Assembly (NCBI GenBank): GCA_014189875.1
Contig: BJFP01000002.1
Coordinates: 1-35,984 of the forward strand
Direction: 5' to 3'
Origin: Verrucomicrobiota bacterium
GTDB lineage: Bacteria; Verrucomicrobiota; Verrucomicrobiia; Chthoniobacterales; Chthoniobacteraceae
Length of the DNA stretch: 35,984 bases
Each line of letters starts with the position of its first letter. Position 1 is the stretch's first letter. Of this stretch, positions 1 to 35,984 are shown in pieces. The position numbers were made by a program, and so were the translations under genes. The notes under the pieces are model-generated. The model was not told where the DNA came from. It saw only the letters and a program-made list of their open reading frames with translations, and ran no database searches.

Positions 1-527
1 AATCCATTCATCGCATTCAGCACGTCCGGCCAGAACGGCGGACGCGAGCCTTTCGCGAGCGACACGAGCGCGAGCACCGCGAGCAGCGTGACGCCGCCGA
101 CATACCAGCGCGCCGCCTGCCTGCGCGAATGCTGCCCCCATGTGCGCGTCGAGAGATACAGCGTGAGCACGAGCGCGGCGAAGAGAAGGCACACCGCGTG
201 CGCGCTCACCCACGGCTGCGGTGAAAGCGTCCCCGGCAGCGCCACCCGGAAGTCGCCTGTGAGCGTCTGTCTCCATGCGGGCACGGGGAACCACCGAGCC
301 GGAAGGAATGCCGTGAGCGCGATGGCGAGGAGCACCAGTGAAATCACACTCCACGCCCTGCCGGGCGCGCGGCGCGGCGGCGCGACGATGAGCAGCACGC
401 CGAGCCCGAGCAGCAGCAGCGCCTGCCCCCAGAGCTGCGTCGCGACTCCGAACAGCGGCCCCATCAGCGCGAGCATAGCGAGCGGGATCGTGCGTGAGGC
501 TGAGGTTGGATCGTGTCGTTGTTCCAT
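1..527 (-). CDS. O-antigen ligase-family membrane protein, N-terminal part only
   Basis: This open frame begins with ATG at 527 (MEQRHDPTSAS) and runs off the left edge, so about 175 N-terminal residues are visible. It alternates hydrophobic segments (residues about 14-22, 25-40, 48-60, 105-120 and 138-152) with short polar loops, including a WFPVPAWR stretch and a TLSPQPWVS stretch. From memory this pattern resembles the N-terminus of the large verrucomicrobial O-antigen ligase/polymerase-like proteins (Wzy/WaaL superfamily), but the family's conserved large periplasmic loop lies outside the window. The product would be an inner-membrane enzyme that joins or polymerises surface polysaccharide. 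The gene is transcribed like the cytochrome gene upstream of it, with a 58-bp gap. Membrane location is well supported; the function is tentative. Confidence 0.55.
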   Translation of the reverse strand, partial: MEQRHDPTSASRTIPLAMLALMGPLFGVATQLWGQALLLLGLGVLLIVAPPRRAPGRAWSVISLVLLAIALTAFLPARWFPVPAWRQTLTGDFRVALPGTLSPQPWVSAHAVCLLFAALVLTLYLSTRTWGQHSRRQAARWYVGGVTLLAVLALVSLAKGSRPPFWPDVLNAMNG

Positions 528-585
528 TGCCGGATGTTCAGCGGGAAGTCGGGAAAATTGCGAAACTTCTCTCGTGTCTGTGCGC

Positions 586-1830
586 CTATTTTGCGCCGCC
601 CGCGTCCACGACCGTCTTCGCCGCCGCGATGTAGTCGAGGATGCGCGCCTTCTCCGCGTCGCTCAGCCCCGCGCGCCGCGACATGCTCCCGACCATGCCC
701 GACAAACTGGTGAGCGTTCGGCCGTCGAGCATTTCGAGATCATGGCATTCGGTGCAGCGGACCGTGTAAAGTTTGCGCCCCTCCTCCAGCATCGGTGCCG
801 ACGTGCCCGCCTTCGCGATCGAGACGAATGCGGGCGTGACTTGCGGCGATGTCTTTTCCTCGAATGCCGCGGCCAGCGTCTTTCGGAGTTCGCGCAGATC
901 CGTGTGGTCCGTGCAGAGCTTCAGCCCGTCATCAATCGCACTCAGCGCATGCACCGCGCCGTTCGGCTGGCGCTGCATTTTCTTCGCCGTCTTGCACAGG
1001 GTGTCCGCCTCCTCGAGATCCTTCTGCACGAGCGGCTGCATCGCCTTCAGTTCGTCGTGCGCGGGCTCCGCCTCAAGCCCCGCCGCGACATGCTTCGATG
1101 CCGCGACGAGCTGCTTCAGCGCGAACGACTGCCGCGCGAGCATCGTCTCGCGCTGTGAAATTGCGGCGCGTTTTGTGAGGTCCGCGCGATCCACTTTCGT
1201 CGGAGGAATCGTGAGGCCCGGGACCTGCGCGCCCAGACGGTCCGTGCCCTCGTCGAGCGCGAGCGCGAGGCGCGTCATGCCCGCTTTCGCGAGCCCCTCC
1301 GCCGTGTCGCGCAGCGTCTGGAGCGTGGTCGTCGCAGCTTGCTTCGCCGCCGGGCTTGTGCGCGCGAGCGAAGCCGATCCGAACGCGCCGTTCACCCGCG
1401 TGAAAAGCGCGCCGGCGAGCGCCGCCTGCTGCTTGTCCAGCGCCGCGCGCGTGAGCAGCCGCTTCGCCTCGTCGTAGCGCTGGTCGCGGAATGCCTCCAC
1501 GCCGCGCACGAGAACCGATGTGGCCCGCACGACGGCGGGCTCGACCGCTTCGTCCGGCAGCGTGGCCGCGACGAGCGTGCCGTCGTCCTTCATGAATGAC
1601 ACGAAGACCTGCTTCTTTGCCGGGTCGTGTTTCAGCAGCGTGAACTCCTGGCCCTTCGCCGCGCCCGCGAGATTTTTGCCTTGGAAGAGGAGCATCTCGC
1701 TGCGCGTCACGCGCACCGGATCGCCGACGACAAGCGCCCTCGCCGCCCCGTGTGACACGCCGGACAATGCAGACAGCATCGCGACGATCGCGATCCGCAC
1801 GGAGGCGCTGGACAAATGCGGCCCTCTCAT
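586..1830 (-). CDS. Secreted mono-heme cytochrome c-type protein
   Basis: The 414-residue product begins MRGPHL with a signal peptide that probably ends near residue 29 (SHGAA). A beta-rich SH3-like segment follows (about 33-100), then a long Ala-rich helical region (about 105-340) and a C-terminal class I cytochrome domain with CTECH at 359-363. A distal methionine lies in SGMVGSM, the likely axial ligand. The ATG at 1830 overlaps the TGA of the thioredoxin-fold gene by 4 bp (ATGA), which fixes the start and suggests translational coupling. The open frame continues far upstream but those codons lie over the neighbour in another frame. The C-terminal heme domain implies periplasmic electron transfer; the role of the N-terminal two thirds is unknown. 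The partner is probably the co-transcribed thioredoxin-like protein. Confidence 0.8.
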   Translation of the reverse strand: MRGPHLSSASVRIAIVAMLSALSGVSHGAARALVVGDPVRVTRSEMLLFQGKNLAGAAKGQEFTLLKHDPAKKQVFVSFMKDDGTLVAATLPDEAVEPAVVRATSVLVRGVEAFRDQRYDEAKRLLTRAALDKQQAALAGALFTRVNGAFGSASLARTSPAAKQAATTTLQTLRDTAEGLAKAGMTRLALALDEGTDRLGAQVPGLTIPPTKVDRADLTKRAAISQRETMLARQSFALKQLVAASKHVAAGLEAEPAHDELKAMQPLVQKDLEEADTLCKTAKKMQRQPNGAVHALSAIDDGLKLCTDHTDLRELRKTLAAAFEEKTSPQVTPAFVSIAKAGTSAPMLEEGRKLYTVRCTECHDLEMLDGRTLTSLSGMVGSMSRRAGLSDAEKARILDYIAAAKTVVDAGGAK

Positions 1831-2504
1831 TGGATCGGCAGTGAAAGTTCGATGCTCTTGCCGGCGCGCAGCACCTTCGCATTCACCTTCTCGTCCGGCT
1901 TGTGTGCGCGCAGCAGACGCCCGATCACCGTGCCCTCCGTGATGCGCTCCGAGGAGCCGTCGAGTTCCGTGATCACGTCCTCCTTCAGCCAGCCCGCCTT
2001 GTTCGCCGGGAATACGAGGTGGATTGCGAGCGCGCCTTCGAGCGTGCTGCGAAATCCAGCGGTCGTCTTGTTCATCGGATCTTGCTGGTGCGTCCACGAT
2101 CCGTAGCGTCCGTAGATCGTCCCGTCGCCGTTGAAAAAGAGCGTCGAAAACGAGAGGTCGTAGTCGAACTGGAACAGCGAGAGATCCAGCGCGTTCGCAT
2201 TGATCACGCGGACGCACACGAACTGATCCAGCAGCGGGATGAGCTCCTTTTCCTCCAACACCTGCGCATCGATCCCCGCGCACGAAAGGCACGGCACGCA
2301 GCGCAGCACGACGAGCAGCGGCTTGCCGGTCTGCTTTGCTTTCGCGAGCCCGGCCTTGAAGTCGTTGTAGATCCAGCGCGCATCGTACTCCATCGCGGTG
2401 CGATCCTTGCGGACCGCGCCTTCGCGATCCTTCACCGTTTCGGCGAAGGCGAGGGATGGCAGTGCGGCGACGGACAATGCGAGGAGGGGGAGACGGGGGC
2501 GCAT
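1827..2504 (-). CDS. Secreted thioredoxin-fold protein with a short PDZ-like tail
   Basis: The 225-residue product starts at MRPRLPLLAL with a signal peptide ending near AFA (residue 21). A thioredoxin-like region (about 40-160) carries C69-V-P-C72-L-S-C75 after the strand KPLLVVLR, in the position of the CxxC redox motif. The stretch GDGTIYGRYGSW follows the thioredoxin fold. The tail from about 167 reads like the second half of a PDZ domain (DVITELDG, then VLRAGKSIEL). The first PDZ strands and the carboxylate-binding loop are not visible. An in-frame ATG further upstream (MKARARP) is less likely because it would bury the signal peptide. It shares a 4-bp ATGA overlap with the cytochrome gene, suggesting a periplasmic thiol/disulfide role linked to cytochrome maturation or electron transfer. 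That link is inferred. Confidence 0.75.
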   Translation of the reverse strand: MRPRLPLLALSVAALPSLAFAETVKDREGAVRKDRTAMEYDARWIYNDFKAGLAKAKQTGKPLLVVLRCVPCLSCAGIDAQVLEEKELIPLLDQFVCVRVINANALDLSLFQFDYDLSFSTLFFNGDGTIYGRYGSWTHQQDPMNKTTAGFRSTLEGALAIHLVFPANKAGWLKEDVITELDGSSERITEGTVIGRLLRAHKPDEKVNAKVLRAGKSIELSLPIQ

Positions 2505-2720
2505 CGCGCGGAACTTGGCGGACACATTGCGGAGGTTCAACACGCTTCTTGGCCGTGCTCGCGCTTTCATGACGTCTTGAAAATCGCGATCCGCATTCTT
2601 CCGCGCATCCCCGCTGCATTTCGCTTGCCGCCCTGCATTGCATTTCAAATGTTCGCGCGAATGATCACATCGCTCCGTCCGCTTCCCGCACACTCCCGCA
2701 GACTCGCCAACCGCATTCGC

Positions 2721-3215
2721 ATGACCGCATTCCGCGCCGCCATGCTTTCGCTCTGCCTCGGCGCGGGCGTTGGAAGTCCCTCGGTTGCGATCGCGGCGGA
2801 AGACCCCGATGTCGTCCGCGCGCGGTTCGAGGCGCACCAGCAGTACGAGGCGAAGAAGGCCGCGGAAAAGCGCATGGCCATCGCGCTCACACGGCAGGGT
2901 ATCGTCGCGCTCTATAATGCGGGCACCGGGCCGATCAGTTACAGTGCGCGGTGGCTGCTGTGGGACGGCAGCTATACGAACTGGACGGCGGCCAAGATCG
3001 AAGGAAGGAAGTCCGTCTTTTACTCGAAGGCGGGCGGCATCAAACTCCAGGTGAAATTTTCCAGTGTCGGCGGCGGACAGAAAAACTATGCGCTCGAATC
3101 AGCGCAGGTGCCGAGCGACATCAAGGCCGGCTTCGACGATGCGGCGCCGAACAATTTCGTCTGGGGCGCGAACAACTCCCTCGACCTCTTCAAGGGCAAG
3201 CCGAAGAACTGGTAG
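2721..3215 (+). CDS. Small secreted protein of unknown function
   Basis: The 164-residue product begins MTAFRAAMLSLCLGAG with a clear signal peptide ending near AIAA. A charged helical stretch follows (ARFEAHQQYEAKKAAEKRM), then a beta-rich region with many aromatic residues (SARWLLWDGSYTNWTAAKI). I do not recognise a family. In-frame alternatives are ATG 2649 (an unlikely long pre-signal extension) and ATG 2742 (MLSLCLG); 2721 gives the best n-region. It is transcribed divergently from the thioredoxin/cytochrome pair, with about 216 bp between the chosen starts, so the two units may share a regulatory region. Secretion is well supported and the rest is unknown. Confidence 0.6.
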   Translation: MTAFRAAMLSLCLGAGVGSPSVAIAAEDPDVVRARFEAHQQYEAKKAAEKRMAIALTRQGIVALYNAGTGPISYSARWLLWDGSYTNWTAAKIEGRKSVFYSKAGGIKLQVKFSSVGGGQKNYALESAQVPSDIKAGFDDAAPNNFVWGANNSLDLFKGKPKNW

Positions 3216-3253
3216 GCTCGGCGGATGCTGCCCTCGGAGGCGGGCGGCCCTCA

Positions 3254-3295
3254 TTTGAAGTTTGGAGTTGGGCGTTTGAAGTTTGGAGTTTGGCC
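3254..3295. repeat. Heptad repeat, six units, TTTGAAG/TTTGGAG
   Basis: Six consecutive 7-nt units run TTTGAAG, TTTGGAG, TTGGGCG, TTTGAAG, TTTGGAG, TTTGGCC. The alternation gives a 21-nt super-period. The repeat lies between the stop of the secreted-protein gene (3215) and a gene remnant beginning at 3309. No inverted partner arm is visible nearby. Because 7 is not a multiple of 3, each frame reads a 7-residue period. Confidence 0.85.
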
Positions 3296-3308
3296 CGCCG
3301 CAGGCGCA

Positions 3309-3447
3309 TCTCACAAGTTCGACCCGATCGCGACGAAGGAATTTTATTCGCTCTTTTCCTTCTTCCAGTCCGCCAAACGACCTCGCCGCATGGACGCTCG
3401 TGGCAAACCTGATCCTGAACCTCGACCAGACGCTCAACCGCAACTGA
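3309..3447 (+). pseudogene. Remnant of a DUF1549/DUF1553 (PSCyt1/PSD1) protein
   Basis: Two short pieces of one protein family survive here in different frames. The first (3309-3371) reads SHKFDPIATKEFYSLFSFF, which matches the DUF1549 region signature HKFDPI..xxYYxLxxFF that normally follows a CHxHK motif. The second (3373-3447) reads PNDLAAWTLVANLILNLDQ and ends with a TGA, like the C-terminus of DUF1553 proteins. In an intact protein these segments are several hundred residues apart, so an internal deletion plus a frame change has joined them. The expected cysteine-rich sequence before SHK is absent and the heptad repeat at 3254-3295 lies just upstream. The family assignment is from memory of these planctomycete/verrucomicrobial proteins. 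Confidence 0.6.
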
Positions 3448-3481
3448 GCAAAGGATCAGTTTTGATGCAATTGCTCCGGGC

Positions 3482-4183
3482 TCACTTTCCGATGCGCTCG
3501 GCGAGTTTCTCATCGGGCGGTGCGCCGAGTTCGATCGAACGGATGTAGTGCCGCCGCGCGAGTTCCACCGCGGGAGGGACGCGCTCCATGTAGATCATGG
3601 CGAGATTGTAGTGCGCGTCGGGGGACTTCGGATTGAGTTCCAGCGCGCGGCGCAATTCCTCCTCGCCCGCGCTGTACCAGCCGCGTCGTGCGAATGTCGC
3701 GCCGAGATACTGGTGTGCTCGCGCATCCTCCGGCGCGTAGAGCACGGCCTGCGCGAGATGCGCGTGCGCGGCGTCGAACTCATTGCGATCGTATGCGCCG
3801 ATGCCGAGCAGGAGCCACGCGGTCGCGTTCGCAGTGTCCTTCTGGATCACGCGGCGCAGAAACTGTTCCGCATCGTCGTTGCGCTCCTGGCGCTGCGCGA
3901 TGAGCGCGAGATTGATGAGGGTCGGGGGATTCTCCGGGGAGATCGCCAGCACTTTCTGGAAGCCGGTTTTTGCAGCCTCGAAATTGCCCGCCGAAAAATC
4001 CTTCACAGCTGCCGCGTAGAGCTGCTGCGCGGTCTGGTGCTCCTTTGTGATCATCGGCACGGGGGGCGTCGCGAACCGATACGTCGGCTGCGCCGGCACG
4101 GCCTTCGGGATCGGTGTAGGCGCCGCGTGCGAAAAGGCAACCACACCGAGCGACACCACGCAGGCGCAGGCGGCGCGTTTCAT
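3482..4183 (-). CDS. Secreted tetratricopeptide-repeat protein
   Basis: The 233-residue product has a signal peptide (MKRAACACVVSLGVVAFSHAA) and a proline-rich linker. It then carries about four TPR units (about 50-215), seen as repeated A..LYxxAVKDFSAGNFEAA, PTLINLALIAQRQ, TAWLLLGIGAYDR and AHYNLAMIYMER helices. TPR arrays are protein-interaction scaffolds; here it would act in the periplasm or at the outer membrane. Its ATG overlaps the proC TGA by 4 bp, so it is coupled to proC, but no functional link to proline synthesis is evident. No catalytic motif is visible. Confidence 0.8.
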   Translation of the reverse strand: MKRAACACVVSLGVVAFSHAAPTPIPKAVPAQPTYRFATPPVPMITKEHQTAQQLYAAAVKDFSAGNFEAAKTGFQKVLAISPENPPTLINLALIAQRQERNDDAEQFLRRVIQKDTANATAWLLLGIGAYDRNEFDAAHAHLAQAVLYAPEDARAHQYLGATFARRGWYSAGEEELRRALELNPKSPDAHYNLAMIYMERVPPAVELARRHYIRSIELGAPPDEKLAERIGK

Positions 4184-5028
4184 TTTGTAGCGCCGAGTGC
4201 CACCGAGCGTTGCGATGCGACACGCACGGCTGCGATGAGCGCGGCGCGCAGACCGCCCGCTTCGAGGGCCTCGATGCCTGCGATGGTCGTGCCGCCGGGG
4301 CTCGCGACCTGATCACGGAGCGCGGCTGGGTGCATCCCGGTTTGCATCACCATCTCCGCGGCACCGGCGACGGTCTTTGCCGCGAGCTGGAGCGCGAGAT
4401 CGCGAGGGAGGCCCATGAGCACGCCGCCGTCGGCGAGCGCCTCGATGATCGTGTACACGTATGCGGGACCGCTGCCGCTGAGGCCGGTGACGGCGTCGAG
4501 CAGGCTCTCCTTCACGCGCACCGCAAGGCCGACTCCGCCGAAGATCTTCTGCGCGATCTCCGCGTCGGCATCCGTCGCCTGCGTGCCGGTGGCAAATCCG
4601 GACGCGCCTGCGAGCACCAGCGCGGGCGTGTTTGGCATCACGCGGATGATGCGCAACTTATCCCCGGCGGCCTTTTCAAGGCTCGCGATCGAGAGGCCCG
4701 CGACGATGGAGATCAGGAGCTTGGTTTCTTTTCCGCCGCCGCCCTGCCACGCCCAGCGCATCGAGGATTCCATCTGCTGCGAGGTCGCGCCCTGAATTGC
4801 GGCAAGCGCGTCGCCGGGCTTCACCGCGAGCACGATCACTTCGCTCGCGCCGACGACTTCGGCGGTTGATGCCGCGATCATCACGCCGGTTTCGCCGCGC
4901 AATTTTTCCGCGGTGGGAGCGTGGACGTCGCAGACGGTGACGTCCGCCGGCGTGCAGATGCCGGACTTGAGGACGCCTTTGATGAGGGCCGCAGCCATTT
5001 TGCCGCCGCCGATGAAGCCAAGTTTCAT
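4180..5028 (-). CDS. proC: Pyrroline-5-carboxylate reductase
   Basis: The 282-residue product is close to the usual family length (about 270). It starts MKLGFIGGGKM, the N-terminal Rossmann NAD(P)H-binding motif, and has the conserved VMPNTPALV segment. The C-terminal dimerisation/substrate domain signature is intact (SGSGPAYVY, then VASPGGTTIAGIEALE). It reduces 1-pyrroline-5-carboxylate to L-proline, the last step of proline synthesis, in the cytosol. A Gly-rich loop around residues 105-120 (AWQGGGGKET) is slightly longer than in typical enzymes. It is the upstream gene of a two-gene unit with the TPR protein. Confidence 0.95.
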   Translation of the reverse strand: MKLGFIGGGKMAAALIKGVLKSGICTPADVTVCDVHAPTAEKLRGETGVMIAASTAEVVGASEVIVLAVKPGDALAAIQGATSQQMESSMRWAWQGGGGKETKLLISIVAGLSIASLEKAAGDKLRIIRVMPNTPALVLAGASGFATGTQATDADAEIAQKIFGGVGLAVRVKESLLDAVTGLSGSGPAYVYTIIEALADGGVLMGLPRDLALQLAAKTVAGAAEMVMQTGMHPAALRDQVASPGGTTIAGIEALEAGGLRAALIAAVRVASQRSVALGATK

Positions 5029-5083
5029 GGCGCGACGTTTAGCGTTCCGCGCGGGGAAGGGAAGTGCGGAACGGGCGTGCCCC

Positions 5084-5233
5084 TCAGTTTCCGAGGCACG
5101 AGGCCACCGCCGCGAGCGCGACGCGTCCGCGCGTGTGGCGGCGGTAAGCGTGCTTCACGATCGAATCGAGCACCGACCTGCCGGCCCGGGCGGACTTCGG
5201 TGCGTGCGTCGCGGATGAGGTGCGCTTTTTCAT
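5084..5233 (-). CDS. Possible 49-residue basic protein
   Basis: An ATG at 5233 opens a 49-codon frame (MKKRTSSATHAPKSARAG, then DSIVKHAYRRHTRGRVALAA). The product is strongly basic, with an amphipathic C-terminal helix. The upstream sequence on this strand is pyrimidine-rich with no Shine-Dalgarno motif, and an overlapping frame (5025-5345) is open as well. It occupies the proC-dnaX gap (5029-5443), which otherwise shows only a 7-bp inverted repeat (GTTCCGC at 5044-5050, GCGGAAC at 5066-5072). I do not recognise it. It may be an artefact of high G+C. Confidence 0.25.
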   Translation of the reverse strand: MKKRTSSATHAPKSARAGRSVLDSIVKHAYRRHTRGRVALAAVASCLGN

Positions 5234-5443
5234 GGGAAGAGGAAAGGGGAGAGCAGGCGGCGGGCCAGCGGGCCGTGCAGTGGTGTTGGATCGGAAAGCC
5301 ATCGGTTTCGGCCCAGACTTTGCGCATTTTCAGCGACCGGCGCAACGACGCGCCTGTGAATTCGACGTGCCGGAAATGTCACGGAACTGAGCGCGTAAAT
5401 TTTTCCATTTGCTCGCGGGACTGCACCGCACAGACTCCGCCGC

Positions 5444-7204
5444 GTGAGCAGCTACACGGTTTTCGCACGCAAATATCGCCCAAAAATCTTTGCCGACGTC
5501 CTCGGCCAGGAGCACATCACGCGCACGCTGCGCAATGCGATCGAGGCGAACCGGATCGCGCACGCGTACATTTTCGTCGGCCCGCGCGGCACGGGGAAGA
5601 CCTCGACGGCGCGTATTTTTGCAAAGGCGCTGAACTGCGCCGGCGGCCCGAAGGCGGACTTCGACCCCGAGGAGGAAGTGTGCCGCGAGATCGCCGAGGG
5701 GCGCTCGCTGGACGTGATTGAATTCGACGCCGCATCGAACACGCAGGTGGACAAGATCCGCGACCTCATCCTCGACCGCGTGAATTACGTGCCGAATGGG
5801 CGTTACAAAATCTACCTCGTGGACGAGGTCCACATGCTCTCGGCGTCTTCATTCAACGCGCTGCTCAAGACGCTCGAGGAACCGCCGCCGCATGTGAAAT
5901 TTCTCTTCGCGACGACCGACGTGCAGAAGGTGCCGACGACGATCCTCAGCCGCTGCCAGCGGTTCGATCTGAAGCGCATCCCGACCGCGACGATCACGAA
6001 GCATCTGCTTTTCATCGCGAAGAACGAGGGCTTCACGCTCGAGCCCGCAGCCGCCGAGTCCGTCGCGCGCGGCGCAGAGGGCGGCCTGCGTGACGCCGAG
6101 TCCATGCTCGATCAGCTCGTCGCATTTTGCGGCGACACGATCACGGAGGCGGACGTGCTGAGCGTGTTCGGCTTTACCAGCACACAGACCGTGATCACGC
6201 TCTGCGAGACGATCATCTCGGCGGACGCATCGCGCGCGCTTGCGACGATTCACGAGCAGGCCGAGGCGGGAAAAGATCTCGCGCGGCTGATGAGCGAGCT
6301 CATCACGCACCTCCGGAATCTCCTCGTGCTGAAGGCCGATCCCGACGGCCTCGGCGACGAGTGGATGCCGGAGGCCGTCGCCGCGATGCAGGAGCAGGCC
6401 GCGCGCGTGCCGATGGAAAAAGTGCTCGACCTCATCGAGCAGTTCGCCGCCGCGGAGGGCCGGATGAAATGGGCCGTGAACAAGAAGATGCACTTCGAGG
6501 TCGCGGCGATCCGCGCGATCCAGATCCTGCAAAGTGCGACGCTCACCGAGGTGCTCGACACACTCTCCGCGCTGCGCGGAGGACAGCCGCTGCCCGCGGC
6601 TACACAGCAGGTGAAACCCGCCGCACCGCGCGCCGAACCTCCAGCGCCCGCACCGCGTCCGCAACCCGCGGCTCCGACATCGCGCGTGGCGGAACCCGAA
6701 CCCGCACCGGCTCCTGTTTCCAAGCCGCGCACCATCGAGACGCCGAAGATTTCCGAGCCCGTATCCGCACCCGCGCCGAAAGCGCCGGTGAAATCCGAAC
6801 CCGCGCCGTCCGCTCCCGCTCCCGCTCCCGCAATCTCAAATGACGATTTCTGGCTCGCGCTCGTCGCGGCGGTGCGCCGGGATCGCAAGCTCATCAGCGG
6901 ATGGCTGGAAGCCGGCGCGCTCACCCGCGTGGACGACAAGACCGTGCAGATCGGCTTCCCGCCGGAGCAGGCGTTCTCGAAAGATTTTCTCGAACAGGGC
7001 CACCGCGAATTTCTCACCGAAGCCGCCAGCACGATCCTCGGCCGCAATGTGAGGATCTCGCTAGAAGTTCGCGACGGCGTCGTCGCGACAGCGATTGCGC
7101 AACCGAAGCCGGAGCCAAAGCTCGACCCGATGGAGGAATTCAAGCGCGACCCGCTCATCCGCAAGGCGCTCGAAATCTTCCGCGCCGAAGTGCAGCCCGC
7201 GTAG
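5444..7204 (+). CDS. dnaX: DNA polymerase III subunit gamma/tau
   Basis: The 586-residue product starts with GTG at 5444, chosen because MSSYTVFARKYRPKIF aligns with the invariant N-terminus of the family. Walker A is GPRGTGKT (46-53), Walker B is DEVH (127-130) and the arginine-finger motif is LSRCQRF. Domains I-III cover about 1-365. They are followed by a long Pro/Ala-rich linker (about 390-465) and a C-terminal tau-like domain (about 466-586). It is the clamp-loader ATPase that loads the beta clamp and couples the polymerase. The zinc module between Walker A and B keeps only C65 and C80, with PKADFDPEEEV in place of the central CxxC. I see no programmed frameshift signal that would make a short gamma form. 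Confidence 0.95.
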   Translation: MSSYTVFARKYRPKIFADVLGQEHITRTLRNAIEANRIAHAYIFVGPRGTGKTSTARIFAKALNCAGGPKADFDPEEEVCREIAEGRSLDVIEFDAASNTQVDKIRDLILDRVNYVPNGRYKIYLVDEVHMLSASSFNALLKTLEEPPPHVKFLFATTDVQKVPTTILSRCQRFDLKRIPTATITKHLLFIAKNEGFTLEPAAAESVARGAEGGLRDAESMLDQLVAFCGDTITEADVLSVFGFTSTQTVITLCETIISADASRALATIHEQAEAGKDLARLMSELITHLRNLLVLKADPDGLGDEWMPEAVAAMQEQAARVPMEKVLDLIEQFAAAEGRMKWAVNKKMHFEVAAIRAIQILQSATLTEVLDTLSALRGGQPLPAATQQVKPAAPRAEPPAPAPRPQPAAPTSRVAEPEPAPAPVSKPRTIETPKISEPVSAPAPKAPVKSEPAPSAPAPAPAISNDDFWLALVAAVRRDRKLISGWLEAGALTRVDDKTVQIGFPPEQAFSKDFLEQGHREFLTEAASTILGRNVRISLEVRDGVVATAIAQPKPEPKLDPMEEFKRDPLIRKALEIFRAEVQPA

Positions 7205-7245
7205 TGCGGATTCGGCATCATTACGAGATCCCCGCTTTCCAAAAA

Positions 7246-7686
7246 ATGAAGATCCTCACGAAGCTCTCCGCGCTCATCGCAGCCGCCGCAATTTTGCATC
7301 TCGCAGGCTGCGCATCTTCGCCGCGCATCGCATATGCAAAGGCGCACTCGGAACTTTCCCCGGCGCACCGGCAGATTCTGCTCTCCGGGAAAATCCCCGG
7401 CGGCATGGCTGCCGAAGGAATGACGAAGGATCAGGTGAAGCTCGCCGTCGGCAGCCCGAAGCGCCTCGAACAGACCGGCACCGGCGACGTGTGGGTCTAT
7501 GTCCACGAACGGTTCCTCGACATCAGCCCGGCCGACGCTCCCGGCGCGGCATACGGCACCGGCCTGAACGCGCAGCGCAATTTCACCGAGACGGCAAATC
7601 TCGGCCCAAGACCATCCGTGCGCGAAACCGCGCGCGTCTTCTTCCGCGGCGACCGCGCGACGCACGTGCAGATCGGGCGGGAGTAA
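7246..7686 (+). CDS. BamE/SmpA-like outer-membrane lipoprotein
   Basis: The 146-residue product begins MKILTKLSALIAAAAILHLAGC, a lipoprotein signal with lipobox LAGC and C22 as the lipidation site. The segment EGMTKDQVKLAVGSPKRLEQ, followed by DVWVYVHERF, matches the SmpA/OmlA (BamE) fold signature GMTxxQVxxxxGxPxxxE...xWxY. BamE proteins help the BAM complex insert outer-membrane proteins, but many distant paralogues have other or unknown roles. It begins 41 bp after dnaX, so co-transcription is possible. No partner gene of the BAM complex is nearby, so I leave the symbol empty. Confidence 0.65.
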   Translation: MKILTKLSALIAAAAILHLAGCASSPRIAYAKAHSELSPAHRQILLSGKIPGGMAAEGMTKDQVKLAVGSPKRLEQTGTGDVWVYVHERFLDISPADAPGAAYGTGLNAQRNFTETANLGPRPSVRETARVFFRGDRATHVQIGRE

Positions 7687-7831
7687 AGCCTTCCTCAGGG
7701 GCTCGAGAACCGCACGCCGCCAGAGGGGAAGCCGAATAACCATAGAGCATCTGAAACAGCGCATCTTCCTGAGCCGCAGGCCAAAGGACAAACGAAGTAA
7801 GCCGCCCACTTTGATGCACGACACTGGCGGC

Positions 7832-8047
7832 AACGCGGCCGTGCGCGACGTGGCAAAGCGGCTGCGGAAGGACGGGCTGATGCCCAAGGCTGAAGGCAGC
7901 AGGACGAAGGCGGAAGTTCCACTTCATCCCTCTGCCTTCATATTTCATCCTTTCCCCGACTGGGCGCAATTGGAGTCCGGCACGTTCCGCTTTCGCGACC
8001 CGCTGAACAAGGAGCGCCGTTTCCTTCCCCTGTGCCTCGATGGCGGC
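7832..8047 (+). pseudogene. Remnant of a TIR-domain gene, middle replaced by a heptad element
   Basis: The frame reads NAAVRDVAKRLRKDGL (7832-7879), about 26 codons of heptad-derived sequence, then ESGTFRFRDPLNKERRF and LPLCLDGG (7958-8047). The two flanks match, in order and frame, the start and middle of the TIR domain common in Verrucomicrobia and Planctomycetes. There the segment between them (about 40 residues: WFDEW, IPAKIEEGL, VLVLCMS) forms the core including the catalytic region. Here it is replaced by repeat sequence. The frame then runs into QYSNVE and a stop instead of the usual DDAPIKGSL continuation. No start or downstream effector domain survives. The family match is from memory. 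Confidence 0.6.
7885..7954. repeat. Heptad inverted-repeat element inside the TIR remnant
   Basis: Ten 7-nt units can be laid end to end. The left arm has GAAGGCA, GAAGGCG and GAAGTTC at 7892, 7906 and 7913. The right arm has CACTTCA, GCCTTCA and TATTTCA ending at 7926, 7940 and 7947. All offsets are multiples of seven, and the arms are inverted relative to each other (GAAGGCA pairs with TGCCTTC at 7933-7939). It translates in frame through the surrounding TIR remnant (for example PLHPSAFIFHPFP). Confidence 0.75.
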
Positions 8048-8075
8048 CAATACTCGAACGTTGAATGAAAGCGCA

Positions 8076-8170
8076 ACCGTCCTTGGGTAAGCCAAAAACA
8101 GTTGAAAACAGGACGGTAGATGGAAATTCGCGCGCGGTGCTGCGCCCGCAGCGAGCTTTTTGGGCTTACC
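8076..8170. repeat. Nested inverted repeats in the gap before the LolA-like gene
   Basis: Outer arms GGTAAGCCAAAAA (8086-8098) and TTTTTGGGCTTACC (8157-8170) are complementary apart from one extra base. A second pair, ACCGTCC (8076-8082) and GGACGGT (8111-8117), interleaves with them. The two pairs cannot all form one simple hairpin; they would be alternative or pseudoknotted structures. The region lies just downstream of the LolA-like gene on its strand, so a 3'-end role is possible. With the TIR remnant this accounts for most of the gene-free stretch 7687-8191. Confidence 0.5.
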
Positions 8171-8191
8171 GAAGTCGGGAGAATGATGTCC

Positions 8192-8872
8192 TCAGTCGCC
8201 GAGAGGCGTGCTGATGTGTGCGTTTGCCGGGGGCGTGAAGTCGAATGACGCTTCGACGGATTTCTGCATCTGGACGTTGCGATAGGTCGTGACGATGCGG
8301 TCGCCTTTTGGGAGTGCGGCGTCGGTCTTCTCGATGAGGGCGTCGGCATTCATCCAGACGGTGAGGCTCGTGAGCAGGCGGCGGACGCCGGCGGATCTCG
8401 GTGTGAGGACGATGCGGTAGCCGTTGCCTTCGCGCGACGGGGCGACGCGGAAGAATTTCTCCACGTCCTGAAAGTTCAGTCCGGCGGTGAGGGCGGCGAG
8501 GCTGTCGTCAAAGAACTGTTTTTTTCCGAGCGTGTAGTGTTCGGCTTCGCTGAAATTTGGATAGTAGATCCAGAGTTCCTTGCCGTTGGAGACGGTGAGG
8601 CTGGGCGAGGATCCCTTGAGTTCGCGGCGGAATTTTCCGGGCGCGTGAAAGGCGATGGTGCCGGTGCCGCGGATGGGTTTGTTCAGCAGGTGTGTGCTGC
8701 GGTCTTCGGTGAAGTCGGCGGTGAGCGCGGGGAACTTCGCGCGCTGTTCGCGGAGCTTCGTGAGCAGCGCCTTTTCGTCGTCGGCGGAGAGCTGCTGTGC
8801 GCGTGCGGCACACGGAAAAATGGTCAGTGCGAGCGCGAGTGTGGCGTTACGGATTTTGGAAAAGAGGGACAT
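8192..8872 (-). CDS. LolA-like outer-membrane lipoprotein carrier protein
   Basis: The 226-residue product begins MSLFSKIRNATLALAL with a signal peptide ending near ARA (residue 25). The mature part has the LolA-like pattern of a long helix (KALLTKLREQRAKFPALTADF) and an incomplete beta-barrel: F.E.R.THLLNKPIRGTGTIAFHAPGKFRREL, then NGKELWIYYPNFSEAEHYTLGK. It resembles the LolA-related proteins found in aryl-polyene-type clusters more than canonical LolA. It would carry a lipid or lipoprotein through the periplasm. Its start overlaps the end of the acyltransferase gene by 26 bp, which supports one transcript. The ATG at 8872 is chosen for the signal peptide; the open frame extends further upstream inside the neighbour. 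Confidence 0.75.
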   Translation of the reverse strand: MSLFSKIRNATLALALTIFPCAARAQQLSADDEKALLTKLREQRAKFPALTADFTEDRSTHLLNKPIRGTGTIAFHAPGKFRRELKGSSPSLTVSNGKELWIYYPNFSEAEHYTLGKKQFFDDSLAALTAGLNFQDVEKFFRVAPSREGNGYRIVLTPRSAGVRRLLTSLTVWMNADALIEKTDAALPKGDRIVTTYRNVQMQKSVEASFDFTPPANAHISTPLGD

Positions 8873-9725
8873 AATTGAACCATTGTTCGGGATGCTCGCG
8901 GATGCGAACTTCAAACGCATCGGCGATGCGCTGCGTGTTTTCCTGGAGGACTTCGCGCAGCGGGCCGGTGCGCATCGGAACGGGCGGGCAGGTGATGGCT
9001 CGGTAGCGGTGGTTCGGCAGGCGGATGACAAATGCGGGGATGACCGCGGCGCCGGTGTGGTGCGCGAGCATGGCGGCGGCGGTGCTGTATTCGGTCATGC
9101 GGCCAAACTGCCGCACGGCGATCCCGGTGCCGTGGTAGGGACGGTCCACGAGCATGGCGAGGCAGCCGCTGTTGCGGAGAGTGCGAAGCATTTCCACGAA
9201 GGCAAAATCATGGCCGGGCCCGACGGCGACGGTGCCGATGCCGATGCGCTGGCGGCATGCGCCTCGCCAGCGGGTGAGCGCGTCTGAGGGCTCGGGCAGG
9301 GTGACTACGGTCATGCGCAGGCCGCGCAGTGCGAGGAGGAGCCCGCCGAGTTCCCAGTGGCCGAGGTGCGCGGTGACGAGGATGGTGCCGCGGCCCGCAG
9401 ACTGCGCGGCGGCGAGGTGTTCCCAGCCGTCGGTGGAATCCAGGAGATCGTTTGCGCGATCCGCGTGATATCCGGCGCAGAGGAAATAGTCGGCGAGCAT
9501 CCGCGCAAAGCAGTGTGTGTTTTCGCGGACGAGCGCGTCGAGTTTTTCGTCCGTGAAGCCGGTGGCGATTGCGAGGTTTTCGCGCGTGATTTTTTCCAGT
9601 TCCGGCGAATGCCGCAGGCCCCACCACGCGAGTGTGTCGGCGATTTTCCGCATGACAGGACGGGGGAGGATCTGCGCGAGGGCGAATGCGGCCTTGAATG
9701 CACGGATGCTGTAGAACGAGCGCAT
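8847..9725 (-). CDS. LpxL/HtrB-type lipid acyltransferase
   Basis: The 292-residue product fits the LpxL/LpxM family length (about 290-310). The HX4(D/E) catalytic motif is H120-LGHW-E125 in TAHLGHWELGG. Other family features are the N-terminal hydrophobic segment, LAMLVDRPYHGTGIAVRQFG, and the C-terminal REHPEQWFNYVPLF (family: HPxQWxWxHxRW). Members transfer acyl chains from acyl-ACP to lipid A precursors or related lipids at the inner membrane. Placement between an MMPL exporter and a LolA-like carrier is typical of secondary lipid/aryl-polyene clusters. The substrate may therefore be something other than lipid A. Confidence 0.8.
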   Translation of the reverse strand: MRSFYSIRAFKAAFALAQILPRPVMRKIADTLAWWGLRHSPELEKITRENLAIATGFTDEKLDALVRENTHCFARMLADYFLCAGYHADRANDLLDSTDGWEHLAAAQSAGRGTILVTAHLGHWELGGLLLALRGLRMTVVTLPEPSDALTRWRGACRQRIGIGTVAVGPGHDFAFVEMLRTLRNSGCLAMLVDRPYHGTGIAVRQFGRMTEYSTAAAMLAHHTGAAVIPAFVIRLPNHRYRAITCPPVPMRTGPLREVLQENTQRIADAFEVRIREHPEQWFNYVPLFQNP

Positions 9726-9731
9726 TCGGTC

Positions 9732-9759
9732 AGTTGAGAATCGGGAGTTGAGATTCGAG
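9732..9759. repeat. Heptad repeat, four units, AGTTGAG alternating
   Basis: Four 7-nt units run AGTTGAG, AATCGGG, AGTTGAG, ATTCGAG. The repeat starts 6 bp upstream of the acyltransferase ATG on its 5' side, so it would lie in the leader of that gene. No inverted partner arm is visible. Confidence 0.7.
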
Positions 9760-9843
9760 GCTTAGCGAGAAGTCCGAGGTGCAATTGAGAGGCGAAGGCG
9801 TCTGGAGCCTGTGTGCTGCCTTGGGAGCGCGCGGAATTCTGGT

Positions 9844-9953
9844 GCACCAAAGGTGCGCGACATGCCAGCCCAGGGCAACGCCCTGGGAATATCTGTCACG
9901 GACAAAGCCCTGAAGGGGCGGGACAGGGTGCGCCGCCCTTTCAGGCCTTTGTC
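9844..9953. repeat. REP/BIME-like hairpin cluster
   Basis: Three hairpins lie in a row. GCACC-AAA-GGTGC spans 9844-9856. CCCAGGGC-AAC-GCCCTGGG spans 9869-9887 with a perfect 8-bp stem. A larger one has 21-nt arms at 9901-9921 and 9933-9953 (starting GACAAAG, ending in its complement) with two mismatches and is followed by TTTTT. Weaker stems continue to about 10065 (for example GGGCC-TTT-GGCCC). The cluster fills the gap between the exporter and acyltransferase genes (9726-10103), like an intercistronic REP element. No transposase is in the window. Confidence 0.75.
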
Positions 9954-10103
9954 CTTTTTGGATGCAAAACCCAGGGCGGCGCTCGTGCCCGCGTAAAGGG
10001 CTTACAGCCCCAAGCGGCTCACTCGCTTGCCTTGGGCTGGCTTGTGTCGGGCCTTTGGCCCTGCGGACTTCGGTGTTCAAGATGCCGTGAAAAGTTTTCC
10101 GCC

Positions 10104-12791
10104 CTATGATTCCGATTTGGTCCCGCCATTTTTCCCCGCGCGCGCGACGAGTGCGCATGCGGGGAGGACGAAGATAAATGTCGCGACGAGGCACCATGCG
10201 ATGCCGATGCTGCAGACGAGGCCGAGTCCGCGCAGGGCGGGATTTTGCGCCCATGCGAGCGAGCCGAAGCCGACGACGGTGGTGAGGCCGCTGAGGAGGA
10301 CGGGCTTCATGAGCGCGCCGAGTTCGCGCGCGGGGTCGGGCGAGCGCAGCGCGAGGGCGATGTAGATGCCGTAGTCCACGCCGACGCCGAGCACGAGCGG
10401 GAAGGCGAGGACATTGAAAAGATTCAGCGCGATGCCGGTGAATTTCAGCGTGGCGACGAGCGCGCCGACGCTGAGGGTGAGGCCGAGCATGAGGATGCAG
10501 ACGGGCTTGAATGCGCGGAGGAGGAAGGTGAGCAGGACGACGTTCAGCCCGATCATGAGCACGGTGAGCTGCCCCATTTTCCGCTGCGACCACGGGCCGA
10601 GTTCGGCGAGCGTGTAGCCCCAACCGGAGAGGCCGAGCTCGATGCCGGGAATGGCGAGCGCGCTGCGAAGCTGTGCGGCCTGCGCCTCGGTCTGGATGTC
10701 TGTCGCGGGGCGGATGTGCGCGATGCCGATGGGATTCTCGCGGCTGAGGAAGCCATCAATCAAAAACCACCACGCGCTGCTTTCGGGCAGGTTGCGTTTC
10801 CATTCGACGAGGTTCATGCGGCCCTGCGCCGCGTCGCCGAGCGCGTCGAGGAGTCCGCGTGCGGAGGCGAATTGCGCCGGCGTGAAATCGCTTGCGATGA
10901 GCGCGGCGTCGAAGGCTGCGGTGGTCTTTGAAAAATCAACGGCGGCGAGTTTTGCGGCGTTGGCTTTCATCCGCGCGGGCGAGGTCGCGAGTCCGGCGGG
11001 GGTGGAGACGGATGCGAGCAGTGGTGCCGCTGCGCCGCCGGACGGCGTGAGCAATGTCCAGGCGGCGTGCGCCCTTTGCCACGCGGCGGAGAGCGCCTCG
11101 GCATCGGGTGCGCGGATGACGGCCATGACGCTCTCGACGCCGCTGGGATTTGTCCGCTTCATGATGGTGCGGAGCGCGTGGCCGGCGATGCTGTTGCGGG
11201 GTTCGAGGGATTTCGGATTTAGATCGAAGATGAGCGTGCCGATGGGCGCGAGTGCAGTGACGGCGAGTGCGATGAAGCCGATGCAAGCTGGCGCGAGCAG
11301 TTTCCACGGGCGCGCCATCGCGACGGCGGGAAGGCGCGGGACCCACTTGCAGAGGAAGTGCGCGGCGACCATCGCGAGCAGCGCGAGGCCCGCGCCGGAG
11401 ATGATGTTCTGCCATGTGTTCGCGCTCCATGTGCGGATCGTGCTGGCGATGAGCCACACGCTGAGCACCGCGGCGCACGCGAGCACGACGAGGACGATTT
11501 TCCACAGCCAACGCGGGAGCGTGATGCCGAGGAAGAGCCAGAAAAAGGTCATCATCACGGCGGCGGCGATGAGGATGCCGCAGGCGATGAGCACACCGAG
11601 CTGTTCGTAGCCGAGCGAGCCGCTGCCGAGCAGGCAGAGGAATGCGGCGGCGGTGGTGATCGCGCCGAACCAGATTCCGCGACCGTGTGTGCGCAGCGCG
11701 GCGGCGATGGATTTTTCGTGGCTGTGCCCGGCGTCGCGTTCGTGGACGTAGAGCGCGTAGAGGATCATCGCGAAGTCCACGCCGAGCCCGACGAGGATGG
11801 CGCAGAGGCCGATGGTGATCATGTTCAGCTCGGCGTAGAGCGCGACGCCGCACGCGATGGCGAGGATGCAGCAGAGCACGAGGGAATCCATGATGGCGCG
11901 CAGCGGCTTCCATCGGCGGAAGCCCGCGTAGAAGGTGAGCGCGACGAGCACGAGGCTGCTCGCGAGCGTGCTCGTGATGTCGCTCTTCATCTTGGAGGAC
12001 ATCTCGGCGACGTACGGCGTGCGGCCTGTGCAGAAAATTTCCGGTGCGGGGCCTTTCCAATCGGCGATGACGCGCACCTTGAAGTCCTCGAAGTTCTTCA
12101 TCGTCGCGGCGCACGCGGGCTCGTTCAGATCGGGCTGGTCGCAGTGGACGAAGACGGTGCGGAAAAGCGGATCGGATGCTGCGGAGACGTTCGTGGTGCG
12201 GAGACTTTTTAGCGCGGGGAAGACGATGCCGAGGGGATCGTATTCGAGTTCGGCCTGCGAGAGTCCGACGCCGGATTCGAGCTTTGCCCGGAGTCTTGCG
12301 AGGCGCGCGGTGATGGCGTCGGGCTGGAGTGTGGCGAGGAGTTTTCCGAAGTCGTCGTCGCCCTGGTTCAGCATGAGCGGCAGCGCGACGGCGCGCAGTT
12401 CGGCGAGGCCGCCGGGGGCGTCGAGCGGCGAACGATCCATCACGCGCATGACCCATTTTTCCCTGCGGAGCGATTCGGCGAAGTGCTCGGTGAAGCCGTC
12501 CATGTCCACCTCGTCCGAGGGCGCGACGAGGCCGATGATGAGTTCGCGCGCGGAGCTGAATTCGCGGTTCGTGAGCTTGTAAATCTGCACGCTCTCGAAG
12601 TGCCCCGGAAGCATGTCGAGCACCTCGCTGTTCAGGTGCGAGCGCCCGATGATGACCGCGCCCGCCGAGATGAGCAGTGCAACGAGAATGCCCCACAGCA
12701 GGCGCGGACGCTGCGTGATGAGATGCGCGACGCGCTCTGCGATTTTCAGCCGGGGATTTTCCAAATGGATGCGTGCGGATGCCCGGTGCAT
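10104..12791 (-). CDS. MMPL/RND-family lipid exporter
   Basis: The 895-residue product has the RND half-pump duplication. TM1 is near residues 30-50, followed by a large periplasmic loop to about 275. A TM bundle then contains the MMPL signature (MITIGLCAILVGLGVDFAMIL), followed by a second periplasmic loop and a second bundle (FNVLAFPLVLGVGVDYGIY). It matches the predicted-exporter group (COG4258/MMPL) that moves lipids or polyketide-like products across the inner membrane using proton motive force. The ATG at 12791 directly abuts a perfect hairpin that leaves no room for a ribosome site. A TTG at codon 10 is a possible alternative start. Neighbours (lipoprotein, acyltransferase, LolA-like) point to export of a lipid to the outer membrane. 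Confidence 0.85.
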   Translation of the reverse strand: MHRASARIHLENPRLKIAERVAHLITQRPRLLWGILVALLISAGAVIIGRSHLNSEVLDMLPGHFESVQIYKLTNREFSSARELIIGLVAPSDEVDMDGFTEHFAESLRREKWVMRVMDRSPLDAPGGLAELRAVALPLMLNQGDDDFGKLLATLQPDAITARLARLRAKLESGVGLSQAELEYDPLGIVFPALKSLRTTNVSAASDPLFRTVFVHCDQPDLNEPACAATMKNFEDFKVRVIADWKGPAPEIFCTGRTPYVAEMSSKMKSDITSTLASSLVLVALTFYAGFRRWKPLRAIMDSLVLCCILAIACGVALYAELNMITIGLCAILVGLGVDFAMILYALYVHERDAGHSHEKSIAAALRTHGRGIWFGAITTAAAFLCLLGSGSLGYEQLGVLIACGILIAAAVMMTFFWLFLGITLPRWLWKIVLVVLACAAVLSVWLIASTIRTWSANTWQNIISGAGLALLAMVAAHFLCKWVPRLPAVAMARPWKLLAPACIGFIALAVTALAPIGTLIFDLNPKSLEPRNSIAGHALRTIMKRTNPSGVESVMAVIRAPDAEALSAAWQRAHAAWTLLTPSGGAAAPLLASVSTPAGLATSPARMKANAAKLAAVDFSKTTAAFDAALIASDFTPAQFASARGLLDALGDAAQGRMNLVEWKRNLPESSAWWFLIDGFLSRENPIGIAHIRPATDIQTEAQAAQLRSALAIPGIELGLSGWGYTLAELGPWSQRKMGQLTVLMIGLNVVLLTFLLRAFKPVCILMLGLTLSVGALVATLKFTGIALNLFNVLAFPLVLGVGVDYGIYIALALRSPDPARELGALMKPVLLSGLTTVVGFGSLAWAQNPALRGLGLVCSIGIAWCLVATFIFVLPACALVARAGKNGGTKSES

Positions 12792-12809
12792 CGCGGGCTT
12801 CTGCCCGCG
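12792..12809 (-). promoter_or_regulatory. Perfect hairpin abutting the exporter start codon
   Basis: CGCGGGC (12792-12798), loop TTCT, GCCCGCG (12803-12809) forms a 7-bp all-G/C stem immediately 5' of the ATG at 12791. In the mRNA it would occupy the ribosome-binding region. It could restrict translation, or show that the real start lies inside the frame. It may also be a short REP unit. Confidence 0.45.
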
Positions 12810-12850
12810 CCTACGATGCTAGGGAACCGCTGAGTAAAGCAAGGTGGTCT

Positions 12851-12942
12851 CCACGGAATACACGGAAGAACACGGAATCAGATTTCCTGCCCGGAAACGG
12901 ACGCCAGCAATGCCTTCTCCGTGTCCTTCCGTGCCTTCTGCG
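12851..12942. repeat. CACGGA-type inverted repeat, 9-10-nt units
   Basis: The left arm has CACGGA at 12852, 12861 and 12871. The right arm has TCCGTG at 12918 and 12928, the complement, then CCTTCTGCGG. Unit spacing is 9-10 nt rather than 7. It fills most of the 170-bp gap between the lipoprotein and exporter genes. The sequence resembles the ACACGGAAGA-type intergenic repeats I recall from other genomes of this kind. Confidence 0.65.
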
Positions 12943-12961
12943 GATTAAAGGCAGCGATTTC

Positions 12962-13594
12962 CTAGTCGAGGTGGCAGATCACTTTTTCCAGCACCGGCTG
13001 CTTCTTCAGGTCGCGCAGCGGGAGCGGCTGGCCGGTGGGATTCTGATGGCGGGAGTAGTCGAACAGCTTCACATGCCCGTCGTCGGTGCGCGCGTGGATG
13101 GCGAGATCCGGCAACGTGACGCGGACCTTCTCACCGGTGGCCTCGCCCTCGCCCCACATGAAGACCTCGGGCAGCGCGGCCCACGCGTAGTTCGGATCGG
13201 ATAGCTTGCCGGTGGAGACGGTTTTTTTCGCGAGGTCTTTCGGACGGTAGGTCAGGCCGCCGTGTGCGAGCGGGCCGCTGATGCGAGAGGAGATCATCTT
13301 GAGTTCCTTGTTTTCCTTCGACTTCGAATCAATGCCGAATTTCGCCGAGATCGTGAGGAGCGGGACGCCGGGGCCTTTTGTGATCTCCGCGTGGAAATGA
13401 TTCTTGTCGTGGCGGATGGCGATCTCGCCGACGATCTGTTCCTTGGCGCTGGAGAATTTCACCTGGCCGTGCCGCTCGGTGCCACCTTTCACAGGGGCGG
13501 TTGCTGAGCAGGCCCCGAGGAAAAGGGCGGCGGTGGCGAGGGCGCACTGCACGATGCAGCGGCTGTTGCGGATGGGGTAGGGGAGGGTTTTCAT
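12962..13594 (-). CDS. Lipoprotein of the lipid-export gene set
   Basis: The 210-residue product has a lipoprotein signal with lipobox FLGAC (C29). The mature part is mostly predicted beta: HGQVKFSSAKEQIVGEIAIRHD, then NHFHAEITKGPGVPLLTISAKFG. Aryl-polyene-type clusters often encode a small lipoprotein beside the exporter (DUF3261 in Enterobacteria). I cannot show that this one belongs to DUF3261, so I call it only by position and topology. It is presumably anchored in the inner or outer membrane. It lies between the flavoprotein and exporter genes on the same strand. Confidence 0.65.
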   Translation of the reverse strand: MKTLPYPIRNSRCIVQCALATAALFLGACSATAPVKGGTERHGQVKFSSAKEQIVGEIAIRHDKNHFHAEITKGPGVPLLTISAKFGIDSKSKENKELKMISSRISGPLAHGGLTYRPKDLAKKTVSTGKLSDPNYAWAALPEVFMWGEGEATGEKVRVTLPDLAIHARTDDGHVKLFDYSRHQNPTGQPLPLRDLKKQPVLEKVICHLD

Positions 13595-13636
13595 AGTCGG
13601 GATTGGTTGGATCGGATTTGGTGGTGTGAGTGTGCT

Positions 13637-14908
13637 TCAAGTCACGCCGGATGGCGCGGGCGCGGCTTCGGCTTTCAGTTCTTCGAGTCGAGGCACGAGT
13701 GCATGGCGCTTTTGCACCCAGAGGACGAGGTAAAAAAGCTGGAGCCTCCACCACACGCTGAAGTTCGGGTGGATGTTGCCGCCGAGGACGCTGTTCACGG
13801 CCTGCGGGATTCGGAACAGGGGCTTCGCCGCGGTGAAGACGTCCACAAATTCATCCGTGTACCATGCGGTGGCGAAGCGGAGGTAGCGGTTCATCTGGCG
13901 GTTCAGATTGCGCGCATACGAGGCCATGCGGATGCGCCCGAGGAGCGGATGGCGCAGGGCGAAGTCGAGCGTCGCCGCGGCCTGCTCGGCGGAGTGGAGG
14001 GCGAGGAAGACGCCGGTGCTGAAGATCGGATCAATGAAGCCCGCGGCGTCGCCTGCGAGCAGCCAGCGGGGGCCGTGCATGCGGGTGTTGCGGTAGCTGT
14101 AGTCGCCGATGGCGTACACTTCGGTGATGCGCTTCGCAGCGGCCATGCGCGTGCGCATGATGGGCGCGGCGGCGAATGCCTCATCAAGCGCGGCCTCGGG
14201 CGTGACTTTCGCCGCGCGGAAGTCGGCGATGTCCATCACCACGCCGACGCTCGTGCGCCGTTCGTCGAGCGGGATGAGCCAGAACCAGTTGTGCTTTCCG
14301 CGCACGAGGCGGGTGAGCGTGGCGTCGCGTCCCTCGTCGCGCTGCACGCCTTCGTAGTGCGCGAAGACGCTGAACTTTTGCAGGTGATCGTAGCGGCGCT
14401 TGAGATCGAATTGCGTGCCGACGACGGCATTCCGCCCGGAGCAGTCGAGCACGTAGGCCGCGCGGATTTCTCCGCTGCCGGTCGTGAGCGTCGCGCCCGT
14501 CTTGTCGAATGCGACGCCGCTGACTGCGCAGGGCTGGCGGACTTCGGCACCGGCCGCGGCTGCGTGATCGAGGAGCATCTTGTCGAACCACGCGCGCTCG
14601 ACCTGGTACGCGCTGCGGTGGCTGAGCTGCATGGCGCCCTCGAAATAAAAGCGCTGCGTGCGGCGTCCGCACGCGGTGGCGATTTCGCCGCCGGCCTTCG
14701 GAAAGGCATGGTGCTCGAACTCATCGCGGATGCCGAGCCTGTCGAAGAGCGCGAGCGAATGAGGGAGCAGCGACTCTCCGATCTTGAAACGCGGGAAGGC
14801 TTCCTTTTCGCAGAGCACGACGCGCCGGCCTGCCCGCGCGAGGAGGATCGCCGCGGCGGATCCGGCGGGGCCGCCCCCGATGATTGCGACGTCTGCATGT
14901 GATGCCAT
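13637..14908 (-). CDS. Flavin-dependent halogenase-like oxidoreductase
   Basis: The 423-residue product starts at MASHADVAIIGGGPAG, the FAD-binding GxGxxG motif; an ATG four codons upstream (14920) is also possible. It has GESLLP (44-49), K71 in FPKAGGEI, W208-F-W-L-I-P213 and the second FAD motif RWLLAGDAAGFIDP (GD 286-287). WxWxIP is the hallmark that separates flavin-dependent halogenases from ordinary monooxygenases, and GESLLP is shared by the wider tryptophan-halogenase family. Members in aryl-polyene and flexirubin clusters are annotated only as FAD-dependent oxidoreductases. The substrate is unknown; a carrier-bound aryl or acyl group is one possibility. It is the first gene of the minus-strand set ending at the LolA-like gene. 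Confidence 0.75.
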   Translation of the reverse strand: MASHADVAIIGGGPAGSAAAILLARAGRRVVLCEKEAFPRFKIGESLLPHSLALFDRLGIRDEFEHHAFPKAGGEIATACGRRTQRFYFEGAMQLSHRSAYQVERAWFDKMLLDHAAAAGAEVRQPCAVSGVAFDKTGATLTTGSGEIRAAYVLDCSGRNAVVGTQFDLKRRYDHLQKFSVFAHYEGVQRDEGRDATLTRLVRGKHNWFWLIPLDERRTSVGVVMDIADFRAAKVTPEAALDEAFAAAPIMRTRMAAAKRITEVYAIGDYSYRNTRMHGPRWLLAGDAAGFIDPIFSTGVFLALHSAEQAAATLDFALRHPLLGRIRMASYARNLNRQMNRYLRFATAWYTDEFVDVFTAAKPLFRIPQAVNSVLGGNIHPNFSVWWRLQLFYLVLWVQKRHALVPRLEELKAEAAPAPSGVT

Positions 14909-14973
14909 CGCGCACAGCATGGCAGGCGGGGCGCGCGCGGCGCAAACGGGAAGTGCGACGTGTGCGGCGCAGC

Positions 14974-15135
14974 TTACAGCGACACGGGCTGGAGTCCGTG
15001 CTCCGGTGCGGCGGCGAGCATGTGCCGGTCATTCGTGTGGATGGCCGTGAAGCCTTCCTCGGCCGTGCATGTGAGGTGCAACGCGTCTGCGGCGCGGACA
15101 AAGACGGTCGCGGGCAGACGGCTGATGCGCTGCCG
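14974..15135 (-). pseudogene. C-terminal remnant of a VapC-type PIN-domain toxin
   Basis: The last 53 codons of this frame read ISRLPATVFVRAADALHLTC, then FTAIHTNDRHMLAAAPEHGL and a TAA. This matches the C-terminal half of VapC PIN-domain ribonucleases (RAADALHLACAAExGF...I.TNDRHLLAAAPxFGL), including the D of the AADALH motif and the D of TNDRH. Upstream codons remain open but look unrelated, and the N-terminal half with the first catalytic aspartate is missing. No VapB antitoxin frame is seen. The rest of the gene-free stretch 14921-15291 shows nothing recognisable. Confidence 0.6.
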
Positions 15136-15291
15136 GGCGTGGTGTGCGCGTGGAGTTCGCGGATGGAAATGGAGGTCTTGCTGCGGGGGGGGCTGCGACG
15201 CCTCTGGCGGAGCGGCAAGCCGCACTCGGGACGAATCTGCATTGCACGCGATGCTTGCATTCGCGGCGGGCGGGCGGGCAACGTCCGCCGC

Positions 15292-16410
15292 GTGCGCCTG
15301 CTCGACCGCTACATCGGACGTCAATTGGCGGTGTCGGCGATCTTCGCTGTCGCCGTGCTCAGCGTCGTGCTCGTGCTGGGGAACATCTTCAAGCAGCTCC
15401 TCGAACTGCTGATCAACCAGAACGCGCCGCCGAGCCTCATCCTGAGCTTCATCGCGTACATCCTGCCGTTTTCATTCACGTTCACGATTCCGTGGGGATT
15501 CCAGACGGCGGTGCTGCTCGTCTTCGGCCGGCTCTCGGCGGAAAATGAACTCACCGCGATGCGCGCGACCGGCGTGAGCATCGCGCGCGCATGTGTGCCG
15601 GTGTGGGTGCTGGCGGCGCTCCTCTCCGGGCTGTGCCTGTGGATCAATCTGGATGTCGCGCCGCGGGCGCAGGCGCGCATGAAGGACTCGCTGTTCAGGA
15701 TTGCGACGGAGAATCCCCTGTCCGTGTTCGGCAACGACAAGGTCATTGATATTTTTCCAGAGCGCAAAATCTACGTGGAGAAAAGCGAGGGCAAGAAGCT
15801 CACGAACCTGTACATCTACGAGCTCGACGTCCTCAACCGCGTTAGGAGCGTGATGTTCGCGCCGGAGGGGGACATCGGCATGGCGACCGTGCCGGTCACA
15901 CTGCCGGATGGCAGAGTGACCGAGGAAAAACAGATCATCCTCAATCTGCGCAACGGCCTGTTTGAGCAGCGCGACGACGACCACCCGGAGGACATCTCCC
16001 GCATCCGTCCGGGGATCACGGTGGAGCATGGGACCATCGCGATGCCGCTGAAGAAACTCTACGAAAGGCAGCGCAAGACGAAGGGCGTGGGCGCGCTGCC
16101 GATCGCTGAACTGCTCGATAGCGACAAGCCCGAGAAGATCGTGGAACTGAACAAGCGCATCGGCAACGCGCTCGGGACCATCGCGCTCGCGCTGCTCGCG
16201 GTGCCGCTCGCGGTGACAGCGCAGCGGAAGGAAACCTCGGTCGGCTTTGCGGCGAGCCTCGTGCTCGGGATGTGCTATTTTTTTCTCATCTTCATGGCCG
16301 ACCTCGCGCGCAACCGCCCGGCGTACCATCCCGCCCTGCTCGTGTGGCTGCCGAACGTGATCTTTTTTTCCATCGGCGCATACCGGTTTTTCCGGCTCTC
16401 GCGGAGGTGA
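15292..16410 (+). CDS. LptF/LptG-family permease (YjgP/YjgQ)
   Basis: The 372-residue product has a GTG start at 15292, chosen because VRLLDRYIGRQLAVS matches the family N-terminus (LDRYIxRxxL). TM helices lie at about 13-33, 50-75 and 98-118. A periplasmic beta-jellyroll domain follows (about 125-265), then three C-terminal helices (about 295-370). The family forms the membrane part of the LptBFG ABC transporter that extracts lipopolysaccharide for export to the outer membrane. F and G cannot be told apart from one copy. It is divergent from the flavoprotein gene, separated by the VapC remnant. Confidence 0.85.
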   Translation: MRLLDRYIGRQLAVSAIFAVAVLSVVLVLGNIFKQLLELLINQNAPPSLILSFIAYILPFSFTFTIPWGFQTAVLLVFGRLSAENELTAMRATGVSIARACVPVWVLAALLSGLCLWINLDVAPRAQARMKDSLFRIATENPLSVFGNDKVIDIFPERKIYVEKSEGKKLTNLYIYELDVLNRVRSVMFAPEGDIGMATVPVTLPDGRVTEEKQIILNLRNGLFEQRDDDHPEDISRIRPGITVEHGTIAMPLKKLYERQRKTKGVGALPIAELLDSDKPEKIVELNKRIGNALGTIALALLAVPLAVTAQRKETSVGFAASLVLGMCYFFLIFMADLARNRPAYHPALLVWLPNVIFFSIGAYRFFRLSRR

Positions 16411-16432
16411 GTGATTTGTCATCCTCAGCGGC

Positions 16433-16453
16433 TTGACACGGAAGCTGCTTCCG
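16433..16453 (+). promoter_or_regulatory. Possible promoter -35 with adjacent inverted repeat
   Basis: A consensus TTGACA lies at 16433-16438, 110 bp before the PP2C gene. It is followed directly by the perfect inverted repeat CGGAAG-CTG-CTTCCG (16439-16453). No good -10 box is found at 17-18 bp spacing, so the promoter call is weak. The palindrome is in the right place for an operator. Confidence 0.3.
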
Positions 16454-16542
16454 ATGTTCTCATTACACCACATGCAGGCTGCACAGCCCCCACTTCATCC
16501 ACGATATGACGGTCGTGCAATTCCGATGAGCCGAACCGGCAG

Positions 16543-17319
16543 ATGAGAGGATTCGTGGCCAGCGGAGCGTGGATATGCCACACGGGAAAGGTCCGAAAAG
16601 TGAACGAGGACGCCTGTCTTTTCGGCGGCTCGTTTGGCGGCGCGAGCACATCGGCTCCGATGAAGGCGGCGTTGAAAAAACCGTTGTGGGTCATCGCGCT
16701 CGCGGACGGCATCGGCGGGCACCGCGCGGGTGCCTTCGCCAGCCGCGAGGTGGTCGCGGGCCTCGAGGCCGCATCGGAATTCAGCCAGGCGGCGATCGGA
16801 AATGTGCTGCATGAGACGAACCGCAAGTTGCACGAGGTCGGGCGCGACAAGGCGGAATTCGAGGGCACGGGCACCGCGGTCGTCGGGCTCGTCTCGGGGC
16901 CGGACGGGCTGTTTGCATTCAATGTCGGCGACGCGCGACTCTATCGCCAGCAGACCGGGAAGCTCACGCAGATCACGGATGATGATTCTGTCGAGCGGAT
17001 GCTCATCCACGAGGGGCTGCTGGTGGCGAGCGAGGGTGTGCGCTCGAAATACATGCACGCGCTCACACAGAGCGTCGGCGGATCCGCCGAATACCATCAC
17101 CTCGACCCGCATTTCTACCCGCTCACGGTGCAAGGCGCTGCGCGCTTCCTGCTCTGCACGGACGGGCTCACGGACATGCTCTCATTGAAGACGATCGAAT
17201 CCTACATCATCCCGCAACTGAAGCCGATGGCCGCCGTCCAATCGCTCTTCTCCGCCGCGATGGAAGCCGGCGGACGCGACAACATCACGATCGCAATCGT
17301 GGATGTGGAGAAGGAGTAG
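16543..17319 (+). CDS. PP2C-family serine/threonine protein phosphatase
   Basis: The 258-residue product fits bacterial PP2C (Stp/PrpC type). Metal-binding and family motifs are in order: VNEDA (20-24), ADGIGGH (54-60), GTGTAVV (108-114), NVGDARLY (127-134), LCTDGLTD (204-211) and GGRDNITI (243-250). All canonical metal aspartates are present. It dephosphorylates Ser/Thr-phosphorylated proteins in the cytosol, usually opposing a Hanks-type kinase. No kinase gene is in the window, so the partner is elsewhere. No strong ribosome site precedes the ATG. Confidence 0.92.
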   Translation: MRGFVASGAWICHTGKVRKVNEDACLFGGSFGGASTSAPMKAALKKPLWVIALADGIGGHRAGAFASREVVAGLEAASEFSQAAIGNVLHETNRKLHEVGRDKAEFEGTGTAVVGLVSGPDGLFAFNVGDARLYRQQTGKLTQITDDDSVERMLIHEGLLVASEGVRSKYMHALTQSVGGSAEYHHLDPHFYPLTVQGAARFLLCTDGLTDMLSLKTIESYIIPQLKPMAAVQSLFSAAMEAGGRDNITIAIVDVEKE

Positions 17320-17354
17320 TCGTCTTTCAGCCGTACATTGATGGCATTTGGACG

Positions 17355-17427
17355 AAGTGCTCAGTAATCCGTGCTCAGAAGAGACTCAAAAATCGTCCTT
17401 CACTGAGCACTGAGCACTGAGCACTTT
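17355..17427. repeat. Heptad inverted-repeat element, GTGCTCA / CTGAGCA
   Basis: The left arm has GTGCTCA at 17357 and 17371, 14 nt apart. The right arm is three exact CACTGAG units (17401-17421) followed by CACTTT. Outer arms AAGTGCTCAGT (17355-17365) and ACTGAGCACTT (17416-17426) are perfectly complementary over 11 bp. It lies 36 bp after the PP2C stop and before the small membrane protein gene. Confidence 0.85.
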
Positions 17428-17545
17428 CAGGCGTCATCATTCCACGAGTGACAGGGCAGTAGGCTGATCTGCGTTGGACGTTGAGCTTTTCCGCTCCCGC
17501 CTCTGGCCCCATAACTGCTTTAATCGGGCGCAAACCCATCCAATT

Positions 17546-18034
17546 ATGCTCTGGTTCTGCTCCGGTCACTTTGCCGCCACCTGGCTCGTCTGCCTCACGC
17601 TCATCTTCCGTTTTCACGCGGCGGCGGACAAGCCGCTCACGTTCGTGATCTTCGCCCTCATCCTCTGGCCCGTCGTGCTGGAGCTGCTCCCGCTGCGCGG
17701 CTACTTCGCGCTCAAGCGCGTCACGCTCGACCGCCTCAAGGCCCGTGTGAATCGCGGCGAACTCAAGAAGGCCATCGTCTTTGCATTCGGTTTCTGCACG
17801 AGCCTCTTCGCGGCCATCGGCATCGGCGCGGCGGCGTGGGGCTTTGGCCTACTCGACGGGTGGCTCGGAAAAATGGGCGACGGCGTGAGCGTGATGTCCA
17901 CCCTCGCATGGCTGCCCGTCACTTTCCTGCTCTGGATCGTGCCGCCCGTGATCGCCGTGGCGCTGCTCGCAGGCCGCGCGGAGAAGGCGCTCGCCGACAA
18001 GCCCGGCTTCAAGCACGAGACGGCGAACGGCTGA
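17546..18034 (+). CDS. Small polytopic membrane protein, unknown function
   Basis: The 162-residue product starts at MLWFCSGHFAATWLVC. An in-frame ATG at 17474 would add 24 polar residues and is less likely. It has about four hydrophobic segments: 1-22, 31-49 (PLTFVIFALILWPVVLELL), 76-100 (AIVFAFGFCTSLFAAIGIGAAAWGF) and 117-142. A basic loop (KRVTLDRLKARVNRGELKKA) sits between the second and third. I recognise no family. Heptad elements lie on both sides. Confidence 0.6.
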   Translation: MLWFCSGHFAATWLVCLTLIFRFHAAADKPLTFVIFALILWPVVLELLPLRGYFALKRVTLDRLKARVNRGELKKAIVFAFGFCTSLFAAIGIGAAAWGFGLLDGWLGKMGDGVSVMSTLAWLPVTFLLWIVPPVIAVALLAGRAEKALADKPGFKHETANG

Positions 18035-18068
18035 GCGGCCGCATTCCGGGCCGGTTGCGCCCCCCGCG

Positions 18069-18146
18069 CTATTTCCCCTGCGTCTTCCGCTCCGGCTTCG
18101 GCACGAGGTTGGCCTTCGTCACCACGTAGAAGACGGATCGGTGCGC
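18069..18146 (-). pseudogene. Possible C-terminal gene remnant
   Basis: On the minus strand a short frame reads YVVTKANLVPKPERK and ends TQGK with a TAG at 18071-18069. It has the amphipathic, lysine-rich look of a true C-terminus. The frame loses sense at the heptad repeat that begins at 18152. I cannot name the parent family. It may be chance. Confidence 0.25.
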
Positions 18147-18151
18147 GGGCC

Positions 18152-18186
18152 GTCACCAGTCACTGTTCACCAGTCACCAGTCACAT
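18152..18186. repeat. Heptad repeat, five units, GTCACCA
   Basis: Five 7-nt units run GTCACCA, GTCACTG, TTCACCA, GTCACCA, GTCACAT. The repeat ends 6 bp before the GH57 stop codon (18192) and starts at the edge of a possible gene remnant. No inverted partner is present. Confidence 0.85.
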
Positions 18187-18191
18187 TCCCC

Positions 18192-20330
18192 TCACACCAC
18201 CCACTCCGCGAGCGTGCTCTCGAAGCCCGGCACGGTCAGGACGAATGGTGAATTCTCCGGGTAGCATTCGCGCTCGATGCCCATCTCGAAGACCTTCACC
18301 TGAAAGCGGAGCGCCGCGCCCGCACGAACGCCAAGGGCGGAGAACGGCACGCTCATCTCGATGATTTCATCCGCGGCAAATTCCCCGGCCTTCTCATCCG
18401 CGGCGTCGGGCCGGCGGATGGTGAGATTCCCGCTGGTGCCGCGCAGCGCGGGTGGCGTCTGCACGAGCACGCCCGCGGGATCGTGGAAGACGATGCTGAT
18501 CGTGAATCCGCCCGCGCGCCGCAGATCGACCCGCAGATGCAGCCGCTCCGTGTCGCAGCCGAAGCGCACCGCACGCAGGAAGCGGTCATCGCGGAACATC
18601 GCGCCCTGCTCGCTGCCCGCGTGGTAAATCCCCGCACCGACCCATTCGTAAAACGGCGCAAGCAGGCCATTGATGAGCGGCGTGATTTGCCGGCGCGGCG
18701 GAATATAGAGCACGGCTGCCTTCGCGGTGAGGATGCTGCGATCCAGCTCGGACGGCGCGGCCTCGCCGCAGATGGAATACACGTTCTTCAGGTGCTGGCG
18801 GAAGAGATCGTCGAAGAGCTGGTCGCACTCCGTCGAGAAGTCCGGCCCGTACCACCAGAACCAGTCGCTGCCCTCGGCGGCATACACCTCGTGCAGCGCC
18901 GCGTCGCGCTGCTCCGGTGTGAGCGACGGCAGCTTGCGTTCGAGGAAGGCGCGCGTCTCGCCGAGCAGATCCCAGCCGCGATTTTCCTCCTCCTCGCCGA
19001 TCCAGATGTCGAAGTTGCTGCAAATCCACGAGCCGCTGTGGAGCTTTTGCAGCGTGCGTCGCGGCGGGCAGCGGTGGAGAAAATTCTCGATCGTCGTGCT
19101 GCGGAGCTGGTCCCCGCCGCGCGAGAGCCCGCGATACATCTCGCGCAGGAAAGTCTCGCCGCCGTCCTTGAATGTCTCCCACACATTCTCGCCGTCGAGG
19201 ACGATCGGGATGAGTCCCGTGTCGCGCGGGATGTGGTTTGCGATGTGCCGCAGGTGCGTGAGCAGGTGCGCCGCGGAGTCGTGCGGATCATTCCGCGAAG
19301 CCATGAATCCGATAAAATCGCTCAGGGGCTTTTCGCGGAAGACCGCGTTCACCGCCGCGCCCTCGTGCTCGACGCGCCAGCCCTGGAACAGCTCCAGATG
19401 ATCCGCGTGGATACCCTCGCTTCGCAGCGAATTGAAAAGGTTCTCCTCGTCCGAACAAAAATACTGGATGCCCGCCTTTTGCATGAGCGGCACGAGTTCC
19501 GGCGCGATGCTTCCCTCGCTCGGCCACAGCCCGCGCGGCGCGCGGCCAAACATCCGCGTGTGCTGCTCGACGGCGAGCCGCAGTTGCGCCTCCGCATCCT
19601 GCGGCCAGTGGAAGCGCCGCGGCAGCGCCCGGCCCGGCATCGCGCGCTCGGCGATGTCGCTGTCGTACACGAGCGGTAGGATCGGGTGGAAGAAAGGAGT
19701 GGTCGTCAGCTCCACCTGGCCACGTGCCTCCGCGTCCGCGTAGAGCTGCGGTATGCTCGCGAGGATCTCCATGTGGATCGCGAGCACGCGCGATTTTTCC
19801 TCCTCGGAAAAATTGCGACCCTTGAGCTTCAGCGCCGCGAGTTCGGGGTACAGCCGCACCGCCGTGAATCCGCACCACGCGAGATTGTACCACGTCTGCA
19901 AGTCGCGGAAATCATCCGCGTTCCAGTGACGCAGCTCCGCACGCACGCGGTCGCGCTGAAAATTTACGCCGCGCTTCGCCAGCAGTTCCGCGTATCGCGG
20001 GAAGGGCTTCAGCAGGTTGTCGTGCTGGATTTTGAAAAAGTGTTCGAGGATCGCGAGCCGCTCATTTTCATCGAGATATGCCGCGGGCTTGCGCGACCAG
20101 TCGAGCCACAGGTCGCGGATTTTCCCCTGCACCAGCTCCTCGATCTGGAGCATGAGCACGGGAGTGAGGTTGAAGTTCACGCGCACGTCCGGGAACTCCG
20201 CGAGCACGCTGATCATTTCGAGGTAGCCCTTCACCGCGTGCAGGCGCACCCAAGGCATCATCGCCACCTTCGACGTGGGATTCACGTAATACGGCTGATG
20301 CATGTGCCACAGAAAAACGACGTTTGCCAT
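18192..20330 (-). CDS. Glycoside hydrolase family 57 protein (alpha-amylase/glucanotransferase type)
   Basis: The 712-residue product starts MANVVFLWHMHQPYY, the GH57 first conserved region (HxHQPxY). GLWPSEGSIAPEL places the likely nucleophile at E272, followed by the GIQYFCSDEENLF segment. Further on are PIVLDGENVWE and the helical region DWFWWYGPDFSTECDQLFDDLFR. The C-terminal 200 residues are a beta-rich domain of the kind common in bacterial GH57 proteins. GH57 enzymes act on alpha-glucans by a retaining mechanism. This intracellular form (no signal peptide) would serve glycogen or maltodextrin turnover. The exact activity (amylase, 4-alpha-glucanotransferase or branching) cannot be read from sequence alone. 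Confidence 0.88.
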   Translation of the reverse strand: MANVVFLWHMHQPYYVNPTSKVAMMPWVRLHAVKGYLEMISVLAEFPDVRVNFNLTPVLMLQIEELVQGKIRDLWLDWSRKPAAYLDENERLAILEHFFKIQHDNLLKPFPRYAELLAKRGVNFQRDRVRAELRHWNADDFRDLQTWYNLAWCGFTAVRLYPELAALKLKGRNFSEEEKSRVLAIHMEILASIPQLYADAEARGQVELTTTPFFHPILPLVYDSDIAERAMPGRALPRRFHWPQDAEAQLRLAVEQHTRMFGRAPRGLWPSEGSIAPELVPLMQKAGIQYFCSDEENLFNSLRSEGIHADHLELFQGWRVEHEGAAVNAVFREKPLSDFIGFMASRNDPHDSAAHLLTHLRHIANHIPRDTGLIPIVLDGENVWETFKDGGETFLREMYRGLSRGGDQLRSTTIENFLHRCPPRRTLQKLHSGSWICSNFDIWIGEEEENRGWDLLGETRAFLERKLPSLTPEQRDAALHEVYAAEGSDWFWWYGPDFSTECDQLFDDLFRQHLKNVYSICGEAAPSELDRSILTAKAAVLYIPPRRQITPLINGLLAPFYEWVGAGIYHAGSEQGAMFRDDRFLRAVRFGCDTERLHLRVDLRRAGGFTISIVFHDPAGVLVQTPPALRGTSGNLTIRRPDAADEKAGEFAADEIIEMSVPFSALGVRAGAALRFQVKVFEMGIERECYPENSPFVLTVPGFESTLAEWVV

Positions 20331-20356
20331 GCGGCGCAGCTAGAGCGAGCGCGGGA

Positions 20357-20437
20357 AAAGTTGAAAGTTGAAAGTTGAGAGTTGCGAGGCGGAAGGCTGC
20401 TCCTTCTTCTCAACCCTCAACTTTCAACCCTCAACTT
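20357..20437. repeat. Heptad inverted-repeat element, AAAGTTG / TCAACTT
   Basis: The left arm is three exact AAAGTTG units plus AGAGTTG (20357-20384). After about 25 nt the right arm is TCAACCC, TCAACTT, TCAACCC, TCAACTT (20410-20437), the complement in inverted order. The arms could pair over four heptads, and flanking GGGAA/TTCCC lengthens the stem. It lies 27 bp upstream of the GH57 ATG on its strand. The remainder of the gap to 20596 holds short repetitive tracts (TTTGCGTCTCTGCGCCTTTGC-like at about 20511) and no gene. Confidence 0.9.
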
Positions 20438-20596
20438 TTTCCCTTCCCGTCGAACTCCGGCAGCCCGAGCCGCCAGCGGATTCCCGCGCGCCGCATCGCT
20501 TTGCGTCTCTGCGCCTTTGCCCGACATCCGCTCCTCGCATCGCCGGATTTGGGGTAATCTTTTTCCCAATCCTAATCCCGTCGCGTCCGCCGCTTT

Positions 20597-21097
20597 TCAC
20601 CCGAGCTTCAGCCGCGCGTCCTCGCCGAGCAGTTCGTCGAGAGGCGTCCAGTCCGCGTCGCTCGTTGCAAGGAACGCGTGCAGATACACTGCGACGACGG
20701 CGGGGTCATGCTTTTCCAAAAGAGTGTTCACCACCTCGGTGAGCTTCGCCTTTTCCGGCGCAGCCGGCAGCTCCTCCACGGTGCCGTGCTCGTCGTGCGC
20801 GATGCCGAGGCCGTCGAGGAAATCACACAACAACTGCTTCTGCGTGCCGACGAGCCAGATCTGCAGCAGGTGCGCAGCCACGCCCTCGTTCTGCTTGCGC
20901 CCGAGTGCGTCGCTCAGCCACGCGAACCGCTCAAGCTTCGGCTTCCGCTCGACGAAGACCGGGCGCAGTTTGCGCTGCTTGCAGAGCGTCTCGATCGTCG
21001 CCTTCATCAGCGGCTTCTCGTTGTCGGCGATGTGGGAAAAAAGCTGCGCTGAGGCCAACGCTGGCATGAGGGAAAAAATCTCGTGAGTGGAATACAT
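20597..21097 (-). CDS. Conserved-looking hypothetical cytosolic protein
   Basis: The 166-residue product starts at MYSTHEIFSLMPALASAQLF; the ATG 13 codons upstream adds only an unlikely basic stretch. It is largely helical with charged surfaces: ATIETLCKQRKLRPVFVERK, ERFAWLSDALGRKQNEGVAA, then HLLQIWLVGTQKQLLCDFLDGL. There is no signal peptide or membrane segment. I do not recognise the family. Codon use and composition look like those of a true gene. Transcription is in the same direction as GH57. Confidence 0.65.
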   Translation of the reverse strand: MYSTHEIFSLMPALASAQLFSHIADNEKPLMKATIETLCKQRKLRPVFVERKPKLERFAWLSDALGRKQNEGVAAHLLQIWLVGTQKQLLCDFLDGLGIAHDEHGTVEELPAAPEKAKLTEVVNTLLEKHDPAVVAVYLHAFLATSDADWTPLDELLGEDARLKLG

Positions 21098-21186
21098 GAA
21101 GGGCGCGGAGCCTATGCCGCGCGCCGTGCGTGGCAAGCGTGCAACGTTGCAGCGCGCAGCAATTCCCGAGGGCTCCCTCGGTGAAA

Positions 21187-21321
21187 GTTTAACGTTGGAC
21201 GTTAAATGTTAAACGTCGGGCCCCGCGCAGCGGCCTCGCGATGTCACGAGGTGCATTCCGATTCGCACCGCGCCTGCGGCGGGCCAAACATCCAATATTT
21301 TACGCTCAACGTCCAACGTTG
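21187..21321. repeat. Heptad inverted-repeat element, GTTGGAC / AACGTCC
   Basis: The left arm is GTTTAAC, GTTGGAC, GTTAAAT, GTTAAAC, GTCGGGC (21187-21221). The right arm is AACATCC, AATATTT, TACGCTC, AACGTCC, AACGTTG (21287-21321). The arms are inverted, and both keep an exact 7-nt register. It lies in the 292-bp gap between the hypothetical gene and rlmN, which are divergent. The same heptamers (GTTGGAC, AACGTCC) recur in the element inside rlmN about 0.4 kb away. Confidence 0.88.
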
Positions 21322-21389
21322 GCACTCCCGAGCACAACGCGCGCAAGTCAGTCCTTGGCGTCCGTAGCATCATGCGCCATTGCTCACAC

Positions 21390-22586
21390 ATGCCGTCCAC
21401 CACGGAAAAACCAGCCATCCAAAGCCTAGACCTCACGGAGATCGAGGCCGTGCTCGCCGAGCGCGGGCAGCCGAAATACCGCGCACAGCAGGTCCTCCGC
21501 TGGCTCTACGAAAAGCGCGTCACGTCCTTTTCCGAAATGACCGACCTGCCCGCCGCACTGCGCGCGGATCTTGCCGAGGCGTTCACATTCCTCCGCCTCG
21601 AAAGCCTCCGCGTCCTCGGCAGCGCCGACACCACGCGCAAGTACCTCTTCCGCCTGCCGCCCGTCGTGCGTGCGGGCGGAAACGTCCAGCGTCCAATGTC
21701 GGATGCCAGCCCTCGCTCGGCGAACGACGCGCCTGCTTCATTGGACGTTGGAAGTTCGACGTTGGAAGTTCGACGTTCCGATCTCATCGAGACCGTCCTC
21801 ATCCCCGCGTCGCCTGCGCTCTACGGCGAGGCGAGCGACCGCCGCACGCTCTGCGTCAGCACGCAGGTCGGCTGCGCGTACGGCTGCAAGTTTTGCGCGA
21901 GCGGGCTCGATGGCTTTTCGCGCAACCTCTCGCCCGGCGAAATCGCTGGCCAGCTCATCGAGGCCGAGCGCCTCTCCGGCGAACGCGTGAGCAACCTCGT
22001 CTTCATGGGCATGGGCGAGCCCCTCGCGAATTTCGCCAACCTCATGCGCGCGATTGACATCATCAATTCCCCATGGGGCATCGGCCTCGGCGCGCGCCAC
22101 ATCACCGTCTCCACGAGCGGCCTCGCCCCGCAGATCCGCCAGCTCGCCGACCAGCCCCGCCAGATCCGCCTCGCCATCTCCCTGCACGGCGCGACCGACG
22201 AAGTGCGCTCGCAGATCATGCCCGTGAACCGCAAGTATCCGCTCGCCGAGCTGATCGAAGCCTGCGCCTACCACACCTCGCGCAAGAAGCAGCACATCAC
22301 TTTCGAATACATCCTCATCGAGGGCATCAACGACGAGCCCGCGCACGCCGCCGACCTCGCCCGCGTCGCGAAGCTCGTGCGCGCGAAAGTGAACTGCATC
22401 CCGTACAACAAAGTCGAGGGCCTCGAATGGAAGCGCCCCGACGAAGCGCGGCAGGACGCCTTCATGGCCGTCCTCGAACGCGCCCGCATCCCCGCCACCA
22501 TCCGCCGGGAAAAAGGCCACGACATCGCCGCTGCGTGCGGGCAGTTGCGCCGTCAGCAAAGCGCGATCACGGCAGCGGCTTCGTGA
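21390..22586 (+). CDS. rlmN: 23S rRNA (adenine-C2)-methyltransferase / tRNA methyltransferase RlmN
   Basis: The 398-residue product is a radical-SAM enzyme that methylates C2 of A2503 in 23S rRNA and A37 of some tRNAs. The [4Fe-4S] motif is C162xxxC166xxC169, the conserved cysteine seven residues before it is C155, and the methyl-carrier cysteine is C383 (AAACGQLR). The N-terminal accessory domain (about 12-95) has the QVLRWLYEKRVTSFSEMTDLP signature. Start ATG 21390 is preferred over ATG 21372. Between LFRLP and DLIETVLIP, where other RlmN proteins have a short turn, there is an extra stretch of about 34-38 residues encoded by a heptad element. All catalytic residues are intact, so the gene is probably functional. 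Confidence 0.93.
   Translation: MPSTTEKPAIQSLDLTEIEAVLAERGQPKYRAQQVLRWLYEKRVTSFSEMTDLPAALRADLAEAFTFLRLESLRVLGSADTTRKYLFRLPPVVRAGGNVQRPMSDASPRSANDAPASLDVGSSTLEVRRSDLIETVLIPASPALYGEASDRRTLCVSTQVGCAYGCKFCASGLDGFSRNLSPGEIAGQLIEAERLSGERVSNLVFMGMGEPLANFANLMRAIDIINSPWGIGLGARHITVSTSGLAPQIRQLADQPRQIRLAISLHGATDEVRSQIMPVNRKYPLAELIEACAYHTSRKKQHITFEYILIEGINDEPAHAADLARVAKLVRAKVNCIPYNKVEGLEWKRPDEARQDAFMAVLERARIPATIRREKGHDIAAACGQLRRQQSAITAAAS
21681..21781. repeat. Heptad inverted-repeat element inserted in frame in rlmN
   Basis: The left arm is AACGTCC, AGCGTCC, AATGTCG (21681-21701). The right arm is ATTGGAC, GTTGGAA, GTTCGAC, GTTGGAA, GTTCGAC, GTTCCGA (21740-21781), every unit exactly 7 nt. CGTCCAATG (21690-21698) and CATTGGACG (21739-21747) are a perfect 9-bp inverted repeat. 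The element adds no stop and keeps the frame, contributing residues from about 98 to 130 of RlmN (for example DVGSSTLEVRRS). Confidence 0.9.
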
Positions 22587-22680
22587 GCCTCGCACAGGAC
22601 TGGTTCACGATTTTCAGTGCGGAGGAATGCGCCGCGCCCTCGACTTCCGTTCCGCTTTGCCCATTCTCCCGCAGGCGCGC

Positions 22681-25600
22681 ATGAATATCTCCATCACATT
22701 TCAGGAAAGCCATGCGCAGGTCTGCGCCCTCATCGCGGATTTTCGCGAGCGCGAGGCGTTCTACCTCTCTGCGGAATACCAGGAGGCCGAGGCGAGGCAG
22801 GACTTCATTGATAAGTTCTGGATCGCGCTCGGCTGGGATGTGCGGCATGATCGGCAGAAGAATCCTTACGAGCAGGAGGTGAAGGTCGAGCGCGGCGTAT
22901 CGGTGGTCACCGGGCTGGCGCAGAAGAAAGCCGACTACGCCTTCTTCCTCGGGCCGGACTACCGCATCCCGCGCTTCTTCTGCGAGGCGAAGAAGCCCTC
23001 CGTGAAAATCCGCGAGGACCGCGACGCGCATTTCCAGACGCACCGCTACGGATACAGTGCGAAGACCAAGCTCTCCGTGCTGTTCGACTTTGAGGAGCTG
23101 GTCATCGTGGACTGCCGCCGCAAGCCGAATGTGGACTTCGCGCTCACCGCAGCGCACCGCAGCTATTGCTACGGGGACTTCGAGGACGAGGCGAAGTTTG
23201 GCGAGATCTACTGGCTCTTCTCCCGCGAGGCCGTCGGCGACGGAAAGCTGGATGCCTACGTGGCTGCGATGCCGAAGGTGAAGAAGACCGGCAAGCAGGC
23301 CGGCGCGCAGCGTGGCAGCGATTCGCAGACGGTTGACGACTCCTTTCTGGACGATCTGGAAAGATACCGCAGCGAACTCGCGCGGATGCTGAAGAACCGG
23401 AACGCGGAACTCGACGGCGACACGCTCACCGAGCTGGTGCAGCGCATCTTGGATCGGCTCGTCTTTCTCCGCTTCTTGGAGGACAAGCTCATCGAGACCG
23501 AGCACTCCGTCCATGAGTTCACGAAGACCGCGGAGGGACAGGGCTGGGCACGCTTCCTCACCGTCTCTCGCAAGCTCGATGCGCGCTACAACGGCGTCGT
23601 ATTCAAGGAGCACCCGCTGCTCGACGGCGGCACGCTCACGGTGGACGACGGCGACTTCCTCGCCATCTGCAAGGAACTCTCCCACGAGCGCACGCCGTAC
23701 GACTTCAACGCCATCCCTGTCCACATCCTCGGGAGCATCTACGAGCGCTTCCTCGGAACCGTCATCACGACGACGGACAAGCGCGCGAAGCCCGAGCTGA
23801 AGCCCGAGGTGCGCAAGGCGGGCGGCGTCTATTACACACCGGAATACATCGTCCGCTACATCTGCGAGCAGACGGTGGGAAAGCTCATCGAGGGAAAAAC
23901 TCCCGCGCAGATCGAGAAGATGCGCTTTGCCGACATCGCATGCGGCTCCGGCAGTTTCCTCCTCGGTATCTTCGATCTCCTGCTGCGCCACCACGGGCGC
24001 TGGTATGCCGCGAATCCCGACGCCGCGCGGAAGGAAAACCTCGCACCCTCGACGAAGAACAAAAAGCGGAGGAAGGAATTCATCCCCGCAGTGGTCGAGC
24101 GCGAGGGCCTCCTCTGCCTCACGCTGGAGAAGAAACGGCAGATCCTGCTGAACAACATCTACGGCGTGGACCTCGACTCGCAGGCCGTCGAGGTCGCGCA
24201 GCTCTCGCTCTACCTGAAGCTGCTGGAGGACGAGACCACCGCGAGCACGCGCGACGACTACCTCGCCTTCCACGAGGCGCTGCTCCCGCCGCTCGGCGGC
24301 AACATCAAGTGCGGCAATTCGCTCGTCGGCACGGACATTCTTTACGGCCAGTTTGAATTCTCCGCCGAGGAGGAGCGCAAGCTGCGCCCGATGGATTTCG
24401 AAAGCGCCTTTCCGCAGGTCTTCGCCCCGAAGTGGAGCGGCGCGGATCGCGTGAAGGACGACGCGGACGGCTTCCATGTGGAAGTCGGTCCCGAGCCGCA
24501 GCGGGAAGCCGTGGACTACTCCGAGCGCAAGCCGGTGAAGGAGGAGAAACCGAAGGCGCAGCCGGTGAGCGGAGGCTTCGATGCCATTGTGGGGAATCCG
24601 CCGTATGTGCGGCAGGAAGGACTCGGGTTCATCAAGAAATACCTCTCCACGCACTACGAGAGCTACGAGAGCACGGCGGACCTCTTCACCTATTTCATGG
24701 AGCGCTCCGTCCGGGAGTTGGTGCGGGAAGAAGGGCGGTTTGCCTACATCGTTTCGAGCAGCTTCCTGCGCACCGCCTACGGCGAGAAACTGCGCTCGGC
24801 GTTGAAACGCCATGCGAGCATCGAACGCATTGTGGACTTTGGCGGGCTGCCGGTCTTCGAGAGCGCAAAGGACACCTACGTTTGCATCCCGATTCTCAGC
24901 AAGACGCCGCAGGCGCAGCGCGTGGAGATCGCGCGTGTCGAATCCCTCAAGCAGACGGACTGGTCTGCGGCACTATCGAAGTGTGACTATACCATTCCCC
25001 ACTCGCGGCTCTCCGCGCGTGCCTGGTCACTGGATACCGACGCTCAGGATGCGCTGTTCACGAAGGTGATGAAGACCGGGAAGGCGCTCGGACAGTATCT
25101 CGGCGGCAAGATGTTCTACGGCATTAAGACGGGATTGAACGAGGCATTCGTGATCACCGACGAGAAGCGAAACGAACTCGTTCGGAACACAGCGACAGCG
25201 CCGCTCATCCATCCCGTCGTCGGCGGGGAGAATATCCGCCGCTATGTCATTGAGCATGATGGCGAGCATCTGATCGTGATGCCGTCCGGATGGACTCGCG
25301 CAAAGATGACCGAGGCAGGACTGTCTGTGCGAAGAGAGAGCGAAGCATGGGCGTGGTTGGAATCAAAACATCCGTCGCTCGCGGTGCACTTGGCACCATT
25401 TGAAGCCGCATGTCGGAAACGGGAGGACCAAGGGGATTATTGGTGGGAACTGCGCTCTTGCGATTACTACGGCTCCTTGGAAGCGCCGAAGATTGTCTTC
25501 CCGGATATTTGCAAAGGCCCACGGTTCTCATTCGATCGCAGCGGTACCTACCTGAAGAACACCGCCTATTGCCTCGGCAGCGACAGCCTTTACCTCCTCG

Positions 25601-25950
25601 CCGTGCTCAACAGCCGGCTCTTCTGGTTCACGATTGCGCGACTGAGCATCCCATTTGGCATTCGCGCCGGGGAATTCCGCTATCGCCTCATTTATCAATA
25701 CATGGAGCACGTGCCTATCCGCGTGCTCGACCTCGCCATCCCCGCGCAGAAAGCCCAGCACGACCGGATGGTGCAGCTCGTGGAGCAGATGCTGAAGACG
25801 AAGGCGCAGGTCTCCACCGCGAAGACCGAGAGCGAACGAACTTACCTCGAAGACAAATGCGCCGGACTGGACCGGCAGATAGACCAACTGACCTATGACA
25901 TCTACGACCTCACACCCGAAGAAGTCGCGCTCGTCGAACAGAGAAAGTAA
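22681..25950 (+). CDS. Type IIG restriction-modification enzyme (nuclease-methyltransferase fusion)
   Basis: The 1089-residue product starts at MNISITFQESHAQV; an in-frame ATG at 22627 is less likely. The N-terminal domain has a PD-(D/E)xK-type nuclease pattern, D85 in KKADYAFF and E102-A-K104 in RFFCEAKKPS. A helical connector follows (about 190-380). The gamma-class N6-adenine methyltransferase domain has SAM motif DIACGSGSF (418-426) and catalytic motif NPPY (639-642). The C-terminal third (from about 760) contains TRD-like segments (FYGIKTGLNEAFVI, LKNTAYCLGSDSLYLLAVLNS) and an end coiled coil. One chain therefore both cuts and methylates DNA, with one specificity domain. No separate R, M or S gene accompanies it. 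Confidence 0.9.
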   Translation: MNISITFQESHAQVCALIADFREREAFYLSAEYQEAEARQDFIDKFWIALGWDVRHDRQKNPYEQEVKVERGVSVVTGLAQKKADYAFFLGPDYRIPRFFCEAKKPSVKIREDRDAHFQTHRYGYSAKTKLSVLFDFEELVIVDCRRKPNVDFALTAAHRSYCYGDFEDEAKFGEIYWLFSREAVGDGKLDAYVAAMPKVKKTGKQAGAQRGSDSQTVDDSFLDDLERYRSELARMLKNRNAELDGDTLTELVQRILDRLVFLRFLEDKLIETEHSVHEFTKTAEGQGWARFLTVSRKLDARYNGVVFKEHPLLDGGTLTVDDGDFLAICKELSHERTPYDFNAIPVHILGSIYERFLGTVITTTDKRAKPELKPEVRKAGGVYYTPEYIVRYICEQTVGKLIEGKTPAQIEKMRFADIACGSGSFLLGIFDLLLRHHGRWYAANPDAARKENLAPSTKNKKRRKEFIPAVVEREGLLCLTLEKKRQILLNNIYGVDLDSQAVEVAQLSLYLKLLEDETTASTRDDYLAFHEALLPPLGGNIKCGNSLVGTDILYGQFEFSAEEERKLRPMDFESAFPQVFAPKWSGADRVKDDADGFHVEVGPEPQREAVDYSERKPVKEEKPKAQPVSGGFDAIVGNPPYVRQEGLGFIKKYLSTHYESYESTADLFTYFMERSVRELVREEGRFAYIVSSSFLRTAYGEKLRSALKRHASIERIVDFGGLPVFESAKDTYVCIPILSKTPQAQRVEIARVESLKQTDWSAALSKCDYTIPHSRLSARAWSLDTDAQDALFTKVMKTGKALGQYLGGKMFYGIKTGLNEAFVITDEKRNELVRNTATAPLIHPVVGGENIRRYVIEHDGEHLIVMPSGWTRAKMTEAGLSVRRESEAWAWLESKHPSLAVHLAPFEAACRKREDQGDYWWELRSCDYYGSLEAPKIVFPDICKGPRFSFDRSGTYLKNTAYCLGSDSLYLLAVLNSRLFWFTIARLSIPFGIRAGEFRYRLIYQYMEHVPIRVLDLAIPAQKAQHDRMVQLVEQMLKTKAQVSTAKTESERTYLEDKCAGLDRQIDQLTYDIYDLTPEEVALVEQRK

Positions 25951-26020
25951 CCGCGAAGGAACGAAGCAGCGAAGGGATGCCGGGCGCTCGTGCGTTTCCT
26001 CGCGCACTTCGCTGCTTCAC
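25951..26020. repeat. Octad inverted-repeat element, GCGAAGGA / CGCTGCTT
   Basis: The left arm has GCGAAGGA, ACGAAGCA, GCGAAGGG with an 8-nt period. The right arm is its complement (GCACTTCGCTGCTTCAC). GAAGCAGCGAAG (25963-25974) and CTTCGCTGCTTC (26007-26018) are a perfect 12-bp inverted repeat with a 32-nt loop. It begins at the base after the restriction-modification stop codon and could act as a 3' hairpin for that mRNA, though no T-tract follows. Confidence 0.8.
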
Positions 26021-26071
26021 GGTGCCAATCCCGCCGGTGCCGCCGCGCGCCGCCAACGGTGGCGCACGGGG

Positions 26072-26431
26072 ATGCCCGAGCCGATCCCGATGGCGAAGAT
26101 TCATCCCTCGCTGCGTGAACTCCCGCGGCTGGAACGGGAAACCTGCCTGACGCCCTACGTGATCGCGGATGCCATCTGCCGGGAGGCGCGATACCTCACC
26201 GGCAGCGATGTGCCGATGGGATACGAGACATGGCTCGTGCGTCGAGCCCGCCAGCTCTACGCGATGAATCCAGGATTCAACCGCCGCCTGCGCGCGGACT
26301 CCGGTTGCGATTGTCTCTACGCCTTTCTCCGCCACTGGATCACCGCCCGATTGAAGCGGGAACACCCGCGCCTCGCCCGGCAACTGCCGGAGAGCTACGC
26401 CATCGGCGTCGCGCCCAGTGTGACCCTCTGA
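26072..26431 (+). CDS. Small hypothetical protein
   Basis: The 119-residue product starts MPEPIPMAKIHPSL; ATG 26090 (MAKIHPSL) is an equally plausible start. It is helical and basic (YETWLVRRARQLYAMNPGFNRRLRAD, then YAFLRHWITARLKREHPRLARQL), with three cysteines and no signal peptide. I do not recognise a family. It follows the restriction-modification gene by 121 bp, across the octad element. A functional link to restriction is possible but unsupported. Confidence 0.55.
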   Translation: MPEPIPMAKIHPSLRELPRLERETCLTPYVIADAICREARYLTGSDVPMGYETWLVRRARQLYAMNPGFNRRLRADSGCDCLYAFLRHWITARLKREHPRLARQLPESYAIGVAPSVTL

Positions 26432-26474
26432 TGCACAGTGCGCCGCGCGTCCGGAGAACGCAGGCAAGGTGTAA

Positions 26475-26777
26475 TGCCTCGATGAAAAGACGGGCAGGCC
26501 GCACTGGATTCACGAGACGAACAGCGAGACCTGGAGCGCGCCGTTCGTGGCCGACGGCAAGGTGTATGTCTGCACGAAGAGCAAGCTCATCACATTTGCC
26601 GCTGGCGAAGAGCGCAAGGTGCTCTCCGAAGTCCTGCTTGGATCGAGCGCGTATTCGACGCCGGTCGCGACGAATGGCACGCTGGTCGTGTGTTCACAGA
26701 GCTACATCTGGGCAGTGCAAAAAGGCGCGAGGCCTGCGGTGGCGACTGCCGCAATCGGAACCCCGGCGAGCAAGTGA
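26475..26777 (+). pseudogene. C-terminal remnant of a PQQ-like beta-propeller protein
   Basis: The frame reads CLDEKTGRPHWIHETNSETW, then APFVADGKVYVCTKSKLITF and TPVATNGTLVVCSQSYIWAV before a TGA. This is the outer-membrane BamB/PQQ-propeller repeat pattern (LDxKTGxxxWxxxT, then SxPxVADGKVYV), with about two blades surviving. A TAA stands directly before the first codon of the remnant, so nothing upstream can be read through. A GTG at 26547 could start a 76-codon frame, but it would have no domain context. The upstream bases 26432-26474 carry nothing recognisable. Confidence 0.7.
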
Positions 26778-26937
26778 ATGGGCGTTCTGCGGGTGGATTT
26801 CGGCTGCTATGTCGCTGCATTTCTCCAGTGAAAATCAGCGCAGCAGGTTCCTTCGCCGCAGCGTCCGTCCCTCCGTTGCAAAAAACTGCGCTCGCCGATT
26901 GACGAACCGGCTTCCCCATCTACTTTCCGCGCCCACC

Positions 26938-27321
26938 ATGTCAACCAACCTATCCTCACTCGACCGTATCGCAGACCTCAAAGCCCAGATCGCAGCCATC
27001 GAACAAGGCGCAATCCGCGAACTCATCGAGAAGCGCAACACGCTGAGCCGCGAACTCGCCGCTGTGGACGCGGAGATCGCCCGGCTCACCGGCAAGCCCG
27101 TGGACGGTGCGAAGCCCCGCGCTTCAGCCCCGAAGGCCGCGGGCAAGTCGCCCTCGCTCCAGGAACTGAAGGCGATCATCGCCGCGGATCCCGAAAAGAC
27201 CCTCAACATCCGCAAGGGCGGCTACGACCTGCGAAACATCAAGGTTCTCGCGCAGGCTAATCCCGGCCTCCTCCAGCTCGGCGGCAAAGGCGCGTGGCCG
27301 ACTGTGAAGCTGATGAAGTAG
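26938..27321 (+). CDS. Small coiled-coil protein of unknown function
   Basis: The 127-residue product has an N-terminal coiled coil (about 5-52: RIADLKAQIAAIEQGAIREL, then EKRNTLSRELAAVDAEIARL). A Lys/Pro/Ala-rich hinge follows (about 53-75), then a compact basic C-terminal domain (ELKAIIAADPEKTLNIRKGG, ending GGKGAWPTVKLMK). Coiled coil plus basic tail is reminiscent of small nucleoid-binding or H-NS-like proteins, but no H-NS signature is present, so that is only an idea. A strong terminator follows 20 bp after the stop, marking a monocistronic unit. Confidence 0.7.
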   Translation: MSTNLSSLDRIADLKAQIAAIEQGAIRELIEKRNTLSRELAAVDAEIARLTGKPVDGAKPRASAPKAAGKSPSLQELKAIIAADPEKTLNIRKGGYDLRNIKVLAQANPGLLQLGGKGAWPTVKLMK

Positions 27322-27341
27322 TTTCACCGGTTTCCACTTTG

Positions 27342-27385
27342 AGGGCCTCGATTGACCTGCGTGTTGATCGAGGCCCTTTGTTTTT
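27342..27385 (+). terminator. Rho-independent terminator after the coiled-coil gene
   Basis: AGGGCCTCGAT (27342-27352) and ATCGAGGCCCT (27367-27377) form a perfect 11-bp stem with a 14-nt loop. TTGTTTTT follows (27378-27385). It insulates the act operon from upstream transcription. Confidence 0.92.
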
Positions 27386-27483
27386 CGCGAGCGTGCTGGC
27401 GCGTCGGAGTCGGCGTATCGGTGCGAAAAAGCAGACGCTGCGGGAGCGGAATTACCGGGGAAAATCTGCATCGTGAAAGATGC

Positions 27484-27501
27484 TTGTGAAATTTTTCACA
27501 A
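27484..27501. promoter_or_regulatory. CRP/FNR-family binding site upstream of actA
   Basis: TTGTGAA-ATTT-TTCACAA is a perfect palindrome. It contains TGTGA-N6-TCACA (27485-27500), the exact CRP consensus half-sites at exact spacing. It lies 112 bp before the actA ATG in the otherwise gene-free 27386-27612. FNR would prefer TTGAT-N4-ATCAA, so a CRP-like member fits better. I could not place confident -35/-10 boxes around it. Confidence 0.65.
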
Positions 27502-27612
27502 AGTTCTTGCATCCGTTTCGGAATTCCCCAAAAGTCGGCTCTTCACCACTCACGCCAACCACCAGCCGACCCACTTTGAAAATCGTCTGCAACCAGATTT
27601 CTGCCTGAGGTT

Positions 27613-28287
27613 ATGCCGCAGATTTTTCCTCGCAGCAGCAATTTCATCCCCCTGCAAATCGCCATCGTCCTCGGCGTGATGACCGCTGGCGCGCTGGGCG
27701 CTTTTTGGTACTACTGGACGCCGAAGTACACGCGGGTGGGCTATCAGCCGGCGCAGCCGATTCCGTTTTCGCATAAAGTTCACGCGGGGCAGTTGCAGAT
27801 GGACTGTCGGTATTGCCACAGCTTCGTGGAGTCGGCGGCGCACTCGAATATCCCGACGGCGCAGGTGTGCATGAGCTGCCATTCGCAGGTGCAGAAGGAC
27901 AACCCGAAGCTCGCGCCGCTGCGTGAGGCATGGGAGACGGGCAAGCCGGTGCAGTGGGTGCAGATCCACAAGGCTCCCGATTACGTTTATTTCAACCACT
28001 CGGTGCATGTGAACCGCGGCGTGTCGTGCGTGAGCTGCCACGGTCGCGTGGATCAGATGGATGTGGTGTATCAGGCGGAGTCGCACGCGATGAAATTTTG
28101 CCTCGACTGCCACCGCGCGCCGGAGAACGGCCTGCGTCCGCTGGACAAGGTGACCGACCTCGGCTGGACTGCGACGCCGAAGGGCAAGGAGAGCAAGCAG
28201 CAGGCGCAGCTTGATCTCGGCAACGAACTTAAAACCCAGCGCGGAGTGAATCCCCCCGTCGCCAACTGTGCTGGCTGCCACCGATGA
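27613..28287 (+). CDS. actA: Alternative complex III subunit A, pentaheme cytochrome c
   Basis: The 224-residue product has one N-terminal membrane anchor (about 12-35). It has five CxxCH heme sites: CRYCH 65-69, CMSCH 86-90, CVSCH 139-143, CLDCH 163-167 and CAGCH 219-223. ActA is the pentaheme periplasmic subunit that passes electrons from the iron-sulfur subunit towards the electron acceptor. The gene overlaps actB by 4 bp (ATGA) and is first in actABCDEF. The CRP-type palindrome lies upstream. Confidence 0.95.
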   Translation: MPQIFPRSSNFIPLQIAIVLGVMTAGALGAFWYYWTPKYTRVGYQPAQPIPFSHKVHAGQLQMDCRYCHSFVESAAHSNIPTAQVCMSCHSQVQKDNPKLAPLREAWETGKPVQWVQIHKAPDYVYFNHSVHVNRGVSCVSCHGRVDQMDVVYQAESHAMKFCLDCHRAPENGLRPLDKVTDLGWTATPKGKESKQQAQLDLGNELKTQRGVNPPVANCAGCHR

Positions 28288-31200
28288 GCAAACGAATCCT
28301 CAATCATCCCGCGGAAAACGAGACCGGTCCGAAATACTGGCGCAGCCTCGGCCAGGTCGCCGACACGCCGGAATTCAAGTCGTGGGTCGCCCGGGAATTT
28401 CCCGAGGGCGCTTCGGAACTCGATACGGAGACGAGCCGTCGCAGCTTCATGAAGTACATGGCGGCGAGCGCAGCGCTCGCGGGCCTGTCGCTCAGTGCAT
28501 GCCGCCGTGAGGAGAAAAATCTCGTGCCGTTTTCGCGCGGCGTGGAGTGGAGCGTGCCGGGCAAGCCGGTCTTTTACGCGACCTCGCGTCCGCATCGCCG
28601 TGGCGCGCAGCCGCTCGTGGTTGCGACGCATGACGGACGCCCGACGAAGGTCGAGGGTAATCCCATTCACCCGGCGTGCGCCGGCAAGACGGACATCCAC
28701 AGCCAGGCTTCGCTGCTGGACATGTATGATCCGGATCGCTCGCGGCATTTCCGTGAGGATGGAAAGGTCGTCGAGGAAAAGGGTTTCACCGCGGCACTCG
28801 AGGCGATGGTGAAGGGCGCAAGCGACGGCAGCGGCATCGCATTTCTCACGGAGCATTTCACGTCCCCGACTTTCCGCCGGTTGCGCGACGAACTCTCGGC
28901 GAAGATGCCGAAGGCGCTGTGGGCCGAATACGAGCCGCTAGGCGGCGAAGAGGCACGGGTCGCGAATGAGGCCGCGTTCGGCATGGGAATGCGCGCTATT
29001 CCGAATTTGGAAAAAGCGGACGCTATCCTCTCGCTCGACTGCGATTTCCTCGGCTTTGACGAAGGTAGCCTCGAAGGCATCGCCTCATTTTCAAAACGCC
29101 GCTCGCCCGAGCAGGAGATGAACAGGCTCTACGTCGTGGAGAACCGCTACACGACGACGGGCGGCATGGCCGATCACCGGCTGCGCGTGAAGGCCGGCAT
29201 GGTCGCGAATGTTGCGCGCCAGCTCGCTGAAATCATCGGGAACAAGACTGGCGACGAGGGGCTGAAGTCGGTCGTTGCGAAGTTCCCGCAGACTCCGGCG
29301 TTCACCGCGGATCAGGGCAAGTGGATCACGGAGGCGGCGGAGGATCTCATCGCGAAAAAAGGCAAGGTGCTCGTGCTCGTCGGCTATCGCCAGCCTGCGG
29401 CGGTGCAGGCGCTCGTGCATTCGATCAATGCGGCGCTCGGCGGGCTCGGCACGACGGTCGTCGGTCGCAAGACTTCCAGCAAGCCGGTGACGACTATCGC
29501 GGATCTTGCGCAGGGAATTTCGGGCGGGAACGTCAAGACGGTCTTCGTCCTCGGTGGAAACCCGGCATTTAATGCGCCCGCGGATCTGAAATTCGCGAAG
29601 CTCCTGCAAAACGTGACGGTGATCCGGCACGGGCTTTACGAGGACGAAACGAGCGTAACCCTCGACGGCGAGAAGCAACATTGGGCGAAGTGGCATGTGC
29701 CCGCCGCGCATTATCTCGAAGCGTGGGGCGACGGTCGCGCGAGCGACAACAGCATCGTCTCGCAGCAGCCGATGATCCTCCCGCTCCACGGCGGATGGTC
29801 GGAGATCCAGCTCCTTAATTTTCTCATCACCGGCAAAAAGAGCGAAGGCCTCGACCTCGTGCAGGCGACCTTCAAGCAGCTTGCGCGCGGCATTGACACT
29901 GAGTCGTGGGCGAAATTCTTGCACGACGGTTACCTCGCGGGCAGTCAGGCGGAGCGCGAGCCGCTTGCGCTGAACGCTGCATCGGTCGCGGAACTGGCCG
30001 CAACTTACAAGTCCGCCGAGGGCATCGAGGTCGTCTTCGCGCCGTGCGCGAAGGTGGACGACGGACGCCACGCGAACAATGGCTGGCTGCAGGAGCTTCC
30101 AGATCCGATCACGAAGCAGACGTGGGACAACGCCGCGCTGGTCAGCCCCGCGACTGCGACGAAGCTCGGTCTGCACGCGAAGCAGGGGAATGGCGAATTT
30201 GTTTTCGACAACGGCGCATGGCTCACCGTCGAGGTGAATGGCGCGTCGCTCGACATCCCGGCGCTGATCATCCCTGGTCACGCGGATGACAGCGTTACGA
30301 TTGCAGTCGGCTATGGCCGCACTTTCGACGGACGCGTGGGCGGACGCACGGGCAACTACATGTCGCACGGCGGATGGTTCGCGAAGATCGGCGGCGTCGG
30401 CTTCAATGCCTACAAGCTGCGCACGATGGCCGCGCACTACATCGCGGGCGGTGCGAAGGTCCGGAAGATTGACGGCAAGGCGTATCCGATCGCGATCACG
30501 CAGGAGCACGGCGCGCTCGAAGGCCGCGGCGCGGATGTCATTCGCGAGGCGACTGCGGAGACGCACAAGCATGAGCCCGGTTTTGCGAAGGATGAGCACT
30601 GGCTTCACGCGCACGGTGCGATGGATGCCGAGGCGGAGAAGCGTGACAAGAAGGGCTACCCGATTCCGCAGAGCGCGTATTCGCATCCTGAGTTTACGGA
30701 CAAGCATCACCAGTGGGGAATGGCGATTGATCTCAGCATTTGCACCGGCTGCTCCGCGTGCATGATCGCCTGCCAGAGCGAAAACAACATCCCGGTCGTC
30801 GGCAAGGAGCAGGTGATCGAGGGCCGCGAGATGCACTGGATCCGCATGGATCGCTATTTCGTGAGCAGCATGAATGCGCGCGAGGACAAGACCATCAACA
30901 TTGATGAGCCGCGCATGGTGATGCAGCCGATGCCCTGCCAGCACTGCGAGAACGCGCCGTGCGAAACGGTGTGCCCGGTGAACGCAACCGTCCACAGCGA
31001 CGACGGCCTGAACATCATGGCCTACAACCGCTGCATCGGCACGCGGTACTGCGCGAACAACTGCCCTTTCAAGGTCCGCCGCTTCAACTTCTTCGACTTC
31101 AACGAGCGCTCGAAGGAGAAATATTTCCGATGGAATCTGATCAACGAAAAGGGAATGCCCGACACGTTGAAGATGTCGAAGAATCCGAACGTCACTGTCC

Positions 31201-31553
31201 GCATGCGTGGCGTCATGGAAAAATGCACGTTCTGCGTGCAGCGCATCCAGGAGGCGAAGATCGCCGCGAAGGTGAAGGCAAAGGACACCGCAGACGTGCA
31301 GGTGCCGACCGACAGCTTCCAGAGCGCGTGCCAGCAGGCGTGCCCGACCGGCGCGATCGCCTTTGGCAACAAGAACGATCCGAAGAGCGCCGTGAGCAAG
31401 ATGAAGGACAACCCGCGCGACTACCGCCTGTTCGATTACATCGGCGTGAATGCGCGCGTGAGCTACCTCGCACGAGTGATGAACCCGAACTTGAAAATGC
31501 CTGACGCACCGAAGGACGCGATCGTGGGCCATGCAAAAGGAGGACACGCGTAA
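28284..31553 (+). CDS. actB: Alternative complex III subunit B, molybdopterin-like plus iron-sulfur protein
   Basis: The 1089-residue product has a twin-arginine signal ([19 protein letters not shown] 52-53), so it is exported folded. Residues about 80-740 form the molybdopterin-oxidoreductase-like domain, which in ACIII carries no molybdenum cofactor. From about 800 the ferredoxin-like domain has four cysteine clusters: [11 protein letters not shown] (820-830), [26 protein letters not shown] and CTFC...CQQACP. These would bind three [4Fe-4S] and one [3Fe-4S] cluster as in known ActB. It takes electrons from the quinol-site subunits and hands them to ActA. TAATG overlap with actC. Confidence 0.95.
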
Positions 31554-33019
31554 TGTCCGACCACGCTGCAAAACTTGTGAGCGAAGACGGAGTGGTGGTG
31601 CTTCACTGTCCGCCGGAACTCGAGCGCGAGGCGCTCGTGAACCACGATCGTTCGCTGAACTGGATCACCGAGAATGTCTCGGTCATCTGCGAGGAAAAGA
31701 CGCGCCGCTGGTGGTGGATCGCGTTCCTTATTTTCTCGCCCATCGCGCTGCTCGTGCCGCTGCTGTTCGGCTACCAAGTCTCAAACGGCATCGGCGTGTG
31801 GGGGGAAAACCAGCCGTTCGGCTGGGCGTGGGACATCACGAACTTCGTCTTCTGGATCGGCATCGGCCACGCGGGCACACTCATCTCGGCGATCCTTTTC
31901 CTCACGCGGCAAAAGTGGCGCACGTCCATCAACCGTGCGTCCGAAGCCATGACGCTTTTCGCGGTGATGTGCGCCGGTCTCTATCCCGGATTCCACGTCG
32001 GTCGCGTTTGGAAGGCGTGGTATCTTTTCCCGATTCCGAACTGGAACGGCCTGTGGCAAAATTACCGCTCGCCGCTGCTGTGGGACGTGTTCGCAGTCTC
32101 CACGTATTTCACGGTGTCGGTGCTGTTCTGGTACGTCGGCCTCATCCCCGATCTCGCGATGCTGCGCGACCGCGCGAAGTCGAAAATCAAGCAGTGGGCC
32201 TACGGTATCGCAGCCATTGGCTGGCGCGGCGGCAACCGGCACTGGCAGCACTACGAGATGGCGTATCTGATCCTCGCCGGCCTTTCGACGCCGCTCGTGC
32301 TCTCGGTGCATTCCATCGTGTCGTTCGACTTCGCCACGTCGATCGTCCCCGGATGGCACACGACAATTTTCCCGCCCTACTTCGTCGCAGGTGCCGTCTT
32401 CGGCGGCTTCGCAATGGTGCTAACGCTCATGCTTCCTGCGCGGCTTCTGTATCCGCAGCTCGATGACATGATGACGCGGAACCATGTGGACAAAATGGCG
32501 AAGATCATCCTGCTGACGGGATCGATCGTCGGCTATGCCTACCTGATGGAGCTGTTCATCGCGATGATTTACTCGGGTCATTTCTACGAATACAACGCGT
32601 TCTACAACCGCGCGACCGGTTGGTACGCGTGGCACTATTTTGCGATGATGTTCTGCAACGTCATCACGCCGCAGATTTTCTGGTTCAAGGCGATGCGGCG
32701 AAATTACATCGTCGTGTTCATCGCCTGCCAGTTTGTGAATGCGGGCATGTGGTATGAGCGCTTCGTGATCATCGGCACTACTCTCGCGCAGGACTTCCTG
32801 CCGTCTTCGTGGGGGCATTACACTCCGTCGTGGGTCGAGGTGTTCACGTTTGTCGGCACATTCGGATTCTTCATCACCGCGTTCCTGCTCTTCATGCGGT
32901 TCCTGCCGATGGTCTGCGCCTTCGAGGTAAAGGCCGTCACGCCGCAGGCTGACCCGCATCACGATCCAAAAGGGCACGACCACGAACAGCCGAAGGGGGC
33001 GGCGCTCAACGCACACTAG
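31553..33019 (+). CDS. actC: Alternative complex III subunit C, NrfD-like quinol-binding membrane protein
   Basis: The 488-residue product is strongly hydrophobic with about ten transmembrane helices of the NrfD/PsrC type ([39 protein letters not shown] and on). [11 protein letters not shown] and the HSIVSFDFA region are typical of ActC. The C-terminal tail is His/Lys-rich ([15 protein letters not shown]) and cytosolic. It is one of two NrfD-like subunits (with ActF) that hold the menaquinol oxidation site. The ATG shares one base with the actB stop. Confidence 0.94.
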
Positions 33020-33021
33020 CC

Positions 33022-33579
33022 ATGAGCAAACGACTCCACGCAATCGGCGCTGAATTCGAGAGCGCCGCGGAAATCTACCACGCCGCGGAAAAAGTCCGCG
33101 ATGCCGGCTACACGGCCTGGGACTGCCACTCGCCTTTCCCGATCCACGGGCTCGACAAGGCGATGGGCATGAAAAAATCCTGGCTGTCCGCATTTGTCTT
33201 CGTCTGCGGTCTCGCGGGATTTCTCACCGGCCTCGGCCTCGTGACGATCACGAGTTTCGGCATCTACCCGATCATCGTGAATGGCAAGCCGATTGACTGG
33301 ACGCACGGCGTCCGCGCGCTCCAGTTCTTCTTCCCGGTCATGTATGAGTTGACGATTCTGTTCAGCGCATTCGGAGCGACCTTCGGCATGATTTTGCGCA
33401 ACGGCCTGCCGCGTTTCCATCATCCGCTGTTCAACTGGAGCCGCTTTGCAAAAGTCACCGACGACAAATTTTTCCTCGTCATCGAAACGCGCGACCCGCT
33501 GTTTTCGGACGCGAAGGCAAAGGCGCTGCTCGCCGATATCGGCGGCAAACACGTCACCGAAGTTTTTGACCACGACTAG
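33022..33579 (+). CDS. actD: Alternative complex III subunit D (DUF3341)
   Basis: The 185-residue product has the DUF3341 layout. A soluble N-terminal part has FESAAEIYHAAEKVRDAGYTAWDCHSPFPIHG in overlapping signature pieces. Two transmembrane helices follow (about 54-78 and 97-125), then a C-terminal region ending in the FFLVIETRDPLF motif. ActD is a peripheral-to-membrane subunit of ACIII with a structural role. It starts 2 bp after actC ends. Confidence 0.93.
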   Translation: MSKRLHAIGAEFESAAEIYHAAEKVRDAGYTAWDCHSPFPIHGLDKAMGMKKSWLSAFVFVCGLAGFLTGLGLVTITSFGIYPIIVNGKPIDWTHGVRALQFFFPVMYELTILFSAFGATFGMILRNGLPRFHHPLFNWSRFAKVTDDKFFLVIETRDPLFSDAKAKALLADIGGKHVTEVFDHD

Positions 33580-33582
33580 GCC

Positions 33583-34272
33583 ATGCTGAAAGCATCATTC
33601 GGAGCACTCATCATCCTCGCAGTCGTCGGCATCGGCTTCGCCGGTTTCCGTGGCGACAAGATGGGCCACACGCCGGTCGAGTGGTTCAACGACATGGCCC
33701 ACCAGCCGAAATACGAGCCGCAGCACCGCAGCGATTTCTTCAATGATTCGCGCGCCGCGCGCCTGCCGGTCGCCGGCACGGTGCCGGTCGGATTCAATCT
33801 CAAAGGCCGCTATTTCCAGACCGAGGGCAACAACCTCGTGAATGGCATGGGCGGTTTTTCAAACCAGCCCGACTATTACAACACGGGACGCATGGGCGAC
33901 GTGTACGGCGACGGCATCCCTGACGCACTTGCGGCACGCGGCGTGGAACTGCTCGTGCGTGGCCAGCAGCGCTACGACATCTACTGCGGCATCTGCCACG
34001 GCGCGGCGGGGCAGGGGAACGGCGTCGTGAAAAGCTTCGGCCTCGCAACAGTGCGTCCGCTCGTGGATGACTTGCTGCGCGCGCAGCCGGACGGCCAGAT
34101 CTACCACCCCATCGCGCACGGCAAAAACACGATGGGCGCCTACGGCCCCGTCATCGCCGTCGAGGACCGCTGGGCGATTGTCGCGTATGTGCGCGCCCTC
34201 CAGACCGCGGCCAGCGCGAAGCTCGCCGACCTCCCCGAGGCGGAGCAAAAGAAACTTCAGGAGCAGAAATGA
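33583..34272 (+). CDS. actE: Alternative complex III subunit E, mono-heme cytochrome c
   Basis: The 229-residue product has an N-terminal hydrophobic segment (3-22) and a C-terminal class I cytochrome domain with CGICH (135-139). The likely Met ligand is in NTMGAYGPV. ActE usually carries a lipoprotein cysteine. Here there is no cysteine after the hydrophobic segment (GIGFAGFRGDKMG), so the protein is either anchored by an uncleaved helix or released by signal peptidase I. It passes electrons from the pentaheme subunit to the oxidase or a soluble carrier. It overlaps actF by 4 bp. Confidence 0.92.
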   Translation: MLKASFGALIILAVVGIGFAGFRGDKMGHTPVEWFNDMAHQPKYEPQHRSDFFNDSRAARLPVAGTVPVGFNLKGRYFQTEGNNLVNGMGGFSNQPDYYNTGRMGDVYGDGIPDALAARGVELLVRGQQRYDIYCGICHGAAGQGNGVVKSFGLATVRPLVDDLLRAQPDGQIYHPIAHGKNTMGAYGPVIAVEDRWAIVAYVRALQTAASAKLADLPEAEQKKLQEQK

Positions 34273-35465
34273 GCCAACACATTGCCGTCCCAAATTCGGA
34301 AAAGTTCGACGCGACGAAAGGCACGCTGCTGAGGAGCATCTTCAGCGTCGCCGCCGCAGTCGGACTTCTCGGCGCTGGCGTCGTCTATTTCGCAAACAAG
34401 GAGCTCTTCGCGCATGTCTGGCTGTTCGCCTTCATGTATTTTTTCACCGTGCTGTGCGGCTGCTTCTTCTGGAACTGCCTGCATCACGCGACGGATTCCG
34501 AGTGGTCCGTGGTCATCCGCCGACAGGTGGAAAATCTCGCATCGCTGCTGAAATACATCGCGATTTTCTTCGTCCCGATCGCGCTGTGCGTCACGATTCT
34601 CTACGCTTGGATGAGTGCCGATCCGACGAAGGACGCGGCAATGGCTGGCAGTAAGTCGCTCTACCTCAACAAGCCGTTCTTCTGGTTTCGCGCGGTCGCA
34701 TTTTTCGCCCTGCTCGGAGCAATCTCGCACATCCTCCGCAAGCGCAGCGTGGCTCAGGATCACGATGGTGCGGCCAAGCACACCTTCTCGATGCGCTTAT
34801 GGGCCATCCTTGGAATCCCGACGCTCGCGATTTGCCTCACCTTCTCCGGCATTGATTGGATGAAGGCGCTGAACCACCACTGGTTCTCGACCATGTGGGG
34901 CGTGTATCTTTTCGCAGGCGCGGCGGGCGCGAGCATGGCGCTCATCGTCCTCGTCGTCTCCTGGCTGCGGAAGCTCGGCTACCTCTCGGTCGTGAACGAC
35001 GAGCACTATCACCTGATGGGCAAGTTCCTTTTGGCCTTCACCGTGTTCTGGGCCTACATCGGCTTCTCGCAATACATGCTCATCACGTATGCGAACTTGG
35101 ACGAGGAGACGATCTACTTCCGCGTGCGCAACACCGGGACGTGGAATTATTTCAGCCACCTGCTCGTCTTCGGGCGCTTCTTCTTCATGTTCGTGCCGCT
35201 CCTTTTCCAGGGGCTGAAAAAGTCGAGGTTCATCAATTTTACCGCGGTGTGGATTCTTCTGATGCAGTTCCTCGACATCTTCCTCATCGTGATCCCCGAA
35301 TGGAGTCCGGGCGGGTTCTCATTCCGCGCGGCGCTCGCGGCCATCTTTCCGTGGCTCGGCATCGGCGGCTGCCTCGGGCTGCTCTTCCTGCGTCACCTCG
35401 GCCAGGGCTATCTTTTCCCGACGAAGGATCCGCGCCTTGCCGGATCGCTGAAAGCTTCCAACTGA
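34269..35465 (+). CDS. actF: Alternative complex III subunit F, NrfD-like/integral membrane protein
   Basis: The 398-residue product has about ten hydrophobic segments (SIFSVAAAVGLLGAGVVYFA, HVWLFAFMYFFTVLCGCFFW and on). It has the ActF-type HHATDSEWSVVIRRQVEN loop and the FSGIDWMKALNHHWFSTMWG signature. With ActC it forms the quinol-binding membrane core and the proposed proton path. ATGA overlap with actE. The stop is followed 1 bp later by the next ATG. Confidence 0.93.
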   Translation: MSQHIAVPNSEKFDATKGTLLRSIFSVAAAVGLLGAGVVYFANKELFAHVWLFAFMYFFTVLCGCFFWNCLHHATDSEWSVVIRRQVENLASLLKYIAIFFVPIALCVTILYAWMSADPTKDAAMAGSKSLYLNKPFFWFRAVAFFALLGAISHILRKRSVAQDHDGAAKHTFSMRLWAILGIPTLAICLTFSGIDWMKALNHHWFSTMWGVYLFAGAAGASMALIVLVVSWLRKLGYLSVVNDEHYHLMGKFLLAFTVFWAYIGFSQYMLITYANLDEETIYFRVRNTGTWNYFSHLLVFGRFFFMFVPLLFQGLKKSRFINFTAVWILLMQFLDIFLIVIPEWSPGGFSFRAALAAIFPWLGIGGCLGLLFLRHLGQGYLFPTKDPRLAGSLKASN

Positions 35466-35466
35466 C

Positions 35467-35984
35467 ATGTCCTCGAAAGCAAACGTAACCACACCCGGCG
35501 GATTCTTTGTCGGCCTCGGCGGCATCGTGTCGTTCTGTGTCGTGGCGGCGGCCGTCTGGTGGTGGGTGAAATCGCCCTCGGCAAATACCGAACTCCGCCC
35601 GCAGCAGATCGCGCTCGGCCTCCGCGCGCCGGATGATGCGAAGGGCGACGATGCGAAGAAGAAAGCCGCTGACACAGACGCACTGCTCAAAGCGGCAGCG
35701 AAAAAATACAACGGCGGCGCACAGCCCAACCTCGACAAGCTCGACGACCTGCGCGGCGTGATCCGTTTCCGCGAGTCGGACAAATTGAAGGCCGAAGCAG
35801 AGAAGGCGCTCACTGTTGCGCCCGCGTGGAAGGACAAGGCGAAGGGCGACGTGACGATGCCGATCGAACTCGCGATGAAAGCCGTCGCGAACAACCTCAA
35901 GGAGCGCAAGCCGAAGGCATCCGCAGTGAAGGTGGATGCATTGCCGGTGCTCGATCCGAATGCCGCGCCGATGATGCCAAACGC
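35467..35984 (+). CDS. Membrane-anchored protein after actF, C-terminus outside the window
   Basis: The visible 172 residues have one N-terminal helix (GGFFVGLGGIVSFCVVAAAVWWW). A hydrophilic Ala/Lys/Asp-rich region follows (DAKKKAADTDALLKAAAKKY and on) with no heme or metal motif. It begins 1 bp after actF and so belongs to the same operon. Position suggests either an accessory ACIII subunit or a spacer gene before the cytochrome oxidase genes that often follow act operons. I recognise no family. The frame is still open at the right edge. Confidence 0.7.
   Translation, partial: MSSKANVTTPGGFFVGLGGIVSFCVVAAAVWWWVKSPSANTELRPQQIALGLRAPDDAKGDDAKKKAADTDALLKAAAKKYNGGAQPNLDKLDDLRGVIRFRESDKLKAEAEKALTVAPAWKDKAKGDVTMPIELAMKAVANNLKERKPKASAVKVDALPVLDPNAAPMMPN

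Follow-up and report, generated by a model that had tools for sequence, protein, structure and literature searches.

The window (the whole 35,984-nt stretch of DNA analysed, from a draft genome of the Chthoniobacteraceae) carries an otherwise intact rlmN gene that is interrupted, between the codons for LFRLP and LIETVLIP, by a palindrome with arms of tandem 7-nt units (heptads). The element lies in frame at positions 21681 to 21780, so that a palindromic heptad element of about 100 bases within rlmN, as the initial annotation had described it, was confirmed. The description of this segment as some 100 bp of exact heptads held for the makeup of the arms, but the left arm is short and contains a mismatch, and the middle of the element is unique sequence (Table 1). 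Sixteen of the 18 positions of AACGTCCAGCGTCCAATG (21681 to 21698) pair with CATTGGACGTTGGAAGTT (21739 to 21756), beyond which the right array continues. No heptad arrays appeared in 20 base-shuffled versions of the window. Folded as RNA, the segment reached −48.4 kcal/mol (z = −3.2), a value matched by none of 200 shuffles; folded as DNA, it gave a z score of −2.4. A search for relatives of the 40-nt spacer in 0.89 Mb of the same genome returned only matches of 11 to 16 nt, which are at chance level and were rejected as a source copy. Several other heptad hairpins and arrays lie in the window, one of them just upstream of rlmN.

Table 1. Features of the window
Feature	Position	Strand	Description
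Heptad array with half of core 1	3254..3306		TTTGGAG-type array, then half of core 1 (GCCCGCCGCAGGC); second arm not seen
Heptad hairpin	17355..17426		AGTGCTC-type arms, intergenic
Heptad array	18152..18184		GTCACCA array of the ACCAGTC family, single arm
Heptad hairpin	20353..20442		AGTTGAA-type arms of 35 nt, 20-nt loop, intergenic
Hairpin just upstream of rlmN	21180..21325		GTTGGAC/GTTAAAC-type arms around core 1 (21223-21285)
rlmN ORF	21372..22586	+	404 aa; likely start ATG at 21390
Left arm, rlmN element	21681..21698	+	AACGTCCAGCGTCCAATG, read as AACGTCC AGCGTCC AATG; ~2.6 heptads, one mismatch
Spacer, rlmN element	21699..21738	+	40 nt, unique
Right arm, rlmN element	21739..~21780	+	CATTGGACGTTGGAAGTTCGACGTTGGAAGTTCGACGTTCC; ~6 heptads, GTTGGAA alternating with GTTCGAC

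The rlmN product retains its catalytic residues

The ORF protein matched the TIGR00048 RlmN profile at 376.8 bits (cut-off, 290), with the match split over two stretches. In an alignment of 30 RlmN sequences, C161, C168, C172, C175, and C389 (numbered on the 404-aa ORF) were invariant or nearly so, bearing out the earlier statement that the catalytic cysteines are intact. The numbers originally given for them (C155, C162, C166, C169, and C383) are 6 too low for this ORF because they were counted from the ATG at 21390.

An AlphaFold model built from a 30-sequence alignment had a mean pLDDT of 77.6 and a pTM of 0.79. Residues 100 to 134 scored below 50 and are flanked by strands at residues 89 to 94 and 138 to 144, while the rest of the model resembles E. 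coli RlmN structures 3rf9_B (TM score by target length, 0.84) and 6fz6 (0.89). Residues 100 to 134 are predicted to form a disordered loop between two strands, in agreement with the initial proposal that the insert is tolerated by looping out. Two further genes in the genome (L375 on C135 and L376 on C118) also exceed the TIGR00048 cut-off, for a total of three; most genomes in the family have three matching genes. Because of these two extra genes, constraint on the insert-bearing copy may be partly relaxed.

Relatives carry an empty site

When the whole RlmN protein was searched against 77 relatives, matches mostly broke near residues 97 and 137. The insert was absent from all 29 relatives read at the site at the protein level, nine of them congeners, and from all 14 relatives (nine congeners) in a DNA alignment. 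LP and LIE are separated by 41 aa in this genome, by 3 aa in most relatives, which read LPDGALIE, LPPVREGAEGALIE, or similar, and by 9 aa in G003 and G008. These longer loops indicate that the length of the site was variable already. The size of the gain, initially put at about 34 to 38 residues, depends on the reference: it is 38 against most relatives and 32 against G003 and G008. The presence/absence boundary anticipated for rlmN is clean in these 29 relatives, which lack the insert rather than matching its length with an unrelated conserved sequence. No target-site duplication was evident, but relatives with an empty site are too diverged for one to be scored. Since the genomes compared are different species, the comparison leaves insertion events undated and the ends of the insert approximate.

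Heptad hairpins are numerous in this genome

We sampled 0.89 Mb, or 18% of the draft genome (746 contigs; estimated contamination, 6%), using approximate gene calls. The sample contained 70 inverted repeats with heptad arms, of which a few are weak or chance-like (runs of N were excluded). Fifty-three of the 63 that could be placed are intergenic, and some of the others lie in frame within genes. In sequence not picked for any feature, stricter criteria gave about 44 heptad hairpins per Mb, which extrapolates to about 200 for the genome; the full number is probably a few hundred. Genome-wide, TTGGACGTTGGA matched 81 times and its reversed control not at all. A permissive arm detector was uninformative (418 hits versus 382 in reversed sequence).

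Period 7 was also dominant among tandem arrays. Among exact periodic runs of at least 16 nt in 0.77 Mb, about half of whose stretches had been chosen for matches to GTTGGAC, period 7 accounted for 44 arrays and period 14 for 8, while none of the remaining periods had more than 5. The period-7 peak was the same in 0.44 Mb of unpicked sequence (36 arrays at runs of at least 11). The units belong to many unrelated kinds and include ACTGAGC, AACGTCC, AACGCCC, ACCAGTC, AAACGCC, and AACTCTC, among others. They are also reused: 30 independent arrays drew on just 16 distinct units, fewer than the roughly 29 that random 7-mers would yield.

Some hairpins share more than their units. Core 1, which consists of CCGCGCAGCGG, about 38 nt, and GCCTGCGGCGGGCC, matched 31 times in this genome and in none of 96 relatives. 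Its length was exactly 63 nt in 25 of 28 distinct copies, with an average identity of only 53% in the middle. Arrays of the CAGTKCTC type matched 95 times here, once each in G003 and G052, and in none of the other 94 genomes. Identity between units was 0.77 both within and between arms, and homogenization within arms was rejected on this basis; the value of 0.87 for opposite rungs is biased by hairpin detection. A separate dispersed core, GCCCGCCTCCT..CCGTCGGCGGCTACG, was seen on C3a (16493), C12 (5079 to 5261), C32 (8854 to 8929), and C57 (2345), where it frequently adjoins AATCCGC-type heptads and in some cases lies within genes.

The same protein loops hold different heptads in different species

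Heptads also lie in frame in genes for a CusA-like RND pump and a PcrA/UvrD helicase, both assigned by Pfam, and in genes recognized by eye as encoding a radical SAM protein, Mfd, UvrA, aconitase, and PSD1-type proteins. The initial suggestion that the element is able to enter genes is thus supported by further in-frame arrays in conserved genes. Five of these cases (UvrA, aconitase, Mfd, PcrA, and CusA) were compared with relatives. The UvrA linker contains four to five ACCAGTC units here and in G004, four to five AATCCGC units in G001 and G007, and none in G002, G006, and G008. The aconitase loop holds ACCAGTC here and in G003 and a CTCAACT array in G006; in G001, G002, G004, G007, G008, and G009, it has no array and its length is 18 nt less than in this genome. 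In Mfd, the loop is filled by GAGTGCG plus AATTCAA here, GCACGAA in G004, a degenerate CATTCGT-like array in G003, and CGAACTC in G024, which belongs to another genus, with no heptads in G001, G005, G007, G008, and G009. These comparisons show that, in UvrA, aconitase, and Mfd, species have gained different heptads in one and the same loop.

The two remaining genes carry matching arrays. PcrA has AACGTCC here and in G004, and none in G001, G002, G007, G008, and G009; copy number differs between the orthologous arrays of PcrA, as it does in UvrA. In CusA, this genome and G003 share a full hairpin (+87 nt) that G001 and G004 lack. Between the CusA hairpin of this genome (L103, C11, 5393 to 5482) and that of G003 (L323, C332), 60 of 61 arm positions agree but only 14 of 29 in loops of equal length, within coding flanks that are 88 to 93% identical, which indicates that arms persist while loops diverge.

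Mfd, UvrA, and PcrA/UvrD, all encountered in the 18% sample (contigs C6, C48, and C143), are linked to nucleotide excision repair, possibly by coincidence. The mfd gene (L098, C6, ~14867) and the radical SAM gene (L162, C252) also contain in-frame repeats of about 9 to 10 nt of the CACGGAG and CGCGGAG types, visible in both protein and DNA; these form a second repeat class in genes that already have heptads.

Unit sequences differ between lineages

Other genomes have their own units, such as ACCGGAT in G004 and AACGGGT and AACTCCG in G052. In the sequences compared, the unit is lineage specific, whereas the period and often the inverted geometry are constant. G052 (stretches L355 to L374), from another family of the same order, had 1133 matches to a GTTNRRN triplet pattern, and its AACGGGT and AACTCCG hairpins have longer loops. 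Exact GTTGGAC triplets were present, among the matches listed, in Bacteroidota, Bipolaricaulota, Cyanobacteria, Chloroflexi, and others; among those in distant phyla, likewise among the matches listed, 24 of 80 had an inverted partner within 250 bp, compared with 7 in random stretches. The recurrence of GTTGGAC in distant phyla suggests repeated birth of favored units.

Discussion

Origin and spread of the hairpins. We consider it probable, at roughly 0.6, that the rlmN segment belongs to a large population of palindromes, specific to this lineage, of about 60 to 170 bp with tandem 7-nt arms, which are copied between loci and reshaped by slippage. Within a lineage, some agent would copy units and whole hairpins to new loci, and arrays in place would then grow and shrink in 7-nt steps through slippage. 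Copies in genes would survive only if their total length is a multiple of 3, their coding strand is free of stops, and they fall in a protein loop or linker. Copy number change was observed directly at orthologous arrays, while we infer dispersal between loci. Since units are lineage specific and few units occupy many loci, copying within the lineage is favored over a universal sequence bias. The initial annotation had concluded that the element is or was mobile; copy-like spread in the lineage is indeed indicated by the few units at many loci and the restriction of core 1 to this genome, but neither a target-site duplication nor a transposase nor polymorphism between strains was seen, and arrays at orthologous sites show changes in length in place. 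Other observations count against dispersal. The UvrA, aconitase, and PcrA arrays are single arrays rather than hairpins and are compatible with simple slippage, the rlmN spacer is unique in 0.89 Mb, and GTTGGAC occurs in distant phyla. No agent of hairpin copying was found.

A possible but less well fitting account is that the element arose where it lies, from a seed in a variable loop that grew by 7-nt polymerase slippage and gained its inverted arm by template switching, with no movement between loci. The variable loop length in G003 and G008, the differing copy numbers of the orthologous UvrA and PcrA arrays, and the existence of one-armed arrays in genes all fit such an origin, as does a proposal, cited in PMC4692102, that the footprint of DNA polymerase favors slippage by 7 nt. 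Growth in place does not readily explain why few units recur at unrelated loci, why whole cores of constant length are common to many loci, or why units are lineage specific. A further proposal, which we advance only tentatively, is that the hairpins form a propagating class that inherits its geometry (the 7-nt period and inverted arms) and not its sequence; every lineage would then amplify units of its own, different units would repeatedly invade the same loops of core proteins, and a dedicated copying or templating activity would drive the process.

REP and REPIN sequences, which are associated with RAYT transposases, are dispersed short palindromes and are mostly intergenic. The heptad hairpins are likewise short dispersed palindromes, and with nine Y1_Tnp matches in the genome they might be nonautonomous transposons (MITE or REPIN type) that depend for their movement on a transposase, for example a RAYT (Y1_Tnp). 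This is improbable. Y1_Tnp counts do not track element counts (11 in G006, 9 in G002, 3 in G004, and 6 in G003), and no fixed arm-end sequence is common to the families. The palindrome flanking both RAYT loci that were read, CCCAGGGT...ACCCTGGG with ATTCAACCC, is different from the heptad-built arms, and mobilization by RAYT is unlikely on the grounds of both the counts and this separate palindrome. The flanks of the two RAYT-like genes, on L147 (C227, ~200 to 1150) and L148 (C314, ~100 to 950), contain palindromes of their own that are REP-like, ATTCAACCC..GGGTTGA and CCCAGGGT..ACCCTGGG; these make up a family distinct from that of the heptad hairpins.

It is very improbable that the hairpins have been selected for a regulatory role (as terminators, attenuators, or stabilizers of mRNA) and that the rlmN copy controls rlmN expression, although the predicted RNA stems are strong, many hairpins lie between same-strand genes, and the arms in CusA are conserved over the loops. 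Gaps between convergent or divergent genes showed no excess of hairpins by number (chi-square P = 0.51; by bases, P = 0.05), and there was no Rfam match, so that a role as terminator or promoter was rejected. In addition, the rlmN copy and others sit within genes, the positions of the hairpins lack conservation between species, and units turn over. At one site, on L121 (C55, 9569 to 9672), a heptad hairpin stops about 10 bases 5′ of the start codon of a hemA-like gene (MDVLCFGLNHKTAHVETRERFAI, by eye), and its end coincides with the expected position of the ribosome binding site. An assembly or binning artifact, conceivable in a contaminated draft of many contigs where repeats are prone to misassembly, can be set aside with near certainty, since the reading frame runs unbroken through rlmN and several further genes, G003, which is a separate genome, has insertions at the same sites in CusA and aconitase, and the UvrA array is present in G004.

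Relation to known heptad repeats. Heptamer repeats, inverted heptamer pairs, and heptads within genes have already been published. In Xanthomonas (GGGAATC) and Nostoc (GGGGA(C/T)T), hundreds of heptamer arrays are dispersed mainly between genes, with some in genes, few links to mobile elements, and, in Xanthomonas, 70 to 75 close inverted pairs; heptamer repeats are over-represented in many bacteria, although the authors noted a lack of detailed literature on them (PMC4692102). The arrays described here share with these the over-representation of period 7 relative to other periods and close inverted pairs able to form hairpins. They differ in sequence, the rlmN element being built of GTTGGAA/GTTCGAC rather than GGGAATC or GGGGAYT. 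Each of those genomes has one G-rich unit, studied as G-quadruplexes, whereas here there are many unrelated units with shared cores, and sister species have different units in a single protein loop. Geobacter metallireducens has dispersed four-heptad elements (GGGACCG, 49 copies) between and within genes (PMC2700814), which resemble ours in their dispersed tandem heptads but not in unit sequence and were presented as putative regulatory elements; we saw no comparison in that paper between filled and empty sites. In the Nostoc trnL intron, the P6b stem is made of complementary 7-nt repeats, its stem-loops change in 7-nt steps, and two unrelated classes of unit swap at one site (PMC4476775). That is a single RNA locus in an intron, whereas the hairpins of this genome are genome-wide and occur in protein loops.

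The comparison with Rickettsia palindromic elements (RPEs) made in the initial annotation is a fair one for coding tolerance, but in makeup the element is closer to the heptamer repeats published for other bacteria. PMC10969869, citing Ogata 2000 and 2002, describes RPEs as several families of short palindromes in frame in unrelated genes. Both systems place an in-frame palindrome in a conserved gene with no counterpart in relatives. RPE families are about 150 bp and have a conserved encoded peptide, whereas the arms here are heptad arrays and the peptide differs by copy; the rlmN spacer is unique in the sample and loops differ between genes. In the open-license literature, we found no prior report in which sister species had the same protein loops colonized repeatedly by different heptads.

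Implications for the genus. A simple reason can be given for why heptads are tolerated in genes. Seven leaves a remainder of 1 when divided by 3, so that an array of at least three units passes through all three reading frames regardless of the frame of entry, and a heptad that is free of stops is therefore open in any frame. The genus offers a natural experiment, with related species that have filled and empty sites and different units per loop, and the presence of copies in core genes lets the ancestral state be read. Copying between loci can be tested there against growth in place, as can the reason for a period of seven and the frequency with which disordered loops are added to core enzymes of DNA repair, RNA modification, and central metabolism. 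In this group, heptad repeats seem to keep invading the protein loops of core genes.
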